Below the pieces are notes generated by a model. The model was not told the origin of the DNA, did not search any database, and was given only the letters and a program-made list of their open reading frames with translations. From Salinirubellus salinus (GTDB lineage Archaea; Halobacteriota; Halobacteria; Halobacteriales; Haloarculaceae): a DNA stretch of 64,000 nt. This document shows, piece by piece, positions 1 to 64,000 of this stretch (within the stretch, counting starts at the first letter, position 1; each line of letters opens with the position of its first letter). Made by a program: the position numbers and the translations under genes. The stretch lies in the NCBI RefSeq assembly GCF_025231485.1, contig NZ_CP104003.1:2170001-2234000 (forward strand), read 5' to 3'.

Positions 1-1096
1 TGGCGGTCAGCGTCGACTCGCGCGCCCTGAGTTCCACGTGGTCGAGCGCCCGGTACCGCTCGTGCATCCGCACGTCGGCGGGCAGGACACCCGCCATCGC
101 GTGTCTCTCGCCGTCGGCGGTGGTGAGCGACTCGGCCAGCGCCATCAGCCCGCCACACTCGCCGAGGACGGGGGTCCCGTCTGCGGCCGCCCCGGCCACG
201 TCGTCGAGTGCCGGGGCGGAAGCCAGCGTCGCAGCGTGGCGCTCCGGGTAGCCACCGGGGAGGTAGACCGCGTCGCAGTCGGGGAGTGGGTCGCCCGCGA
301 CGGGCGAGAACACCGCGACGGTGGCCCGCTCGCGGAGCCGTTCGAGGGTCGCCGGGTAGCAGAACGCGAACGCGTCGTCGCGGGCGACGGCGACCGTCCG
401 GTCGACTCGCGCCTGCGGTTCCCGTTCCGCGTCGGAACGAGGCGGTTCGCGCGCCACGTCCAGCAGTCGGTCGACACGGATCTCTGCGGCGGCCTCGTCC
501 AGCGCCCCGGGGTCGACCGGCGACTCGCTCCCCAGGTGGAGGCCGAGGTGGCGCTCCGGTATCGAGAGGCCGTCTAACGGCGGGACGCGACCGAGATACG
601 CCAGTCCGTCGGGGAGCGCCTCGCGGATACCCCGCTCGTGGCGTCCGCCGTGAGCCCGCGCGGCGAGGACGCCGACCACGTCGATGTCGCGGTCGGCGTG
701 GTCGGCGTACTCCCGGAACCCGAGCGCGCTGGCGGCCACGCTCTCCATCCCGGCACTCGCGTCGACGACGAGGACGACCGGGAGCGAGAGCGCCTCGGCG
801 ACGACGGCCGTGCTCGTGTCGCCGTCGTACAGCCCCATGGCCCCCTCGACGACGCAGACGTCGCCCTCGCCGCGGTGATAGTTCCGGTGGAGGCCGGTCT
901 CCCCCTGGAGCCACGGGTCGAGCGTCCGCGACGGTCGGCCGGCGACGGCGGCGTGGTGGCTGGGGTCGATGAAGTCCGGCCCGGCCTTCGCCGGCTGGAC
1001 GGCGTGGCCCGCCCGTTCGAGCGCCCGAACCGTGGCGAGCGTCGCCACCGTCTTCCCGACGCCGGAGGCCGTACCGGCGAGCACGACCCCCTTCAC
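1..1096 (-). CDS. cbiA: Cobyrinic acid a,c-diamide synthase (partial, C-terminus off window)
   Basis: This enzyme amidates the a and c side chains of cobyrinic acid using glutamine and ATP in cobalamin synthesis. The visible 365 residues begin with the P-loop GTASGVGKT of the dethiobiotin-synthetase-like ATPase domain (residues about 7-15). The glutamine amidotransferase part follows, with its nucleophile in LGECGGLM near residue 310. The GTG start overlaps the cbiZ stop by four bases (GTGA), typical of translational coupling. It is the last visible gene of the operon and its stop lies beyond base 1. Family members are about 430-460 residues, so roughly 70-90 are missing. A hydrogenobyrinate-type CobB specificity cannot be excluded from sequence alone. 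Confidence 0.9.
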   Translation of the reverse strand, partial: MKGVVLAGTASGVGKTVATLATVRALERAGHAVQPAKAGPDFIDPSHHAAVAGRPSRTLDPWLQGETGLHRNYHRGEGDVCVVEGAMGLYDGDTSTAVVAEALSLPVVLVVDASAGMESVAASALGFREYADHADRDIDVVGVLAARAHGGRHERGIREALPDGLAYLGRVPPLDGLSIPERHLGLHLGSESPVDPGALDEAAAEIRVDRLLDVAREPPRSDAEREPQARVDRTVAVARDDAFAFCYPATLERLRERATVAVFSPVAGDPLPDCDAVYLPGGYPERHAATLASAPALDDVAGAAADGTPVLGECGGLMALAESLTTADGERHAMAGVLPADVRMHERYRALDHVELRARESTLTA

Positions 1097-1800
1097 GGCT
1101 CTGACACCTCCGGCGTGAACACCGTTGCGCGCTCGTCGGTGACGACGCCGTACTCCGCCGCGGCGACCGACTCGGGGCGCTCGCGCTCGGCGTACCGCGA
1201 GTCGAGACTCGCCCGCACCGCCTCGCGGACACAGGCCCGGGCGGCCGCCCCCACCTCGGTCGCACTCCCCGCGAACGTTACCCGCTCGCCGGCCGGGGCA
1301 CAGCCGACGACGACGGCGTCGCTCGTCGTCCCCGTAAAACCCGTCTCGGCGACGAGCGTGGCCGTCTTCGCCTCGACGACAGCCCCGAGCAGGGTGGCGA
1401 GCGTCCCCTCGGCGAGCGCCCGGGTCGTCCCGACCACGAGGTTGACCGTCCCGGGTCGGGGAGCGGTCGCCGTCCCGCCGTCGGGCAGCGGGAGCGCCGC
1501 CGGGTTCGACACGCCCGCGGTGGCGTAGGCCACCACCGGCCCGAGTCGCGCGCCGCGGGCGTGCTGCAGTTCGACGCCGGTCAGCAACGTCGGCCCACCG
1601 TCGTCGAACCCCGCCTCCCGTCGTCGCTCGGCGGCGTACGCGGTGAGGTCCGTCCGTTCCCACCCCTCCGGGACGGTGACGTTGTAGGCCGCGTCGGCCC
1701 GCTCGTAGCCCCCGTCCCACCCCGTCGAGAGCCAGCGGGCACCGGGCTGTCGGACCCGGAGGACCCCCTCCCGGACCGTCGCGGTGAACGGCTCACGCAT
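1093..1800 (-). CDS. cbiZ: Adenosylcobinamide amidohydrolase
   Basis: CbiZ hydrolyses the aminopropanol side chain of adenosylcobinamide to give adenosylcobyric acid, letting the cell salvage scavenged corrinoids. The 235-residue product carries the family-like stretch TAGVSNPA at residues 94-101 and a GVELQHARG segment before it. It overlaps the upstream cobD gene by eight bases and the downstream cbiA by four, so it is translated as part of the cobalamin operon. Having CbiZ beside CobY is the archaeal salvage arrangement, because CobY, unlike bacterial CobU, has no cobinamide kinase activity. The assignment rests on length, motif and context. Confidence 0.85.
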   Translation of the reverse strand: MREPFTATVREGVLRVRQPGARWLSTGWDGGYERADAAYNVTVPEGWERTDLTAYAAERRREAGFDDGGPTLLTGVELQHARGARLGPVVAYATAGVSNPAALPLPDGGTATAPRPGTVNLVVGTTRALAEGTLATLLGAVVEAKTATLVAETGFTGTTSDAVVVGCAPAGERVTFAGSATEVGAAARACVREAVRASLDSRYAERERPESVAAAEYGVVTDERATVFTPEVSEP

Positions 1801-2809
1801 CGATAGCCTCCAGCACGGCCAGCAGCCGGTCGTGCTCCTCGGGGAGTCGGACCGCGACGCGGACGTGCGAGTCGAGCCCCCGGAAGGTCGTGGCGTCGCG
1901 CAGCGCCACCCCTTCGGCGAGCGCCGCCTCGCAGAGCGCCGCCGGGTCCCGGTCGCCCACGTCGAGCAGGAGGAACGGGGCGGCCGAATCGTGGACCGCG
2001 AACCACTCGGAGAGCGCCTCGCGGAGCCGTTCCCGTTCCTCGGCGACCCGTTCGCGCGTCTCCGCGACGAACCCCTCCCGTCGCATGCAGAACGCGCCGG
2101 TCCGGAGCGCGGGGACGCTCACGTTCCACGGCCGGCGGGCGGTGGCGAGCGCGTCGTGCCACTCGCCGGTGGCGACGGCGAACCCCGTCCGGATGCCGGG
2201 GAGGCCGAACAGTTTGGTGAGCGAGCGGGCGACCACCACCCCCTCGGTGCCAGCCAGCGAGGGCCGGTCGGTGAACCCGAGGAACGCCTCGTCGACGAGC
2301 AGGAGTGTCCCCGCGTCCCGACAGCGGGCCGCGAACGCGTGGAGCGCGTCGTCGTCGTAGGCCGCCCCGGTCGGGTTGTTCGGGTTGCAGACGACCGCGA
2401 GGGCGTGGCCGCTCGGGTCGGCGTCGAGGAGGTCGGTCGCGGGGACGAACTCCGGCGTGCCGCCCTGCAAGCGCACCTCGCGGGCGTACTCCCCGAAACT
2501 CGGGGCCGGGACGAGCGCGGTGTCGCCCTCGCTCACGGCGAGTTCGACAGCGCGGCGGATGGCCGCCAGTCCGCCCGGCGTCGGGATGACCTGCGCGGGG
2601 TCGCAGTCGACGTACGCCGCGGCGGCCGCCGCGTACGCTGCGGGCGGTTCCGGTGCGTAGCGTCGCGACGCGTCGAACGCCTCGCGGTAGACCCGTTCGA
2701 TCCCCTCGGGGACGAGCGGGTTCGTGTTCGCGCTGAAGTCGAGGACTGCGGGGTCGTCGCTGCTCCCGTGGGGGACCCGCTCGACTGACGCGACGGTCTC
2801 ACGGCGCAC
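1793..2809 (-). CDS. cobD: Threonine-phosphate decarboxylase-type aminotransferase
   Basis: This PLP enzyme makes (R)-1-amino-2-propanol phosphate, the linker attached to the corrin by CbiB. In the 338-residue product, the DFSANTNPL motif (24-32) marks the CobD/HisC family, CNPNNPTG lies at 141-148, DEAF at 173-176, and the Schiff-base lysine is in SLTKLFGLPG (K199). The GTG start at 2809 lies eight bases upstream of the cobT stop; a second in-frame GTG at 2818 is possible. Longer upstream reading frame belongs to the shadow of cobT. A histidinol-phosphate aminotransferase role is less likely given the cobalamin operon around it. Confidence 0.88.
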   Translation of the reverse strand: MRRETVASVERVPHGSSDDPAVLDFSANTNPLVPEGIERVYREAFDASRRYAPEPPAAYAAAAAAYVDCDPAQVIPTPGGLAAIRRAVELAVSEGDTALVPAPSFGEYAREVRLQGGTPEFVPATDLLDADPSGHALAVVCNPNNPTGAAYDDDALHAFAARCRDAGTLLLVDEAFLGFTDRPSLAGTEGVVVARSLTKLFGLPGIRTGFAVATGEWHDALATARRPWNVSVPALRTGAFCMRREGFVAETRERVAEERERLREALSEWFAVHDSAAPFLLLDVGDRDPAALCEAALAEGVALRDATTFRGLDSHVRVAVRLPEEHDRLLAVLEAIDA

Positions 2810-3812
2810 CGTCCTCACCCCCGAGGAGCGCGTCGTACCGCTCGAACAGGCGGTCGCGGACGGCCGCCATCGGCACCCCCTCGCGGTCGGCGAGGGCGAG
2901 CGCCCCGCCCATCCCGGCGCCCTCCTTGGCCTCGCCGTGCAGGAAGCGCTCGGCCGCGACGTGGTCGCTCGACTCGAAGCCGGGGTCGGTGACGACGAGG
3001 TCGACGTCGAGTGCCGCGGCCGTCTCACGGGTCGCCGCCGAGTCGTCCGCAGCCACGAACGGCGTGGTCGCCACGGTCAGGTCTCCACCGTAGCCGCCGT
3101 GCCGGAGCAGGGCGGCGACGGCGAGCATCTGGGTGCCGCCGGCGAGCGTCACCGCGGTGTCGGTGGCGAGCGCGCCCTCCGCGAGGCCGAAGACGGCCGC
3201 CAGCACCGGGTCCCCCGTGGCACGCACCGCCTCGACCGGTCGGCCGGCGAGGCTCCCCGCCTCGGCGCCGCTCGCGGCCAGCGACTCCTCGACCACGCGG
3301 CGCTTCAGCGAGAGCGGGTTCTCCGGGAGCGAGGAGGAGACCGAGTCGGCGACCCCGAGCGCCTCGAAGACGCCGAGTGCCGTCGTGGTCCCGCCGGGGA
3401 CGCTCTCGCCGACCACCAGTTCGGCGTCGTGGAGCGACCGGCCCACCTCGCGGGCGCGCTCGACGATGGCAGGCGCGTCCGGAACGGCCTCGGGGTCGCG
3501 CACGTCGCGGCCGGGTGTCGGTCCGACCGAGAGCGTCGGTGCCCCGGTGGACTCGGCCAGCCCCGCCTCCACCACGAGCGGGTCGAAGCCGACCAGTTCC
3601 CGGACCGCGCGGGTCACCAGCGCCGGTGTGGGACAGCCCGTTGGGCTGACCGGGACGGCGGGCGACCGCGTCGGCCGGCCGTAGTACAGGAGTTCCGCGT
3701 CGGCCACCGGTGTGTAGCGCATCACCTCGGGGGCCGCGCCCGCGGCGCTGATGCCGTCGATGGTGGCCGTCTCGGTGGTGCCGACGACCAGCGCGAAGCG
3801 CGCGTCGGTCAC
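2799..3812 (-). CDS. cobT: Archaeal-type nicotinate-nucleotide-dependent phosphoribosyltransferase
   Basis: The protein resembles the archaeal CobT family (formerly UPF0284), thought to activate the lower-ligand base by transfer of phosphoribose from nicotinate mononucleotide. The 337-residue product is rich in glycine loops such as GESVPGGTTTALG and TLAGGTQMLAV that line the nucleotide site in this family. The GTG start at 3812 overlaps the cobY stop by four bases (GTGA). Upstream in-frame sequence is out-of-frame cobY and was excluded. Placement between cobY and cobD supports the lower-loop role; the substrate base cannot be read from sequence. Confidence 0.85.
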   Translation of the reverse strand: MTDARFALVVGTTETATIDGISAAGAAPEVMRYTPVADAELLYYGRPTRSPAVPVSPTGCPTPALVTRAVRELVGFDPLVVEAGLAESTGAPTLSVGPTPGRDVRDPEAVPDAPAIVERAREVGRSLHDAELVVGESVPGGTTTALGVFEALGVADSVSSSLPENPLSLKRRVVEESLAASGAEAGSLAGRPVEAVRATGDPVLAAVFGLAEGALATDTAVTLAGGTQMLAVAALLRHGGYGGDLTVATTPFVAADDSAATRETAAALDVDLVVTDPGFESSDHVAAERFLHGEAKEGAGMGGALALADREGVPMAAVRDRLFERYDALLGGEDGAP

Positions 3813-4372
3813 AGCAGGGCCTCCGCCACCATCGCGTCTCGGAGTCGGTTCACGTTCACCGCCAGTCGGGGGTCGTCGAGTGTCATGGGTTCGTCGTCGG
3901 AATCGGGTGCGACCACGTTCAGCCCGGTCGGCGCGAGGTCGCGGTCGGGAAGCGTCGAATCGACGCGCACGCCGAGGCGTCGCTTCAGCGCGACGGGGAC
4001 ACAGACCGTCAGCGAGCCGCCCTCGTGGGTGTCGAGGACCGCGTCGACCACCTCGGCGTCGAGGAGTGGCAGGTCCGCGACGACCGTCAGGACGGGCGAC
4101 TCGCCGAGAGCGAGTCGGTCCAGCGCCCACGAGAGGTCGGCCACGTAGCCGTCACCGGGGGCGTCGAGGACCCGGACGCCGCGTTCGCGGCAGTGCTCGC
4201 GGGTCCGCGGCGTCGCGGGGGAGGTGACGGCGTGGACGGACTCGACGCGACTCGCGGTCAGCGCCTCGTGGACCCGGTCGACCATCGGACGGCCCCCCAC
4301 GTCGAGCAGGGGTTTCTCGCGGTCCGTGTCCAGCCGGGTGCCACGGCCGCCGCACATCAGAACTGCGTCCAC
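3809..4372 (-). CDS. cobY: GTP:adenosylcobinamide-phosphate guanylyltransferase
   Basis: CobY transfers GMP from GTP to adenosylcobinamide phosphate, the non-orthologous archaeal replacement for the transferase half of bacterial CobU. The 187-residue protein is a MobA-like nucleotidyltransferase: it starts MDAVLMCGGRGTRL, the GG-x-GTRL nucleotide loop, followed by EKPLLDVGGRPM and the acidic VVADLPLL strand near residues 96-103. The GTG start overlaps the end of cobS by 16 bases. An ATG three bases into that overlap would delete part of the nucleotide loop, so the GTG was chosen. Confidence 0.9.
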   Translation of the reverse strand: MDAVLMCGGRGTRLDTDREKPLLDVGGRPMVDRVHEALTASRVESVHAVTSPATPRTREHCRERGVRVLDAPGDGYVADLSWALDRLALGESPVLTVVADLPLLDAEVVDAVLDTHEGGSLTVCVPVALKRRLGVRVDSTLPDRDLAPTGLNVVAPDSDDEPMTLDDPRLAVNVNRLRDAMVAEALL

Positions 4373-5124
4373 GCAACCACCCCCGCGTGGAGCGCGGCGA
4401 CCCGCGCCAGTTCCGTGGTCGCCCCGAGCACGTCGCCGTTGACACCGCCGAGGTTCGGGCGCGCCCAGCGCCAGACGAGGAGGCCGGTCAGCACGGCCAC
4501 GAGGAGGGTGACGAGGAGCGCGAGGACGGCGTCGAGCGTGGTCGAGCCGCCGAGACCCAGCAGGATGACGGGGAGCGCGAGCGCGAGGACCGGCCCCGCG
4601 TCGCGGTCCCCGTTCGGGCCGGTGAGCGCCGACCCCAGCCCCTCGTGTGGGGCGTCGCCGAGACAGACGAGCAGGGCCGTCACCGTCTTCGCACCCACCT
4701 CCGCGGCGACGACGAGGGCGAGCGCCCCGACCGGGAGCACGGCGAGCGCGAGACCCGCCGTGCCGAGTCCGAGGACGACGAGGGCGACGGCGAGCACCGC
4801 CCCCACGCCGACCGTGGTGTCCTTCAGCACGTCGCGGCGGTCCTCGCTCGTCCCGTGGACGACGGCCGCGTCGCCGAGGTCGGCCACGCCGTCGAGGTGG
4901 TTGATACCGGTGACGCCGTAGACAGCGAGGACGAACAGGAGCGCCGCGGTGGGCGCACCGACGGGGAGCGCGAGCGGCAGTGCGACGAGCACGCCCACGA
5001 GCGCGCCGACGACCGGGAACGTCCACGGTGCGGCGCGGAACGCCTCCCAGCCGGCCTCGTCGTGGCCGACCGGCAGCCGGGTGAGGAAGCCGACGGCGCC
5101 ACGGAGCGCGGCCGGCGCGCTCAC
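4357..5124 (-). CDS. cobS: Adenosylcobinamide-GDP ribazoletransferase (cobalamin synthase)
   Basis: CobS joins adenosylcobinamide-GDP with alpha-ribazole (phosphate) to make adenosylcobalamin (phosphate) at the membrane. The 255-residue protein is very hydrophobic with about six membrane segments. The conserved metal-binding signature NHLDGVADLGDA lies at residues 75-86, and FLTRLPV near the N-terminus is also typical. The GTG start overlaps the cbiB stop by four bases. It sits between cbiB and cobY, matching the order of steps in nucleotide-loop assembly. Confidence 0.92.
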   Translation of the reverse strand: MSAPAALRGAVGFLTRLPVGHDEAGWEAFRAAPWTFPVVGALVGVLVALPLALPVGAPTAALLFVLAVYGVTGINHLDGVADLGDAAVVHGTSEDRRDVLKDTTVGVGAVLAVALVVLGLGTAGLALAVLPVGALALVVAAEVGAKTVTALLVCLGDAPHEGLGSALTGPNGDRDAGPVLALALPVILLGLGGSTTLDAVLALLVTLLVAVLTGLLVWRWARPNLGGVNGDVLGATTELARVAALHAGVVAWTQF

Positions 5125-6026
5125 GGTCGCACCCCCACCGCGACGGCGGCCAGCGCGAACGCGAGCAGCCCCGCGACGGCGACGGTCCGCACGCCGAGTC
5201 GGGCCCGCTCGGGCGTCGGCAGGTCAGCGTCCGGGTTGAGCGTGTAGACACCCGGTTTCGTCAGTTCGACGTCTATCGCGACAGCGAGCGTCGCCATCGG
5301 CCACCCCGAGTTCGGTGACGGCGGGGTCCGTGCCCACCGGCGAGCCGTCGTGAGTGCCCGCGGGGCGGGCCGGGCGAGCGCGACCAGCACGGCACTCAGC
5401 CGCGCCGGGAGCCACATCACGGCGTCGTCGAGACGGGCGCTGGCCCAGCCGACCGGTTTCGAGCGGTAGCCGAGCATCGAATCGAGCGTGTTCACGCCCT
5501 TCACCCACGCGGCGGCGGCGACGCCCAGTGCCAGCGAGAGCTGGGCACCGAGCGCGAAGGCGAGAATCGGGGCGACCAGCCCGTCGGCGAGGTTCTCGGC
5601 GGCACTCTCGACGGCCGCGCTCCGCAGTTCGCCGGCCGAGAGGGCGCTCGCGTCACGCCCGGCGAGCGCGAGCAGGGAGTCGCGGGCGGCGTCGAGGTCC
5701 GTCTCGCTCGCCGCGACCACCTCGCGGGCGGCCGAGACCAGCATCCGGCGGCTGGTGGTGGCGAACAGCGCGAGACCCGCGACGATTGCGGTCAGGACCA
5801 CACTGCCCGACGCGAGCGCGACCAGCGCGTAGGCGACACCGGCGAACCCCAGCGGGAGACAGAGCGCGGCGACCAACCCGGCCGTGCGGGGTCGGGACCA
5901 CGACCGGTCGAACGGCGCGACCAGTCGGCCGAACAGCGCGACGGGGTGGATGCGGCCGGGGAACTCCTCGACCGTCGCGTCGAGCGCGAACGCGAGTCCG
6001 ACCGCGGCCACCGCGGTCAGTCCCAT
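5121..6026 (-). CDS. cbiB: Adenosylcobinamide-phosphate synthase
   Basis: CbiB attaches the aminopropanol (phosphate) linker made through CobD to adenosylcobyric acid. The 301-residue membrane protein shows GRIHPVALFGR near residues 24-34, the family's PxHPV-like motif, followed by several hydrophobic segments and the SxLGYRS and FGxAxxxL-like loops. It is the first gene of the minus-strand operon and starts with ATG, 179 bases from the divergent DUF502 gene. The following six genes overlap it and each other or nearly so, suggesting a single message. Confidence 0.9.
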   Translation of the reverse strand: MGLTAVAAVGLAFALDATVEEFPGRIHPVALFGRLVAPFDRSWSRPRTAGLVAALCLPLGFAGVAYALVALASGSVVLTAIVAGLALFATTSRRMLVSAAREVVAASETDLDAARDSLLALAGRDASALSAGELRSAAVESAAENLADGLVAPILAFALGAQLSLALGVAAAAWVKGVNTLDSMLGYRSKPVGWASARLDDAVMWLPARLSAVLVALARPAPRALTTARRWARTPPSPNSGWPMATLAVAIDVELTKPGVYTLNPDADLPTPERARLGVRTVAVAGLLAFALAAVAVGVRP

Positions 6027-6059
6027 CGGACCCCTCGCATCGTCCGGTGGTCGTGGTAG

Positions 6060-6082
6060 TCCAACATCAATGTACCTAACAC
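6060..6082 (-). promoter_or_regulatory. Possible promoter/operator of the cobalamin operon
   Basis: This is the only AT-richer stretch upstream of cbiB, 35-55 bases before its start. It contains the ten-base palindrome ACATCAATGT at 6064-6073 next to a GTTAGGTACA stretch that could act as a weak TATA element. No cobalamin riboswitch-like structure was recognised. The role is inferred from position only. Confidence 0.3.
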
Positions 6083-6175
6083 AAGCACGCTTGCCGGTCG
6101 GTCGGCGTGGTGGTGCACGGGTCCGTCCCCGCTCACGGGTGGCTCGTGCGTGTCGGCGTGGTGAGTCGGACGGGG

Positions 6176-6185
6176 GCTTATGTCC
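6176..6185 (+). promoter_or_regulatory. TATA-like box of the DUF502 gene
   Basis: GCTTATGTCC is centred 26 bases before the ATG at 6206, the spacing expected for a transcript starting at or next to the start codon. A GGAGGGGGA stretch also lies before the ATG. Confidence 0.45.
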
Positions 6186-6205
6186 GGGCGGTCGGAGGGG
6201 GAGAT

Positions 6206-6892
6206 ATGGAACCCCGGACGGCGTTGCGCAACAGCCTGGTGACGGGGCTGGTGTTGCTCGCCCCGCTCGCGGTCACCGTGTTCGTCCTGCAGTTCGTCTT
6301 CACCCGCCTGACGCGCCTGCTCGACCCCATCGTCCAGACCAGCGAGATACAGGCCGTCGCGGCGAACGACCTGCTCGTCGCGCAGGCGCTGTCCGCGCTG
6401 CTCGTCGTCTCGGTCATCACGCTCCTCGGCTTCCTCGCCCAGCGGTCGGGCGGCGAGCGCGTGATCGACACGGTCGACCGCCTGTTCTCGCTCGTCCCAC
6501 TGGTGAACGTCGTCTACACGGGCGTCCGGCAGGTCTCCGACGCGCTCTCGGCGGGCGAGGGGCGCTACCAGCGGGTCGTCCTCGTCGAGTACCCGCGACT
6601 GGACGTGCTCTCGCTCGGCTTCGTCACCGGCGACGGACCGAGTGAGGCCGACGCGGTGGCCGGCGAGGAGACGGAGTTCGTCATCGTCCCGCACTCGCCG
6701 AACCCGACCGCCGGACAGCTCATCATCGTCCCGAGCAGCAACGTCCACGAGACGGACATCTCGGTGCGCCGGGCGCTCCGATTGCTCGTCACGACTGGCG
6801 TGGCCGAGAGCGAGGACGAGCTCGTCGAACTCCAGGGAGAGGTCGAGGACCGGACCCCACACGTCGACCCGGTGGCGACCGACGACGACTGA
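6206..6892 (+). CDS. DUF502 family membrane protein
   Basis: The 228-residue product resembles the DUF502 family: two N-terminal membrane helices (about 14-34 and 53-75) enclose a short loop, and a soluble beta-rich domain follows. Family-typical segments are VPLVNVVYTG near residue 96, the strand VVLVEYPR, and the PNPTAG loop. Function is unknown; relatives are conserved across bacteria and archaea. The start was placed at MEPRTALRNS because a GA-rich stretch and a TATA-like box precede it, and the residues upstream are not membrane-like. It is divergent from the cobalamin operon. The acidic C-terminal tail (EVEDRTPHVDPVATDDD) is a halophilic feature. Confidence 0.8.
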   Translation: MEPRTALRNSLVTGLVLLAPLAVTVFVLQFVFTRLTRLLDPIVQTSEIQAVAANDLLVAQALSALLVVSVITLLGFLAQRSGGERVIDTVDRLFSLVPLVNVVYTGVRQVSDALSAGEGRYQRVVLVEYPRLDVLSLGFVTGDGPSEADAVAGEETEFVIVPHSPNPTAGQLIIVPSSNVHETDISVRRALRLLVTTGVAESEDELVELQGEVEDRTPHVDPVATDDD

Positions 6893-6910
6893 CTCGCCGC
6901 GACCGAAGCG

Positions 6911-6920
6911 GCTTATCGGG
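6911..6920 (+). promoter_or_regulatory. TATA-like box of the Nudix gene
   Basis: GCTTATCGGG is centred about 27 bases before the ATG at 6941, consistent with a leaderless transcript. Confidence 0.45.
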
Positions 6921-6940
6921 CGCGGGGCGCACTCGGGCAC

Positions 6941-7507
6941 ATGCGTGACCGCGACGACGACGGCGAGACCGATCCGCTCGCGTGGACGACGACCGACTCC
7001 GAGACGGACTACACCTGTCCGGGGTTCGACGTGCGCCGCGACGAGGTCCGGTTCCCCGACGGGACGACGGGGGAGTTCCACAGCGTCACCGACGACCCCT
7101 CGGTCGTGGTCCTCCCGTTCACCACGGACGGCGACGTGGTCGTCATCGAGGAGTGGCGACAGGCCGTCCGCCGGGTCAACCTCGGCCTCCCGGCCGGCGG
7201 CCTCGAAGGCGACGAGGACCCGGCCGCGGCCGTCCACCGCGAACTCGCCGAGGAGACGGGCTACGAGGCGGGCGCGGTGGAGGAACTCGCGGTCTACGAG
7301 CCGGCGAACGGCCTGTTCGACGTCACCTTCCACTACTTCGTCGCGCACGGCTGCGAGCCGACGGCCGAACAGGACCTCGACCACAACGAGTCCATCCGGG
7401 TCGACACCCGGACGTTCACCGACCTGCGCGACCGAGCCCTCGCGGGAGACCTGCGCGACGGCCGCTCGGCGCTGGCGGTGCTCCAGTACGCGCTGCAGGC
7501 GGAGTGA
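6941..7507 (+). CDS. Nudix hydrolase, ADP-ribose pyrophosphatase-like
   Basis: The 188-residue protein contains a complete Nudix box beginning at the GGLEG of residues 87-90 and ending in the catalytic helix RELAEETGY (100-108), which binds the divalent metal. The preceding FTTDGDVVVIEEWRQAVRRVNLGLPAGG is the arrangement seen in ADP-ribose and nucleoside-diphosphate-sugar pyrophosphatases, so a housekeeping role in clearing ADP-ribose-type metabolites is inferred. It is a single gene, starting 48 bases after the DUF502 gene and ending before a convergent gene. The exact substrate is not determinable. Confidence 0.82.
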   Translation: MRDRDDDGETDPLAWTTTDSETDYTCPGFDVRRDEVRFPDGTTGEFHSVTDDPSVVVLPFTTDGDVVVIEEWRQAVRRVNLGLPAGGLEGDEDPAAAVHRELAEETGYEAGAVEELAVYEPANGLFDVTFHYFVAHGCEPTAEQDLDHNESIRVDTRTFTDLRDRALAGDLRDGRSALAVLQYALQAE

Positions 7508-7517
7508 CGGAGCGCCG

Positions 7518-8135
7518 CTACGGCGAGAGCTCCGGCGGTGGGCCGGCGCCCCCGAGGCTCATCTGACGAGTCCGGTAACTGTGGACGAGCGCCGAGACCA
7601 CCAGAGACACCGCGAGTCCCAGGGCCACCGCGAGACCAGACACCCCGCCGACCACGCCGATGGCGACGGCGGCCGTGACCACCACCCCGAGGAGCCCGAG
7701 CATCAGGTAGTAGGTGCTCCACGGGATGTCGTCACTGTGGACCACCTCGAGGTACACCTGCAGGTCCTCCAGTTTCGAGGTGGGGGCGACCGTGCCGCGG
7801 TCGCGGTCGTACTCGACGACGGCAGCCCGGTCCATCTTGGGGAGGTGCTGTTGCTGGAGGGCGTTGTACACCCGGTGGCGCTCGGTCGGCGTGACCTCGT
7901 CCAGCGGTTCGTGGTTCTCCCAGGCGGCCACCTGTCGAGAGAGCTCACGGAGCGTCACCGGCTGGCCACGCTGCTGGAGGTAGTGGACGACCGCGCGCCG
8001 CCGCTGGTTGTCGAGCAGCTCGAACACCGTGTTCGTCGACGGCGGGCCGCTGCGCCGCTCGTCGGACACCCGGCTGTCGAGTGTCACCCCACCGTCCGAC
8101 GACAGCTCACCCCGTCCACGGTCTCGTCGAGTCAT
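7518..8135 (-). CDS. Winged-helix membrane protein, DUF7344-like
   Basis: The 205-residue protein has a haloarchaeal winged-helix domain at about residues 33-115 (ELLDNQRRRAVVHYL, then VTLRELSRQVAAWE and a wing ending VVEYDRDRGTVAP). Two C-terminal membrane helices follow (about 138-158 and 162-185). This is the layout of DUF7344-type proteins, likely membrane-tethered transcription regulators. It is transcribed divergently from the exported-protein cluster that follows, making it a candidate local regulator. A TATA box sits about 43 bases before its ATG. Ligand and targets are unknown. Confidence 0.7.
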   Translation of the reverse strand: MTRRDRGRGELSSDGGVTLDSRVSDERRSGPPSTNTVFELLDNQRRRAVVHYLQQRGQPVTLRELSRQVAAWENHEPLDEVTPTERHRVYNALQQQHLPKMDRAAVVEYDRDRGTVAPTSKLEDLQVYLEVVHSDDIPWSTYYLMLGLLGVVVTAAVAIGVVGGVSGLAVALGLAVSLVVSALVHSYRTRQMSLGGAGPPPELSP

Positions 8136-8173
8136 ATCCGAAATTCGATCACTCTGATTTCTGGGACGCTCAC

Positions 8174-8182
8174 GTATATATC
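8174..8182 (-). promoter_or_regulatory. TATA box of the winged-helix gene
   Basis: A GATATATAC element on the minus strand lies about 43 bases before the ATG at 8135, implying a leader of some 16 bases. It is one of the most AT-rich sites in the window. The rest of the 273-base gap to 8409 shows a further AT-rich spot, TATGAATATT near 8338-8347, which probably serves the plus-strand Tat cluster. Confidence 0.6.
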
Positions 8183-8408
8183 TGACCGAGAGTCCTGTCC
8201 CGTGGAACCGAATCGAGCGGTGATAACCACCCGTTAAGCCGTTCTGGCAGTTGTTTCACTCTTTTCTGGACCATCCTGACCGACTTGTGGGCACCCCTGA
8301 GCGAGAGAGGCAGCCTGCCGAGAAAGTTCAGGTAACTTATGAATATTCCTCCGTCTCCCGTAGGACCGACTGTAGTCGGGCGGCGACCGCCCGACACGGA
8401 CAAGGACC

Positions 8409-9365
8409 ATGACCCAAGAATCCACCACTCGACTCGACCGCCGTACCGTGCTGAAGACAGTCGGCCTGCTCGCCGTCGCGGGCGCCGGCACCGGTCTCGG
8501 CGTGAGTGCCTTCGCGGGCCGCGCGAGCGCCGGCATCCCCGAGTTCACGATCGACGGGGACACAGTGACGACCGACGACGGGACGCTGACCGACATCAAG
8601 CTCCGTGCCAGCGGGACCTGGCAGTTCGACGGCATCGACGGCCCCGTGAGCGGGGTCAGGATCGGGCTGAGCGCCCACCGCCCCGGCTCCGCGCACGCGC
8701 AGGGCTACACCGTCTCGACCCAGCAGATCCCCATCGAGGGCGACCCGGCCGCCGCGTCGGGGACGTTCGACCTCGACTGGGCGTCGCTCCCGTTCGACGG
8801 GTACTACTTCTACGACCTGTCGGACTTCACCGCGGGGACCGACGGGACGTCGAAGACCACGCCCGTCGTCGCCTACCTCTGGATGGAGGTCCACGAGTTC
8901 GGCTGGCAGACGAACTACGCGCTCGACGACCTCGGGGGCCCGGCGATGCCGGGCCACGGTCCAGCGCGTGAGACGCAGTTCAACGTCACCGTGAACAACC
9001 AGGAGGCGACCGGCTCCGTCGCCGGGACCGGCGAGGCAGACGCACAGGGTGTCAACGAGTACCCGCTCGGCGAGGGCGACGTCGGTGAACTGGGCCTCAC
9101 CTGGTCGACCGGCAGCTGCGCGTGGCGGGTCGACAACCGCAACCCGGTCGGGACCGCCCCCATCGCCTTCACCATCCAAGGTGTCGGCGGCGACGGGTCG
9201 GTCGACGGCGTGGCGCCCGCGGGCCACTACGGCTACCCGCTCGCGGACGGGCCGAACGGCCACGACCCGCACGGGACATACGCCGACCTCGACACGCCGA
9301 CAGCGAAGCTCCTCGTCGACGGCCAGCAGGTGGACGTCAAGGCACGTGGAGGGTGCACCCAGTGA
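8409..9365 (+). CDS. Tat-exported protein of unknown function (paralogue 1)
   Basis: No known family was recognised. The N-terminus has a twin-arginine signal (DRRTVLKTVG, then a hydrophobic stretch ending AGRASAG near residue 43), so the 318-residue protein is exported folded. The mature part contains TTDDGT, GTWQFDGIDGP and ASGTFDLDW segments that recur in the next gene, showing gene duplication. The C-terminal third (from about residue 225) is unique to this copy and holds two cysteines, SCAW and GGC near the very end, that could form a disulfide. It leads a three-gene unit of exported or membrane proteins. Confidence 0.7.
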   Translation: MTQESTTRLDRRTVLKTVGLLAVAGAGTGLGVSAFAGRASAGIPEFTIDGDTVTTDDGTLTDIKLRASGTWQFDGIDGPVSGVRIGLSAHRPGSAHAQGYTVSTQQIPIEGDPAAASGTFDLDWASLPFDGYYFYDLSDFTAGTDGTSKTTPVVAYLWMEVHEFGWQTNYALDDLGGPAMPGHGPARETQFNVTVNNQEATGSVAGTGEADAQGVNEYPLGEGDVGELGLTWSTGSCAWRVDNRNPVGTAPIAFTIQGVGGDGSVDGVAPAGHYGYPLADGPNGHDPHGTYADLDTPTAKLLVDGQQVDVKARGGCTQ

Positions 9366-9374
9366 GGTGACATC

Positions 9375-9998
9375 ATGACCGCACGACTCACCCGACGGAC
9401 GGTGCTCGGCGGGCTAGCAGCGACGGGCCTCGCGGCGACGGGCCTCGCCACCCTCCCGGCACCCAGCGCGGGCACGCAGGTGATGTTCGCCGTCGAGGAC
9501 GCCAGCATCACGACCGACGACGGCACCATCGACGGCGTCGCCATCGACGTGGACGGCAGCTGGCAGTTCGACGGCGTCGACACCCCCGGCACGGACGTCC
9601 ACCTCCAGCTGGGGCTGAAAGGCGAGACCGAACCGGAGACCTGGACGTGGGAGACGGTGGCGGTGGATGGCCAGTCCATCACGCCAGCCCACGCCGCCAC
9701 CGGCACGTTCGCGTTCGAGGACGTGGACCTGCTTGCGGAGACGGTCTGGACCGCCGAGGACTTCGCCGCGCCGGCGAACGACTCGGTGAACTCCGGCGAG
9801 GAGGGCCAGACCGAGACGGAGACCACCCTGACGCTCCGCCTGCTCCTGCAGGTCCGTGACGCCGGCGGTGCGCTACTCGTCCAGGACGAGAAGCGCGCGT
9901 CGTTCGACATCACCGTGGTGAACGAACCCAGCAGCGTGGGGAGCGAGGGAGGCGGGACCGTCGAGCTCTCCGGCTCGAACGAGGAGCACACCGAGTGA
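9375..9998 (+). CDS. Tat-exported protein of unknown function (paralogue 2)
   Basis: The 207-residue product starts with a twin-arginine signal (TRRTVLGGLAATGLAATG) and a predicted cleavage near residue 32. The mature domain aligns by eye with the preceding protein: TTDDGTIDGVAI, GSWQFDGVDTP, ATGTFAFEDVDL and a final FDITVVNE strand match in the same order. It lacks the other's C-terminal cysteine-bearing third and ends in a Ser/Gly/Glu-rich tail. The start lies ten bases after the previous stop, so both are probably cotranscribed. Function is unknown; a paired surface or extracellular complex is inferred. Confidence 0.7.
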   Translation: MTARLTRRTVLGGLAATGLAATGLATLPAPSAGTQVMFAVEDASITTDDGTIDGVAIDVDGSWQFDGVDTPGTDVHLQLGLKGETEPETWTWETVAVDGQSITPAHAATGTFAFEDVDLLAETVWTAEDFAAPANDSVNSGEEGQTETETTLTLRLLLQVRDAGGALLVQDEKRASFDITVVNEPSSVGSEGGGTVELSGSNEEHTE

Positions 9999-10059
9999 GG
10001 GACGACGGGCACCCCCGCTCGGATCGAAGTCTGGTGCGTGATGCCCGTGGAGGAACCAC

Positions 10060-10593
10060 ATGAGACTCACCAAGAAACGCGTCCTGCTCGTGCTCCTGTT
10101 ACTGGTGGTGGTGCTGCTCGGCGCGGGGCTGGGCTTCCGGGGCGGCGACGGGCCGGTACCGGAGGAGCCGGGGCCTGCGGAGACGGCGACGCCCGCCGAG
10201 ACACCAACGCCGACGGACACGGCCACGCCACCACCCGGGGTGACGGAACCCCCGACGCCGACGGCCGTGTCGACACCCACGGTCACACCGACGCCGGATG
10301 GGACGACGGCCCCGAATCCGGCGACCGAGACGCCGGACGGCACGACGACCCCGACGGCGACCCCCACGCCGCGTGACGGCCGCGACCCGCCACCCGCGAC
10401 CCCCCGGCCGGGGACCGAGCCGGCCGACCGGGGCCGTGACGGCGGGTCGGGACCCTCCGGCGACTCGGCCACGGCACCGACCGGTGACGTGGACGGAACC
10501 GGCGACGCGCGGGCCGAGGGTGAGGACGAACACCCGGACGACACCTGGGTGGGCGCCGAGCCCGCTCAGCCGAGCAGGAGTCGGAGGTTGTAG
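10060..10593 (+). CDS. Membrane-anchored protein with Thr/Pro-rich stalk
   Basis: The 177-residue protein starts MRLTKKRVLL and has one strong membrane helix (about 7-26). It then consists almost entirely of low-complexity TPTPT-, TETP- and DGT-rich sequence of the kind that is O-glycosylated and spans the S-layer in haloarchaea. There is no folded domain visible. It lies 61 bases downstream of the two Tat proteins, so it may be their membrane anchor or surface stalk. Its last 28 bases overlap the convergent gene. Repetitive sequence makes homology claims unreliable. Confidence 0.6.
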   Translation: MRLTKKRVLLVLLLLVVVLLGAGLGFRGGDGPVPEEPGPAETATPAETPTPTDTATPPPGVTEPPTPTAVSTPTVTPTPDGTTAPNPATETPDGTTTPTATPTPRDGRDPPPATPRPGTEPADRGRDGGSGPSGDSATAPTGDVDGTGDARAEGEDEHPDDTWVGAEPAQPSRSRRL

Positions 10594-10907
10594 ACCGTCG
10601 TGAACGCGCCGACCACCGCCAGCACCACCGGTGGGGCGTAGTACGAGATACGGTCCTCGGTCCCGCGGAGCGCCGCGAGACTGAGGCCGATACAGAAGAG
10701 CAGTACCGCGATCTTCAGTCCAGCGAGCCCCCCGTTCCCGAACGTCTCCACCACCGCACGCACCAGGACGTTCGCCTCGCGCACCGTCGGACTGAACTGG
10801 ACGATAGCGATGGTGGTGACGGTGTCACCGACCCCGTAGGTCGCCGTGGCGATAATCCAGAGCCAGTAGAACTCCTGCTCGCGCAGGCGGGTCCAGCGGG
10901 CGGCCAT
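10566..10907 (-). CDS. Small membrane protein, DUF5658-like
   Basis: The 113-residue product has three to four hydrophobic segments (about 14-34, 58-78, 90-110). The pattern TYGVGDTVTT followed by VREANVLVRAVVE resembles the D..TT...G.EANP signature of DUF5658-type membrane proteins, a family of unknown function. A TATA-like box centred 27 bases before its ATG indicates a leaderless transcript. It is convergent with, and overlaps, the stalk-protein gene by 28 bases. Confidence 0.55.
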   Translation of the reverse strand: MAARWTRLREQEFYWLWIIATATYGVGDTVTTIAIVQFSPTVREANVLVRAVVETFGNGGLAGLKIAVLLFCIGLSLAALRGTEDRISYYAPPVVLAVVGAFTTVYNLRLLLG

Positions 10908-10927
10908 GTCGAGAGCCTCGACATCCC

Positions 10928-10941
10928 AGTACTTATCTCTG
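10928..10941 (-). promoter_or_regulatory. TATA-like box of the DUF5658-like gene
   Basis: The minus-strand stretch AGATAAGTACT is centred 27 bases upstream of the ATG at 10907. Confidence 0.5.
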
Positions 10942-10988
10942 CGTCACGTTTCGCTCGGCGAGACCCGGACGGTGGACGCCCTGGCTGT

Positions 10989-11714
10989 TCAGAGCCCAGC
11001 AGCGGCGTCGAGCGAGATTCGGATGGCCCGCTCGACGTTGTCCTTCGCCTTCTCGGGGAGCTCCTCCCCCTCCGTCTCGCCCTTCTGTGTCCCCTCGACG
11101 AGGTTGCCGTCGACGGTGCAGATGGCGCCCGCGCGGAGTCCCTTGCGCCGCGCGAGCGTGAAGATAGCCGCCGCCTCCATCTCGACCGAGAGCAGGCCCG
11201 CGGCCTCCCAGTCCTCGACGTAGGCGTCGGTCTCGGCGTAGAACGCGTCGTCGGAGGCGATGGGCCCCACGTGTACGTCCTCGTCGTTCGCTTCGGCCGC
11301 ATCCACGAGTGCCGACAGGACGTCGTAGTCCGGCACCGCGGGGACCGTCTCGTCCTCGTAGCGTTTCGTCGTCCCCTCGTCCTTCGCGGCGCCGGTGGCG
11401 ACGACCATGTCGCCGATCTCCATCCCGCGCTGGAGCGCCCCGGTCGTGCCGACGCGGACGAACGTCTCCACGCCGACGGCAGCGAGCTCCTCGACCGCGA
11501 TGGCCGCGGAGGGGCAGCCGATGCCGGTCGAACAGAGCGTCAGCTCCCGGTCGCCGTAGGTCGCGTTGACGACGCGATACTCCCGGTTCTCGGCGACGAG
11601 TTCGTGGGAGTCACAGAGCCCGGCGATACGGTCGACGCGGTCGGGGTCGCCCGGCAGCAGCGCGAGGTCGTGGACGTCACCCGGCTCGCAGAGTACGTGC
11701 GGCTGTTTCGCCAT
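10989..11714 (-). CDS. udp: Nucleoside phosphorylase, uridine phosphorylase-like
   Basis: The 241-residue protein belongs to the PNP/UDP family, which cleaves nucleosides with phosphate to a base and ribose-1-phosphate in salvage. Family landmarks are the N-terminal LLPGDPDRVDRIA phosphate loop (about 18-30), STGIGCPSAAIAVEEL (about 62-77), RVGTTGAL (about 87-94), and the ribose-binding VEMEAAAIFTLA near residue 171. Uridine phosphorylase is favoured by the STGIG and GxTGALQ pattern, but substrate range needs assay. It appears monocistronic. Confidence 0.85.
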   Translation of the reverse strand: MAKQPHVLCEPGDVHDLALLPGDPDRVDRIAGLCDSHELVAENREYRVVNATYGDRELTLCSTGIGCPSAAIAVEELAAVGVETFVRVGTTGALQRGMEIGDMVVATGAAKDEGTTKRYEDETVPAVPDYDVLSALVDAAEANDEDVHVGPIASDDAFYAETDAYVEDWEAAGLLSVEMEAAAIFTLARRKGLRAGAICTVDGNLVEGTQKGETEGEELPEKAKDNVERAIRISLDAAAGL

Positions 11715-11762
11715 GTCTCGGGCGACTCCCCGCGGGGTCGAAAGCGTGGCGGTCCGACCGGC

Positions 11763-12311
11763 TCAGCCGACCGGCAAGAACGCGTAGAGGAGCGGGACCA
11801 CGGTGAGGAGCGCCACGCCGTACACCGTCGCGGAGACGAGCCAGTCACGGCGCACCGTCCGGCGGACGTCGGCGTCCTCGAACAGCCGGTCGCCGAACCG
11901 CGGGAAGACCAGCCGCGCGAAGAAGACGTAGAGGAACGTGATGACGAGGACGATGGCCACCGGGTCCGACAGCGTGAGCGGCGTCGGCGTCCCGAACAGG
12001 ACGAGCCGCTGGGCGACCGTCTGCACCGAGTCGACGCCGCTGACCACGAGTTCGTAGATGACGCCCGCGAGCATCCCGGCGGCGTAGTGCGCGGCGTCGG
12101 CCTGTCGCTTCGTGACGCTACCGGGCGACCGGCCGAACAGCGCCGCGGCCGCGACGTACGGCGGGACGTCACCCTCGGGGAGCGCGTCCATGGCGATGGT
12201 CATGATGGCCGTCGCGCCGAACCCGGCGACGACGGCGACGGCGAGGCGCACCTCCAGCGGGAGGGCGGCGGCGATGTGTGCGACGGGGAGCGACGCGAAC
12301 GGCGCGGACAT
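11763..12311 (-). CDS. Multi-pass membrane protein of unknown function
   Basis: The 182-residue protein has about four membrane helices (around 20-42, 78-98, 112-135, 158-180). It shows a GATAIMTIAMDALPEGDVPPY loop resembling the family of haloarchaeal proteins annotated as DUF6789-like. No catalytic motif is apparent. It lies 40 bases from the pfkB gene on the same strand and may be its downstream partner. Confidence 0.5.
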   Translation of the reverse strand: MSAPFASLPVAHIAAALPLEVRLAVAVVAGFGATAIMTIAMDALPEGDVPPYVAAAALFGRSPGSVTKRQADAAHYAAGMLAGVIYELVVSGVDSVQTVAQRLVLFGTPTPLTLSDPVAIVLVITFLYVFFARLVFPRFGDRLFEDADVRRTVRRDWLVSATVYGVALLTVVPLLYAFLPVG

Positions 12312-12351
12312 CGCCTCCCCGTACCGGTCCCCGTGTCAAACGCGTGTCGGT

Positions 12352-13203
12352 CTACAGGAGCCCCTCGATTCGCTCCCACGAGACGTCCGGGCGTGGCCCC
12401 TCGCTGCTCGCCGCCAGCGCCCCGCAGGCGTTCGCCACCGCCAGCGACCGCTCGCGGTCGGTCCCCCGGCCCGACGCGGCGATGAACCCCGCGGCGAACG
12501 CGTCACCCGCACCCGTGGCGTCGACGGCCGGGAGGTCCACCCCCGAGTGCTCGAGCGTCTCGTCCGGGGCGACCAGTGACGCCCCGCGTTCGCCGTGTTT
12601 CGTGAGCACCACGCAGTCCTCCGGGAGTGTCCCCCGAGCCACCTCGGTCGCCTCGCGGTCGTTCAGGAACAGCAGGTCCGTCAGCGCGAGCGTCTCGTCG
12701 TAGTCCCGTCGGTCGAGGAGCCGGCCGGGGTCGAAACTCACCCGCAGGTCGTGCTCGACGGCGAGTTCGGCCAGTCGTGCGGCCGTCGCCGGGCGCTGTC
12801 CGGTGAGGTGGAGGTGGTCCGCGCCGGCGACCCACGAGGCCTCGACGTCCTCGGGACCGACGGCCTCGTTCACCCCGCCGTCGTCGATGACCGACACCTC
12901 CCCGGCCGCGTCGACGAGGAGGTACTTCCGGGCGGTGTCGCCGGGTGCGGTGAGTACGGGCGAGACGTCGACGCCGGCCTCGACGAGCGTGTCGAGCGCC
13001 TGCCGACCCGTGGCGTCGTCGCCGACGCTCCCCACCAGCGAGGCGTCGTGCTCCAGCGCGACGAGCGTCACGGCGACGTTCGCCGCGGAGCCACCCCCGG
13101 ACTCGTAGCGGTCACGGACCCGCGACTCGCCGTCCGGGACCGGGAGCCGGTCGAGCCGGATCGTGACGTCCCAGTTGACGTGCCCGGCACACACCACGTG
13201 CAT
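12352..13203 (-). CDS. PfkB-family carbohydrate kinase
   Basis: The 283-residue protein is a ribokinase-type sugar or nucleoside kinase. It starts MHVVCAGHVNWDVTI, has the substrate-binding GGGSAANVA motif at 36-44, and the catalytic DATGAGDAF at 228-236, where D234 is the general base. The ATG at 13203 is supported by a GGAGGT ribosome-binding site eight bases upstream and a TATA-like box at 13251-13258. In-frame codons further upstream overlap that box and were rejected. Sugar specificity is unknown; haloarchaeal relatives phosphorylate ketohexonates, fructose or ribose. Confidence 0.85.
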   Translation of the reverse strand: MHVVCAGHVNWDVTIRLDRLPVPDGESRVRDRYESGGGSAANVAVTLVALEHDASLVGSVGDDATGRQALDTLVEAGVDVSPVLTAPGDTARKYLLVDAAGEVSVIDDGGVNEAVGPEDVEASWVAGADHLHLTGQRPATAARLAELAVEHDLRVSFDPGRLLDRRDYDETLALTDLLFLNDREATEVARGTLPEDCVVLTKHGERGASLVAPDETLEHSGVDLPAVDATGAGDAFAAGFIAASGRGTDRERSLAVANACGALAASSEGPRPDVSWERIEGLL

Positions 13204-13209
13204 GGCCCG

Positions 13210-13258
13210 ACCTCCGGCCGGGCCGCTGAAAGAGGTTCCTTTCGTCGGAAGTTTTATG
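13210..13258 (-). promoter_or_regulatory. Promoter and Shine-Dalgarno site of the pfkB gene
   Basis: A GCATAAAAC box at 13251-13259 on the minus strand implies a start of transcription near 13228. The GGAGGT at 13210-13215 precedes the ATG by a normal distance. This is one of the few leadered genes with a clear ribosome-binding site here. Confidence 0.6.
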
Positions 13259-13372
13259 CGCAATCGAGTCGTTGGAACGAAGTGCCGCCACCGCCGCAGT
13301 TCCGGTGGCGTACACCCACCCCCACCCCCACACCGTTTTGCGAGGCGACGCTCTCACCGGCCAGTGACCCGT

Positions 13373-14209
13373 TCAGGCGACGGTGAACAGCACGAGGTTG
13401 TGCGCACCCGGACCGAGTCCGACGGCCGCCACCAGACCGAGCAACAGCGTCCCCTCGCGAGGCGCCTCCTCGACGTAGTCCGTGAGCAAGAGTACCACGC
13501 CAATGGCCAGCGCCACCTTCACGAGGACGAACACCCACCCACCGCCGAGGTACTGGGCCGTGGGGAGCGCCTGCCCGAGTTCGAGGACGACACGGGAGAG
13601 CGGCGTCTGCTCGCCGAAGCCGGTGAGCACGTCGACCCCGATGGCCGTCGAGACGCCGTCGAGCGTGTGTGCGAGGACGACGAGGAGCCCGGCCGCCCCG
13701 GTCACCTCGACCCGAGGCCGACGCCGTCTGAGGAGTGTCCAGACGAGGCCGGCGACCACGACCGAGACGAGGAGTCCGACGGCGGGCCAGAACGGCTGGA
13801 GCCCCCCGCTCGCGCTCCCGACGGTGAGCGCCGAGCCGACCACCGCACCGCCCGTGAGCGCGCCCGAGAGCAGGAGCACCGAGGGGGCAGACGGGAACGA
13901 CCACGTCTCGGGGTCGAACCGAGCGACGGCGGCCCAGACGAGCCCCGCGAGGACGAACGTCGAGAGGTAGACGGCGGGCGAGCCGAACAGCGGAGCGACG
14001 ACGCTGGGGACGGCCTCGAGCTGGAAGAGGACGTAGCCAGCGGCGCCGGCGACCATCCACGGGGCGAACGCGGCGACGACCCGTGGCGTGACGGGCGGGT
14101 CGAGACGGTAGAGCAGGGCGGCGACGCCCGCCACCGCGAGGAGCAGTCCGAGGAGGTACGGCAGCGGCGGGAGCGCGAACCCGGAGGGCAACACCAGCGC
14201 CGTGTACAT
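13373..14209 (-). CDS. DUF63 family membrane protein
   Basis: The 278-residue protein has about eight hydrophobic helices and matches the archaeal DUF63 family pattern. That pattern includes the LDPPVTPRVVAAFAPWMVAG segment near 40-60 and the conserved HTLDGVSTAIGVD loop near 181-193, where an HxxDG motif faces a membrane helix. Function is unknown. It is followed by 170 bases of GC-rich sequence before the pfkB gene and is divergent from the next small membrane protein. Confidence 0.75.
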   Translation of the reverse strand: MYTALVLPSGFALPPLPYLLGLLLAVAGVAALLYRLDPPVTPRVVAAFAPWMVAGAAGYVLFQLEAVPSVVAPLFGSPAVYLSTFVLAGLVWAAVARFDPETWSFPSAPSVLLLSGALTGGAVVGSALTVGSASGGLQPFWPAVGLLVSVVVAGLVWTLLRRRRPRVEVTGAAGLLVVLAHTLDGVSTAIGVDVLTGFGEQTPLSRVVLELGQALPTAQYLGGGWVFVLVKVALAIGVVLLLTDYVEEAPREGTLLLGLVAAVGLGPGAHNLVLFTVA

Positions 14210-14294
14210 GTGCCGACACGGGTGGGGACCCGGCGAAAGGGTTGCGGTCCGGCCGTGCCAACGCGTGTCGTTTCGGGGGCGTTACCGCGAACAT

Positions 14295-14714
14295 ATGGGG
14301 GCGACGGCCGTAGCCGCGGACGTGTCCGACGCCACGACGGAGCGGTATCGGCCGGGGGCCTGCAACATCGGGGCCCGCGAGCGGCGACGCCGGTACCGCC
14401 TCGCCGCTGGCGCACTCCTCGCCGCCGTCGGCTACCTCGCGGTCGTCGTCGTGACGGGGCTCCCCGCGGTGTTCGCGCTGGGCGCGTTCGTCCCGCTCTC
14501 GCTCGGGTGCGAGTGGTGTCTGCAGGGACGGCGCTCGTTCTGTGCCACCCTCGGCTTCAGCGGGCGCTACGCGTTCCCCGGTGCGCGGGGGACGGTGCCC
14601 GACGGCGACGCGCGGCAGGCCGACCGGCGCTACGCCTTCCGCCTGACGATACTCGGCTTGCTGGCCGGGGGCGTGCTCACGCTGGGGACGTACGTCGCAC
14701 TGCTGCTGGCGTGA
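14295..14714 (+). CDS. Small two- to three-helix membrane protein, cysteine-bearing
   Basis: This 139-residue haloarchaeal protein was not recognised. It has a cytoplasmic basic segment (RERRRRYR, about 27-34), two adjacent hydrophobic helices (about 36-75), a loop with LGCEWCLQGRRSFCATLG holding three cysteines, and a C-terminal helix. The CEWC pair could bind metal or be redox active. It lies 85 bases from the divergent DUF63 gene. The start at MGATAVAADV was preferred over a longer frame that would run into the DUF63 promoter. Confidence 0.5.
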   Translation: MGATAVAADVSDATTERYRPGACNIGARERRRRYRLAAGALLAAVGYLAVVVVTGLPAVFALGAFVPLSLGCEWCLQGRRSFCATLGFSGRYAFPGARGTVPDGDARQADRRYAFRLTILGLLAGGVLTLGTYVALLLA

Positions 14715-14785
14715 GGGGAACCGCCAGACTGTAGGGGGTTGCCGACACCCGGAGGGTTCTTCACCGTCGGGTGACAGCCTCGGGT

Positions 14786-16135
14786 ATGGACGCGCCCGAG
14801 CCGTCGGTGAACGTCCCCCGCGACCGGTACTCGTTCGACCACCGGCCCATCACCGACGGGTCGTTCGGGGACGCGCTGGAGCGGGCCCGCGCCGGCGAGC
14901 GGCTCACCGTCGACGAGGGCATCGAACTCATCACCACCGGCACGGACCGCGCCGGCATCGACCCCGAGCGCAAGGAACTCGTCCTCGAGGCGGCCGACCG
15001 GCGGCGCGCCGAGGTGGTCGGCGAGGAGGTCACCTTCGTCGCCAACCTCAACAACAACGTCACGACGGCCTGCGACACCGGCTGTCTGTTCTGCAACTTC
15101 AAGGACCCCGCGGCCGCCTTCGAGTCGGACGCCCCCGCCGAACACGCGGCGGGCGGGTTCACCAAGACGCCCGCCGAATCACGCGACATCGTCGATTCGG
15201 CGCTCGACCGCGGTATCTACGAGGTCACCTCGGTCTCGGGACTCCACCCCGCGTTCGTCCTGAACGAGGAACACCGCGAGCGACTCGAGTCGATGGACGA
15301 GCCCCCGAACTACCGACCCGCGAGCGACTACCAGGTCGACCCCGGCACCTACGTCGAGCAGATGGAGGCGATGAGCGTCGGCGGGGTCCACCTCCACTCG
15401 ATGACGCCAGAGGAGGCCTACCACGCCCGCCGGGGTACCGACTGGAGCTACGAGGCGGTGTACGCCGAGCTGAAGGCCGCAGGGCTCGACAGCGTGCCCG
15501 GCACCGCCGCCGAGATACTCGTCGACGAGGTCCGTGACGTCATCTGCCCGGAGAAGATCGGGACCGACGAGTGGCTCGAGGCCATGGAGGCGGCCGCGAA
15601 CGTCGGCCTCGACACCACCGCGACCATCATGTACGGCCACGTCGAGAACGAGGCCCACCGCGTGGAGCACCTCCAGCGCGTCCGCGAGTTGCAGGACCGG
15701 ACCGGCGCCATCACGGAGTTCGTCCCGCTCTCGTTCGTCCACCGCGACACCCCGCTCTTCCGGCAGGGGATGGTCGACGGCGGCGCCAGCACCGACGAGG
15801 ACGAACTGATGATCGCCGTCTCGCGACTGTTCCTCGACAACGTCGATCACGTCCAGTCCTCGTGGGTCAAGTACGGCGACGCACAGGGGCTGAAGATGCT
15901 CTCCTGTGGCGCCGACGACTTCATGGGAACCATCCTCTCGGAGGAGATCACGAAACGTGCCGGCGGCGAGTTCGGCGAGTTCCGCTCGTTCGACGAGTAC
16001 GTCGACATGATACGGGCCATCGGCCGGGTACCCGTCGAGCGCTCGACGGACTACCGCCAGCGCCGCGTCGTCGAGGGGGACGGCCCACACGGCCCGACGC
16101 TCGGGCCACGGGCGGACGGGACTCCGCTGCTCTGA
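14786..16135 (+). CDS. cofH: FO synthase subunit 2 (5-amino-6-(D-ribitylamino)uracil:L-tyrosine 4-hydroxyphenyl transferase)
   Basis: CofH is the radical SAM half that joins tyrosine-derived 4-hydroxybenzyl to 5-amino-6-ribitylaminouracil. CofG then closes the deazaflavin ring to give FO, the chromophore of coenzyme F420. The 449-residue protein has the CDTGCLFC cluster motif (C96, C100, C103), binding a 4Fe-4S cluster for SAM cleavage. The FTKTPAESRDIVDSAL and HLHSMTPEEAYHARRG segments are family-typical. The ATG at 14786 follows a weak promoter-like GGGTTCTTCACC. It is single-gene, with cofG and cofC lying 1-4 kb away on the other strand. Confidence 0.92.
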   Translation: MDAPEPSVNVPRDRYSFDHRPITDGSFGDALERARAGERLTVDEGIELITTGTDRAGIDPERKELVLEAADRRRAEVVGEEVTFVANLNNNVTTACDTGCLFCNFKDPAAAFESDAPAEHAAGGFTKTPAESRDIVDSALDRGIYEVTSVSGLHPAFVLNEEHRERLESMDEPPNYRPASDYQVDPGTYVEQMEAMSVGGVHLHSMTPEEAYHARRGTDWSYEAVYAELKAAGLDSVPGTAAEILVDEVRDVICPEKIGTDEWLEAMEAAANVGLDTTATIMYGHVENEAHRVEHLQRVRELQDRTGAITEFVPLSFVHRDTPLFRQGMVDGGASTDEDELMIAVSRLFLDNVDHVQSSWVKYGDAQGLKMLSCGADDFMGTILSEEITKRAGGEFGEFRSFDEYVDMIRAIGRVPVERSTDYRQRRVVEGDGPHGPTLGPRADGTPLL

Positions 16136-16149
16136 GCCGGCGAAGGTTC

Positions 16150-16257
16150 ATCAACGAAGCCGGGACCAGCCACCCCGTGACCTGAGCGAGGCGCGGCGTG
16201 GCCGAGGCGGGAGCGTGGGCCACCACGCCGCGGGCGGAGGCGCGGACCACCTGTTCG
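16150..16257 (+). repeat. Dispersed intergenic repeat, copy 1
   Basis: The gap between cofH and the convergent lipoprotein gene contains CAGCCACCCCGTGACCTGA (16167-16185). The identical 19 bases are found at 27254-27272. The flanks also match loosely: a CCACCACGC block and a final ACCACCTGTTCG (GCCACCTGCTCG in the other copy) occur at similar spacing. No reading frame or terminal inverted repeat was seen, so a small non-coding element or shared regulatory or RNA module is inferred. Confidence 0.5.
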
Positions 16258-16292
16258 ATTCTGATTCGGAGCTGAGCGACCGGCCGACCGTC

Positions 16293-17309
16293 TCAGGGGA
16301 GCGAGACGACCGGGCAGTTGACCGTCGCCACACCCGAGGCGAGCTGTTCGGCGTCCATCGCGCTGGCGAGGTCCGAGACGGCGTCGAAGTCGGCGTTGTC
16401 GTAGACGTTCACCAGCCAGAGCGGCGAGTAGCCCTCGTCACCGGGGAGCGTGGCGAGGACGTTGTGCGTCCGGTCGCCGCCGGCCTCCGTCACGAATCCG
16501 GACGGCGGGCCGCCGCCATCCTCGCCGGGGTTCACGTTGAACGTGACCCAGATGGGCGAGACGGGGACCGACTCGCCGGCCGAGGTGAGCGGCGCCTCCG
16601 TGAACTCGAAGTAGGAGACGACCTGCCCGCGGTACCAGCCCTCGACGAGGCCGGCGTCGCCGTCACCGGCGCGCATCGACGCCGTGGACCCGTCCGGGAC
16701 GACGGGACAGTTGACGAGCGTCTCCGTCGCCGTCGTCTCGTAGCCCGCGTCCGCGATGGCCTGCCGGCTGGTCACCGTGTTGGCCTCGTAGTCCGCCGGG
16801 ACGGTCACGCGGTGGACGTGCCAGAAGTCGTTGTAGCCCTCGTCGCCCGGCACCGCGTCGACGACGTTGAGCTGGTCCTCGACTGGCGTCTCCTCGCCCT
16901 CGCGGAACAGCACGAAGATGGGTGCCGGAGCGGTCGGCTGGACGTCGAAGTTGTAGTAGGCGACGTGGCCGCCGTCGGGGCCGAGCCCCTTCGTCAGGAA
17001 CGGTCCCCCGTCGAAGTCGATGGGTTCGTTCGGCCCGGGGAGGCCGTTCTCCTCGGTGCGGACCATCAGCGTGCCGGCTGCCTCGCTGAAGCGGTCGACG
17101 GAGACACGGGGGGCCTCCATCGGCGCCATCGGTCCCTCGGTCATCGACCCGCCCTCGGTGGGAGTGGGCGTGGCCATCTCCGTGGCGGTCGGCGTGGACT
17201 CCCCACCGCCGTCGCCAGTGCTGTCGCCGCCGGTACATCCCGCGAGCAGTGCCACACCGGCGAGGCCGGTGGCCGCCACGAACCGTCGCCGCGTCGTCTG
17301 TTCGGACAT
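16293..17309 (-). CDS. Tat lipoprotein with internal duplication, DUF7482-like
   Basis: The 338-residue protein starts with a twin-arginine signal (TTRRRFVAATG) ending in a lipobox-like ALLAGC, so it is exported folded and anchored by lipid at C25. A Gly/Ser/Thr-Pro linker follows. The mature part is two copies of one domain: a PIFVLF-strand, VPGDEGYNDFWHVHRV and VNCPVVP in the first; PIWVTF, LPGDEGYSPLWLVNV and VNCPVVS in the second. The layout resembles haloarchaeal proteins labelled DUF7482. Function unknown; the paired conserved cysteines and His suggest possible ligand or metal binding. ATG chosen over a GTG one codon upstream. Confidence 0.75.
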   Translation of the reverse strand: MSEQTTRRRFVAATGLAGVALLAGCTGGDSTGDGGGESTPTATEMATPTPTEGGSMTEGPMAPMEAPRVSVDRFSEAAGTLMVRTEENGLPGPNEPIDFDGGPFLTKGLGPDGGHVAYYNFDVQPTAPAPIFVLFREGEETPVEDQLNVVDAVPGDEGYNDFWHVHRVTVPADYEANTVTSRQAIADAGYETTATETLVNCPVVPDGSTASMRAGDGDAGLVEGWYRGQVVSYFEFTEAPLTSAGESVPVSPIWVTFNVNPGEDGGGPPSGFVTEAGGDRTHNVLATLPGDEGYSPLWLVNVYDNADFDAVSDLASAMDAEQLASGVATVNCPVVSLP

Positions 17310-17434
17310 CACGGCAGACGGGACGTCGACGTGGTATATCCCGGTTTTTCGAGTTCCGGTCGGAGTCCGGCCCGAGAGCCTCTCGGCTCGGACTCGACTC
17401 CGTGCAAGATTGGCCCAGACTCCCGGCGAGACGG

Positions 17435-18514
17435 TCAGTCACTCAGTACGGACCGGTACCGCGCGCCGGCCGCGTCGTCGGCGTCGATGGCCCCCCGGAT
17501 GCGCGGCGAGAGCCAGTCGAGGTGTCGCTCGTAGACAGGCAGGCGCTCGCGCAGCGGCACGCCCGCCTCCTCGGCGATGGCCTCCAGTTCCCGCAGCGCC
17601 GGCCACGCGTAGTCGGGGTTGATGTGATCGTCCGTGACCGGCGAGACGCCACCGAGGTCGTCGACGCCACAGTCCAGCAGGTCACGCACCGGCGCGAGGT
17701 TCGGTGGCACCTGCACCGACACCTCCGGCGGGAGGACGACGCGGGCCATCGCGACCACGCGGCGCATCGCCTCCAGCGCCGGTCCTGGTTCGCTCCACCG
17801 CTCGTTCGGCGACACCGGCTGGACGATTACCTCCTGGACGTGGTCGTAGCGCTCGTGCAACTCACGGATGGCGAGCAGCGACACCGCCCGGTCGCGCCAC
17901 CCCTCGCCGATGCCGACGAGGAGACCCGTCGTGAAGGGGACCCCGAGTTCACCCGCGGTTCGGATGGTCGCGAGACGCTGGCCCGGCGACTTCGCGCGAG
18001 GGCCGCCGTGTGCCTGCACGTCGGCCGTCGTCTCCAGCATCACGCCCATCGAGGCGTTCAGGTCCGCGACCAGTTCCATCTGCTCGCGGGTCTGGTCGCC
18101 CGGATTCGAGTGGGGCAAGAGCCCGGCGTCCAGCGCGATCTCGCAGGCCTCGCGGAGGTAGCTGTGGATGGAGTCGTGGCCCCACTCGCGGAGCTGGTCG
18201 TGGACGGCGGTGTAGCGGTCGTCCGGGTCGTCGCCGAACGTGAACAGCGCCTCGGTACACCCGGCGTCGGCCCCACGCTCGACGATGGCACGGACCTCGT
18301 CGGGCGGGAGCAGACTCGCCTGCCCCGGCGGATCGTAGTAGGTGCAGTAGGTGCAGGTGTACCGGCACGCGGTCGTGAGCGGGACGAACACGTTCCGCGC
18401 GAACGAGAGCTCGGGGGCGGCGTCCACGTCAGAGGGGTCGACAGCGAGCGCTCGGTCGACGGCCGTCTCGTCGATGTCGAGCGTGACGTCGTACGCATCT
18501 GCCCCGGGAATCAC
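17435..18514 (-). CDS. cofG: FO synthase subunit 1 (7,8-didemethyl-8-hydroxy-5-deazariboflavin synthase)
   Basis: CofG closes the deazaflavin ring of FO from the CofH product using radical SAM chemistry. The 359-residue protein carries CRYTCTYC with cluster ligands C50, C54 and C57, then PPDEVRAIVERGADAGCTEALFTFGDDP and LLPHSNPGD, both hallmarks of CofG. The start codon is GTG. A TATA-like box (GTTTTAG) is centred 28 bases upstream, so the message is probably leaderless. It is followed at 120 bases by the lipoprotein gene and preceded by a structured intergenic region and cofC. Confidence 0.92.
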   Translation of the reverse strand: MIPGADAYDVTLDIDETAVDRALAVDPSDVDAAPELSFARNVFVPLTTACRYTCTYCTYYDPPGQASLLPPDEVRAIVERGADAGCTEALFTFGDDPDDRYTAVHDQLREWGHDSIHSYLREACEIALDAGLLPHSNPGDQTREQMELVADLNASMGVMLETTADVQAHGGPRAKSPGQRLATIRTAGELGVPFTTGLLVGIGEGWRDRAVSLLAIRELHERYDHVQEVIVQPVSPNERWSEPGPALEAMRRVVAMARVVLPPEVSVQVPPNLAPVRDLLDCGVDDLGGVSPVTDDHINPDYAWPALRELEAIAEEAGVPLRERLPVYERHLDWLSPRIRGAIDADDAAGARYRSVLSD

Positions 18515-18538
18515 GGCCGTCGCTCGGAGGCGAAGGCA

Positions 18539-18546
18539 CTAAAACG
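18539..18546 (-). promoter_or_regulatory. TATA-like box of cofG
   Basis: CGTTTTAG on the minus strand is centred about 28 bases before the GTG of cofG, as expected for leaderless transcription. Confidence 0.55.
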
Positions 18547-18599
18547 TTGAGAGCGGCGACCGTGCAGTGCGGGACCCCGACGCAGGTGCCTCTGGTAGC

Positions 18600-18663
18600 G
18601 GGGGGTGGCCCGGGACTCGACCAGGGTGCCCTAGAACGCTGGCTTCCGGGCTCTCACCGCCCA
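18600..18663 (+). ncRNA. Candidate structured RNA in the cofG-cofC gap
   Basis: The 260-base gap between cofG and cofC holds a strong nested inverted repeat. An outer helix can form between 18600-18606 and 18656-18662 (six of seven pairs), a middle helix GCCCGGGA / TTCCGGGC between 18608-18615 and 18644-18651, and an inner helix CCAG / CTGG between 18621-18624 and 18639-18642. The apical loop holds GGGTGCCC. A GC hairpin followed by TTTT (about 18665-18689) lies downstream on the plus strand. It is not a tRNA: it is too short and has no proper T-loop. Transcription and strand are unproven. Confidence 0.3.
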
Positions 18664-18702
18664 CGCGCGAGTCGCCCCCGCGCGCTTTTCAGTTCTCGCC
18701 CG

Positions 18703-18760
18703 AAGGTCAAAAATCCCGCTATCGAATCGACGGCAGACTCCCTCGGGAGGGTGACGGCCC
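18703..18760 (-). terminator. Likely terminator after cofC
   Basis: Downstream of cofC on the minus strand, the short GC inverted repeat CCCTCCCGAGGG is followed about 30 bases later by ATTTTTGA. T-rich tracts of this kind end archaeal transcripts; the strength is a guess. Confidence 0.35.
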
Positions 18761-18775
18761 CCACCCGAGTCGAGT

Positions 18776-19390
18776 TCAGCCCTCGCGTTCGGTCCGGACG
18801 CGGCCGTCACCGGTCACGAGCTCGAACCCCGCGTCGGCGAGCCACCGCGCCGCCCGGCCCTCCGAGTGGAGCAGGACCTCCACGAGGTCCGCGGGGTCGT
18901 CCACGTCCGTGGCGAGTCGGAACGAGTCCACCTCGGCCGTCGACGCCCCCACCTCGGCGGCCGTCTCCCGGTGGTCACGGACCGAGGCTCCGTGGTAGTC
19001 CACCCGGAACTCGGGGTGGCGGACGACCAGCGCGTTCGTCCCGCCGCCGCGGCCGGGGGCGAGCACCACGTCGCCGACGGTCCCGAACAGCCGTTCGAGA
19101 GCCACGGGCGTCGCCAGCGCGAGGTCCGCCATGACCACCGCGAGCGGCGCCTCGGCGGCGTCGAGTCGTGCGTTCACCGCCGCGGTGAGAGGTCGGTCGT
19201 CGACGGCGACCGGGACGGGACACTCAACGGGGCCGGTGGCGAGGACGGTGGGGTCGGCGTCGGTCGCGGCGAGGGCGTCCAGCACGTCCCCGAGCATCTC
19301 GGCGGCGAACGCGCGTCGCTCCTCGGGGGTGAGGACGGGGGCGAGCCGGGAGTTGGGGTCCTGCGCGTCGAACGGGACGAGGACCTCCAT
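18776..19390 (-). CDS. cofC: 2-phospho-L-lactate (or phosphoenolpyruvate) guanylyltransferase
   Basis: CofC activates 2-phospho-L-lactate (PEP in some lineages) with GTP for transfer to FO in F420 synthesis. The 204-residue protein is a nucleotidyltransferase-fold enzyme starting [20 protein letters not shown], followed by the [11 protein letters not shown] strand and the [13 protein letters not shown] loop (about 119-131), which are distinctive of CofC. Its ATG overlaps the stop of the upstream membrane-protein gene (TGATG), and that gene overlaps cetZ, so cofC is the third gene of the cetZ operon. Confidence 0.9.
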
Positions 19391-20163
19391 CAGCTCAGGG
19401 GGTCGCTCGGGCCGGACCGACCGCGCAGGTAGAGCACGCCACCCACCACCGCCACGAGGGCGACGACGCCGAGGGCCCCGTAGAGGAGGAGCTGCGTGGT
19501 CTGGCTGGACTGCTGGGACTGCCGGGCGGTCGCCTCGGCGTCCTCGGCGAGGTCCGTCGCCAGTTCGAAGTCGCCGGTGCCGTAGGCGCGGATGGCCCGG
19601 TCCAGCTGTTCTTCGGACTGTTCGCTGTTCGTGTCGGCGACGACCGCGTCGGCCGCGTCGATGGCCTCGCGGGCCTCGGCGGACGCCTCGGTGTAGTGGA
19701 CGACGTCCCACGTGTCCACCGTGTTCACGTTGTCACCGACCACCTTCGCCAGCCGCGCGAACTCGAAGGACTGCGCCGGGTCGTAGGTGAAGTTCTCGAC
19801 CGCGGGGGCCTCGCCGGTCACGCGCACCTCGACGCGTTCGACGTTGTCGGCGGCGGAGACGGTCGTCTCGAACGACGACCCCGAGAACGTCTCGGAGGTG
19901 GTGTCGCCGTTCAGCTGGACGAAGCGGACCCGCCAGTTCGCGGCTTCCAGTTCCGTCTGGCCGCGGAGCGTGAACTCCTGCGTCCCGTCCTCGTAGAGGT
20001 CGTTCAGCGTGAACGACGCCCGACGCTCCTCGCCGACCTGCTGACGGTTCGGCACGCCGTCGGCGGAGGCCGAGATGGCCGCGACGGGGACGGCGACGAG
20101 CGACGCGACGAGCAGCAGTGCGAGGGTCGATACGAGGAGGTCAGAACAGCGGTTCCAGCTCAT
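19390..20163 (-). CDS. Exported single-pass membrane protein encoded between cetZ and cofC
   Basis: No family of known function was recognised. The 257-residue protein has a signal peptide (hydrophobic stretch about 9-33), an extracytoplasmic beta-rich region to about 150, an alpha-helical acidic region with [17 protein letters not shown], and then a C-terminal membrane helix (about 225-247) and a short basic tail. This resembles a type I surface protein. The ATG overlaps the end of cetZ by 23 bases and the stop overlaps cofC, so translation is likely coupled to both. The position suggests a membrane-facing partner of CetZ, though this is inference. Confidence 0.7.
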
Positions 20164-21319
20164 CCTCGTCGTCTTCGACCAACCGCTGTAAGTTCGCTTC
20201 GGATGCGTCCCGAAGCTCCTCGATGTTCTCCTGGGCCTCGATGGCCACCTGCTGGAGCTCCTTGATGCGCGGCACGTTCGTCACACCCGAGAGCAGGACG
20301 ACCCCGGCGACGTACCGGGAGTTCGAGACGGGGTAGTCCCCACCGCGGACCTCCATCGAGCCGGTCTGCTCCTCGAGCCACTTCCGCCCGCGCTCTATCC
20401 CCTTCCGGTTGAGGTACTTCGGCGGGCCGGACATGACGAGCAGGGCACGCTCCGTACCCGAGACCTCACAGGGGAGCGTCAGCCGCCCGAGCGTGGCCTT
20501 CCGGACGAGACTCGTGATGCGGTTGGTGGTCGTCGCGGCGTCGACCTCCTCCTCGTCGCCCCCGGTGAACCGCGAGAGCAGCCCCTTCTGCTGGGCGTCG
20601 CGCTGGAGTTCCTCGCGGGCGTAGCCCACGGTGGAGACCCCGCCGCACGCGAGCGTGTTGATGATCTCCGAAGAGTCGACGACGGACTCGGCGACCTCGC
20701 CGCCGCGTTCGACCTCGCCGGCACCGAACAGGATACCGAAGCGCCGGACGATCTCCTCGTTGATGTCGGCGTAGCCCGACTCCATCGACTCGCCGGTCTT
20801 GCGCCACGCGTCGTTGTCGAACACGAGGAGGTTGTCGACCTCGCGGACGAACGTCTGGAACGAGCGAGCGGCGTTGAGCGTGTAGATGCCACCCTCGTCG
20901 GCGCCCGGCAGGATACCCATCCCGTAGACCGGTTCGGTGTAGATGCGTTTGAGGTGTTTCGCGAGGACGGGCGCACCGCCCGACCCCGTGCCGCCACCGA
21001 GCCCGGCGATGACGAGGAACGCGTCCACCTCGTGGACCGGGATGTTGTCGATGGCACCCTGGACCTCGTCGATGTCCTCCTCCGCGACCTCGGCACCGAG
21101 TTCGTTGTCCGCACCGACCCCGTGGCCCTTCACGCGGGCCTGGCCGATGAGCACGCGCTGGTCCTCGGGCACGCGTTTCAGCCCCATCAGGTCCGCCTTC
21201 GCCGTGTTGACGGCGACGGCGGCCTTGACGATGTTGCTCCCCGTCCGTTCGTCGTACTCGAGGAACTTGTCGAGTACCTTGCCACCGGCCTGCCCGAAGC
21301 CGATCATCGCGAGTTTCAT
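20141..21319 (-). CDS. cetZ1: CetZ family tubulin-like GTPase, CetZ1-like
   Basis: CetZ proteins are archaeal tubulin-superfamily GTPases that control cell shape and motility rather than division. The 392-residue protein begins MKLAMIGFGQAGGKV and has the GTP-binding glycine loop GLGGGTGSGGAP at 107-118. The NTAKADLMGL and GHGVGADNELGAEVA segments and the highly conserved FQTFVREVDNLLVFDNDAWRKTG region also match. It closely resembles Haloferax volcanii CetZ1 (HVO_2204) as recalled. It is the first gene of the cetZ-membrane protein-cofC operon. A TATA-like AGTTTATCG lies about 38 bases upstream of the ATG. Confidence 0.92.
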   Translation of the reverse strand: MKLAMIGFGQAGGKVLDKFLEYDERTGSNIVKAAVAVNTAKADLMGLKRVPEDQRVLIGQARVKGHGVGADNELGAEVAEEDIDEVQGAIDNIPVHEVDAFLVIAGLGGGTGSGGAPVLAKHLKRIYTEPVYGMGILPGADEGGIYTLNAARSFQTFVREVDNLLVFDNDAWRKTGESMESGYADINEEIVRRFGILFGAGEVERGGEVAESVVDSSEIINTLACGGVSTVGYAREELQRDAQQKGLLSRFTGGDEEEVDAATTTNRITSLVRKATLGRLTLPCEVSGTERALLVMSGPPKYLNRKGIERGRKWLEEQTGSMEVRGGDYPVSNSRYVAGVVLLSGVTNVPRIKELQQVAIEAQENIEELRDASEANLQRLVEDDEDELEPLF

Positions 21320-21447
21320 GGGTCGGTCACTACGCTAGGCCCGTCCCGTGTTCACGATAAACTTTCGGCCAACTACGCGAACGATTCTCCACCCGTCCCG
21401 GTGGTGAAAGGAACGTCTGACCCGGCGTGACCCCGTGAGAGCGGGAC

Positions 21448-22536
21448 TCAGGCGCGTGCCCGGTCCGGCTGGGCCGCCGCGGGGTCCACGCCGAGGTACT
21501 CGGCGTACGTCGTGAGGTCCTCGGGGTCGACCCCGAACGCGTCGATGTCGTTGTGCTCGACGATGAGGTCCTTCCGGAGCGACTTCGCCTGGTCGGAACC
21601 GAGCGGTCCCCCGATGGACCCGAGCACGGAGAGCCCCACGTCCGCCAGCGCCATCGGCACCGGCACCACGCTCGTCGGCTTGTTCTCGGCCGCCCACGTG
21701 AGCCGGACGACCTCGGCGAACGACTGGACCTCCGGCCCACCCACCTCGTATATCTTCCCGACGTGGGGATTTACGTCGCCGTCGGCGTCCTCGTCGACCT
21801 CGACCTCGGTGGCTTCCTCGTCCTCCTCGCCACCCTCCTCGGTCTCGTCCTCGTCGGCCGCCTCTGCCGCGTCGTCATCGTCACCGGCGTCGCTCTCCTC
21901 GGCCGTCTCCACCCCCTCTTCCTCGCCCAGGTCGCCGGTCTCACCCTCGATGGCGTCGGCCATCAGCGGGACGAAGTCCTCGATCCACATCAGCTGGAAC
22001 TGCTGCTCGCCGCCGCCGGGCAGGGGCGTCAGGTACGGCGTCGCCACCAGTTTCGTGAACGAGCGGATCTCGTCGCCCTCGCCGAACAGGACGGTGGGGC
22101 GGAAGATGGTCCAGTCGAGGCTCGACTGCCGCACGGCCTCCTCGGCCTCCCCCTTCGATTTGAGGTAGGCGGTGTCTGCGGTCGGCGAGGCGTGGATGCC
22201 ACTCATCTGGACGAGGTGGCCGACACCGTGTTCCTCGGCCGCACGTACGCAGTTCTCCGTCCCGCCGAGGTGGACCTCGAAGTGACGCTCGTTGCCACCG
22301 CTCGGCTTGAACAGCGGCGAGAGTGCGACGAGGTTGACCACCGCGTCGCGCCCCTCGAACGCCGCCTCGATGGAGTCGTAGGCGGTCACGTCGCCGGAGA
22401 GACGCTCCACCTCGGCCGGCAGGTCGCCCTCGTCCGGGTTCCGGGAGAGCGCGGCCACCTCGTGGCCACGTTCGACCAGTTCACGACAGAGGTTCGACCC
22501 GACGAAGCCGCTCCCACCGACCACGAGTACGTTCAT
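21448..22536 (-). CDS. NAD-dependent epimerase/dehydratase, NDUFA9-like, with acidic insert
   Basis: The 362-residue protein is an atypical short-chain dehydrogenase: NAD(P)-binding GGSGFVGSNL at 8-17, then VSGDVTAYDS-type sequence, and a YLKSKGEAE substitute for the YxxxK active site at 124-132. It resembles the complex I NDUFA9-like subfamily common in archaea. Residues about 198-255 are an insert made almost wholly of Glu, Asp, Ala and Gly inside the C-terminal half, absent from ordinary relatives as recalled. A TATA-like box (TGGTTTTACG, 22561-22570) is centred 29 bases before the ATG. Substrate unknown. Confidence 0.75.
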   Translation of the reverse strand: MNVLVVGGSGFVGSNLCRELVERGHEVAALSRNPDEGDLPAEVERLSGDVTAYDSIEAAFEGRDAVVNLVALSPLFKPSGGNERHFEVHLGGTENCVRAAEEHGVGHLVQMSGIHASPTADTAYLKSKGEAEEAVRQSSLDWTIFRPTVLFGEGDEIRSFTKLVATPYLTPLPGGGEQQFQLMWIEDFVPLMADAIEGETGDLGEEEGVETAEESDAGDDDDAAEAADEDETEEGGEEDEEATEVEVDEDADGDVNPHVGKIYEVGGPEVQSFAEVVRLTWAAENKPTSVVPVPMALADVGLSVLGSIGGPLGSDQAKSLRKDLIVEHNDIDAFGVDPEDLTTYAEYLGVDPAAAQPDRARA

Positions 22537-22651
22537 GCGCGCTGATACGCCGGGCGACGACGTAAAACCACGCGTCGCGGTGGTCCTCGTCGGCTCAGCG
22601 GTTCGCGGCGACACGCACGGGCTTTAGGTTCGGGCGCCGCCGAGACCGGGT

Positions 22652-23245
22652 ATGCTCATCACGCTCGAGGGGATCGACGGCTCCGGGAAGACCACCGTCT
22701 GGGAGGCGCTCTCGGCCTCCGGGACGCTCCCCGAGGACGCCGTCTTCACCCGCGAACCGAGCGAGACGTGGTACGGGAAGAACGTCCGGCGGTCGCTCGC
22801 CGACCCCGACGCCGACACCTTCGCCGAACTCTTCCTGTTCACCGCGGACCACGCCGACCACCTCTCGCGCGTCGTCCGGCCCGCCCTCGCCGAGGGGAAG
22901 GTGGTCGTCTCGGACCGCTACTCGGACTCCCGATACGCCTATCAGGCGGCCAGTCTGGCGGGCGAACTGGAGCGGCCGATGGAGTACATCAAGGGCGTCC
23001 ACGCGCCGTTCACCCGACCGCCGGACGCGACAGTCTACCTCGACGTGCCGGCCGAGGTGGGTGCCGGCCGGGCGGGCGCGACGGACAAACTGGAGCGACG
23101 CGAGTACCTCGAACGGGTCCACGCGAACTACGAGCGTCTCATCGAGGCCGAGCCCGAGCGGTTCGTCCGGGTGGACGCCACGCAGTCGCCGGAGGCCGTC
23201 CTCGCGAGCGTGGAGGACGCACTCGAGTACGTCCTCGAGGGCTGA
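22652..23245 (+). CDS. tmk: Thymidylate kinase
   Basis: Thymidylate kinase phosphorylates dTMP to dTDP with ATP, essential for DNA synthesis. The 197-residue protein starts with the P-loop [10 protein letters not shown] (residues 6-15). It carries the dTMP-binding [11 protein letters not shown] motif (34-44), [11 protein letters not shown] (91-101) with the DRx motif, and a lid region rich in arginine ([19 protein letters not shown]). A TATA-like GCTTTAGGTT at 22621-22630 is centred 27 bases before the ATG, so the message is probably leaderless. The stop is adjacent to the convergent membrane gene. Confidence 0.92.
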
Positions 23246-23246
23246 G

Positions 23247-23576
23247 TCAGTCGCCCGCGCGGTACTCCGCCGGCAGCTCCACGTCGTCCGGCGCGGGCAT
23301 CCAGAAGTAGTCGAACGCCACGCCGAGTGCCATCGGCAGGACGACGGTGATGCCGAAGACGAGCGCGGCGCTCCCGAGGTTCCCTCCGAGCCCGGCGATA
23401 CCGGAGAGGATGAGGACGACGACCGTGAGCACGACGGGTTCGATGAGGAGGGCGAACACCACCGGCCCCCAGTCGGTGTCGAGCCGGACGCGGAAGAACC
23501 GGGTCATGAGCGCGGCGAGCCCCGCGTTGACACCGACGATGACGAGGAGGCCCACGACGTCGACGACGGAAACCAT
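23247..23576 (-). CDS. Small three-helix membrane protein
   Basis: This 109-residue haloarchaeal protein of unknown function has three membrane helices (about 5-25, 38-62, 68-90) and an amphipathic acidic tail (FDYFWMPAPDDVELPAEYRAGD). The start MVSVVDVVGLL is favoured because the upstream frame overlaps the next gene's shadow. It is convergent with tmk, the two stops separated by one base, and divergent from the E1-alpha gene 129 bases away. Confidence 0.6.
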   Translation of the reverse strand: MVSVVDVVGLLVIVGVNAGLAALMTRFFRVRLDTDWGPVVFALLIEPVVLTVVVLILSGIAGLGGNLGSAALVFGITVVLPMALGVAFDYFWMPAPDDVELPAEYRAGD

Positions 23577-23705
23577 TGCGCCACAGTTGGGGTTCCGTGC
23601 TCTTTGCTCCTCCGCTCGATGGTGGCCCACCCTCGGGGTGCCAGCCCCTCGCTCCGGTCCCGTCCACCACAACCACTTTCGCGGGACGCGCCCACGGGTG
23701 ACGGT

Positions 23706-24752
23706 ATGCACCGGGTCATCGGCGAGCGAGACGTAGACGAGACGCCGTTCGACGAGGAGGACGCCCGCGACCTGCTCTCGGAGATGGTCAGGGCGCGCGC
23801 GTTCGACGAGCGGGCGCTCTCGCTCCAGCGGCAGGGCTGGATGTCCGGCTACCCCCCGTACCGTGGGCAGGAGGCCTCGCAGGTGGGGGCGGCGGCGGCG
23901 ATGCGCGAGGCCGACTGGCTGTTCCCGACCTACCGGTCGAACGCGATGCAGCTGGCCCGCGGGGTCCCGCCCCGCGACGTCCTGCTCTTCCGGCGCGGGT
24001 TCGCGGAGTTCAACTCGGACCACGCGGTCCGGAACTTCCCGCAGGCGGTCCCCATCGCCACGCAGTTGCTCCACGCCGTCGGCTTCGGGATGGCCGAGAA
24101 CTACGGCGCCGGCGCGATGGTCGGTGAGCGCGAGACACCCGCCGAGTCCGCCGTCGTCGCCTACCTCGGCGACGGCGCCACGAGCGAGGGTGACTTCCAC
24201 GAGGCGATGAACTTCGCGGGGGTCTTCGAGACGCCCGTGCTGTTCTTCTGCGAGAACAACGGCTGGGCCATCTCAATGCCGCGCGAACGCCAGACCGCCA
24301 GCGACTCCATCGCGGTGAAGGCCGAGGCCTACGGCTTCGAGGGCGGGCAGGTCGACGGGAACGACCCGCTCGCCGTCCGCGAGTACGTCGAGCGGGCACT
24401 CGAGCGGGTGCGGGCGGGCGAGCCGTTCCTCGTCGAGAGCCTGACCTACCGGCAGGGACCACACACGACGAGCGACGACCCCTCGCGCTACGAGGACCGG
24501 GCGGGCTACCCCGAGTGGCGGACGCGCGACCCCATCGAGCGTTACGCCGAGTACCTCCGGGAGCAGGGCGTCGTGGAGGAGGGGTTCGTCGAGGCGGCCC
24601 GAGAGGCGGCCGACGAGGAACTGAAGGCGGCCGTCGAGGCCGCGGAGGCCGAACCGACCCCCGAACCGGGGACGGTGTTCGACCACGTCTACGAGGACCT
24701 GCCGCCGCGGCTGCGTGCCCAGCGGGCCGAACTGCTGGAGCGCGTGGACTGA
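23706..24752 (+). CDS. 2-oxo acid dehydrogenase E1 alpha subunit (pyruvate/branched-chain type)
   Basis: The 348-residue protein binds thiamine diphosphate and is the alpha subunit of the E1 component that decarboxylates a 2-oxo acid. The cofactor motif is GDGATSEGDFHEAMNF...ENN, with GDG at 155-157 and NN at 184-185, and the AVPIATQLLHAVGFGMA helix is typical. The phosphorylation-loop region TYRQGPHTTSDDPSRYED near 255-272 also matches. No E1 beta, E2 or lipoyl genes lie in the window, so this is a stand-alone alpha subunit. It may pair with subunits encoded elsewhere or act with another partner. Confidence 0.85.
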   Translation: MHRVIGERDVDETPFDEEDARDLLSEMVRARAFDERALSLQRQGWMSGYPPYRGQEASQVGAAAAMREADWLFPTYRSNAMQLARGVPPRDVLLFRRGFAEFNSDHAVRNFPQAVPIATQLLHAVGFGMAENYGAGAMVGERETPAESAVVAYLGDGATSEGDFHEAMNFAGVFETPVLFFCENNGWAISMPRERQTASDSIAVKAEAYGFEGGQVDGNDPLAVREYVERALERVRAGEPFLVESLTYRQGPHTTSDDPSRYEDRAGYPEWRTRDPIERYAEYLREQGVVEEGFVEAAREAADEELKAAVEAAEAEPTPEPGTVFDHVYEDLPPRLRAQRAELLERVD

Positions 24753-24791
24753 GGGCGCCCGCGACGACCGCGGCTCCGAGCGACGGCGAGC

Positions 24792-25022
24792 CTACTCCAG
24801 ACAGACGTAGGTCTTGGTGTCGATGACCCCCGCGAGCCCGCGGGTCTGCGTGGCGACGGTCCGCATCAGGTCGTACACCTCCGGGGTCTCGGCCTCGACG
24901 ATGAGGTCGTACTCGCCCGCGACGACGTGCGCCTCGGTGACGCCCTCGAATCCCGTGATCTCCTGGCGGGTCTCCTCGGCGCGTCCCGCGTCGATCTTCA
25001 CCATGATGAACGCACGAGCCAT
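24792..25022 (-). CDS. Stand-alone Lrp/AsnC ligand-binding (RAM) domain protein, copy 1
   Basis: The 76-residue protein is only the RAM fold of Lrp/AsnC regulators (MARAFIMVKIDAGRAEET..., EGVTEAHVVAGEYDLIVEAET, CATQT-like helix and YVCLE at the end) without a DNA-binding domain. Such stand-alone domains bind amino acids or modulate Lrp or TrkA-type proteins. A second, clearly related copy occurs 1.1 kb away behind the trkA gene. It faces the E1-alpha gene convergently. Confidence 0.8.
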   Translation of the reverse strand: MARAFIMVKIDAGRAEETRQEITGFEGVTEAHVVAGEYDLIVEAETPEVYDLMRTVATQTRGLAGVIDTKTYVCLE

Positions 25023-25140
25023 GCTACCGTGTTCCACGGTTCGGAGCAAAAACCTTCGCCCGTCCCGCTCTGGGCGCCCGCGGGTCACTCGGGGCGGCTC
25101 GCCCCCGAACCGTCTTGGGGACGGCACCCCCAGTACGGGT

Positions 25141-25407
25141 GTGGAGCGCCCCGTCGACCCACCCGCCCGCTGTCCGGTCTGTGACACCGTGTACGACTCC
25201 GTCTCCAGACACGGCGAGGGCGACGGCCTCGTCGTGAACCTCCGTGTGAACCGGCGCTACGCGCGGGTCTGTTTCGACCCCGTCACCGTCGACGGGAGCG
25301 CCCGCGTCGACTTCTACCACCACACCCACGCGCAGGTCGGCCGAAGCGAGCCACCCTCCGACCGGACGGTCCTGCCGGCGGGCGGCGTCGGGGCCGACGA
25401 CCGGTGA
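25141..25407 (+). CDS. Small CxxC protein of unknown function
   Basis: This 88-residue haloarchaeal protein starts with GTG and has one CPVC motif (residues 12-15) near the N-terminus, followed by beta-rich sequence VVNLRVNRRYARVCFDPVTV and YHHTHAQVG. It may bind one metal ion jointly with a histidine pair. It was not matched to a named family. It lies between the RAM gene and the TrkA gene on the plus strand. Confidence 0.5.
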   Translation: MERPVDPPARCPVCDTVYDSVSRHGEGDGLVVNLRVNRRYARVCFDPVTVDGSARVDFYHHTHAQVGRSEPPSDRTVLPAGGVGADDR

Positions 25408-25479
25408 GACGGGCGCGTCGGCGGAAGCGAGAGTGGGTCCGGGGGAATATTCATGGTAACACACGACATACCCCGTCCC

Positions 25480-26166
25480 ATGCGATTCATCATCGTGGGC
25501 GCAGGACGCGTCGGGATGCGGACCGCGCGGGTGCTCCGCGAGGAGGACCACGAGGTGGTGCTCGTCGAACCCCAGCGGGCACGGGTCGAACGCCTCGCCG
25601 AGGAGGGGTTCACCGTCGTGGAGGGCGACGGGTCGGACGAGGAGGTGTTGCTGGACCTCGACCTCGATTCGGCCGACGGCCTCGCGGCGCTCACCGGCGA
25701 CCTGACGGTCAACTTCGTGGCGTGCATGATCGCCAAGGCGCACGACTGCCGGACGGTGCTCCGGGCGGACAGCGACTACCGCGAGTACGTCGTCCGCAAG
25801 TACTCCCAGGACGTCGACGAGGTGGTCTACCCCGAACGGCTGGGCGCCGTCGTCGCCAAGAACGCCCTGCTGGGCGGGAACATCCACGCTATCGCGGACA
25901 TCTCGCCCACGGTGCAGTTGGTCGAGCTCACCGTGACCGAGTCCTCGCCGGTGCGTGGCTACACGCTCTCGGAGGTGGAACTGCCGGCCGACGCCCGCCT
26001 CCTCGGGTTCGGGAAGGCCGGCGGGCGGATGAACCTCCCCGAACCGGACCAGTCACTCGAACTCGGCGACCGGGTCATCGTCATCGCGGACTACGACGTC
26101 CTCCAGGACGTCCGCCAGCTGGTCGTCGGACAGACGGCACCCGTGGCCGCCGCGGGGGGTGTCTGA
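25480..26166 (+). CDS. TrkA-type potassium uptake regulatory protein (RCK: TrkA-N plus TrkA-C)
   Basis: The 228-residue protein has an N-terminal Rossmann domain (IIVGAGRVGMRTARVL, G7-x-G9-x-x-G12), binding NAD(H) or ATP. A C-terminal TrkA_C beta domain follows (about 140-215, VQLVELTVTESSPVRGYTLSEV onwards). Such proteins gate Trk/Ktr channels. The second ATG was chosen: an upstream one at 25453 is only a few bases after the likely TATA sequence (AATATT). It is directly followed by a RAM-domain gene, two bases after its stop, forming an operon. Confidence 0.82.
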   Translation: MRFIIVGAGRVGMRTARVLREEDHEVVLVEPQRARVERLAEEGFTVVEGDGSDEEVLLDLDLDSADGLAALTGDLTVNFVACMIAKAHDCRTVLRADSDYREYVVRKYSQDVDEVVYPERLGAVVAKNALLGGNIHAIADISPTVQLVELTVTESSPVRGYTLSEVELPADARLLGFGKAGGRMNLPEPDQSLELGDRVIVIADYDVLQDVRQLVVGQTAPVAAAGGV

Positions 26167-26167
26167 G

Positions 26168-26398
26168 ATGGTCACTGCCTACGTGATGGTGAAGGCCCAC
26201 ACCGGCGACGCGGACCGCTTGCAGGGTGCCATCGGTGACATCGAGGGGGTGACCTCCTGTCACATCGTCGCCGGAGACGTCGACCTCATCGCCAAGGTGG
26301 AGGTCGAGACGCCCGCGGACGTGAAGGACATCGCCGCCACGCAGATACAGAACATCGACGGCGTCGAGGACACCCAGACGTACGTCGCGATGGACTGA
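26168..26398 (+). CDS. Stand-alone Lrp/AsnC ligand-binding (RAM) domain protein, copy 2
   Basis: The 76-residue protein (MVTAYVMVKAHTGDADRLQGA...EGVTSCHIVAGDVDLIAKVEVETPADVKDIA...YVAMD) is a bare RAM domain paralogous to the one at 24792-25022. It starts one base after the TrkA stop, with GGGGTGTC as a possible ribosome-binding site. It is therefore translated with TrkA and is a strong candidate to act on it, binding an effector. A direct TrkA contact is inference. Confidence 0.78.
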   Translation: MVTAYVMVKAHTGDADRLQGAIGDIEGVTSCHIVAGDVDLIAKVEVETPADVKDIAATQIQNIDGVEDTQTYVAMD

Positions 26399-26403
26399 GC
26401 GAG

Positions 26404-26925
26404 CTACAGCGGCATCGGGTCGCCGCTCCCGTCGCCGTCCCCGCCGCTGGACCGCGCCGAGGAGAGCAGTTCGGAGACCGGCGAGCCGTACTGGTAGCCC
26501 GGCACGATACCCTCGACGTACGTCCCCTCCACGTACTCGGCCATCGCCTTCGTCATCCGGGGGACGTGGTCGGCGTTCCCCCACTCGAACTCGAAGGTGG
26601 CGACTGCCTCGTCGGCGACCCGTTCGACCTCGTAGGCGTCGAGCGAGAGGTCCTGGCGGACCGCGCCGGGGGCGTCCTCCAGTCGAAGCGCGAACGTGTC
26701 GAACCACCCCTCCTCGACGGCCGGGCCGACGGCCTCCTCCGTCGTGGCAGAGAGCATCGGAACCCGGACCTCGAGGCTGTAGACGAGCGCCCAGTCGTCC
26801 GTCTCCTCGGCGGTCACTCGCCCGCCGAACGTGCTCGTGGTCACGACGAACCCCTCGCCGTCGCGCTCGAACGCGTCGTGGGCGTCGAACGCGCGGACGA
26901 ACTTCTCCGGAGCGTCTGCTGTCAT
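26404..26925 (-). CDS. DUF5813-like protein
   Basis: This 173-residue haloarchaeal protein resembles DUF5813: EKFVRAFDAHDAFERDGEGFVVTTSTFGGRVTAEETDDWALVYSLEVRVP, then EEGWFDTFALRLEDAPGA. It has no signal or membrane helix. The Ser/Gly/Asp-rich C-terminus is low complexity. Function unknown. ATG chosen with 26926-27025 upstream before the tRNA; the longer frame has no ribosome-binding site. Confidence 0.6.
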   Translation of the reverse strand: MTADAPEKFVRAFDAHDAFERDGEGFVVTTSTFGGRVTAEETDDWALVYSLEVRVPMLSATTEEAVGPAVEEGWFDTFALRLEDAPGAVRQDLSLDAYEVERVADEAVATFEFEWGNADHVPRMTKAMAEYVEGTYVEGIVPGYQYGSPVSELLSSARSSGGDGDGSGDPMPL

Positions 26926-27025
26926 CGGTCGTGGTAGGGACGGGAGGATGAAGAGGGCGTCGGGACCGGCCCCGCGGGGGAGCAACCGAAACGGACTTTC
27001 GGGGGACGGCCGGAGCGTCTCACGA

Positions 27026-27110
27026 GCGGGGGTGTCCGAGTCTGGCCAAAGGAGGCGGACTTAAGATCCGCTCGCGTAGGCGTTCGAGGGTTCGAATCCC
27101 TTCCCCCGCA
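27026..27110 (+). tRNA. tRNA-Leu (anticodon UAA)
   Basis: The acceptor stem GCGGGGG (27026-27032) pairs with CCCCCGC (27103-27109), followed by discriminator A. The D-arm contains GTCCGAGTCTGGCCAAAGG. The anticodon stem GGCGGA/TCCGCT encloses the loop CTTAAGA with anticodon TAA. A long variable arm (CTCGCGTAGGCGTTCGAG) marks a class II tRNA, and the T-arm is GGGTTCGAATCCC. The total length of 85 is typical of tRNA-Leu. CCA is not encoded. Confidence 0.93.
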
Positions 27111-27150
27111 CTGCCGCTCCGAACGAACGTGAGGAGCGTGCAGTGTGTCC

Positions 27151-27219
27151 GGAAGGGTTCGAACCAGGGAGGACGCGAGCGAAGCGAGCGTCCGACCGTG
27201 GTTCGAATCCCTTCCCCCG
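27151..27219 (+). repeat. Nested hairpin made of partial copies of the tRNA-Leu 3' end
   Basis: The 20 bases GGTTCGAATCCCTTCCCCCG (27089-27108 in tRNA-Leu) are repeated exactly at 27200-27219. An inverted, slightly imperfect copy (GGAAGGGTTCGAACC) lies at 27151-27165. These arms enclose an inner palindrome GGACGC...GCGTCC around GAGCGAAGCGA (27170-27192). The result is a large nested hairpin directly downstream of the tRNA. It could be a terminator, a tRNA-mimic RNA, or a leftover of integration into the tRNA end. Confidence 0.6.
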
Positions 27220-27236
27220 AACCCGTGGCGAACCCT

Positions 27237-27345
27237 CAAATACCAGCACGCGACAGCCACCCCGTGACCTGACGGTCGACCGGGGGCGCAGCGCGGTCGC
27301 GTGGCACCACGCTCCCGGCCTCGGGCTGTGGTGCCACCTGCTCGC
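27237..27345 (+). repeat. Dispersed intergenic repeat, copy 2
   Basis: CAGCCACCCCGTGACCTGA at 27254-27272 is identical to 16167-16185. The following CACCACGCTCCCGGCCTCGGG and GCCACCTGCTCG echo the other copy at similar spacing, giving a common unit of about 100 bases. The region lies between the tRNA-Leu hairpin and the ferredoxin gene and holds no gene. Confidence 0.5.
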
Positions 27346-27684
27346 CTACCAGTCCACCGAGAGCGTGCCGTCCCCGTTCGGGTCGGGCGAGAGCTCCTCG
27401 TTCGTCCGCCGGTCGACGACGTGGATGACGCCGCGGTCCTTCTTGGCCGGACAGATCTCCGCCGCCCGGACGTTGTGTTCGAGGTCCTCCTCGCCGAAGA
27501 AGTAGACGTGGGGCTTGGCGATGCCCGTCTCGAACGAGAGCTCCCAGTTGGTGGACACCTCGGCGCACTTGCCCGCGCCGATGCACTTGTTCGCCTCGAA
27601 GATGATCTTGTAGGGGGCCTCCTCGACGGGGGGCGCGTCGCGCTCGCCGATGTCGGAGGGGTCGATGGGGCCGTCCTCTGCCAT
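27346..27684 (-). CDS. 3Fe-4S-type ferredoxin
   Basis: The 112-residue protein is a small electron carrier. It has the pattern C-x5-C (CIGAGKC) and a later CP (ICPAKK). The central cysteine of a normal C-x2-C-x2-C motif is replaced by alanine. Three cysteines fit one 3Fe-4S cluster, like the ferredoxins that serve cytochrome P450s and related oxygenases. The N-terminal 25 residues are acidic and unstructured, a halophilic addition. No redox partner gene is adjacent: upstream is the repeat and downstream, divergent in function, lie the channel-like proteins. Confidence 0.8.
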   Translation of the reverse strand: MAEDGPIDPSDIGERDAPPVEEAPYKIIFEANKCIGAGKCAEVSTNWELSFETGIAKPHVYFFGEEDLEHNVRAAEICPAKKDRGVIHVVDRRTNEELSPDPNGDGTLSVDW

Positions 27685-27747
27685 ACCGGTCGTCCGGGCG
27701 GCGTCGGTTTGTCGCTGTCGGTCGGCCGTGCGTGAGCGGCGCGGCCG

Positions 27748-28953
27748 TCAGTCGTCGCCTGCCGCGGCCGGCTCGGCGTCGGGGGAGGTCCCGCGAGCGG
27801 CGGCCTCGAGCCGACGGAGGAGCGCGGGGCGAGCGACCGCGTAGACGCTGTCGCCGGCCTCGAGGACGCGGCTGCGGGAGGGGAGGGGTTCGACGGCACC
27901 CCCGCTGGGGCGGACCGCCGCGACGGCCACGTCGAGCGACCCGACGGGGACGCCGACGAGGTCACCGTCGGCCGCGACGGTGACGACGCCCAGCGTCTCC
28001 TCGGCGGCCCGGAGCAGCGAGACGAACTCGCGGTCCGGGCGGGGTTCGACCGGGAGCGTGACGAGTCGGTAGCGGATTTCGGAGTCGAGCGCTGGCGCCT
28101 CGGCCGCGTCGACGGCGAGTGTGACCACGTCCTCGACGACACCACGGACCTCCGCGAGACAGACCCGTTCGGGACCGTCGGGTGTCGGCCGGTAGACCTG
28201 GACCACGTCCCCGGCGCTGGCGGCGAACGCGGGGTCGGCACGGACCGCCACGGCCGCCGACTCCGGCGGGAGCGTCGGGCCGAGGCCGGCCTCACGCGAG
28301 CCGACGGCGAGGAACTCGACGACGCCCTCCTCGGTCAGTTCGACGTCGACGTAGCCGACGCCGTAGTCGGTCCGGAGGCGTTCGACCAGTCGCCGTCGCA
28401 GTTCGTCGACGGTGAGCCGACGCGGGAACACGAGCGTCTGACCCGCGAGCTTCGCCTTCGTCCCCTCGTCGACGGGGTCGTAGCCATCGGCGTCGACCAC
28501 GTCGTCCGCGACCGGGAGCTCGACCGTCGTGGAGCGACCCACGGACCGGACGATGGTGCTGACGTCGGTGTCGATGCGGCCCGCGCCCGTCAGCCCGACG
28601 ACCGCCTCACCGAGTCGGTCACCCGTCCGCCCGCCGGCGACCGCGGTCACGGCCGCGAGACCGAACGCCGCGACGTTGAACAGCACCGACTGCGCCGTCG
28701 GCAGGTCGCTCGTGTCGATGACGCCCTGGAGCGCGCCGAGCGTGGTGATGCCGACGGCGTTGAGGTAGATCGAGACGCCACTCACGCCCACGAGCACAGC
28801 CAGCCCCTCGGGAACGCGGCTGCGGGCGTACCAGCGGTGGAGCGCGCCGATACCCGAAGCGAGCCCGCCGGCCAGCAGGGCGATGCCGACCAGCCGGGCG
28901 ACGACGCGGAGGAGGTCGTCACCGAGGCCGAACTGGAGCGGGAGCGCTACCAT
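27748..28953 (-). CDS. Membrane protein with paired TrkA_C-like domains (copy B)
   Basis: The 401-residue protein has about four membrane helices in its first 120 residues (10-35, 48-68, 88-110). A soluble part with two repeated TrkA_C-like units follows (about 165-275 and 290-385: VELPVADDVVD..., and ATLPVEPRPDREFVSLLRAAEET...VVTVAADGDLVGVPVG...DSVYAVARP). It is not a pore-loop channel. The neighbour at 28953-30176 has the same plan, so they are probably paralogues and their translation is coupled (stop and start share a base). A role in gating or regulating potassium transport is inferred from TrkA_C. Confidence 0.65.
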   Translation of the reverse strand: MVALPLQFGLGDDLLRVVARLVGIALLAGGLASGIGALHRWYARSRVPEGLAVLVGVSGVSIYLNAVGITTLGALQGVIDTSDLPTAQSVLFNVAAFGLAAVTAVAGGRTGDRLGEAVVGLTGAGRIDTDVSTIVRSVGRSTTVELPVADDVVDADGYDPVDEGTKAKLAGQTLVFPRRLTVDELRRRLVERLRTDYGVGYVDVELTEEGVVEFLAVGSREAGLGPTLPPESAAVAVRADPAFAASAGDVVQVYRPTPDGPERVCLAEVRGVVEDVVTLAVDAAEAPALDSEIRYRLVTLPVEPRPDREFVSLLRAAEETLGVVTVAADGDLVGVPVGSLDVAVAAVRPSGGAVEPLPSRSRVLEAGDSVYAVARPALLRRLEAAARGTSPDAEPAAAGDD

Positions 28954-30176
28954 CAGCCGACCACCCCCGCGAACGTCGACAGCGCGTCGCGTGTCCCGAT
29001 AGCGAACACCTCGTCGCCGGCGGCGAGTCGCTGCTCACCGCGGGGGGCGAACGTCCACGTCCCGCCGCTCCGGACGGCGAGCACCGCCACACCGTACTCC
29101 TCGCGCACGTTCGCGCTCCCGAGCGTGACACCGTCCAGCCCCCCGTCGGGCCGGACGGTCAGCCGCCGGAAGCGGCGGCCGGCCCGCCGCAGGAGCGAGA
29201 CGAGTTCGAACTCCCGGCGAGTCCCGCGGGCCGCGACGACGACCCGTGCCCGGTCGGCACGCAGGAGCGCCGGGGCGTCGCTCCGCGCGACGGCCACGGT
29301 CACCCGCCCCTCGCCGCCGGCGGCGGCCGGTGTCGACGACGGGGGCATCGCGTCCTCCTCGGTGGCCGTGCCGCCGTTCGTCGCCACCGACGAGGGCTCC
29401 TGTTTCGCCCCGTCCGAGCGGACGCTGACGACGGTGCCGGCGACCGTCGTCTCTGCGGTGTGGACGGTGATCTCGTCGCCGCGGGTGAGCCCGGTGGGAA
29501 CGAGCGTCTCGACGGAGACGGCCCGCTCGCCGGTCGGGACGCGTTTCGAGACGCCCGAGAGCGGCGGCGCCGCCGCGACGCTGGCGTTCCCACGCTCGTC
29601 GATACCGACCGTCACCTCGCTGCAGTCGAACTCCGTCCGGAGCCGCTCGGCGAACCGCGTCTCCAGTTCGCCGAGCGGGAGGTCCGCGGGGAGGCGCCAG
29701 TCACCCTCCCGGATGGCGGTCCGGGTAGCCGGCGAGAGCGGCGGATACCCCTCGATGTCGTCCACCTCGCCGACGACGCGGAGCCGGACCTGCCCACGGC
29801 CGCCGACCAGTTCGACCACGTCCGTCGAGAGCGTGCGCTCGCGCAGTCCCTGCAGCGAGACGCGGCGGGGGAACGTCGCCCCCATCGCGTCCCCCTTCGC
29901 GTGGGCGTACAGCGTCAGCATCAGGACGACGACGATGGCGACGACGATGGCCGTCGCACTGGCGTTCTGTCTGAGCGCCGCGTCGTTGAGCGCGAGCAGG
30001 CCGCCGTTCACGCCGGCGATGGCGAGACCGAGGACGACGACACCGAAGCCGGGGATGCTGACCCCCGTGACGTACTTGAACACGAACCCGAGGGTCCACG
30101 CGACCAGTCCGGGGATGATACCGGTGAGGATACCGAGGTAGATGCCGAGCAACACCTCGACCGGGAGCGAAGCCAT
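28953..30176 (-). CDS. Membrane protein with paired TrkA_C-like domains (copy A)
   Basis: The 407-residue protein has about three membrane helices in residues 5-95 (LGIYLGILTGIIPGLVAWTLGF, VVVLGLAIAGVNGGLLAL, IVVAIVVVLMLTLYAHAKG). A long soluble region with TrkA_C-like repeats follows (EFELVSLLRRAGRRFRRLTVRPDGGLDGVTLG..., EVFAIGTRDA). Residues about 250-290 are a Ser/Thr/Glu-rich linker. It is the first of two tandem paralogues, divergent from the TVGYGD channel gene. The ATG at 30176 was chosen because the TATA-like element would put the transcript start just inside the alternative start at 30203. Confidence 0.65.
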   Translation of the reverse strand: MASLPVEVLLGIYLGILTGIIPGLVAWTLGFVFKYVTGVSIPGFGVVVLGLAIAGVNGGLLALNDAALRQNASATAIVVAIVVVLMLTLYAHAKGDAMGATFPRRVSLQGLRERTLSTDVVELVGGRGQVRLRVVGEVDDIEGYPPLSPATRTAIREGDWRLPADLPLGELETRFAERLRTEFDCSEVTVGIDERGNASVAAAPPLSGVSKRVPTGERAVSVETLVPTGLTRGDEITVHTAETTVAGTVVSVRSDGAKQEPSSVATNGGTATEEDAMPPSSTPAAAGGEGRVTVAVARSDAPALLRADRARVVVAARGTRREFELVSLLRRAGRRFRRLTVRPDGGLDGVTLGSANVREEYGVAVLAVRSGGTWTFAPRGEQRLAAGDEVFAIGTRDALSTFAGVVG

Positions 30177-30221
30177 AGTTTCCGTCACCGGACGCGGGAA
30201 CATACCTGTACCGAAGCGGAC

Positions 30222-30230
30222 GGTTTAACC
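30222..30230. promoter_or_regulatory. Palindromic TATA-like box shared by divergent genes
   Basis: GGTTTAACC is its own reverse complement and sits between two divergent start sites. Its centre is 28 bases before the ATG of the plus-strand channel, exactly the leaderless spacing. It is 50 bases before the preferred minus-strand start at 30176, giving that gene a leader of about 23 bases. It may drive both genes. Confidence 0.55.
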
Positions 30231-30253
30231 TCCGGCCGCTGGTCGACTCCGGT

Positions 30254-31471
30254 ATGGCGCGGAGCGAGGCGGCGGGCCGCTCGCGGTGGGTCAGGCGGCT
30301 GTTCGGCCCACGAGCGGCTGTCACGCTGGCCGGGCTCGTGGCGCTCCTCTCGGTCGCGACCGGCATCCTCAACATCGGATCGACCAGCGTCTCGGGGCCG
30401 CTCGCGGAGGTCATCCCGCCGACCGTCCAGCAGGCCGTCGGGTTCACCGGCGCGCTGACCGGGTTCCTGATGCTGGCGAGCGTCGCCGGCCTCCGCCGCG
30501 GGTTGCGGGCGGCGTGGTACTCCACGCTCGTCCTGTTGCCGGTGACCGCGCTCCAGGGCCTCGCCCAGTCGAACGTCGTCTCCTACCCGCTGGTCGGGCT
30601 GTCGGTGGTCTCGGTCCTCCTGTTGCTGTTGAACCGCCGGCCGTTCGAGCGCGATATCGACCTCTCGACGACGCAGGTGGCGGCACTGGCAGCCATCGTC
30701 GGCGCACAGGTGTACGGCACCGCCGGCACCTACGCGCTGCGCGAGGAGTTCACCAACGTCCAGACGCTGACCGACGCGTTCTACTACACCCTCGTGACGG
30801 CCTCGACCGTCGGCTACGGCGACGTGGCCCCAGTGCCGGACTCGGACCGGGCGACGCTGTTCGCCATCTCCGTCATCGTCGTCGGCACGGCGTCGTTCGC
30901 CGCCGCGCTGGGGACACTGCTGACACCCGCCATCGAAGCCCGCCTCGCGAACGCACTCGGAAACATGAGCGACTCACAACTCGACCTGCTCGACGACCAC
31001 CTCATCGTGGTGGGCGTCGGCGACCTGACCGCACCGATACTCGAAGAGGTGGCAGACCTCGGCGAACAGTTCGTCGTCGTCACCCGCGACCCGGAACGTG
31101 CCCAGCGTCTCCGCGAACGCGGCTACGAGGTCCTCACCGCCGACCCCACCGAGGACGAACCCCTGAAGCGGGCCGGCGTCGAACGGGCACGCGCGCTCGT
31201 CGCCGCGACGGAGGACGACGCGCAGGACGCCCTCGCGGTGCTGGCCGCCCGCGAACTCAACCCCGGCCTCCGTATCGTCGTCTCCGCCACCGAGCGCGAG
31301 AACGAGAAGAAGCTCCGGCGAGCGGGCGCCGACGAGGTGCTCTCGCCGGCGGCCATCGGCGGCCACCTGCTCGTCCTCTCGGCGCTCGGCGAGGAGGGGA
31401 TGAGCGCGGTGGCCGACCGCATCCTCGGCACCGAGGAGGCCGACGAGTCGGAGGAGGTCGACCTGCCGTGA
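30254..31471 (+). CDS. Potassium channel with RCK (TrkA-N) domain
   Basis: The 405-residue protein has four N-terminal membrane helices (about 21-45, 62-82, 90-126) and a further helix. It then has the pore loop with the potassium selectivity filter TVGYGD (185-190) and the inner helix to about 230. The cytoplasmic RCK domain starts at residue 249 (HLIVVGVGDLTAPILEEVADL) with a Rossmann glycine loop. This is the MthK-like layout, in which ligands control opening. Haloarchaea keep molar potassium, so such channels balance the ion. It is divergent from the TrkA_C pair and followed by a coupled small membrane gene. Confidence 0.9.
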   Translation: MARSEAAGRSRWVRRLFGPRAAVTLAGLVALLSVATGILNIGSTSVSGPLAEVIPPTVQQAVGFTGALTGFLMLASVAGLRRGLRAAWYSTLVLLPVTALQGLAQSNVVSYPLVGLSVVSVLLLLLNRRPFERDIDLSTTQVAALAAIVGAQVYGTAGTYALREEFTNVQTLTDAFYYTLVTASTVGYGDVAPVPDSDRATLFAISVIVVGTASFAAALGTLLTPAIEARLANALGNMSDSQLDLLDDHLIVVGVGDLTAPILEEVADLGEQFVVVTRDPERAQRLRERGYEVLTADPTEDEPLKRAGVERARALVAATEDDAQDALAVLAARELNPGLRIVVSATERENEKKLRRAGADEVLSPAAIGGHLLVLSALGEEGMSAVADRILGTEEADESEEVDLP

Positions 31472-31905
31472 GCGAGGTCGACGAGCGGGTCGCCGCCGGT
31501 GAGACCGTCGAGGCCCGCCACGAGGGGCGGGAGACGTGGCTCCGGACGGACCGCCGACTGCTGCGGGAGACGGCCACCGGGGTCGAGACGGTCGGACTCG
31601 ACGCCGTCGTCGGGGTGCGACGCACGAGCGGTGACCGCGACACGCGGTACCTCGTCGCCGGGCTGGCGGCGCTCACGCTCGCCGTCGTCGTCCCGACCGT
31701 CGCCGCCGCGGTGAGCGTCTCGTTCTTCGCCGTCGCGCCGGTCGCGGCGCTGCTGGCACTCGCCTGCCCGCTCGCCCTGCTCCTGTGGTATCAGTCCTCG
31801 ACCGTGTTCCTCGAACTGCGGCTGGACGACCCGGCACGGGAGCCGTGGCGCCTCCCCGACACGGAGGCGGCGGCGGCGTTCCTCGCACCGTTCGAGTCGG
31901 ACTAG
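31468..31905 (+). CDS. Membrane protein with PH-like N-terminus, downstream of K channel
   Basis: The 145-residue protein begins GTG, overlapping the end of the channel gene (GTGA), so both are probably translated together. The N-terminal 55 residues (ETVEARHEGRETWLRTDRRLLRETATGVETVGLDAVVGVRR) resemble bacterial PH-like domains, and two membrane helices (about 56-102) follow. The function is unknown; the coupling suggests an accessory subunit of the channel. The stop abuts the stop of the convergent HPP-USP gene. Confidence 0.55.
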   Translation: MSEVDERVAAGETVEARHEGRETWLRTDRRLLRETATGVETVGLDAVVGVRRTSGDRDTRYLVAGLAALTLAVVVPTVAAAVSVSFFAVAPVAALLALACPLALLLWYQSSTVFLELRLDDPAREPWRLPDTEAAAAFLAPFESD

Positions 31906-31906
31906 G

Positions 31907-33382
31907 CTAGCCGTTCCGGTCGAGGATGGCCACGTCGCACTCGACGGTCTCCAGTCGCTCGAACGTCGGGCGCGAGACCAGACGTGACGCCGTCGAGCGG
32001 TCCCCCGAGGACCCGACGACGACGAGGTCGTACTCGCCGGCGACGCGTGCGAGGTACGACTCGATAGGGAGCGCCGCGATGTGGGTCTCCACCTCCCGGC
32101 CGACCGTCTCGACGAGGTTCGAGAGCATCCGCGAGGCCCCGCTCCGCTCGCGCGAGGACCCGATGCAGTGGACGACGCTGACCCGGCCCCCGTCCCGGGC
32201 GAAGCGGGTCGCGAACTCGATCATACGGTGGGCCACCTCCCCCGCCTTGCGCACCGGGACGAGCACGTCGCGCCACTCGGTCCGACCGTCGACCGACCGG
32301 TGGACGAGGACGTCCGTCTCGGAGCGGAACAGGTCGCCGACGAACCGCGTGAGCGTCCCGTCTGCCGTCTCGTACCCCGTCACCACGAGGTCGCAGTTCG
32401 TGTCGGCGACCACGTCGAGGACGGTAGCCGCCGAGGCCCGCCCGTCGGCCGCGCTCACCAGCACCACCTCGGTCGGGACGCCGTAGCGTCGCTGGAGGTC
32501 GGCGGCGACACGCTCCAGTCGCGTCGCCGAGAGCGCGGTGTCCCCCTCGTGCCCCTGGACGGTCGTCCCGTCGTCCGGCGTCCCTCCGTCGGAGAGCGGT
32601 CGGCCCTCCACGCCGACGGGCACGTCGAACTCGGTGACGGCGTCCTCGTCGACCGTGCCCAGGAGGACCACCTTCGACCCCTCGTGGCCCGCGGTGAGCG
32701 CCGCGCCGAGGTGGGCCGTCGCCAGCGGGTAGTCGCCGCGCCACGGCACCAGCACCCGGTCGCCCCCCTCGATTGAACTGTAGAGGTAGCGCGCCCGTTC
32801 CTCGAAGAGGTGCCGGCGCCAGAGCACGAACACGCCGGTGACGAACGCACTGGAGAGGAAGACACTCACCACGTACGCCTCCTGCGTGGTCCGGGTGACC
32901 AGCGTGAGCAGGGCCGTCGAGAACGCCGCGGGTTCCTCGAGGTCGAGGGCCCACGTCGTCGCCGCGGCGAGGAACACCGACAGAGCGGCCCAGAGCGCGG
33001 TCACCTCGACCGCGGCGGGCGTGACCCCCTGGACGCGGGCACCGACCTGCACGGTGGCGTAGCCGACGAGCGCCCCCGTCGTGAGGCCGCCGACGAACCG
33101 CCACGGCGAGGCGAACCGTCCCTCCGGGTCCGAGAACAGCGTGTACGTCGCCGACGCCAGCGGCGGGAACAGGAAGAACGACACCTCCTGGATGGCGAAC
33201 CGGTCGGCGAGGTACGACACCGCCGCCACCAGCAGGGGGACGAACACGAGGATGGAGAGGTGGATGAGGTTGTTCGTGTGTTCGAGCCACGCCCGGAGGT
33301 CGCGCACCTCGCGGCGTTCGAGGCGGCGGAGTCGGGCGGCCACCCGTCGGAGGCGTTCGGCGAGTCCGTCGGGTGCGTCCAT
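31907..33382 (-). CDS. HPP membrane domain fused to two universal stress protein domains
   Basis: The 491-residue protein has a membrane part (about 50-210) of five helices with an FPPLASA stretch like the HPP family. Two USP domains follow (about 215-345 and 355-490): RDRVLVPWRGDYPLATAHL..., and DVLVPVRKAGEVAHRMIEFATRF...GEYDLVVVGSSGDRSTASRLV. The second holds G-x2-G-x9-GS-like ATP-site residues in part. Membrane-bound USPs are typical partners of transporters in haloarchaea. A start at 33382 (MDAPDG) is preferred to a longer frame. It lies next to the channel operon. Confidence 0.78.
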   Translation of the reverse strand: MDAPDGLAERLRRVAARLRRLERREVRDLRAWLEHTNNLIHLSILVFVPLLVAAVSYLADRFAIQEVSFFLFPPLASATYTLFSDPEGRFASPWRFVGGLTTGALVGYATVQVGARVQGVTPAAVEVTALWAALSVFLAAATTWALDLEEPAAFSTALLTLVTRTTQEAYVVSVFLSSAFVTGVFVLWRRHLFEERARYLYSSIEGGDRVLVPWRGDYPLATAHLGAALTAGHEGSKVVLLGTVDEDAVTEFDVPVGVEGRPLSDGGTPDDGTTVQGHEGDTALSATRLERVAADLQRRYGVPTEVVLVSAADGRASAATVLDVVADTNCDLVVTGYETADGTLTRFVGDLFRSETDVLVHRSVDGRTEWRDVLVPVRKAGEVAHRMIEFATRFARDGGRVSVVHCIGSSRERSGASRMLSNLVETVGREVETHIAALPIESYLARVAGEYDLVVVGSSGDRSTASRLVSRPTFERLETVECDVAILDRNG

Positions 33383-33477
33383 CGTCTCGGCCCGGGTTCG
33401 GGGCAGGCCGGCAAAGGCGTTACGTGACGGAACCGTCGATGGGAAACGCCTTAGTCCGGCGTCGGCCACCTCCGGGC

Positions 33478-34497
33478 ATGACCAGCGTCAAGGAGTTCCG
33501 GGTCAGCGAGGCGGCGACGCCGGACCGCCTCGGTCGCGGGGCGTTCGTGTTCACCGACGACTACTCGGTGTTCGACTGGGGGAAGATGCCCGACGCCATC
33601 CCGAACAAGGGCGCCGCGCTCTGTGCGATGGGCGCGAAGAACTTCGAGTTGCTCGAGGCCGCGGGCGTCCCGACCCACTACCGCGGCGTCGTCTCCGGCG
33701 GCGACGTCCGGACCCTGGAGCGGGTCGGCGACCCGCCCCGCGAGATGGCCATCGACCTCACCCGCGTGCCGGACCTCCCTCACGAGGGCCGCACGTACGA
33801 CTACGACGCGTTCCACGCCGAGGCGGGCGAGAACTACCTGATTCCGCTCGAGATCGTCTTCCGCAACCGCGTCCCCGTCGGGTCGTCGCTCCGCTCGCGG
33901 ACCACCCCGGACGCGGTGGGACTCGAGGGCGAGGAGTGGCCCGACGAGGCCGTCGACCTGCCCGAACCGGTCGTGGAGTTCTCGACGAAGTTCGAGGAGT
34001 CCGACCGCTACCTCTCCGACGAGGAGGCCGACCGCATCGCGGGGCTCGCCGACCTCGAGGAACTGGAACGGGTCGCCCGGACCGTGAACCGCGTCGTCAC
34101 CGACCGAGCTGCCGAGGCCGGCCTCGTCCACGAGGACGGCAAGATCGAGTGTCTCTACTTCGACGGCGAGGTCCGGGTGGCCGACGTGGTGGGGACGTTC
34201 GACGAGAACCGCTTCTCCTTCGACGGCCAGCAGGTCTCGAAGGAGGTCGTCCGCCAGTACCACAAGCGGACGCAGGCCGAGTGGGTCGAGGCGGTCGAGG
34301 ACGCGAAGGAACGCGCGAAGGCCGAGGACGTGGCCGACTGGCGCACGCTCTGTGCGGTGAACCCGCAGCCGCTCCCGAAGCACGTCGTCGACGCGATGCG
34401 TGACCTCTACACCGCTGGCGCGAACGCCTACCTCGACCGGAACCTGTTCGACGCGCCGACACTGGAGGCGGCCGTCGAGACGGTGCGTGACCTCTGA
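33478..34497 (+). CDS. purC: Phosphoribosylaminoimidazole-succinocarboxamide synthase (SAICAR synthase)
   Basis: PurC condenses CAIR with aspartate using ATP in purine synthesis. The 339-residue protein starts MTSVKEFRVSEAA and has DDYSVFDWGKMPDAIPNKGAALCAMG (ATP site) and EIVFRNRVPVGSSL. The later KIECLYFDGEVRVADVVGTFDENRF region (about 223-247) carries conserved substrate residues. It is longer than many bacterial PurC (about 240) because of the C-terminal helical extension, as in archaea. A TATA-like GCCTTAGTCC is centred 26 bases upstream, so it is likely leaderless. It leads the purine region. Confidence 0.92.
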   Translation: MTSVKEFRVSEAATPDRLGRGAFVFTDDYSVFDWGKMPDAIPNKGAALCAMGAKNFELLEAAGVPTHYRGVVSGGDVRTLERVGDPPREMAIDLTRVPDLPHEGRTYDYDAFHAEAGENYLIPLEIVFRNRVPVGSSLRSRTTPDAVGLEGEEWPDEAVDLPEPVVEFSTKFEESDRYLSDEEADRIAGLADLEELERVARTVNRVVTDRAAEAGLVHEDGKIECLYFDGEVRVADVVGTFDENRFSFDGQQVSKEVVRQYHKRTQAEWVEAVEDAKERAKAEDVADWRTLCAVNPQPLPKHVVDAMRDLYTAGANAYLDRNLFDAPTLEAAVETVRDL

Positions 34498-34540
34498 GCG
34501 GCGGCCGACGTCGTATAAACGGGTGGGAACGAGCGGAACG

Positions 34541-34547
34541 TTTTAAT
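34541..34547 (+). promoter_or_regulatory. TATA-like box of the UspA gene
   Basis: TTTTAAT is centred about 29 bases before the ATG at 34573. It decides the start: an ATG at 34564 would lie inside the likely unwound region. A second AT-rich element (GTATAAAC) lies 28 bases further upstream. Confidence 0.5.
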
Positions 34548-34572
34548 CCGGAGCGGCGTGACTGATGGTGTC

Positions 34573-34980
34573 ATGGTAACGTACCTCGTGGGCACGGACG
34601 GAGAGGAGGCCAGCGAGACCATCTGTGACCACCTCGAGACGGAACTGGAGGCCGTCGACGTGCTTGAGGTGGTGAACGTGCTCTCGTCGCGGGCGAACCG
34701 GGACGAGCGCCAGGCGGGTGAAGAGGCGCTCGCACTGTTCGAGGACCGCTTCGACGACCGCGTGACGGTGAACACCCGCCAGTTGAGCCGGGGGCGCTCG
34801 CCGGCGGACGAGATCGCGGCCTACGCCGAGGAGATAGCCGCCGACGAGATCGTGGTGGCACTCCGACGGCACACCCGGACCGAGCGGGTCATCTTCGGCA
34901 GCGTCTCCCACAAGCTCCTGCAGAAGGTGACCCGGCCCATCACGCTGGTACCGCTGCCGCAGTACCAGCCGGTGGTCTGA
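34573..34980 (+). CDS. Universal stress protein (UspA family)
   Basis: The 135-residue protein is a single USP domain: N-terminal MVTYLVGTDGEEASETI, the beta-alpha fold with EIAADEIVVALRRHTRTERVIFGSVSHKLLQKVTRPITLVP. The last segment is the ATP-site G-x2-x9-GS(S/H)-like motif (FGSVSHKLL). Such proteins help survival under stress in haloarchaea. It lies between purC and the oppositely oriented purU-like gene. The start was set by the TATA box spacing. Confidence 0.82.
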   Translation: MVTYLVGTDGEEASETICDHLETELEAVDVLEVVNVLSSRANRDERQAGEEALALFEDRFDDRVTVNTRQLSRGRSPADEIAAYAEEIAADEIVVALRRHTRTERVIFGSVSHKLLQKVTRPITLVPLPQYQPVV

Positions 34981-34981
34981 G

Positions 34982-35944
34982 CTAGTCGTCGCTCTCCTGT
35001 CGGCCGACGACCTCACCGAGGCCGTCGACCGGTCGGTCGGGGTTCAGGGCGTCGGCGTCGGGGTCCATCCCGAGCTGGTACGTGCCCGACGTCACGTCGT
35101 CGCGGAGCTCCGTCCGGCCGTGGTAGACGGTGGCTGCGTCGTCGAGGTGGAGGCGAACCGCCTCGATGAGCGCCTCGGCTTCGAGGGGCTGGCCCTTCCG
35201 CTCCAGTTCGTCGGCCGTCGCCCCGTCTGGCACGTCGAACGCCCGCTGGGTGATGATGGGCCCCTGGTCGAGGTCCGTCGTGACGTAGTGGGCGGTGACG
35301 CCCGCGATGCGGACGCCCTCCTCGCGGGCCTGTCGGTACGCCTCGGCGCCGGGGAACGCCGGGAGCAGCGACGGGTGGACGTTGATGATGCGGTCCTCGT
35401 AGCGGAACACGACGTTCGGCGAGAGGATGCGCATGTAGCGCGCGAGGACGACGAGGTCGACCTCGTACTCGTCGAACAGGTCGAGGACGCGGTCCTCGTC
35501 GGGGACCCCGGAGTCGTCGCCGACGTCGTAGAACGGCACGTCGTAGTGTTCGGCGAGCGGTTCGAGGTCGTCGTGGTTGCCGACGACGAGGCCGATGTCC
35601 GCACCGAGGTCGTCGTTCGACCACGCCTCGAACAGCGCCTCCAGACAGTGGGACTCCTTCGTGACCATCACCGCGATCTGCTGGGTCTCGCGGTCCGACG
35701 GGAACCGGGCCTGGATGTCGACGCCGAGCTCCGCGCCCAGATCGTCGAGGTCCTCGCGGAGCGTCTCGGGCTTGACGACCATGTCGCTCGTGTCGACGTG
35801 GAGCGTCATCCGGAACAGCCCCTCGCGGACCGCCTGGTCGAGGTCCTCGATGTTGATGCCACGCTCGAACAGCAGCGACGTGACGCCGGCGATGATCCCC
35901 TTGCGGTCCTCGCCGACGACGATTATCTCGGTGTAGCGGGTCAC
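34982..35944 (-). CDS. purU: Formyltetrahydrofolate deformylase-like protein
   Basis: The 320-residue protein has an N-terminal ACT domain (about 1-85: IIVVGEDRKGIIAGVTSLLFERGINIEDLDQAV...), followed by a formyltransferase domain. The catalytic triad region is HPSLLPAFPG (about 203-212) with the aspartate in TDLDQGPII. In bacteria PurU releases formate for PurT. In archaea relatives may instead supply or use formyl groups in purine synthesis, which its closeness to purC, purS and purQ supports. The GTG at 35944 follows the shadow of purS in the same frame. A C-terminal acidic extension of about 40 residues is halophilic. Confidence 0.85.
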   Translation of the reverse strand: MTRYTEIIVVGEDRKGIIAGVTSLLFERGINIEDLDQAVREGLFRMTLHVDTSDMVVKPETLREDLDDLGAELGVDIQARFPSDRETQQIAVMVTKESHCLEALFEAWSNDDLGADIGLVVGNHDDLEPLAEHYDVPFYDVGDDSGVPDEDRVLDLFDEYEVDLVVLARYMRILSPNVVFRYEDRIINVHPSLLPAFPGAEAYRQAREEGVRIAGVTAHYVTTDLDQGPIITQRAFDVPDGATADELERKGQPLEAEALIEAVRLHLDDAATVYHGRTELRDDVTSGTYQLGMDPDADALNPDRPVDGLGEVVGRQESDD

Positions 35945-36085
35945 GGTACCCTCCGGGCGTGCGTATCGCTCATGAACCCGAGTCGGGAGAGCGCGCCGAA
36001 AAGCCGTTCGTTTCGGCCCGAGTTCGCGTCGCCCGCACCCACCGTCTTCCGAAAGGGGTTTGCCCCGCCGCCCGAGTCTCCCGGT

Positions 36086-36340
36086 ATGACCGGCTACACC
36101 GCCACCGTCACGGTGCGCCTGAAACACGGCGTCCTCGACCCCGAGGCCGAGACCACGCAGCGGGCGCTGGAGCGACTCGGGTTCGAACTGGAGGACCTGC
36201 GTGCGGCCGACCGCTTCGAGATCGACCTCTCGGCCGAGGACCCCGACGCGGCCGAGGAACGCGCGGGAGAGATGGCCGAGCGCCTCCTCGCGAACCCCAC
36301 CATCCACGACTTCGACGTGGAGGTCGCCGAGCGCGAATGA
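36086..36340 (+). CDS. purS: Phosphoribosylformylglycinamidine synthase subunit PurS
   Basis: PurS is the small structural subunit that links PurL and PurQ in FGAM synthase. The 84-residue protein starts MTGYTATVTVRLKHGVLDPEAETTQRALERLGFELEDLRAADRFEIDL and is a full-length match. It is divergent from purU and precedes purQ by 55 bases. Confidence 0.92.
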   Translation: MTGYTATVTVRLKHGVLDPEAETTQRALERLGFELEDLRAADRFEIDLSAEDPDAAEERAGEMAERLLANPTIHDFDVEVAERE

Positions 36341-36395
36341 CGGTCTCGTCCAGCGGGACGGCCACGGTCGGTGGACACACCGTGGGGTGTCGACA

Positions 36396-37073
36396 GTGAC
36401 CGTCGCCGTCCTGAAGTTCGGCGGCTCGAACTGCGACCGCGACGCCGTGCAGGCGCTCGCCGACGTCGGCGTCGACGCCGAGCTCGTCTGGTACAAGGAG
36501 GGGCTCCCGACCGACGTCTCCGGCGTCCTCCTCCCCGGCGGCTTCTCCTACGGTGACTACCTCCGGGCCGGCGCGATGGCCGCGCGCGACCCCATCGTCG
36601 AGGAGGTGCGGGAGCGGGCCGGCAAGGTCCCTATCCTCGGGGTGTGCAACGGCGCTCAGATCGGCTCCGAGGCGGGCCTGACCCCCGGCGCGTTCACCGT
36701 CAACCGCTCGGCACGCTTCCAGTGCGAGCACGTCCACCTGCGGGTGGAGACGACGGACACGCCGTTCACCGCCGCGTTCGACGAGGGCGACGTGGTCTCG
36801 CTCCCCATCGCGCACGGCGAGGGGCGCTTCGAGACGGAGAGCGAGGCCGCCTACGAGGAACTCGTGGCGACGGACCGCGTGCTGTTCCGCTACTGCGACG
36901 CCGACGGGAACGTGACCGACGAGGCGAACCCCAACGGGTCGCGTGGCAACGTCGCCGGCGTCGTCGGTGCGGACCGCACGACGGCGGTGCTGATGCCCCA
37001 CCCCGAGCGCGCGGCACTGGCGGACCTCCACGCCGGCACCGACGGCCGGGGCGTCCTCGAAGGGTTCGCCTGA
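36396..37073 (+). CDS. purQ: Phosphoribosylformylglycinamidine synthase subunit PurQ
   Basis: PurQ is the glutaminase subunit that supplies ammonia to PurL. The 225-residue protein has the class I amidotransferase triad: the catalytic C84 in LGVCNGAQ, and H and E in the C-terminal LMPHPERA. The N-terminal MTVAVLKFGGSNCDRDA is typical. The GTG at 36396 was chosen; a second in-frame GTG nine bases upstream is also possible. PurL is not in the window. Confidence 0.92.
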   Translation: MTVAVLKFGGSNCDRDAVQALADVGVDAELVWYKEGLPTDVSGVLLPGGFSYGDYLRAGAMAARDPIVEEVRERAGKVPILGVCNGAQIGSEAGLTPGAFTVNRSARFQCEHVHLRVETTDTPFTAAFDEGDVVSLPIAHGEGRFETESEAAYEELVATDRVLFRYCDADGNVTDEANPNGSRGNVAGVVGADRTTAVLMPHPERAALADLHAGTDGRGVLEGFA

Positions 37074-37151
37074 GACGGGGCGCACGCCGGCGGGGACTCA
37101 CGGAGCGGGAACCGGCGCGGCGCTCTTTGCCGCTCGGCACGGAGTCCGGAC

Positions 37152-37454
37152 ATGGACAGCACGGAACGCGGTCGGGCCGCCGAGGAGACGGTACAGGTGT
37201 GGCTCGTAGAGCGCACCTACTCCGACGACGAGCAGAACCTCATCATCCTGACGTACGCGACGCCGGACGGGACGCGAGACTACCGCAAGGAGCGCGCGCT
37301 CACGTCGTTCACCGGGGACCACCGGGAGACGACGGCAGCGGTGGCGGTGTCGCCGTCGAACCTCGGGACCGTCTCGGACCCGGAGACACGCGAGCGGTAC
37401 GCGACGGAGGCACGGCGGATGCGCGATCGCCACGACCCCGACGACGCCATCTAG
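37152..37454 (+). CDS. Small haloarchaeal protein of unknown function
   Basis: The 100-residue protein begins MDSTERGRAAEETVQVWLVERTYSDDEQNLIILTYATPDG and has mixed alpha-beta character, with an arginine- and acid-rich C-terminus (RYATEARRMRDRHDPDDAI). No named family was recognised. Its stop codon is directly followed by the stop of a convergent 47-residue gene. Confidence 0.55.
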   Translation: MDSTERGRAAEETVQVWLVERTYSDDEQNLIILTYATPDGTRDYRKERALTSFTGDHRETTAAVAVSPSNLGTVSDPETRERYATEARRMRDRHDPDDAI

Positions 37455-37598
37455 TCAGGGGTCGACGGTGGTGGGCGTTCGCGTCGCCAGCCACTGCCCG
37501 TTCTCCCCGCGGCTGGCACGTTCGCGGACGACGAACCACCCCGTCTCGAACTCGACGCTCTCGAACTCACCCTCACGCTCCATCTCGGACTCGCTCAT
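37455..37598 (-). CDS. 47-residue small protein
   Basis: This reading frame gives MSESEMEREG...ESVEFETGWFVVRERASRG...NGQWLATRTPTT (47 residues), a compact predicted beta-strand pair with two tryptophans. It is preceded by a GGTGA ribosome-binding site nine bases before the ATG and a TATA-like GGATTAACT near 37659, as for a real gene. It ends exactly one base from the stop of the convergent gene. Similar small proteins recur in haloarchaea as I recall. Function is unknown. Confidence 0.6.
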   Translation of the reverse strand: MSESEMEREGEFESVEFETGWFVVRERASRGENGQWLATRTPTTVDP

Positions 37599-37847
37599 CT
37601 CGTTCACCTACCTCGAGCCAGGACGACAGCGGACATTGCTACCCGCAGACTACCCGCGAGTTAATCCCGTGTTACTACCTGACAAATTCACGAACACGTG
37701 AGTTTAGACGGTGGATAACGGTCGCCTCGGGACCGCTCACGGCATCCGGGCCGAGCGGAACCGGCAGGGCGCCTCGGCCCCGACTCCCGGCCGTGATACC
37801 GTACTGCGAGTCGCCGTGGCAGCGGTCCGTGGGGGGCGGTGACTCCC
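37599..37847. other. Intergenic region with promoter elements, no gene
   Basis: This 249-base gap holds the promoter of the 47-residue gene (GGATTAACT near 37653-37663). It also has the direct repeat CTACCCGC at 37641-37648 and 37652-37659 and the small palindrome TCACG-AACA-CGTGA around 37688-37701. No gene was seen. Confidence 0.45.
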
Positions 37848-38954
37848 TTATCGCGTCAGCGGCATCCCGTAGCTCTTCTCGCGCTCCATCACCGCCTCCC
37901 ACGTCAGTTCGCACTCACACGAGACTTCGGAGAACACCGACGGGTCCTGTCGCAGGTCGAAGTCCTTCACGGCCGTCTGGACGAACTCGTCGCACTCCCC
38001 GCAGTTGTGCGCGCCGCGCTCGGACCCCGACCCGACGGGGTCCGAGACGACGATGGCGTCGGCGTCGGCGGTCCGCTCCAGCACCGCGCAGACCGACCAG
38101 AGCCACGGCGGGCGGTAGCCCCCGTCGTGGAACAGGTCCTCGACCATCGTGTGTCGCTGGACGTTGGTCGGGTTCATCGAGACGGTGTGACAGCCGTCGA
38201 CGGCGGCACAGCGCTCGACGCTCGAGACCATGTCCTCGACCGCTTCGAACTCGGTGAGGAAGGCGGGCTTCAGCAGCAGGTAGGCCTTCACGCCCGCGTC
38301 GGCGTCGTCCTCCGTGGCGACCGCACGGACCTCGTCGCAGGCCGCCTCGAAGTCGCTGAAGTCGAAGTACTTGTTCACGCAGTCGTGGCGCACCCGGTCC
38401 GTGGCGGTCTCGAGGCCGACGGCCACGTCACAGGCGAGCCCGTGGTCGGTGAAGTCCCGGACCTTCTCGCGGTCCACGAAGTCCGGCAGGGACTCGACGA
38501 CCATCCGGTCGCGGTCCGCGAACGTCTCCGCGATGGCCCGACGCGTCTCGGCGGGGACCTCGCGCTCGTCGAGGAACGACCCGGAGGTGTAGATCTTGAC
38601 GAGCCCGCTCCGTTCGTCGGCGTTCTCGGCCTCGTGCTCCAGACACACGTCGATCTGGGCCATCAGGTCCTCGTGGCTCACGCTGCCGCCCTCGACGGAC
38701 TCGGCGACGTAGCCACACATCGTGCAGCCCCCGGCACGGGCCCACCGGCAGCCGCCGGTGTTGAGTATGATGGTGAGACTCTGGTAGACGCCGGTCGGCG
38801 TGTTGTCCTCGTCGATCCACACCCGCGTCGGCTCTCGCGGGTCGTAGGTCCGGTCGCGCCGCCCGCGGATCTCACGCATCACCTCGTTGTGGGCGTCCAT
38901 CCCCCGTCCCTGCTCGTAGACTTCGGGGTCGGGTTGGGGGTCGGGCTTGCTCAT
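37848..38954 (-). CDS. Archaeosine biosynthesis radical SAM protein (RaSEA)
   Basis: RaSEA works with ArcS to turn the modified base at tRNA position 15 into archaeosine. The 368-residue protein has a radical SAM cluster motif with unusual spacing, CRWARAGGCTMCGY (C-x7-C-x2-C), followed by KIYTSGSFLDEREVP and VNKYFDFSDFEAAC. Conserved cysteines also occur in the C-terminal CGECDEFVQT. Length fits the family. It is a single gene on the minus strand, upstream of a large gap and divergent from nothing directly. Confidence 0.85.
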   Translation of the reverse strand: MSKPDPQPDPEVYEQGRGMDAHNEVMREIRGRRDRTYDPREPTRVWIDEDNTPTGVYQSLTIILNTGGCRWARAGGCTMCGYVAESVEGGSVSHEDLMAQIDVCLEHEAENADERSGLVKIYTSGSFLDEREVPAETRRAIAETFADRDRMVVESLPDFVDREKVRDFTDHGLACDVAVGLETATDRVRHDCVNKYFDFSDFEAACDEVRAVATEDDADAGVKAYLLLKPAFLTEFEAVEDMVSSVERCAAVDGCHTVSMNPTNVQRHTMVEDLFHDGGYRPPWLWSVCAVLERTADADAIVVSDPVGSGSERGAHNCGECDEFVQTAVKDFDLRQDPSVFSEVSCECELTWEAVMEREKSYGMPLTR

Positions 38955-39037
38955 GGGCGGAGTACCGGGTCGGCGGGGAAAACGCCTCCGTTGTGCACCG
39001 GACGCGGCGAGAGAAGTGGACCGGGGAGTCCCCGGGG

Positions 39038-40105
39038 TCAGTTACTGAAGTCGGTACAGATGGGGATACCGAGCGTGTCGTAGTCGCTCATCGCCGCGAG
39101 CTCGTCCGGCACGCCGTGGATGTCGATGGTCTTCTCGACGAGCGCGGTGGGGTCGAGTTTCCCGGTCTCGATCATGTCCAGCATCTCGCTGTAGCGCGAG
39201 GGCTGCAGCCCGAGCGACCCCTTGAAGTCGATCTCCTTGGCCACGAACTCGTCGGTCGGGAGCGGGACCATCCCCGACTCCTCGCTCGTCGTCAGGCCGA
39301 TCTGGACGTGCGTGCCACCCTTGCGCAGCGAGTTCACCGCGTTCTGGCAGGTGACGGCGATACCGAGCGCGTCGGCCGAGACGTCCGCGCCCCCGTCGGT
39401 CAGGTCCCGGACCTCCTTGGCCGGGTCGTCCACCTCGCTGGCGTTGACGGTGGCGACCGCGCCGAGCTCTCTCGCTTTCTCCAGTTTCTCGTCCATCAGG
39501 TCGACGCCGATGACGTTCGCGCCGAGCGCGTTGGCGATGTGGACCGCCGAGAGACCGATGCCCCCGCAGCCGTGGACGACCACGTCGTCGCCCGCGCCGA
39601 CGGGTGCGCGGTGGGCCATCGCGTGGAACGAGGTCATGAACCGGCAGCCACAGCCGGCGGCGGCCTCGGCGTCGATGCTCTCGGGGAGCGGGACCGCGTT
39701 GATGTCCGCGTTCGGGATGTGTACCTCCTCGGCGAACGCGCCCGGGGCCTCGTTCATGAACCCGAGGCCGACGTGGTTCTCACAGATGTTCTCGCGGCCG
39801 TTGCGACAGAGGTCACACGTCCCGCACGCGAAGTTGAACGGGATGGCGACCTCCTGTCCCTCCTCTACGTGCTCCACCTCGCTCCCGACGGAGACGATAC
39901 GGCCCGTCGGTTCGTGCCCGAGGACGTGCGGCGGGTCGGGCCGGTAGCCGAACCAGTCCCAGTCCCCCTGCCAGCAGTGCCAGTCCGACCGACAGACCCC
40001 ACAGCCGAGCACCTCGGCCACGGCGCCGTGTGGCTCCGGCTCCGGCCGGTCCACCTCCTGTACGGTGAGCGGTTCCTTGAACGCCTCCAGCACTACTGCC
40101 TGCAT
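39038..40105 (-). CDS. Zinc-dependent alcohol dehydrogenase (MDR family)
   Basis: The 355-residue protein oxidises an alcohol with NAD(P). Catalytic zinc ligands are in GCGVCRSDWH and GHEP; the structural zinc site is CGTCDLCRNGRENIC (four cysteines), and the Rossmann motif is GCGGIGLSAVHIANALGA. It is divergent from the aldehyde:ferredoxin oxidoreductase gene, which suggests a two-step alcohol-to-acid pathway. The ATG at 40105 fits a TATA-like CACTTTTGTAG about 30 bases upstream. Confidence 0.88.
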   Translation of the reverse strand: MQAVVLEAFKEPLTVQEVDRPEPEPHGAVAEVLGCGVCRSDWHCWQGDWDWFGYRPDPPHVLGHEPTGRIVSVGSEVEHVEEGQEVAIPFNFACGTCDLCRNGRENICENHVGLGFMNEAPGAFAEEVHIPNADINAVPLPESIDAEAAAGCGCRFMTSFHAMAHRAPVGAGDDVVVHGCGGIGLSAVHIANALGANVIGVDLMDEKLEKARELGAVATVNASEVDDPAKEVRDLTDGGADVSADALGIAVTCQNAVNSLRKGGTHVQIGLTTSEESGMVPLPTDEFVAKEIDFKGSLGLQPSRYSEMLDMIETGKLDPTALVEKTIDIHGVPDELAAMSDYDTLGIPICTDFSN

Positions 40106-40308
40106 GGCGAGTGGCACGTTAGCACATGTCTACAAAAGTGTTTTTCGAGAAGAATGTGAGACTCACGGACGGGGGAGCGAGACCGCCCGGCGCTCCGTCG
40201 ATGGCCGGTCGCCGCGAGTCGCCAGCAGCCGGTGCAACCAGTTCCGGTTACGTCGGTGCGGCAACAATTACGACACTACGGCCCAACTAGGAACTGTTAG
40301 GGCTTACC

Positions 40309-42243
40309 ATGACAGACTTAGGCGGCTTTCAGGACCACGTGGCCCGCGTCGACCTCTCCTCGGGTGAGGTGGGCTACCACGGTATCGACGACGAGGACGC
40401 GAAGAAGTACATCGGGGCGCGCGGCCTCGGCGTGAAGTACGTCTTCGACCAGGGGCCCGACGTGGACCCGCTCGGGGAGGACAACCTCCTCGCGTTCATG
40501 AACGGCCCGCTCACGGGCACGCAGACGGTGATGTCGGGACGCATCGCCGTCTGTACGAAATCCCCGCTCACGGGGACGGTGACGGACAGCCACCACGGCG
40601 GCTGGTCGGGCGCGCGCCTGAAATGGGCCGGCTTCGACGGCCTCTGCTTCGAAGGCCGGGCCGAGAACCCCGTCTACGCCGTCGTGGAGGACGGCGAGCT
40701 CGAACTCCACGACGCCTCGGACCTCTGGGGCAAGGGCGTCCACGACACCCTCGCGGAGCTCGAGGAGCGCCACGAGGGCGCCTACGGCAAGAACATGTCC
40801 GCGATGGCCATCGGGCAGGCCGGCGAGAACCAGGTCAAGTACGCCGCCATCCTCAACGAGGACGACCGCGCCTCGGGCCGGGGCGGCACCGGCTGCGTGA
40901 TGGGCAACAAGAGGTTGAAGGCCATCGTCATCAAGTCGACGACGAAGATGCCCAAGCCCAAGAACCCGGAGCTGTTCCGGGAGGGCCACCAGCAGGCGAT
41001 GCAGGTCATCCAGGAGTCGGACGTCACCGCCCCGAACGAGGGTGGCCTCTCGCTGTACGGGACGAACGTCCTCATGAACGTCACCGAGGAGACGTCCGGG
41101 CTCCCGTCGAAGAACGCCCGCTACACGTCCACCGAGGACGCCCGGAACGACGGCTACGGCGACGAGAACTACGACTCCGAGAAGGTCTCCGGCGAGAACG
41201 TCCGCGAGAACATCCTCGTGGACGAGCCGACGTGTCACTCCTGCCCGGTCGCGTGCAAGAAGGAGGTCGAGGTGACGACGATGCACAAGGGCGAGGAGAT
41301 GAACGTCCGCACGGAGTCCTACGAGTACGAGTCCGCGTGGGCGCTCGGCCCGAACTCGGGGCACACCGACCGCGACCAGATCGCCCTGATGCTGCAGAAG
41401 TGTAACGACTACGGGATGGACACCATCGACTCGGGCAACACCATGGCGATGGCCATGGAGATGACCGAGGAGGGCAAGCTCGACGACCTCGGCGACGGTA
41501 TCGAGTGGGGCGACACCGAGGCGATGGTCGAGATGCTCGGCCGCATCGCCAACCGCGAGGACGACCTCGCCGACCACCTCGCCGAGGGCCCGAACCACCT
41601 CGCAGAGGAGTTCGACGCCCACGACAACTCGCTGGCCGTCAAGGGCCAGACGATGGCCGCATACGACCCCCGCTGCATGAAGGGGATGGGCATCGGCTAC
41701 GCCACGTCGAACCGCGGCGCCTGCCACCTGCGCGGCTACACGCCGTCGGCCGAGCTGCTCGGGTTCCCCGAGAAGGCCGACCCCTACGAGTGGCGGGGCA
41801 AGGGTGAGCTGACCATCGCGTTCCAGGACATGCACTCCATCTCGGACTCGTTCGACATCTGCAAGTTCAACGCGTTCGCGGAGGGCATCGAGGAGTACGT
41901 CAAGCAGTACAACGGCATGACGGGCCTCGACGTGAGCGAGGAGGAGCTGCTCGAGACGGGCAAGCGCATCTACACGCTCGAGCGGTACTACAACAACCTC
42001 AACGGGTTCGACGGTGAGGACGACTCGCTGCCCGCGCGCTTCCTGAAGGACGGCATCCCCGGACAGGGCGCGAGCGAGGGCGAGTACTGTGAGCTCGAGG
42101 AGATGAAGGAGGAGTACTACGAGGGTCGCGGCTGGGTCGACGGCGTCGTCACCGACGAGCGACTCGAGGAGCTCGGCATCGACATCGGGCCGGGGACCGG
42201 CGTCTCCAGGAGCGGTGGGGCGGCGGCACCGAGCGACGACTAG
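40309..42243 (+). CDS. aor: Aldehyde:ferredoxin oxidoreductase (tungsten enzyme)
   Basis: AOR oxidises aldehydes to acids with ferredoxin and uses a tungsten-bispyranopterin cofactor and a 4Fe-4S cluster. The 644-residue protein has the cluster motif CHSCPVACKKE (C-x2-C-x3-C), with the fourth ligand in DICKF. The pterin loop region includes GRGGTGCVMGNKRLKAIVIKSTTK, and the N-terminal RGLGVKYVFDQGPDVDPLGEDNLLAFMNGPLTGTQ is conserved. Length matches the family (about 600-660). A hairpin terminator follows it. Confidence 0.92.
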   Translation: MTDLGGFQDHVARVDLSSGEVGYHGIDDEDAKKYIGARGLGVKYVFDQGPDVDPLGEDNLLAFMNGPLTGTQTVMSGRIAVCTKSPLTGTVTDSHHGGWSGARLKWAGFDGLCFEGRAENPVYAVVEDGELELHDASDLWGKGVHDTLAELEERHEGAYGKNMSAMAIGQAGENQVKYAAILNEDDRASGRGGTGCVMGNKRLKAIVIKSTTKMPKPKNPELFREGHQQAMQVIQESDVTAPNEGGLSLYGTNVLMNVTEETSGLPSKNARYTSTEDARNDGYGDENYDSEKVSGENVRENILVDEPTCHSCPVACKKEVEVTTMHKGEEMNVRTESYEYESAWALGPNSGHTDRDQIALMLQKCNDYGMDTIDSGNTMAMAMEMTEEGKLDDLGDGIEWGDTEAMVEMLGRIANREDDLADHLAEGPNHLAEEFDAHDNSLAVKGQTMAAYDPRCMKGMGIGYATSNRGACHLRGYTPSAELLGFPEKADPYEWRGKGELTIAFQDMHSISDSFDICKFNAFAEGIEEYVKQYNGMTGLDVSEEELLETGKRIYTLERYYNNLNGFDGEDDSLPARFLKDGIPGQGASEGEYCELEEMKEEYYEGRGWVDGVVTDERLEELGIDIGPGTGVSRSGGAAAPSDD

Positions 42244-42245
42244 AA

Positions 42246-42300
42246 CCCACGTTTTCCGCCTCGGGTGGCCTTCGGCCACCACTCGGCGCAAAAACGTGGG
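42246..42300 (+). terminator. Large hairpin after AOR
   Basis: CCCACGTTTT and AAAACGTGGG form a perfect ten-base inverted repeat enclosing a second GC-rich hairpin (GGTGGCC TTC GGCCACC). It comes directly after the AOR stop. It is very like the hairpin after the thermosome gene. Confidence 0.6.
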
Positions 42301-42429
42301 GAAAAAGTGCGCCCCTCGCTCCGCTCGGGGCGGGTGAAACGCCTCACTTCGTTCGGCGTACGCTGGTGAGACAGCCACCGCACCTTCCGCGACCGCTAGC
42401 GCCTAACCGTGGGGGCACCTCTCTCCACC

Positions 42430-43320
42430 ATGCAGTCGTCCACCACCGCCGAAGAGTGGACCCACGACGAGACCACCCTCTCCGAGGTCACCCTCCACCA
42501 CGTCACTGCCGGCCCCGAGGACGGCGACCTCGTGGTGTTGTTCCACGGCTTCCCCGAGTGCTGGTACGCGTGGCGCCACCAGATACCGGCGCTCGCCGAC
42601 GCCGGCTACCGCGTGGTCGCCCCGGACCTCCGGGGGTACGGCACCTCCTCGCGTCCCGAACGAGTCGGGGCCTACGGGCTGGACCACCTGAGCCGCGACG
42701 TACGAGACCTCGTCGAGGCGTTCGACCGCCAGTCCGCCCACGTCGTCGGCCACGACTGGGGCGGCGTGGTGGCGACGGCGACGGCGCTCTACCACCCCGC
42801 GGTCGTCGACCGACTCGTCGTGCTGAACGCCCCCTACCCGACGAACGTGACCGACCAGTTCTCGATTCGACAGGCGCTTCGCTCGTCGTACGCCGCGTTC
42901 TTCCAGCTCCCGTCGGTCCCCGAACGCCTGTTCCGGGCCCGCGATTTCGCCCTGCTCGAACGCGCGTTCGAGGACGCCGCGCCCGGTGCGTACACCGAGT
43001 CCGAGCTGGCGGTGTACCGCGAGGCGTGGTCCCAGCCGGGGGCGCTGACGGCGATGCTCGACTACTACCGGGCGTTCGGCCGCGACACCGTGCGCGACCT
43101 GCTCGGCCGTGACTCGGCGTGGACCGCCGGCCGGCGGGTCAACGCCCCGACGTTGCTGCTCTGGGGCGAGAAGGACCGCGCGCTCGGCCCGGAGGTCCGC
43201 GAGGCGTTCGAGCGGGCGGTGCCCGACTGCCAGACGGAGCGCTACCCGACGGCGACCCACTGGCTCCACGCGGAGTTCCCCGACCGGGTGACGGGCGACC
43301 TCCGGGAGTTCCTCGACTAG
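42430..43320 (+). CDS. Alpha/beta hydrolase, epoxide hydrolase-like
   Basis: The 296-residue protein has the oxyanion motif HGFPE (39-43), the nucleophile elbow GHDWGG (107-112) with aspartate D109, and a catalytic histidine in ATHWLHAEFP near the end. An aspartate nucleophile with HGxP marks the epoxide hydrolase/haloalkane dehalogenase branch. Natural substrate unknown. It ends overlapping the stop of the convergent small gene. Confidence 0.82.
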   Translation: MQSSTTAEEWTHDETTLSEVTLHHVTAGPEDGDLVVLFHGFPECWYAWRHQIPALADAGYRVVAPDLRGYGTSSRPERVGAYGLDHLSRDVRDLVEAFDRQSAHVVGHDWGGVVATATALYHPAVVDRLVVLNAPYPTNVTDQFSIRQALRSSYAAFFQLPSVPERLFRARDFALLERAFEDAAPGAYTESELAVYREAWSQPGALTAMLDYYRAFGRDTVRDLLGRDSAWTAGRRVNAPTLLLWGEKDRALGPEVREAFERAVPDCQTERYPTATHWLHAEFPDRVTGDLREFLD

Positions 43321-43736
43321 GCCCCCGTCCCGGTCCCGGTCTCGACCCCGGTGCCGGCCTCGCCCTCGCTCTCTGGACCGGTCCCCACGACCACCGCCTC
43401 GCGTATCTCCAGGGCGCTCTCGAACTCATCGAGACGGTCTGCGTCTCGGCCGACCCAGCGCAGTTGCTCCGCGTGGGCGCGCCGGAGGGCGTCGCGCTCG
43501 CGGTCGTTCACCCCGAGCGTCGCCGCCAGTCCGTCCCAGTGGTCCGGTTCGACGAGGAAGACGACGAACCGGTCGTCCTCGTAGACGGCCTCGTACTCGC
43601 GGCGGTAGCGCGCCAGTTCGCCCCGGAGGTGGGCCTGCGCGGCGTCGACGAGGACCGGCAGTCGCCGCGGCGAGAGGCTCGCCTTCGCGCCGGCCAGCAA
43701 CAGCACCTCACCGTCGAGCGGGTCACCGTTCGCCAT
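43317..43736 (-). CDS. Hypothetical protein with Gly/Thr-rich tail
   Basis: This 139-residue haloarchaeal protein starts MANGDPLDGEVLLLAGAKASLSPRRLPVLVDAAQAHL and has helical character with many arginines and acids. Its tail is low complexity (TGPESEGEAGTGVETGTGTG). No family was recognised. It is convergent with the hydrolase gene by a four-base overlap of stops, and it is followed on the same strand by nothing for 580 bases. Confidence 0.45.
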   Translation of the reverse strand: MANGDPLDGEVLLLAGAKASLSPRRLPVLVDAAQAHLRGELARYRREYEAVYEDDRFVVFLVEPDHWDGLAATLGVNDRERDALRRAHAEQLRWVGRDADRLDEFESALEIREAVVVGTGPESEGEAGTGVETGTGTGA

Positions 43737-43748
43737 CGTGCCCGCGGC

Positions 43749-44378
43749 TCACCCACCCGCCCGGATGGCCTTCTGCGCGAACCGCGGGAGGAGGTCGGTG
43801 AGCACGTCCGGCTCACCCGTGAACCGGACGGTCACCTCGGTCAGGTTCATCGTCGACCCCTCGTAGACGGGCACCTTCTCGGCGCTCGTCTCGACGCGCC
43901 AGCCCTCACCGGCGACGACGTGCGCCGCGACCCGTTCGCCACCCATCCCGACGAGATACTCCAGCGCGAGCCGCTCGGAGATCCCGCGGTAGGACTTCTC
44001 GACGAGCCCCTCACCGTCCTCGTCGATGGTGAGGACGGCGTCGCTGAACCCCGGCGGCATCTCCAGCGTGCGCGACCCGCCACCGGCGACGGCCTCCTCC
44101 GACCCGCCCGCGACGGGGGGGAACACCGACAGCCGGTCGCCGTCCTCCATCGGCGTGTCTACCCCCTCCATGTGGTAGACGTCACGGCCGTTCTTCAGGA
44201 CGCTGAGCTGGTCGCGGACGGCGCCGTCCTCGACGAGATCACCCTCGAGGCCCGGGAACTCCGCCTCCAGCGCCAGCAGGATGTCTCCGACGGTGCTCCC
44301 GTCCTCGTACTCCCGGTGTATCGTCTTCTGTCCGACCTCCGCCCGGAAGTTGGCGAAGAACCGGAGCTCCAGTTCCAT
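43749..44378 (-). CDS. MoaD/ubiquitin-like domain fused to a second domain, internal and terminal Gly-Gly
   Basis: The 209-residue protein starts with a beta-grasp fold of MoaD/SAMP type (MELELRFFANFRAEVGQKT...VGDILLALEAEFPGLE...LKNGRDVYHMEGVDTPMEDGDRLSVFPPVAGG). The GG is at residues 91-92, where normal MoaD or SAMP proteins end. A second domain of about 115 residues follows, ending in AIRAGG at the very C-terminus. It could be a sulfur carrier, a ubiquitin-like modifier that must be cleaved, or a fusion that has lost this role. A leaderless TATA-like GTTTTTTAGC is centred 27 bases upstream. Confidence 0.75.
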   Translation of the reverse strand: MELELRFFANFRAEVGQKTIHREYEDGSTVGDILLALEAEFPGLEGDLVEDGAVRDQLSVLKNGRDVYHMEGVDTPMEDGDRLSVFPPVAGGSEEAVAGGGSRTLEMPPGFSDAVLTIDEDGEGLVEKSYRGISERLALEYLVGMGGERVAAHVVAGEGWRVETSAEKVPVYEGSTMNLTEVTVRFTGEPDVLTDLLPRFAQKAIRAGG

Positions 44379-44453
44379 GACCGCTAGACGGTGCGGCGGG
44401 CTAAAAAACTCCCTGCGGCCGTGTGCCCGACGCGTCACGAGACGGACCGCCCG

Positions 44454-44801
44454 TCACAGCAGTTCGCGGACCTCGGAGTACCACATGTCGTGTTCGTCCA
44501 CCGCCTCGACCCGCTCGGCGATGGCGACGGCGATGGCGTGCCAACAGAGCTGTGTCGGGTCCTCGCTGTCGAGGTTGTACTGCGAGTCCTCGCAGGTACA
44601 GCCGCCGTCCTCGACGATGTACTCGTCCTCGTGGCCGACGACGACGGTGAAGTCGTTGTACCCCTTCACCCGGCCCTCACCGACGGCCTCGATGGCCTTC
44701 CGACCACGCGAGCCGTGGACGGCGATGATACGCTCGACTACGTCGGGGGTGAGCGCCCCGGCCTCGGCGAGCGCGGCCTGCCAGTCGTCGACGGCGGTCA
44801 C
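44454..44801 (-). CDS. SWIM zinc-finger protein
   Basis: The 115-residue protein has the SWIM zinc motif CTC...CWH (C-x-C-x(n)-C-x-H; CTCEDSQY...LCWHAIA near residues 68-92), which binds one zinc ion and mediates DNA or protein contacts. The N-terminal half is helical ([28 protein letters not shown]). The GTG start has a TATA-like CTTTATCGC centred 27 bases upstream. It sits 75 bases before the MoaD-like gene on the same strand, so they may be transcribed together. Function unknown; SWIM proteins often assist recombination or transcription. Confidence 0.75.
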
Positions 44802-45047
44802 GTCCCTCGAGTTCGACGCGTGGCGATAAAGTCGGTTCGGTGGGGCAGACGGGCGTCGGACGGTACCAGCGGGCCGGCGGAATCGGTGCGGGCCGGCCGA
44901 GAGAGTGCCGTAGTGAGTGCGAGTCGCGGTACAGCGTGGACCGCCACCGCACCGCGACCGTGGGCTCCCCGGACCGCCCCCTCCGGTCGGGACCGCGCGA
45001 CGGGGACGAAACGTCGGCCTTTTCGCCCCCTGTCACGGTCGGACCGT
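44802..45047. other. Intergenic region between divergent genes, weak repeat
   Basis: This 246-base GC-rich gap carries the leaderless promoter of the SWIM gene (about 44823-44832) and a GCCTTTTCGC stretch (45016-45025) 27 bases before trm1. The stretch around 44935-44955 (CCGCCACCGCACCGC) resembles part of the dispersed repeat at 50.9-53.6 kb. No gene seen. Confidence 0.4.
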
Positions 45048-46160
45048 ATGGAGACTGACACCGAGGAGGGGGGACTCTCCTTCGAGGTGGAGGGGACCCA
45101 CGAGGACGGCCACGACGAGGGCGTGTTCTACAACCCCGTCCAGGAGCTCAACCGCGACCTCACCGTGGCGGTCCTGCGGGCCTACCCCGAGTGGTCGGGC
45201 CGCGACGTGGACTCGTACCTCGACGCCACCGCCGCCTCCGGGGTCCGGGGGGTCCGCGCCGCGAGCGAGGGCTACGACGCCGTCTGCTGCGACGTGGACC
45301 CCGACGCCGTCGCCCTCGCCGAGCGCAACTTCGCGCGCAACGACCTCCCCGGCGAGGCCGTCCACCGCAAGGCGCAGGCCTACATGCACGAGTCGCACTT
45401 CGACGTGGTCGACCTCGACCCGTTCGGCACCCCCATCCCGTTCGCGGACGCGGCGGTCGACTCGGCGAACGCCCTGCTCTGCGTGACCGCGACGGACACC
45501 GCCCCGCTCTGTGGCGCACACTTCCGCTCGGGCGTGCGGACCTACTCGGCGGTCCCCCGGAACACCGAGTTCCACGCCGAGATGGGGGTGCGTGTCCTCC
45601 TCTCGGCGCTCGTCCGGACCGCCGCACGCTACGACGTGGCCGCCCGCCCCGTGTTCACCCACGCGACCAGCCACTACGTCCGGACCTACCTCCACCTCGA
45701 CTCGGGCGCACAGGTGGCCGACGAGCAGGTGGACGAACTCGGCCACGTCGACTGGTGTCAGGACTGTTACTACCGCGAACACGAGCGCGGCCTGCTGGCC
45801 GACCCGCTCGACTCCTGCCCGGTGTGTGGGGGGACCGTCCAGACCGCAGGTCCCCTCTACCTCGGCCGACCCGACGACCCCGACTTCCTCGCGGCCGTCG
45901 CGGGCGAGCTGACCGACGAACTCGGGACCCGCGAGACGGCCGAGAGACTCCTCGAGCGCATCGCCGGCGAGCTCGATCGACCGACCCACTACGACCAGCA
46001 CCGGCTCTACCGGAACTGGTCCGAACCGGCCATCGGGATGGACGAGTTCCTCGAGGGGTTGCGCGAGGCGGGCTTCGAGGCCTCACGGACCCACTACGGG
46101 GGGACGACGCTGAAGACGGACGCGACGCCCGCCGAGATGCGCGACCTGTTCGTCGAGTAG
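45048..46160 (+). CDS. trm1: tRNA (guanine(26)-N(2))-dimethyltransferase
   Basis: Trm1 methylates G26 of tRNAs with SAM. The 370-residue protein has the SAM-binding [40 protein letters not shown] region (about 60-98) and the acidic DLDPFG motif (about 127-132). It also has a C-terminal zinc site, [26 protein letters not shown] (C-x2-C and C-x2-C). Length and order of motifs fit archaeal Trm1. The start METDTEEGG was chosen because upstream sequence lacks homology. Confidence 0.92.
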
Positions 46161-46221
46161 CGGCGGCCGGGCGTCGGGAGCGGACGAAATCCCACGCCGA
46201 CGGACTGTCCTTTCCCACCGC

Positions 46222-46229
46222 TTATATTA
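46222..46229 (+). promoter_or_regulatory. TATA box of the YihY/BrkB gene
   Basis: TTATATTA is centred 27 bases before the GTG at 46253, the best match to the leaderless spacing in the window, and it sets the choice of start. Confidence 0.65.
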
Positions 46230-46252
46230 CACCCACGCTCGAACGGCGTGGC

Positions 46253-47611
46253 GTGAGCTTTCCGCAGGAGGAGAGGCGCCAGCGTCCCAGCGGGCCCGAC
46301 CTGATCAGGGCGACCGTCGAGGCCGTCCGCTCGGACCAGATCACGTTCATCGCGGCCAGCCTCGCGTACTACGCGTTCATCTCGCTGTTGCCCCTCCTGC
46401 TGCTGGGCATCGTCGCCGCGGGCGTGTTCGGCGGCGAGGAACTCGCGCTCCGGCTCGCGACGGAGGCGAGTGGGGCGTTCGGCGAGGAAGCCGGAACACT
46501 GGTCCGAGAGACGCTGACGGACACCTCCGCGCAGGCCGGCGCCAGCGTGGTCGGTGTCGTCTTCCTCGGGTGGAGTGGCCTGAAACTGTTCCGGGGGCTG
46601 AGCGTGGCCTTCGCGACGGTGTACGGGGGTTCGACCGAGGCGTCCTTCCTCGTCCAGCTCCGGGACGCCATCGTGGCGCTGCTGGCCGTCGGCCTCGGCG
46701 TGTCGGTGACCGTCGCCGTCGGGCTCGCGCTCGCCCTGCTGGAGTCGGAGCTACTCGGCATGGACATCGACTTCATCGCCACGCTCGGGACACCGCTGCT
46801 CGTGGGGGGGCTGACCGCGGCGTTCCTCCCGCTCTACTACCTGCTCCCCGGCGTCGACATCTCGGTCGGCGAGGCACTCCCCGGGGCACTGCTCGCGGCC
46901 GCGGGCTGGACGTTCCTCCAGTTCGGCTTCCGCCTCTACGCCGGGGTGGCGTCCGCGGCCCAGGTGTACGGCGTCCTCGGCGCCGTCCTCCTCATCGTCA
47001 CCTTCCTCTACTTCGGCGGGCTCATCCTCCTGGTCGGCGTCGTGTTCAACGCGGTCCTCGCGGGACGACTCGACCGGGACGACATCGAGGCCGACATGGA
47101 GGCAATCGACAAGACAGCACGAACCATGACAGACGACAACGACGCAGGCGGTGTGACGGGCGGCGAACCGAGTCCGGGACCGGGCGACGGCGACGGGGGC
47201 GGCCCCGGCGGCCCGAGCGGAGGTGGCGACAACTTCTCCGACGAGTTCGACGGCGACGTGGAGGCCGAACTGGAACGGCTCTACGACGAACTCGACCGGT
47301 TCGAGGAGGAGTTCGACGACCGCATCGTCCACCGCGAGGAGATAGAACGCGAGCTCAAGCGGTACGTCCGGGGCCGGGTGCGTCGTGGGAAGGCCCGGGG
47401 CTGGGGTCCGTATCTGGTCTTGCTGTACGGCACCGCCATGACCATCGGCGCGTTCGTCTACCTCTCGGGCGGCTGGGCCATCCTCGCGATGCTGGTCATC
47501 TGGCTCTCGACGCTCGGCCTCTACGTGCTGATGCTCATCGTCGGCGGCGCCGTCGGCGTTGCCGGCCTCCCCGGCCGGCTGAGCGACCGGTTCGGCGCGT
47601 TCCGCGACTGA
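46253..47611 (+). CDS. YihY/BrkB family membrane protein with C-terminal extension
   Basis: The 452-residue protein has a YihY/BrkB core (about 20-275: FIAASLAYYAFISLLPLLLLGI, WSGLKLFRGLSVAFATVYG, and FLYFGGLILLVGVVFNAV), six membrane helices. It is followed by a Gly/Asp-rich linker, a coiled acidic helix (ELERLYDELDRFEEEFDD), and two additional helices (about 393-440) not usual in the family. GTG start chosen from the TATA position. Function is unknown; relatives have been linked to virulence and tRNA processing, and the latter names are misleading. Confidence 0.78.
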   Translation: MSFPQEERRQRPSGPDLIRATVEAVRSDQITFIAASLAYYAFISLLPLLLLGIVAAGVFGGEELALRLATEASGAFGEEAGTLVRETLTDTSAQAGASVVGVVFLGWSGLKLFRGLSVAFATVYGGSTEASFLVQLRDAIVALLAVGLGVSVTVAVGLALALLESELLGMDIDFIATLGTPLLVGGLTAAFLPLYYLLPGVDISVGEALPGALLAAAGWTFLQFGFRLYAGVASAAQVYGVLGAVLLIVTFLYFGGLILLVGVVFNAVLAGRLDRDDIEADMEAIDKTARTMTDDNDAGGVTGGEPSPGPGDGDGGGPGGPSGGGDNFSDEFDGDVEAELERLYDELDRFEEEFDDRIVHREEIERELKRYVRGRVRRGKARGWGPYLVLLYGTAMTIGAFVYLSGGWAILAMLVIWLSTLGLYVLMLIVGGAVGVAGLPGRLSDRFGAFRD

Positions 47612-47617
47612 CCGGCG

Positions 47618-48523
47618 ATGAGTCACGGGCTCGGTGTCACGGAGTTCCTCACCGCGAACACGCCGGACGTGTTCGTCGTCCTCTTCGCCGTACTCACGCA
47701 ACTCGGCGGGCTGTGGTTCTACTTCCTCGCACTGACCGCCGCGTACACGCTCGGTGAGGGCCTGTTGCCGCGGGCGTTCCTCGACCGCGAGCGCGTCGCC
47801 TACCTCGTCGCGCTCGCACTCGGCGCGGCGGCGCTGACGGCGACGCTGAAGGGGCTGGTCGCGCACCCCCGGCCGCCCACCGCGACGGTCGCCGCCGGGG
47901 CCGACCTCGTCCCAGAGGCGCTCCGGCCGCTGTACGAGCGGGCCGCGACAGAGGACGGCTTCGCGCTCCCGAGCGGCCACGCCACCGGCGCGACGGTCAT
48001 CTACGGCGGTGTGGCCACCGTCCTCGCCGCGGGGACCCGTCGCCAGCGGTACCTCAGGGCGGGCCTCGTCGTCGCCGTCGTCGCGCTCTCACGGCTCGTC
48101 CTCGGCGTCCACTATCTCGGCGACGTGCTCGCCGGCGTCGCCGTCGGCGCGGGCTACCTGCTGCTCGTCGACCGGGTGGCGGGTCGAGGGGCGCGCCCCG
48201 AACTGGCGTTCTCCGTGGCCGGCGTCGTCGCCGCGCTCGCCGTCCTCGTCGAGGGGTTCGGCGCCGAGTCGACGGCGGTGCTCGGGGCGGCCCTCGGCGC
48301 CCGTCTCGTCTGGGGTGCCGTCGGTGGCGACGTGCGGGCGCTCGACACGACCCGGACGGTCGGCGTGCTCGCGCTCGCGTTCTCGCTGCCCGTCTTCGGG
48401 GGGCTGTTCGGCGCGACGTACGCACTCGAACCGGCAGCGCCGCTGGCGCTGCTGGGCGGGGCGGTGTCGGTCGGCGGCATCCTCGTGGCGCCGCTGATCG
48501 GGAGTCGGCTGGCGGGCCGGTGA
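47618..48523 (+). CDS. PAP2-type membrane phosphatase
   Basis: The 301-residue protein has the PAP2 phosphatase motifs: KGLVAHPRPP (K-x6-RP), PSGHATG (PSGH) and SRLVLGVHYLGDVLAG (SR-x5-H-x3-D), on a membrane protein with about seven helices. It dephosphorylates a lipid phosphate such as undecaprenyl/dolichyl or phosphatidate. It starts six bases after the YihY gene, so the two form an operon. Confidence 0.85.
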   Translation: MSHGLGVTEFLTANTPDVFVVLFAVLTQLGGLWFYFLALTAAYTLGEGLLPRAFLDRERVAYLVALALGAAALTATLKGLVAHPRPPTATVAAGADLVPEALRPLYERAATEDGFALPSGHATGATVIYGGVATVLAAGTRRQRYLRAGLVVAVVALSRLVLGVHYLGDVLAGVAVGAGYLLLVDRVAGRGARPELAFSVAGVVAALAVLVEGFGAESTAVLGAALGARLVWGAVGGDVRALDTTRTVGVLALAFSLPVFGGLFGATYALEPAAPLALLGGAVSVGGILVAPLIGSRLAGR

Positions 48524-48548
48524 GCGCGCTCACCACGAGCGTCGGCCC

Positions 48549-48761
48549 TCAGGGCCCGAGCGTCGCGAAGTCGATACCGCTCAGGATACTCTCGAATCGA
48601 TTGACCGCCTGTTCGGCCGTCTCGACGTCACCCAGCGTGAACAGCACGCCGGTCACCGTCGCCGCGAGGATGACGACGATCGAGACCATGATGATGGTCC
48701 CGATGATCGGACTCACCCCGCGGTCGTCGAACCCCACCGTCGAACGGTCGTCCCCCAGCAT
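48549..48761 (-). CDS. Type IV pilin-like protein
   Basis: The 70-residue protein has a class III signal: a short acidic head (MLGDDRSTVGFDDRG) followed by VSPIIGTIIMVSIVVILAATVTGVLF, the archaeal pilin N-terminal helix. PibD would cut between G and V. The mature part (about 50 residues) is short for a pilin. The ATG is 29 bases from a TATA-like AAACGTTATG (48787-48796), a leaderless arrangement. Only one copy is present and no assembly ATPase is near. Confidence 0.75.
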   Translation of the reverse strand: MLGDDRSTVGFDDRGVSPIIGTIIMVSIVVILAATVTGVLFTLGDVETAEQAVNRFESILSGIDFATLGP

Positions 48762-48854
48762 ACAGCCCCACGTGACACTCACAGGACATAACGTTTGGCC
48801 GACAGGGGGCCGACCACCAGTCGGGACCGGCCGGTGATGCGGGGGGCTGGCCGC

Positions 48855-49316
48855 CTAGAAGTCGAGTTCGAACTGCTGGTTCTCCACGACGGTGTTCAGC
48901 ACGACCGACGTGTTCGACTCCTTGATGTCGGGGTCGGTCAGCAGTTCCTTGATCTGGTTGTTCATCCCGTCGGTGTCCTTGAACTTCCCGATAGCGACGA
49001 TGTCGTGGTCGCCCGTGACCTCGTACACCGAGACCATGTGCTTGTGCTCTTTCAGCCGGTCCGTGATGTCCGGGAGCGCGCTCCCCTCGACCTTCAGCTG
49101 GATGACGGCGGTGACGTCGTAGCCGAGCGCCCCGTAGTCGACGATGGGCGTGTACCCGCGGATGACACCCTCCTCCTCGAGGTCGGAGAGGTGGTTCGAC
49201 ACCGTGGTCACGGAGACGTCGAGTTCTTCGGCGAGGCTACGCAGCGACGCGCGGCCGTCGGCGAGCAGCGCGTTGATGAGCTGTTCGTCGAGGTGCTCGT
49301 AGGTCATACCCTCCAT
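48855..49316 (-). CDS. lrp: Lrp/AsnC-family transcription regulator
   Basis: The 153-residue protein has an N-terminal winged helix ([50 protein letters not shown]) and a C-terminal RAM ligand-binding domain ([20 protein letters not shown]...[18 protein letters not shown]...[13 protein letters not shown]). Being divergent from glnA, it is a candidate nitrogen regulator of that gene, as known for haloarchaeal Lrp by analogy. The first of two possible ATGs (49316, 49307) is listed; the TATA box (about 49336-49344) fits 49307 slightly better. Confidence 0.88.
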
Positions 49317-49553
49317 TCAGCAGGGGGGCACTTAGAACTTTACGAACGGCCAATTCGTGTCGCGGTTCGGGGGGAGAGACCATCGAAACCACGAACCGGC
49401 TATTCGCCACGGCGTCATCTTTTGCCGGACTGGCCCAACCAAGTGTTCAGTAGAATCACTCATCGTTGGAGAAATGGGTCTCGAAAGGGCGGTTACGTTT
49501 GCTCGGAACGGTAGGGTTTTAGTGAGAGCGATTGAGGAATACATCGTCCAGAG
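49317..49553. promoter_or_regulatory. Divergent lrp-glnA promoter region
   Basis: The region contains the lrp TATA-like CGTAAAGTT (49336-49344, minus) and the glnA TATA-like TTTTAGT (49517-49523), the latter 34 bases before the glnA ATG, giving a leader of about seven bases. The remaining 170 bases are AT-richer than the coding parts and may hold Lrp operator sites, but no clear repeat was seen. Confidence 0.55.
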
Positions 49554-50927
49554 ATGACGGATGACAACCTCGCCACCGACGGTGGCCTCTCCGAAGAAGC
49601 ACAGCGCGCCCTCGACGAGATCGAGGAGAAGAACGTCGACTTCCTCCGCCTGCAGTTCACCGACATCCTCGGTACGGTGAAGAACGTCTCCATCCCGGCC
49701 GAGCAGGCCGAGAAGGCGTTCACCGAGGGGATCTACTTCGACGGCTCCTCCATCGAGGGGTTCGTCCGGATCCAGGAGTCGGACATGCGGCTCAAACCCG
49801 ACCCCGAGACGTTCGCCATCCTCCCGTGGCGGAACACCGACGAGCACGCCTCGGCCCGCCTCATCTGCGACGTCATCAACACCTCGACGGGCGAACCGTT
49901 CGAGGGTGACCCGCGCTACATCCTGAAGCAGGCGCTCGACCGCGCCGAGGAGATGGGGTTCACCGTCAACGCCGCGCCCGAGCCCGAGTTCTTCCTGTTC
50001 GAGGAGGACGAGGACGGCCGCGCGACCACGAAGACCAACGACGCCGGCGGCTACTTCGACCTCGCGCCGAAGGACCTCGCCTCCGACGTCCGTCGTGACA
50101 TCATCTACGGGCTGGAGGACATGGGCTTCGACATCGAGGCCTCGCACCACGAGGTCGCCCAGGGCCAGCACGAGATCAACTTCACCTACGACGACGCGCT
50201 CACGACGGCCGACAACGTCGGCACCTTCCGCACCGTCGTCCGGGCCATCGCCGCCCAGCACGACCTGCACGCGACGTTCATGCCCAAGCCCATCGCCCGC
50301 ATCAACGGCTCGGGGATGCACACCCACATCTCGCTGTTCACCGAGGACGGTGAGAACGCGTTCCACGACGACGACGACGAGTTCAACCTGAGCGAGTCGG
50401 CCAAGCAGTTCACCGCCGGCATCCTCGAACACGCGCCGGCCATCACGGCCATCACGAACCCGACCGTGAACTCCTACAAGCGCCTGGTCCCCGGCTACGA
50501 GGCGCCCGTCTACGTCGCGTGGTCCGACCGGAACCGCTCGGCGCTCATCCGCAAGCCGGCCGCGCGTGTCCCGGCCGCCTCGCGCATCGAGGCCCGCTTC
50601 CCCGACCCGTCGTGTAACCCGTACCTCGCGTTCGCCGCGCTCATCCACGCCGGCCTCGACGGCATCGAGCAGGGCCTCGAGTGCCCGGACCCGGTCCGCG
50701 AGAACATCTACGACTTCGACGAGGACAAACGCGAGGAGTACGGTATCGAGACGCTCCCGACGAACCTCGGCGAGGCCGTCGACGCCCTCGAGGCGGACGA
50801 GGCCATCTACTCGGCGCTCGGCCCGCACATCGGCCCGAAGTTCGTCGAGGCGAAGAAGGCCGAGTTCCAGGAGTACCTCGTGGAAGTCAGCCAGTGGGAG
50901 CTGGACCAGTACCTCGAGACCTTCTGA
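49554..50927 (+). CDS. glnA: Glutamine synthetase, type I
   Basis: GlnA makes glutamine from glutamate and ammonia with ATP. The 457-residue protein has a beta-Grasp N-terminus ([18 protein letters not shown]), the metal-site [12 protein letters not shown] at about residue 255, [10 protein letters not shown], and [10 protein letters not shown] near the active site. No adenylylation motif of the enterobacterial kind was noted near the C-terminus (QYLETF). It is divergent from lrp and followed by a terminator hairpin. Confidence 0.94.
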
Positions 50928-50935
50928 GAGAACCC

Positions 50936-50978
50936 TGTTGCGCTCGGGGTCGGCCTCCGGCCGACCGCTCGCGCAACA
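50936..50978 (+). terminator. Hairpin after glnA
   Basis: TGTTGCGC (50936-50943) and GCGCAACA (50971-50978) form a perfect inverted repeat around an inner GGTCGGCC/GGCCGACC hairpin, nine bases beyond the glnA stop. A terminator role is inferred. Confidence 0.55.
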
Positions 50979-50984
50979 ACGTTC

Positions 50985-51100
50985 ACGAAAGAGACGGCGC
51001 TCGCGCCGGGTGGGTGTGCTGGTGGCTTCCGCCACCGCACCGCAGCCACGCCGTTCCCGCACCGCCACGGCCGCACCGACTGTCTTCCACCGGGGCCTCG
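50985..51100 (+). repeat. Dispersed GC-rich intergenic repeat, copy 1
   Basis: TGGGTGTGCTGGTGG (51011-51025) is repeated in inverted form at 53617-53631 (rc). Flanking parts also match in the same order (GCGCTCGC upstream, CCCGCACCGC and a final CCGACTG downstream). The copies face each other across the 2.5 kb region holding the CNNM and CaCA genes. No gene is present in either copy. Confidence 0.5.
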
Positions 51101-51143
51101 CCGTGACCCCCACTTCTTTCGAGACCGACCGTGAGCGAACGGT

Positions 51144-52427
51144 ATGGTCGCACTCTCCACCTCGCTCGGCGTCGCCGTCCTCGCCGGTCTCGTCGCGTGC
51201 TCGGCGTTCTTCTCCGCCAGCGAGATCGCCATCTTCTCCACGGAACGACGCCCCGGTGAACCCCCCGAACGCGGCGCACTCGGCCGGTTACGTGAGGACC
51301 CGCACCGCCTGCTCGTCACCATCCTCGTCGGTAACAACTTCGTCAACGTCGCCATCGCCACGCTGACGACCACACTGCTGGTCCGCTCGCTCTCACCGGA
51401 GACGGCCGCCGTCGTCTCCACCGCGGTGGTCGGCACCGTCGTCCTCGTGTTCGGCGAGATCGTGCCCAAGTCGTACGGCGTGGGCAACGCCGAGACGCTC
51501 GCCGAGCGGGTCGCCCGACCGCTCGAACTGCTCGGGACGGCGCTCTACCCCGTGGTCGCCGTCTTCGACGCCGTCACGGGCGTCATCACCGGGCTGTTCG
51601 GCGGGGAACGCGACATCGAACGGCCGTACATGACCCGCGAGGACCTCGCGGCCATCGTCGAGTCCGCGGAGGCGGAGGGCGTCATCGAGGCCGACGAACA
51701 GGAACTCATCCAGCGGGTCCTGCGGTTCTCGGGGACGGACGCGGCGGACGTGATGGTCCCCCGCGCGGACGTGGTCGGCGTGGACGCCGACGCGTCGGTA
51801 GGCGAGGCGCTCGACCGCTGTCTCGACGCGCGGGTCACCCGGGCGCCCGCCTACCGCGGGACGCTCGACGAGGTGGTCGGCCACGTCGACGTCCGTGACC
51901 TCGCCGGCGCACCACGGGAGGCGCCGCTCGACGGCTACCTCCGGCCGGTCCTCCACGTCTACGAGTCCCGGCCGGTCGACGAGGTGCTCGCGGACCTGCA
52001 GGTCGAGCGCGTGGAGGTGGCCGTCGTCTTCGACGAGTTCGGCGCCGCCGAGGGCATCCTCACGACGGAGGACGTGGTCGAGGAACTGGTCGGTGAGATA
52101 CTCGACGTGGGCGAGCGGCGGCCAGTCGTCCTCACCCCCGAGGGGCACGTCCTCGCCCGGGGGAAGGCCGGTGTCGAGGCAGTGAACGCCGCACTCGGGA
52201 CGACCATCGAGGCGGCTCCCGACGGGGGGACGACGCTGGCGGCCGTACTCACCGATGAGCTCGGGCGCCCCGCGGCGGTCGGTGAGGTGGTGACCGTCGG
52301 CGACGCACGTCTCACCGTCGAGGAGGTGGTTCGGAACCGTGTCCGGCGGGTCAGGGTCGAGCGAGTGGCGCCGGACGCCGACGGGGACGAGGACGGGAGT
52401 GGGGACTCAGAGGGGCCCGTTCAGTAG
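51144..52427 (+). CDS. CNNM/CorC-type transporter with CBS domains (HlyC/CorC family)
   Basis: The 427-residue protein has an N-terminal DUF21/CNNM membrane domain (about 5-140, four helices, NNFVNVAIATLTTTLL, FGEIVPKSYGVGNAE). A CBS pair follows (about 195-310, VMVPRADVVGVDADASVGEALDRC... and RPVDEVLADLQVERVEVAVVFDEFGAAEGILTTEDVVEELVGEI), with a CorC C-terminal domain. Such proteins move magnesium or other divalent ions. The last 21 bases overlap the convergent exchanger gene. Confidence 0.85.
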   Translation: MVALSTSLGVAVLAGLVACSAFFSASEIAIFSTERRPGEPPERGALGRLREDPHRLLVTILVGNNFVNVAIATLTTTLLVRSLSPETAAVVSTAVVGTVVLVFGEIVPKSYGVGNAETLAERVARPLELLGTALYPVVAVFDAVTGVITGLFGGERDIERPYMTREDLAAIVESAEAEGVIEADEQELIQRVLRFSGTDAADVMVPRADVVGVDADASVGEALDRCLDARVTRAPAYRGTLDEVVGHVDVRDLAGAPREAPLDGYLRPVLHVYESRPVDEVLADLQVERVEVAVVFDEFGAAEGILTTEDVVEELVGEILDVGERRPVVLTPEGHVLARGKAGVEAVNAALGTTIEAAPDGGTTLAAVLTDELGRPAAVGEVVTVGDARLTVEEVVRNRVRRVRVERVAPDADGDEDGSGDSEGPVQ

Positions 52428-53417
52428 GTCGAGCGCCCAGCGCGAGAGCGCCACGACGACGAGGAGTGCGCCCTCCCGGCGGGTCAACTGGCGGTCCGAC
52501 CGGAGCAACACGAGCGCGAGGACCACCAGTCCGAACATCCAGATTGCGCCACCGCGGGCGTTCGCGGCGAGCGTGAGCGGCCCCGCGAGCCCGGCGATGC
52601 CCAGCACCGCGAGGAGGTTGAACACGGAACTCCCGACGAGGTTCCCGACCGAGAGCTCGTGTTCGCCGCGCTGCGTGGCGACCATCGAGGCGGCGAACTC
52701 CGGCGCGGAGGTGCCGGCCGCGACGACGGTCAGTCCGACCACCCACTCGGAGATGCCGGCGTCGAGCGCGAGCGTGGTCGCGCCGTCGACGAGGACGTCC
52801 GCGCCGAGGACGACCATCCCGAGGCTCAGGACGACGCGCGCGAGGGCCCCCCAGTCGACGCCCGACTCGGCGACCGACTCCAGTTCTTCCTCCAGTTCCC
52901 CGGCGACGCCCTCCAGCCCCTCGACCACCTCCGCCACCTCGCCGCTCACCGACTTGATGCCGGGACGGCGGAGGAGCCAGAGGAGGTAGGCGGCGAGCCC
53001 GACGAGCAACACCGCCCCCTCCCAGCGAGCGAGACGGAGGTCGAAGAGGAACGCCACGACGGCGACGGTGGCGAGGAACAGGACGAGCCCGTCACGCCGG
53101 AGGATGCGGCCACGGACCGGGAGGACACGGACGAGCGCGACCGCCCCGAGCACCACCCCGAGGTTGAAGAAGTTCGACCCGACGACGTTGGCGACGGCGA
53201 TGTCGGCGGCCCCGCGGAACGCCGCCCCGGCGGTCACGGCCACCTCGGGAGCGGAGGTACCGACGCCGACGACGAGGACTCCGACGACCACCGGGGAGAC
53301 GTTCATCCGGGCGGCGAGTGCCGTGGCGTTCTCGACGAGGACGAGCGCGCCGTACCAGAGCGCCCCGACGCCGACGACGACGAGCGCGAGCGCCCAGAGG
53401 GTGTCGAGCGGCGTCAT
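52407..53417 (-). CDS. Calcium/sodium:cation antiporter (CaCA family)
   Basis: The 336-residue protein has ten or eleven helices in two homologous halves, each with an ion-binding GTSAPE motif (53-58 and about 246-251) on the alpha repeats. An acidic loop (VSGEVAEVVEGLEGVAGELEEELESVAESG) joins them. It is a sodium/calcium or related exchanger. The start at MTPLDT was chosen from the GTG/ATG options; an upstream frame is not hydrophobic. Confidence 0.88.
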   Translation of the reverse strand: MTPLDTLWALALVVVGVGALWYGALVLVENATALAARMNVSPVVVGVLVVGVGTSAPEVAVTAGAAFRGAADIAVANVVGSNFFNLGVVLGAVALVRVLPVRGRILRRDGLVLFLATVAVVAFLFDLRLARWEGAVLLVGLAAYLLWLLRRPGIKSVSGEVAEVVEGLEGVAGELEEELESVAESGVDWGALARVVLSLGMVVLGADVLVDGATTLALDAGISEWVVGLTVVAAGTSAPEFAASMVATQRGEHELSVGNLVGSSVFNLLAVLGIAGLAGPLTLAANARGGAIWMFGLVVLALVLLRSDRQLTRREGALLVVVALSRWALDLLNGPL

Positions 53418-53734
53418 GAGTGGTGGGGAGAGCGGGAACTCGGAGACGGGACGGCCGGGGTCACGGTACCATCGGTAGACGGCCCGGCACAAAGAACTAC
53501 GCCGTTCGGGGCAGGCGGCGGTGGCGTCGCTGGGGAGCGTAGCGAAAGAAGAACGCGAGTCAGTCGGAGTGCGGTGCGGTTGCGGCAGCGGTGCGGGAGC
53601 GACGCGGCGGCGGTGACCACCAGCACACCCATCCGCGGCGAGCGGGCCCGGAGGCCCCCGACGCCGCGCTTTTCCCCCACGTTTTTGCCCGAACGAGGGC
53701 CCGAAGGGCCCGAGAGAGGTGCAAAAACGTGGTC
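53418..53734. repeat. Intergenic region with dispersed repeat copy 2 and thermosome terminator
   Basis: This 317-base gap contains the inverted second copy of the repeat at 51.0 kb (core CCACCAGCACACCCA at 53617-53631). It also contains a large hairpin (53677-53732) that probably terminates the thermosome gene. Apart from those, no gene was seen. Confidence 0.5.
53677..53732 (-). terminator. Hairpin after the thermosome gene
   Basis: CCACGTTTTTGC (53677-53688) and GCAAAAACGTGG (53721-53732) form a perfect twelve-base inverted repeat enclosing a GGGCCC-rich inner loop. It starts two bases from the thermosome stop and is closely similar to the hairpin after AOR. A terminator role is inferred. 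Confidence 0.65.
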
Positions 53735-55426
53735 TTACATCATGCCGCCCATGCCGCCGCCCATACCGCCCATGCCGCCCATGCCGCCGCCCATACCGCC
53801 GGGGCCGCCGGGGGCACCGCCTTCGTCGTCGTCGTCGTCCGTGCCACCGCCCTTCAGGTCGCCCGCGGCGATGACGTCGTCGATGCGCAGGATCATGACG
53901 GCCGCCTCGGTGGCGGACTCGATGGCCTGGGTCTTGACGCGGAGCGGCTCGACGACGCCGTCCTCCTCCATGTCGACGACCTCACCGGTGTAGGCGTCGA
54001 GGCCGGCGGCGGTCGCGCCACCGTCGTGCTTCGAGCGGAGGTCGACCAGCGAGTCGATGGGGTCGAGCCCGGCGTTCTCCGCGAGCGTGCGCGGGATGAC
54101 GTCGATGGCGTCGGCGAACGCCTCGACGGCCAGCTGCTCGCGCCCGCCGACGGAGTCGGCGTAGTCACGCAGGCCGAGCGAGACCTCCGTCTCCGGGGCA
54201 CCGCCGCCGGGGAGGACCTTGCCGTCCTCGAGCGTCGTGCGGACGACGCCGAGCGAGTCGTCGATGGCGCGCTCGATCTCGTCGACGACGTGCTCCGTGC
54301 CGCCGCGGAGGATGAGCGTGACCGACTTGGCCTCCTCGACGTCCTCGACGAAGATGCGCTCGTCGCCGCCGACGTCCTTCTGGCCGACGGAGCCGGCGAA
54401 GCCGAGGTCCTCGGGGGTGATGTCGTCGATGTTGGAGACGACCGTGCCGCCCGTGGCGCGGGCCAGCCGCTTCATGTCGGACTTCTTGGCGCGGCGGACC
54501 GCGAGGATGCCCTCCTTCGCGAGGTAGTGCTGGGCCATGTCGTCGATGCCCTTCTGGCAGAAGACGACGTCCGCACCGGCCTCCTTCAGCGTGTCGACCA
54601 TCTCCTTCAGCTGTTTCTCCTCCTGGTCGAGGAACTGCTGGAGCTGGTCCGGGTCCGTGACGTTGACCTCGGCGTCGATCTCGGTCTCGCGGACCTCGAT
54701 GGCCGTGTCGAGCAGCGCGATGTTCGCGTCCTCGACGGCGTACGGCATGTTCTCGTGGACGCGCTCCTTGTCGATGATGACGCCTTCGACGAGCTCGCTC
54801 TGCTCGACCGAGCCGCCGACGACCTTCTCGACCTTGACGTTGTCCACGTCGATCTCGTCGTCGTCCTTCACGGCGAGGACGGCGTCGACGACGAGTTCGG
54901 CCAGCAGGTCACGCGCGTTCTCCGCGCCCTTGCCGGTCATCGCCGTGGAGGCGACCTGCTCGAGGTACTCGCGGTCGTTCTCGTCGACGTCGATGGCCGC
55001 GTCCTCGAGGATCTCCTTGGCCTTCTGGGCGGCCTGTCGGTACCCCTGTGCCAAGATGGTGGCGTGGATGTCCTGCTCGAGGAGGTCCTCGGCCTTGGCC
55101 AGCAGTTCACCGGCGATGACGACGCTCGTCGTGGTGCCGTCGCCCGTCTCGTCCTCCTGGGTCTCGGCGACCTCGACGATCATGTTCGCCGCCGGGTGCT
55201 CGATGTCCATCTCCTTGAGGATGGTCACGCCGTCGTTCGTGACGACGACGTTGCCCGTCGAGTCGACGAGCATCTTGTCCATCCCTTTCGGGCCGAGTGT
55301 GGTCCGTACGGACTCGGCGACGGCCTTCCCGGCCGTGATGTTCATCGACTGGGCGTCACGCCCGGAGGTACGCTGGCTGTCCTCCGAGAGCACGATGAGG
55401 GGCTGGTTACCCATTTGCTGAGCCAT
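53735..55426 (-). CDS. Thermosome subunit (group II chaperonin)
   Basis: The 563-residue protein is an archaeal chaperonin that folds proteins in a double ring, driven by ATP. It has [36 protein letters not shown] in the ATP-binding region, [16 protein letters not shown] with the catalytic aspartate, and [10 protein letters not shown]. The C-terminus is a Gly-Gly-Met repeat ([15 protein letters not shown]), which lies inside the ring cavity. It is a single gene. One likely promoter lies just upstream (CTTTTTTGTAG, centred 33 bases before the ATG) and a second strong TATTTAAATA palindrome 110 bases upstream. Confidence 0.93.
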
Positions 55427-55452
55427 GTTCAGCCGAGAGGTTGATTGCGATT

Positions 55453-55542
55453 CTACAAAAAAGTACCGGATAGGGTCGCGGGAATCGCCACCAGACGGCC
55501 GGAGGGAAGCCTGTGCGAACCGTTATCAGACATATTTAAATA
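55453..55542 (-). promoter_or_regulatory. Two TATA-like boxes upstream of the thermosome gene
   Basis: On the minus strand, GTACTTTTTTGTAG (about 55453-55466) is 33 bases before the ATG. A perfect palindrome, TATTTAAATA, lies at 55533-55542. The second would give a leader of about 85 bases. Haloarchaeal heat-shock genes can use alternative promoters, which is a possible explanation but unproven. Confidence 0.5.
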
Positions 55543-55568
55543 GTGTTCTGAGCAGTCGTCTCCGACGG

Positions 55569-56153
55569 CTACTCGGGCGTCTCGGGCTCGGACCCGGCCG
55601 CTTCTCCGCCTGGGAACTGGTGGTACTCCAGCCCCGCCGTCTTCATCTCGTTGTGCCGGCGCTCGAGGAAGGAGTAGACCGCGCCGTGCGGTGCCCCGTC
55701 GAGGATCATCTCCGCGGCCGAGCGGACCGCGTCGACCTGTTCCGGCCCGCCGATGATGCCCAGCGTCGAACCGTAGATGACCACGTTCGCGCCCGTGAGC
55801 TCCTCCATCAGCTGTCGGGTCCGGCCCTTCTCGCCGATGAGCCGACCCTTCTGCCGGCGGAGGTCGTTGCGGTTGCGGGTGGCGGCGTCGAGGTCAACGA
55901 GGTCGAGCATCCGGACGTCGTCGTCGAGCAGGGAGAGCGCCGCATCCGGGTCGAAGCCGCGGCCGATGGCCTTCACCACGTCCGGCCCCTTCAGGCCCGT
56001 GATGGGGTCGCCGACCGATTCGATGCGGACCGACCCCGTCTCCGAGTCGATGTCGAGGCGGACCTCCGCCTCCGACTCGATGCGCCGCATCGTCGCGCCC
56101 CCCTCCCCGATGAGGACGCCGATGCGGTCCTGCGGAATCGTCACATGTTGCAT
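55569..56153 (-). CDS. KH-domain RNA-binding protein, Dim2/Pno1-like
   Basis: The 194-residue protein has two KH RNA-binding domains with GxxG loops: GVLIGEGGATMRRIE (about 12-26) and GRLIGEKGRTRQLMEE (about 103-118). Archaeal Dim2-like proteins help 16S rRNA maturation near its 3' end. In other archaea this gene follows rio1 and aIF1A; here it is 3.2 kb away from them. A TATA-like TGTTAAGG lies 28-29 bases before the ATG. Confidence 0.88.
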   Translation of the reverse strand: MQHVTIPQDRIGVLIGEGGATMRRIESEAEVRLDIDSETGSVRIESVGDPITGLKGPDVVKAIGRGFDPDAALSLLDDDVRMLDLVDLDAATRNRNDLRRQKGRLIGEKGRTRQLMEELTGANVVIYGSTLGIIGGPEQVDAVRSAAEMILDGAPHGAVYSFLERRHNEMKTAGLEYHQFPGGEAAGSEPETPE

Positions 56154-56513
56154 AGGCAGGCTTGCGTCTCGGCGGTGTTAAGGGTTCGTTCCTGTGGTTC
56201 CTGTGGGAAGGATTGTGTCGGTCTCGGCCGACGTGACTGCGCTGTCCCCGCTGGTGGTGCGGATTCCGTAGTCGGAGAGGCGGTGGGCGAGGCGCGGTCC
56301 GACTGAACCGCACGGCGACCGCGGAGGCCCCGTAATCCGTGTGTTCGAACGAACCACACGGCCACGGAGGGCCGCCCGGCGACAGCCGGGCGGGTCCGAC
56401 GCGGGGAAAGGTTGGTGTCGCCGTGCCACCGCGCCAGCGGTGGCCGGCGCGACTGCTGCGCGGTGCGGTTCAGTTGTACCGCGCTAGTCTCCCCGCTCGA
56501 CGATACGAACCCC
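56154..56513. other. Intergenic region without a gene
   Basis: This 360-base gap holds the KH promoter near 56177-56184 and two short palindromes: GTGTG...CACAC around 56340-56360 and CGCCCGGC GACA GCCGGGCG around 56373-56391. It also has GC-rich sequence resembling the other intergenic repeats in part (GCCACCGCGCCAGCGGTGGC near 56424). No reading frame with coding character was seen. Confidence 0.4.
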
Positions 56514-57005
56514 CTACAGCCGCTTCTCGAGTTCGTGTTCCTCGTGGAGCGACCCCGCGACCTCCGTCCGGGCCTCGCCCAGTCGCTCGAACCCCTGCGA
56601 CTCGAAGAACGCCACGCCGGCGTAGTTCTCGACGAACACCGAACAGGCGAGCCGGTCGGCCCCCTCGTCGGCCACCCGCTCGGCCACCGCGTCGAGGAGC
56701 GCCGACCCGAATCCCTCGCCCCAGTGGTCGGGGTGGACGTAGAGCGCGTAGAGTTCCGCCTCGTCGGCCCACGTCATCTCGGCGGAGGCGAACGCGACCA
56801 CCTCGTCCTCGCGCTCGGCGACGAGGAGGTGGAACCCGTCGAGTTCGTCGATGGCCCGTTCGAGCGCCTCGGGGTCGTAGAGGTCGTCGAGTGCGCGCCG
56901 GCACTGGCCGGGCGTGAGGAAGGCAGCGTAGGCCGCCTGCCACGCCTCCTGTGCCACCTCGCGGATGCGGGGGACGTCCGCGGCCGTCGCCTCGCGTACG
57001 TGCAT
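56514..57005 (-). CDS. GNAT-family N-acetyltransferase
   Basis: The 163-residue protein is a GNAT acyltransferase: MHVREATAADVPRIREV at the N-terminus, and the acetyl-CoA-binding motif YALYVHPDHWGEGFGSALLDAV (R/Q-x-x-G-x-G/A-like, about 92-113). C-terminal ENYAGVAFFESQGFERLG also fits. Substrate unknown. The start MHVREAT was chosen from the boundary with the transporter gene 45 bases upstream. Confidence 0.8.
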   Translation of the reverse strand: MHVREATAADVPRIREVAQEAWQAAYAAFLTPGQCRRALDDLYDPEALERAIDELDGFHLLVAEREDEVVAFASAEMTWADEAELYALYVHPDHWGEGFGSALLDAVAERVADEGADRLACSVFVENYAGVAFFESQGFERLGEARTEVAGSLHEEHELEKRL

Positions 57006-57049
57006 GGTCACGCATCCGACGGGCCCGCCCAAGTGCGCGTCGGTGTCAG

Positions 57050-58327
57050 TCAGAGCCGGAGCGTCTCGATCTCGCCGATGTGCGGGAGTCGCCGCAGGTC
57101 CGGCACCGCGAACACCCACAGCGCGACGAACGCGAACCCGACCGCGCCGGCGAGCATCACCAGTCCGGGCGAGGTGACGGCCGCGAGCGACCCCCCGAGG
57201 AGGCCACCGAACGGCGTCGCCCCGGCCGAGACGCTCCCGACCAGCGCCATCACGCGACCCATCGACGCCTCCGGGACGAGCGCCTGCATCATCGAGGCGA
57301 ACAGCACGTTCGTCACGCCCACCGGGACGAACGCGACGGCCAGCAGCGGCACCGTCATCGGGAGCCAGCCAATCCCGACGGCGGTGGCCCAGACGACGGC
57401 GCTGAACGCCGCGCCCCCGCCGAGCAGCAGCCCGAGCGGTCGGTCGTCGAAGACGCCCGCGACGAGCGACCCGACCAGCAGGCCGCCGCCGATGGCGGCC
57501 ATCGCCAGCCCGTAGGCGACCTCGCCGCCGAGGGCGTCGCCGTACGCCGGCAGCACCGCGAGCACGCCGCCGAGCGAGCCGTTGACGACGACCGTGGCGA
57601 GCATCGCCCGCGAGACGACGGTCCCGCGGACGAACGAGAAGCCCGCGCGCAGCGAGTCGAGGTAGGACTCCGGTCCGGGGTCGCCGCCGTCGGCGGCCAC
57701 GGTCCCCTCCGGCGTCTCGTCGCCCGCCTCCCCCTCGGTTCGGTCGGCCGCCTCCGCCGCGGGGATGGTGATGCCGAGCAACAGCAGGGCGGCGACGGCG
57801 AACGTGACGCTGTCGACGACGAACAGCGTCACCGCGCCCACGACGGCGACGAGCAGTCCGCCGAGCGCGTTGAACGCCGCGTCCACGCCCTGGTACGCGA
57901 CGGAGAAGACGGAGTTGGCGGCGACGAGGTCCTCCCGGTCGACGATGCGCGGGATGGCCGCCGACTGCGCCGGGTAGGCCGGCTGGTTCAGGAGTGAGAG
58001 CAGCGACATCACCACGAGCAGCACCCACACGCTGAGCGCGTCGAGGAAGTAGGCGACGGGGACGACGAGGACGAGCACCATCTGGGTCACCTGCGTCCCG
58101 ACGAGGAGCGACCGGAGCGGCACCCGGTCGACCAGCGGGCCGAACAGGAACTGGAGGCCCGCCGGCGCGAGGACGAGGAACGTGGCGAGGCCGGTGTAGA
58201 ACGTCGAGCCGGTCAGGGCGTAGACGAGCCACGTCGCCGCGACGTAGTAGAGGCTGTCGCCGGCGTTCGTCACCAGTCGGGCGAGGAGCAGCCGACGGAG
58301 GTCGGAGTCACGCAGGACGCGTCGCAT
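57050..58327 (-). CDS. MFS transporter
   Basis: The 425-residue protein has about twelve membrane helices with an acidic hydrophilic insert around residues 188-215 (EAADRTEGEAGDETPEGTV), between helices 6 and 7, typical of the MFS middle loop. The N-terminal pattern LLLARLVTNAGDSLYYVAATWLVY resembles the macrolide-efflux-like or major facilitator subfamily MFS_3. Substrate unknown. It is upstream of the GNAT gene, and together they might form a resistance operon. Confidence 0.82.
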   Translation of the reverse strand: MRRVLRDSDLRRLLLARLVTNAGDSLYYVAATWLVYALTGSTFYTGLATFLVLAPAGLQFLFGPLVDRVPLRSLLVGTQVTQMVLVLVVPVAYFLDALSVWVLLVVMSLLSLLNQPAYPAQSAAIPRIVDREDLVAANSVFSVAYQGVDAAFNALGGLLVAVVGAVTLFVVDSVTFAVAALLLLGITIPAAEAADRTEGEAGDETPEGTVAADGGDPGPESYLDSLRAGFSFVRGTVVSRAMLATVVVNGSLGGVLAVLPAYGDALGGEVAYGLAMAAIGGGLLVGSLVAGVFDDRPLGLLLGGGAAFSAVVWATAVGIGWLPMTVPLLAVAFVPVGVTNVLFASMMQALVPEASMGRVMALVGSVSAGATPFGGLLGGSLAAVTSPGLVMLAGAVGFAFVALWVFAVPDLRRLPHIGEIETLRL

Positions 58328-58417
58328 ACCCGTCGGTCGGTGGTCACGGCGATAACTGATTGCAGAGCGACATTTCTGTTCGACGGATTGCAGAAACCAG
58401 CATCTGTCCGGCGACGG

Positions 58418-59314
58418 TCAGGACCCGGTCACCTCGAGGACGTCGAGGCCGTCGTCGAGGGTCAGCGTGAGCGTCTCGCCGTCGAGTTCGACCCGGCACT
58501 CGACGCGGAGGGGGACCTCGCTCACGACGTGGGCGTGGTCGTCGTAGAGCCACGCCAGCCCCAGCGTGGTCGGGTCGCGCGTGTCGACCCCGTGGTCCCA
58601 GTGGAAGGCGACGACGGCGGGGTGGTCGAACAGCGCCGCCCCGAGGCTGGTGAAGGCCCGTTCCGGGCACCGCTCGCACTCGTAGTGGACGACCACGCCG
58701 GGCGTCTCCCCGCGGGCGTTCCCCTCCTCGCCGGGGGCCGCCACGGCTACCCGCGGCGAGACGGGGCCGGTGCAGGCCAGACAGAACCCGGAACGCATCT
58801 CCCCCATCAGGCGGCCCGTCCACCGGAGGAACACCTCGGGGTACTCGGCGGGGTCGTACCCCTCGAGCGCCCCCGGCGGGACGGCCGCGGAGCAGAACAC
58901 CTCGCCGCACTCCGTGCAGGCCACCTCGCCGCGTTCGGCCACGTACGTGGCCTCGACGAGGCCGCCACAGACGGGGCAGGGGGTGTCGACGGCGACCGGG
59001 TCGGCGTCACCGCGTTCGGTGTAGGTGCCCGCGAGGATGGCCCCCACGACCAGCAGGGTGGTGTAGCGCATCCGGTAGCCCGCCTCGTCGTGGTCGAGGA
59101 ACGGCCCGACGAGTTTGCCGAGGTGGTAATTGAACTGGCCGGAGTCACGGGTGCCCACCCGGTCACGGAGTTCGGAGAACGAGACGGGGGCGTACGGGTC
59201 GCCGGACTCCTTGGCGGCGTCCATCACCGCCCGGAGGATGGCCACGCGTATCTCGTGGCCGACGAGGGCGAACGCCTCGTCGGCGCTCAGGGCGTCCTGT
59301 TCGGGGGTACTCAT
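58418..59314 (-). CDS. ArsR-type winged-helix protein with zinc ribbons, DUF7351-like
   Basis: The 298-residue protein has an N-terminal winged helix (residues about 12-90: FALVGHEIRVAILRAVMDAA...VSFSELRDRVGTRDSGQFNYHLGKLVGPFL). A long C-terminal part carries two zinc ribbons (CPVCGG...CTECGE near 112-138, and CLAC...CERCPE further on). Such haloarchaeal proteins are labelled DUF7347/DUF7351 and likely sense metal, ligand or redox. It lies upstream of the MFS gene on the same strand. Regulation of the MFS-GNAT pair is possible. Confidence 0.7.
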   Translation of the reverse strand: MSTPEQDALSADEAFALVGHEIRVAILRAVMDAAKESGDPYAPVSFSELRDRVGTRDSGQFNYHLGKLVGPFLDHDEAGYRMRYTTLLVVGAILAGTYTERGDADPVAVDTPCPVCGGLVEATYVAERGEVACTECGEVFCSAAVPPGALEGYDPAEYPEVFLRWTGRLMGEMRSGFCLACTGPVSPRVAVAAPGEEGNARGETPGVVVHYECERCPERAFTSLGAALFDHPAVVAFHWDHGVDTRDPTTLGLAWLYDDHAHVVSEVPLRVECRVELDGETLTLTLDDGLDVLEVTGS

Positions 59315-59381
59315 CGACTGGGACAGGTCACCAGTCGTGAAGAAGTTCGCGGGGGAATCGGTGCCACGCCGCCGGCCGCGT

Positions 59382-60293
59382 TCAGCCCGACTCCTCGGCG
59401 TCGTACGGGTCCAGTTCGCCACCGCCGTCTGCCTCGCCTTCCCCCGAGACGAACGCGAGCAACTGGTCGCCGTCGGTCTCCACGCCCTGTCGGGCGAAGA
59501 AGTTCGCCACGTTCTCGCAGTCCCGTTCGAGGAAGTCGCGGTAGTTCGGGTGGTGGACGGTGACGGCCTGCCCGAGGTCCAGGACGACGAGTTCGCCGTC
59601 GTGGACCACGACGTTGTACTCCGAGAGGTCACCGTGGACCAGGCCGGCCCGGAACAGCCGCCGCATGTACTCGCGGACGACCTCGTAGGCGACCCGCGGG
59701 TTCTCGATCTCCACCTCGTTCAGCCGGCGGGCGCGGTCCTCCTCGGTGCCGAGGTACTCCATCACGAGGACGTTCCGCTGGACGGCGATTGGTTCGGGGA
59801 CCCTGACACCGGCGCGGGCGGCGCGCTGGAGGTTGGCGAACTCCTTCTTCGTCCACGCGACGACCACCTTCTTCTTGTCCGAGCCGATGCCCTCGAACCG
59901 CGGGTCACCGTCGAGGTACTCGCGCATCGACCGGAAGTCACTCGCGTTGATGCGGTACACCTTCACGGCCACCTCGCCGTCGTCCGAGGCGGCGAGGTAG
60001 ACGTTCGCCTCCTTGCCCGTCGAGAGCGGGCCGCCGAACGCGGCGATGTGGCCGTCCTGGACCAGTTTGTAGAGCGCTCCGAGCGTCGCCTCGTCGAACA
60101 CCGAGTCCTCGACCTTGAACTGGTCGGCGTCCTTGATGCGTTTCCGGAAGGTGAGGAACTCCCGGTCGCGCTTGCGGGCGATGCGGTCGGCCTCGTCGTC
60201 CGAGACGTCGATCTCCTCCCACTCGTCACCGAAGGCGTCGGCCTCGTCGGGTTCGAGCAGGTCGAACTCCCCGCTCGCGTCGGGGTCACTCAT
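59382..60293 (-). CDS. rio1: Rio1-type serine/threonine protein kinase
   Basis: Rio1 is an atypical protein kinase/ATPase needed for small ribosomal subunit maturation. The 303-residue protein has the P-loop-like STGKEANVYLA (about 91-101), a VKVYRINASDFRSM stretch with the ATP-binding lysine, the catalytic loop HGDLSEYNVVV (about 233-243) and LDLGQAV with the metal-binding aspartate. The acidic N-terminus is a halophilic extension. It starts seven bases after aIF1A, so the two form one message. Confidence 0.92.
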   Translation of the reverse strand: MSDPDASGEFDLLEPDEADAFGDEWEEIDVSDDEADRIARKRDREFLTFRKRIKDADQFKVEDSVFDEATLGALYKLVQDGHIAAFGGPLSTGKEANVYLAASDDGEVAVKVYRINASDFRSMREYLDGDPRFEGIGSDKKKVVVAWTKKEFANLQRAARAGVRVPEPIAVQRNVLVMEYLGTEEDRARRLNEVEIENPRVAYEVVREYMRRLFRAGLVHGDLSEYNVVVHDGELVVLDLGQAVTVHHPNYRDFLERDCENVANFFARQGVETDGDQLLAFVSGEGEADGGGELDPYDAEESG

Positions 60294-60300
60294 CGCATCG

Positions 60301-60594
60301 TCACGCCGAGTCCACGATGTGACCCTCCTCGCGGAGCTGGTCGGCCTCGCTCTTCTCGTAGCGCCACGCCACGTCGGCCTTCTCGTCCTGCCAGTCCCAC
60401 GGCTCGACGAGGACGACATCGTCCTCCCGTATCCAGATGCGTTTCTGCATCCGCCCCGGGATGCGTGCGGTGCGTGTCTTCCCGTCCATACACCGGACCT
60501 CGACGCGGTTCGCCCCGAGCATCTCCGTGACGACGGCGAACACCTCGTCGTCGTCCGGCATGCGCAGGTCCCTGCGTCCGCCTCCGTCGCTCAT
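60301..60594 (-). CDS. eif1A: Translation initiation factor aIF1A
   Basis: aIF1A (eukaryotic eIF1A homologue) binds the small subunit A site and aids initiator tRNA placement. The 97-residue protein starts [66 protein letters not shown] and is a full OB fold. A TATA-like GTTAAACC centred 27 bases upstream gives a leaderless message, and rio1 follows directly. Confidence 0.94.
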
Positions 60595-60616
60595 GGACGG
60601 GGGTACGGGAAGGGGA

Positions 60617-60624
60617 GGTTTAAC
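60617..60624 (-). promoter_or_regulatory. TATA-like box of the aIF1A-rio1 operon
   Basis: GTTAAACC on the minus strand is centred 27 bases before the aIF1A ATG. Confidence 0.55.
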
Positions 60625-60643
60625 TTTGGCTCGTCGGGAGCGG

Positions 60644-61789
60644 TCAGTCGGTTCCCCCGTCCGTCCGACCGAACCCCACCACGCCGAGCGGGTCGCCGGA
60701 CGGACCCACCAGCCGGTGGTGCCGGAGCGTGAGCGGCACCCGGTCGCCGCCGTCGGTCACCAGTTCCGCCCGGAGGCGGACCTCGCCCTCCCGTAACGCC
60801 GTCTCGACGGCCTCGCCGAACGGGCCGTCCTCGGTCTCGAACAGTTCGCTCACGCAGCACCCGAGCAGTTCCTCCCGGTCGTGCCCGCTCATCTCCTGTG
60901 CTCTCACGTTCACCCGGACCACCTCGCCGTCCATGTCGAGGTGGTAGAACGCGTCGTCGAGCGTGTCGAGGAGCTGGTCGACGAAGGTCCGCTCTGTGAG
61001 CAGTTCCCGCTCCATCTCCCGGAGGTCGGTGACGTCAGAGAGCACCGCCTGTCCACCCTCCTTCCCGTCGTAGACGACCGGCGCGGTGGCGATGAGCGCG
61101 TAGGCGTCCTCGCCGTCGGGACCGACGTACCGCTGCTCGACGGTCGGGACCGGCTCGCGGTCCTCGAGGACGGTCTGCAGTCGCTCACCGACGAGGGCGC
61201 GGCTCTCCGGGTGGACGAACGCCTCGACCGACTGCCCGACGAGGTCCGCGGGCGAGACCGCCCCGACCATCTCGGCCGCCGCCTCGTTCGCGTAGTCTAT
61301 GGTGGCGTCCCCGTCGAACAGCACGACCGGCGAGGGCGAGGTCTGGAGCATCTGTCGGTAGCGACTCTCGACCTCGTCGAGCGACGTCTCGGCCCGGTGG
61401 CGTTCGACGGCGTTCCGGACACGGTTGGCGAGGACGAGGAACTGGTCGCCGTTCGTGTCCTTCTGCATGTACTCCGTGACGCCCGCCGAGATGGCCTCGC
61501 TGGCCACCTCCTCGCTCCCGCGGCCGGTGAACAGGACGAACGGGAGATCCGGGTCGACCCGCCGGACCGCCCGGAGCAGCTCCAGCCCGTCCATTTCCGG
61601 CATGTCGTAGTCGCTCACGACACAGTCGTAGGGACCCGTCTCGAGCGACTCGAGGGCGGTGCTGGCGTCCTCGACGGTGGTCACCTCGAACGCCTCGTCG
61701 GTCCGCTCGAGGAAGGTGGCCGCGAGGTCGAGGAACATCGGGTCGTCGTCGACGTGGAGGACGTGTATCTTCGACGGTGACCGGGCCAT
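60644..61789 (-). CDS. Response regulator with two PAS domains, no output kinase
   Basis: The 381-residue protein has an N-terminal receiver domain ([12 protein letters not shown], acidic pocket D14-D16; phospho-acceptor D60 in [13 protein letters not shown] in LFTGRG). Two PAS domains follow (about 140-255 and 262-375, both with the [20 protein letters not shown] or [19 protein letters not shown] core). No histidine kinase, DNA-binding or GGDEF domain follows. It probably relays a signal by protein contact. No cognate kinase is next to it. Confidence 0.8.
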
Positions 61790-61873
61790 TCACTCACGGT
61801 TCGTCCGGCCTGCAGGAAAGTCTTTGGAGCGGCTCCGGCACGCGATGAGACGGTGGGAGGTCGGTCCTCGCGT

Positions 61874-63391
61874 TCAGTCGTCCGACTGGGTCTTGATGTC
61901 CGCGCTCAGCCCCTGTGCCATCTGGATGTCCTTCGAGTTGTTGAGCGTCCACGCCGTACGCTCGGTGACGGCCTCGATGATCTCGCGGGCGCTCGGGTAG
62001 CCGTTGCCGGACTTCTTCACGCCGCCGAACGGGAGGTGGACCTCCGCGCCGATACACGGGAGGTTGCCGTAGGCGAGGCCGACCTCGGCGTTGTCACGGT
62101 AGTAGTTGATCTCGCGGTAGTTCTCGGAGATGATGGCGCCGGCGAGGCCGTAGTCCGTGTCGTTCTGGATCTCGACCGCGTCCTCGATGTCACCCTCGTA
62201 CTCGAGCAGGGCGACGTGCGGGCCGAACACCTCCTCGTGGGTGCACCGGAGCGGCTCCTCGTGGTCGGCCTCGTAGACGAACGGGCCGATCCAGTGGCCG
62301 TCCTCGTGGCCCTCGGGGATCTCGTCGGCGTCGAGCTCGGTGCGGTCGACGAGCACGTTCACGTCCTCCTCGCGGGCGAGCTCGTTGTACCGGGAGACCT
62401 TCTGTCGGTGCTCGTCCTCGATGAGCGGCCCCATGAACGTGTTCTCGTCGAGCGGGTCGCCCACGGCGACGGACTCGGCGAGTTCGACGAACCGCTCCTT
62501 GAACTCGTCGTAGACGTCCGTGTGGACGACGAGACGCTCGGAGGAGACACAGCGCTGGCCGGTGGTCTTGAACGAGGACATCACCGCCGAGTGGACGGCG
62601 ATGTCGAGGTCCGCCTCGCTCGTGACGACGATGTTGTTCTTGCCGCCCATCTCGCAGGCCGCGAGTTTGCCGGGCTCGCCGCCGACCTTGCTGGCGATCT
62701 GCTGGCCGACCTCGGCGCTCCCGGTGAACAGGACGGTGTCGACGCGCTCGTCCTCGACGATGGCGTTGCCGGCGTCGCCGAAGCCCTGCACCATGTTGAA
62801 CACGCCGTCCGGGATGCCCGCGTCCTCGAACATCTCGGCGATGATCTGGCCACACCACGGGGTCTGCTCGGCGGGCTTCCAGACGACGGTGTTGCCCTCG
62901 ACGAGCGCGACGGCCATGTGCCAGAACGGGATGGCGACCGGGAAGTTCCACGGCGTGATACAGCCGACGACACCGCGGGGCTTCCGGCGCATGTAGGCGT
63001 CCTTGCTGGGGATCTCGCTCGGGACGACGTCGCCCTTCGGGTGGCGGGCGTCGCCGGCGGCCCACTCGACCATGTGGTAGGCCTCGATGACGTCCGCGCG
63101 CCCCTCGCTGATCTCCTTGCCACACTCGCGGGTGACGACCTCCGCGAGCTCCTCGGTCCGGTCGCGCAGCTCGTGGTAGATGTCCCAGAGGTACTCCGCA
63201 CGGTCGATGTGCGAGAGGTCACGCCACTCGTCCTCGGCCGCCTCGGCGGCCGCGAGCGCACGGTCGATGTCCGCCTCGGTGCCGCGGTGGAACTCCGCGA
63301 GCGTCTCGCCCGTCGCCGGGTTCTCCGAGACGAACGTCTCGGTGCCGCTCCCGTCGGTCCACTCGCCGTCGATGTAGTGTCGTTCCGGCAT
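61874..63391 (-). CDS. NAD(P)-dependent aldehyde dehydrogenase
   Basis: The 505-residue protein oxidises an aldehyde to an acid. The catalytic cysteine is in TTGQRCVSSERL, the general base glutamate in ACEMGGKNNIVV, and the cofactor-binding ITPWNFPVAIPFWHMA and TGSAEVGQQI motifs are present. It looks like the succinate-semialdehyde/betaine or 2,5-dioxovalerate type, but substrate is not defined. A TATA-like CCGTATTACT centred 28 bases upstream makes it leaderless. It is divergent from the HTH regulator. Confidence 0.88.
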   Translation of the reverse strand: MPERHYIDGEWTDGSGTETFVSENPATGETLAEFHRGTEADIDRALAAAEAAEDEWRDLSHIDRAEYLWDIYHELRDRTEELAEVVTRECGKEISEGRADVIEAYHMVEWAAGDARHPKGDVVPSEIPSKDAYMRRKPRGVVGCITPWNFPVAIPFWHMAVALVEGNTVVWKPAEQTPWCGQIIAEMFEDAGIPDGVFNMVQGFGDAGNAIVEDERVDTVLFTGSAEVGQQIASKVGGEPGKLAACEMGGKNNIVVTSEADLDIAVHSAVMSSFKTTGQRCVSSERLVVHTDVYDEFKERFVELAESVAVGDPLDENTFMGPLIEDEHRQKVSRYNELAREEDVNVLVDRTELDADEIPEGHEDGHWIGPFVYEADHEEPLRCTHEEVFGPHVALLEYEGDIEDAVEIQNDTDYGLAGAIISENYREINYYRDNAEVGLAYGNLPCIGAEVHLPFGGVKKSGNGYPSAREIIEAVTERTAWTLNNSKDIQMAQGLSADIKTQSDD

Positions 63392-63414
63392 ATCAGAGAC
63401 ACCGACGACGGACA

Positions 63415-63480
63415 AGTAATACGGATGACCGACCATGGGAGGGTCGAACGTGTTAAGCGGCACGGCCCACAGGGAGGTGT
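63415..63480. promoter_or_regulatory. Divergent promoter region of ALDH and HTH genes
   Basis: The minus-strand TATA-like element (63415-63424) serves the ALDH gene. The plus-strand TGTTAAGC (63451-63458) is centred 27 bases before the ATG at 63481, and a GGAGGTG sequence at 63473-63479 lies just before that ATG. Confidence 0.5.
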
Positions 63481-64000
63481 ATGGCCAAGAGCGCGCTAGA
63501 GGGGAACGAACACGCGGGTACACGGTTGACACTCGACCTCTGGCATCCGAACTGCTGGGCGATCGGGGCGACCGAACAGGTCGACGGGGGGATACTGGCA
63601 CACGCCATCTACGATTCACCCACCGCACCGGCTCCGGAGGCGGTCAACGGCCTGTTCACCGCGTTCGGGGAGACGGCCGACGAGGTGGAGACCCTGCTCG
63701 AACACGTCGAGGAGTCCCCCCACGCCGGGGAGGTCAGGCAGTTACAGACCCGCTTCGGCCAGCGAGGGGGGAACGCCCCGGGGAACGTGGTCCGCGAGTT
63801 CTTCCTCGAGTACTCGCCGGGGGACATGATCTGTCCGACCCTGCTGGAGTACGGCTTCGTCCACAGCGCCCCCGTCCGCATCGAGGGGGGCCGCGAGACG
63901 TGGCAGGTGGTGTTCGCCGGTGACCGCGAGGAGATCGAGCCGCAACTCGACGAGGTCCGCGAGCACGGTCCAGCCGAGGTGAGCGTCGAGAGCATCACGA
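63481..64000 (+). CDS. Bat-like HTH regulator (partial, C-terminus off window)
   Basis: The visible 173 residues start MAKSALEGNEHAGTRLTLDLWHPNCWAIGATEQVDGGILAHAIYDS, the conserved N-terminus of haloarchaeal bacterio-opsin-activator-like (HTH_10) regulators. The DNA-binding helix-turn-helix would be in the missing C-terminal part. It is divergent from the ALDH gene, so it could regulate it. No DNA-binding domain can be confirmed from this portion. Confidence 0.7.
   Translation, partial: MAKSALEGNEHAGTRLTLDLWHPNCWAIGATEQVDGGILAHAIYDSPTAPAPEAVNGLFTAFGETADEVETLLEHVEESPHAGEVRQLQTRFGQRGGNAPGNVVREFFLEYSPGDMICPTLLEYGFVHSAPVRIEGGRETWQVVFAGDREEIEPQLDEVREHGPAEVSVESIT

Follow-up and report, generated by a model that had tools for sequence, protein, structure and literature searches.

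The genes at 7518-10907 of the window, the whole 64,000-nucleotide stretch of Salinirubellus salinus DNA analysed here, appear to encode an undescribed kind of surface fibre or adhesin that is exported through Tat and anchored in the membrane, a reading whose probability we put at roughly one half. We regard it as distinctly probable that the members of the set act together and as somewhat doubtful that they truly polymerise; physical assembly, strand exchange, adhesion and regulation are steps that we infer.

The cluster is arranged around a divergent intergenic region (8136-8408), characterised by its sequence and a repeat search, in which both promoters are presumed to lie. To one side, the minus strand encodes a DUF7344 winged-helix protein (7518-8135; PF24035, 103.1 bits against a cut-off of 27.8) with two C-terminal hydrophobic helices and hardly anything outside them, which agrees with the divergent winged-helix membrane protein described in a sequence-only reading of this DNA. 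To the other side, the plus strand carries gene A (8409-9365; 318 aa), gene B (9375-9998; 207 aa) and a stalk or anchor gene (10060-10593; 177 aa), with gaps of 9 bp between A and B and 61 bp between B and the stalk. A fifth gene, P5 (10566-10907, minus strand), is convergent with the stalk gene, overlaps its end by 28 bp, and encodes a small DUF5658-like membrane protein with 53-58% identity to the P5 proteins of four other clusters; its score against DUF5658 itself (PF18902) is 21.5 bits, below the cut-off of 25.2. P5 occurs in 131 of 391 genomes, often without the subunit family described below, and it is a conserved neighbour at this site with a putative functional link. A perfect 9-bp inverted repeat (8375-8383/8387-8395, GTCGGGCGG/CCGCCCGAC) lies 13 bp upstream of the start codon of gene A and could be a leader hairpin or an operator. 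Upstream of the DUF7344 gene, an imperfect palindrome around a TATATA stretch (8167-8188) is possibly the promoter or operator of that gene.

A and B carry the twin-arginine motifs LDRRTVLKT and LTRRTVLGG, from which Tat export is predicted, the NCBIfam Tat-signal match of B lying below threshold. The blocks TTDDGT, G[ST]WQFDG and A[ST]GTF follow one another in the same order in both proteins, and BLASTP aligns the full-length sequences at 39% over the N-terminal 120 aa (E=1e-12) and the mature parts alone at 35% over 79 aa (E=3e-10). Both are members of a haloarchaeal family of beta-domain proteins that has no name as yet and that we call FAM here; its pattern consists of a Tat signal, [ST]xDxG, [WF]xGxD, FxVTVxN and then a small-residue tail. 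A FAM profile built with the window left out recovered A at E=6e-12 and B at E=5e-8 (2e-16 and 1e-13 after one iteration), with no third open reading frame below E=1 among the 654 in the window; the likeness between A and B is therefore not due to chance, and their description as adjacent Tat-signal paralogues holds. Beyond the Tat signal, neither protein has a match in Pfam, NCBIfam, PHROG or PDB sequences, and the hypothesis that they are enzymes was rejected for lack of any signal in these four collections. As the sequence-only reading had proposed, Pfam and NCBIfam reveal no enzyme domain in A, B or the rest of the cluster.

A single-sequence search of 146 genomes from the taxonomic family of the organism gave FAM matches in 10, its own genome among them. 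Across 391 Halobacteria genomes, a profile search identified strong members in several dozen; the raw profile count of 318 is too high because it includes matches extending hardly beyond the Tat signal. A third, longer FAM paralogue is encoded in the same genome (C1:1131671-1132714; locus L026, 5675-6772, minus strand), solitary and with no stalk or DUF7344 gene nearby. In Haloprofundus marisrubri, one FAM domain (L159, 4471-6081) is apparently interrupted by a YCF48-like propeller region, recognised by a weak PSII_BNR match. The queries tried found no relatives among viral contigs or plasmids, and a mobile or viral origin of the cluster was rejected on this basis.

Gene B encodes a single FAM domain, whereas gene A continues into a separate C-terminal domain (about 9078-9362) containing Cys237 and Cys316, the cysteine-bearing C-terminal third that had been noted in one of the paralogues. 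This A-type domain was found only in Haloprofundus, Halobium and Halogranum, and both cysteines are missing from the homologues there, a pattern consistent with a disulfide and unfavourable to a part in catalysis; a catalytic or metal-binding function for these residues was discarded on the same grounds. The first FAM gene of other clusters also bears an extra C-terminal domain, which differs from cluster to cluster. In a FastTree phylogeny of FAM domains, which has modest support and long branches, the gene-1 copies and gene-2 copies of different genomes form separate clades (support 0.989 and 0.942, respectively), and A and B emerge as sisters (0.855) in the same region of the tree. For the Halobium, Haloprofundus and Halogranum proteins with an A-type C-terminal domain, the FAM domains group in another clade, so these proteins were not accepted as strict orthologues of A and are considered domain-shuffled relatives. 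The separate gene-1 and gene-2 clades, together with the displaced carriers of the A-type domain, suggest a two-gene layout that looks old and whose domains have been shuffled.

AlphaFold models of both proteins, each from a seven-sequence alignment, are all-beta and of low confidence (B: pLDDT 58.6, pTM 0.55; A: pLDDT 58.2, rising to 80-90 in parts of the C-terminal domain). Foldseek searches of these models against the PDB returned nothing at E<=0.001 and only weak matches to Ig-like sandwiches. These, and matches of A to RbmA and transglutaminase that had very low TM-scores, were not used. The models neither favour nor contradict a TasA-like fold.

The order of regulator, one to three FAM genes, stalk and P5 recurs in genomes of three haloarchaeal families, being conserved in G355, G214, G439, G447 and G365 and partly so in G162, G227 and G444. 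In G439, G447 and G365 the arrangement is exactly that of the window: DUF7344, FAM gene 1, FAM gene 2, a transmembrane stalk protein and P5. Halobium salinum (G355) has a DUF7344 gene, one FAM gene with the A-type C-terminal domain, a stalk gene and P5, and in Haloprofundus marisrubri (G214) a pair of FAM genes with a stalk gene is followed by DUF7344, another FAM gene, another stalk gene and P5. In Halogranum rubrum (G444) a FAM gene and a stalk gene are present and the contig ends beyond them. Directly upstream of this FAM gene at the contig end is a transposase-like frame (L079, 10317-10766), recognised only by eye; its presence could account for the apparent lack of a DUF7344 gene at this contig end.

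The stalk protein has one N-terminal helix (about 10081-10140), a Thr/Pro-rich middle and an acidic outer end, the final stretch of about 55 residues being rich in Asp, Gly and Arg; the earlier description of a single helix with a Thr/Pro-rich outer part is accurate for the helix and the middle, and its claim that the outer part is all Thr/Pro-rich was slightly too strong. The N-terminal segment (TKR, helix, LGAGFG) is common to anchors of different genomes. When a profile of this segment was trained on ten anchors from other genomes, the window being excluded, and run against 14,093 open reading frames, the window stalk was the best match outside the training loci (E=3.5e-5). The stalk is a genuine, homologous part of the set. 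Stalk genes also lie directly 3' of FAM genes, with gaps of 28-42 bp and no DUF7344 in the sequence examined, in G026, G038, G275, G376 and Halogranum. The anchors of Haloprofundus marisrubri (G214), G162 and G227 combine a transmembrane helix and a Thr/Pro-rich stalk with a complete C-terminal FAM domain, which hhalign aligns with the FAM family at a probability of 93 (E=2.7e-7). The sequence-only proposal of a surface system made of two paralogues, an anchor and a regulator, which took no account of P5, is thus well supported by the recurring gene order, the homologous anchors and the FAM-bearing anchors, and A, B and the stalk may form a physical complex.

A further tie between subunit and anchor was detected in the window itself. 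Nineteen residues of A just past its FAM domain (TGSVAGTGEADAQGVNEYP; 9009-9065) align ungapped with TGDVDGTGDARAEGEDEHP (10480-10536) near the outer end of the stalk, with a score of 59 (p=0.0005, the lowest value that 2000 shuffles allow); the tails of other loci score at most 34 against the window stalk, and the tail of B does not match it (p=0.17 by shuffles). The segment that best matches the cognate tail ends 0-4 residues from the C terminus of the stalk in Halobium, Haloprofundus, Halogranum, G026, G275 and G376. Among these six loci only Halobium and G275 are individually significant, most other loci being weak singly, and the combined value over nine loci, window included, is p=1.6e-4, with related loci not independent. 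All p values of this locus-by-locus test carry a mild second-look bias because it was run after a test with a tail motif. That motif, derived from other species, reached significance in Haloprofundus, Halobium, Halogranum and G365 and was weak in G447; the window stalk gave no match to it (p=0.09). Two readings of the shared tail remain: the stalk may derive from an ancestral anchor that had an entire FAM domain, or the tail may be a retained docking strand.

In other haloarchaea, the position between DUF7344 and P5 is occupied by a different class of subunit. G408 and G213 encode proteins there with SipW-type signals (TIGR04088; PF12389 camelysin, TasA superfamily), together with a signal peptidase that matches TIGR02228 in G408 and is recognised by appearance in G213, and the operons of G296, G217, G448 and G284 are similar to these by sequence. 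Their anchors consist of a transmembrane helix, a stalk, a FAM domain and a TasA-like domain, except that the FAM part is not clear in G284. In a class-wide search, such anchors, or often just their TasA-like part, were found in 51 of 391 genomes, and in 22 of these 51 P5 faces the match convergently across a distance of 8-126 bp, as measured from the ends of the profile matches. Operons of this SipW/TasA type between DUF7344 and P5, mostly with anchors that are FAM/TasA-like fusions, are seen at loci L135, L136, L142, L145, L121 and L122, the last also encoding a SipW-signal protein with a VWA domain (7201-9039). The TasA-like protein of G213 and gene 1 of Haloprofundus align over 65 C-terminal residues (E=3e-6) of acidic character, which is only suggestive of a common domain.

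The cluster can be compared with three known types of surface structure. In Bacillus subtilis, TapA has an N-terminal donor strand in common with TasA and starts the filament (PMC10151520). In the TasA/TapA/SipW system as in the cluster, the genes for exported subunits share an operon with one for a dedicated anchor or initiator, and in both the initiator and the subunit hold a common sequence, which is N-terminal in TapA and TasA but on the C-terminal side here. The haloarchaeal SipW-type relatives are alike in site, type of regulator, P5 neighbour and homologous anchors. A and B, however, have Tat signals instead, with no SipW-type signal (TIGR04088); A, B and the stalk gave no match to the camelysin/TasA domain (PF12389) at E values up to 1, and none of the five proteins of 7518-10907 matched a signal peptidase. 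The Tat-fimbriae, tafi (TafA/C/E; Galeva et al., 2025, as cited in PMC12687288), are reported to be Tat-exported haloarchaeal surface components. RR motifs, from which Tat export is predicted, are present in A and B, and taf-like genes likewise adjoin DUF7344 genes: in the present genome, three of the eight other DUF7344 genes flank Taf-like exported genes, the Taf matches falling below curated cut-offs. A and B have no match to TafA, TafC or TafE (models NF052520-NF052522, up to E=1). Since the signal, domain and peptidase tests failed on the one hand and the Taf model tests on the other, the cluster appears to be neither a TasA/SipW member nor a tafi operon, although its layout is most like these two. 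Finally, archaeal surface fibres such as the thread Saci_0406 and the bundling pili are built from beta-rich subunits joined by donor-strand complementation (PMC9715654). Threads are Sec-exported, in contrast to A and B with their Tat signals and lack of any sequence match to a PDB chain, and donor-strand assembly of A and B may be envisaged by analogy.

These comparisons suggest a possible mode of action. A and B, both beta-domain subunits, would leave the cell folded via Tat, B serving as the plain subunit and A, with its extra outer domain, as an adhesive or tip subunit. The stalk would hold one helix in the membrane, span the S-layer zone with its Thr/Pro-rich spacer, and present near its outer end a copy of the subunit tail, on which the first subunit would dock much as TapA starts TasA filaments by a common donor strand, with the end reversed. 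The membrane-tethered DUF7344 protein would control the divergent operon. The surface-fibre interpretation draws on the conserved order, the FAM-domain anchors, the FAM/TasA-like anchor fusions at the same site and the match between the tail of A and the stalk, as well as on the TapA/TasA donor-strand precedent and the three other DUF7344 genes beside tafi-like genes. Against it stand the weak models with no significant fold match, the unmatched tail of B, the tail signal that is weak singly in most other loci, the absence of the motif from the window stalk, the many FAM genes without the regulator and the FAM genes adjoining giant sugar-active proteins. A more specific proposal, which we offer tentatively, is that the cluster represents a third class of haloarchaeal surface fibre, in which FAM subunits exchange their C-terminal tail, are nucleated and anchored by the stalk, and can be swapped at one site with a SipW/TasA-type fibre via a common anchor family.

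Alternatively, A and B could capture a surface ligand, such as a polysaccharide, while held by the stalk and without polymerising, with the outer domain of A binding the ligand. Five near-tandem FAM genes in G064 (L029, L030; G064:C1:1104000-1143999) and two or more in G225 (L081; C45) mostly adjoin a gene for a giant exported protein (about 1600-1950 aa), and the one such protein of G064 that was scanned contains 3-keto-disaccharide hydrolase, sugar dehydrogenase, malectin, laminin-G and plastocyanin domains. FAM genes directly 5' of giant exported proteins, some of them sugar-active, suggest other uses of the family, and the variation of the extra domain of gene 1 between clusters also counts in favour of ligand capture. 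The window cluster, however, has no enzyme or transporter gene, a TasA-type fibre operon takes the same site elsewhere, and the stalk contains a copy of a subunit tail; we consider this alternative unlikely.

The locus might instead be no more than a favoured site for surface-protein genes, with A and B acting as independent secreted or matrix proteins that belong to no dedicated system. Among 46 FAM loci, DUF7344 lies within 3.5 kb in 10 and is accompanied by P5 in 7; the remaining 36 have no DUF7344 within that distance. Moreover, G192 and G165 keep the site, with P5, phosphatase-like and racemase-like neighbours, where no FAM gene was recognised. With 36 of 46 loci lacking the regulator and the family widespread, the FAM domain is not exclusive to the set: the dedicated complex previously proposed gains from recurrence of the set in three families and loses its exclusiveness, and the set reads as one version of a more general fibre-type locus, not as something new that stands by itself. 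The separate cross-genome clades of gene-1 and gene-2 copies, the stalk genes directly 3' of FAM genes in five further loci with no DUF7344 nearby, and the FAM-domain anchors and shared tails that tie the products together nevertheless speak against a merely favoured site, which we judge slightly less likely still than ligand capture.

The surface-fibre interpretation assigns the DUF7344 protein a role as local regulator of the divergent operon, which is probable. The gene at 7518-8135 is one of nine DUF7344 genes in this genome, and no paper on DUF7344 was found in the literature searched. The genes L177 5000-5539, L180 5180-5863 and L181 4833-5426 are DUF7344 genes beside Taf-like genes, with a signal-peptidase-like gene close by in two of these loci. 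DUF7344 genes thus recur in pairing with operons for exported surface structures that belong to different protein families, in cases that are not fully independent as they include duplicated clusters. The same pairing, and the C-terminal membrane helices, could point to contact sensing, with the exported proteins and stalk signalling through the DUF7344 protein to change expression of other genes, but this seems very improbable given that DUF7344 shows no extracellular sensor domain and the cluster holds no partner kinase or protease.

Many secreted proteins of haloarchaea are exported already folded via Tat, which raises the question of how fibres form from folded subunits. The surface-fibre interpretation would make the present cluster a compact and testable case, of three to five genes, for building surface fibres in this way. 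It would also supply a common annotation frame (DUF7344, exported beta subunits, stalk anchor and DUF5658-like neighbour) for many unnamed haloarchaeal surface operons, one that also covers the SipW/TasA-like operons with the same anchor.
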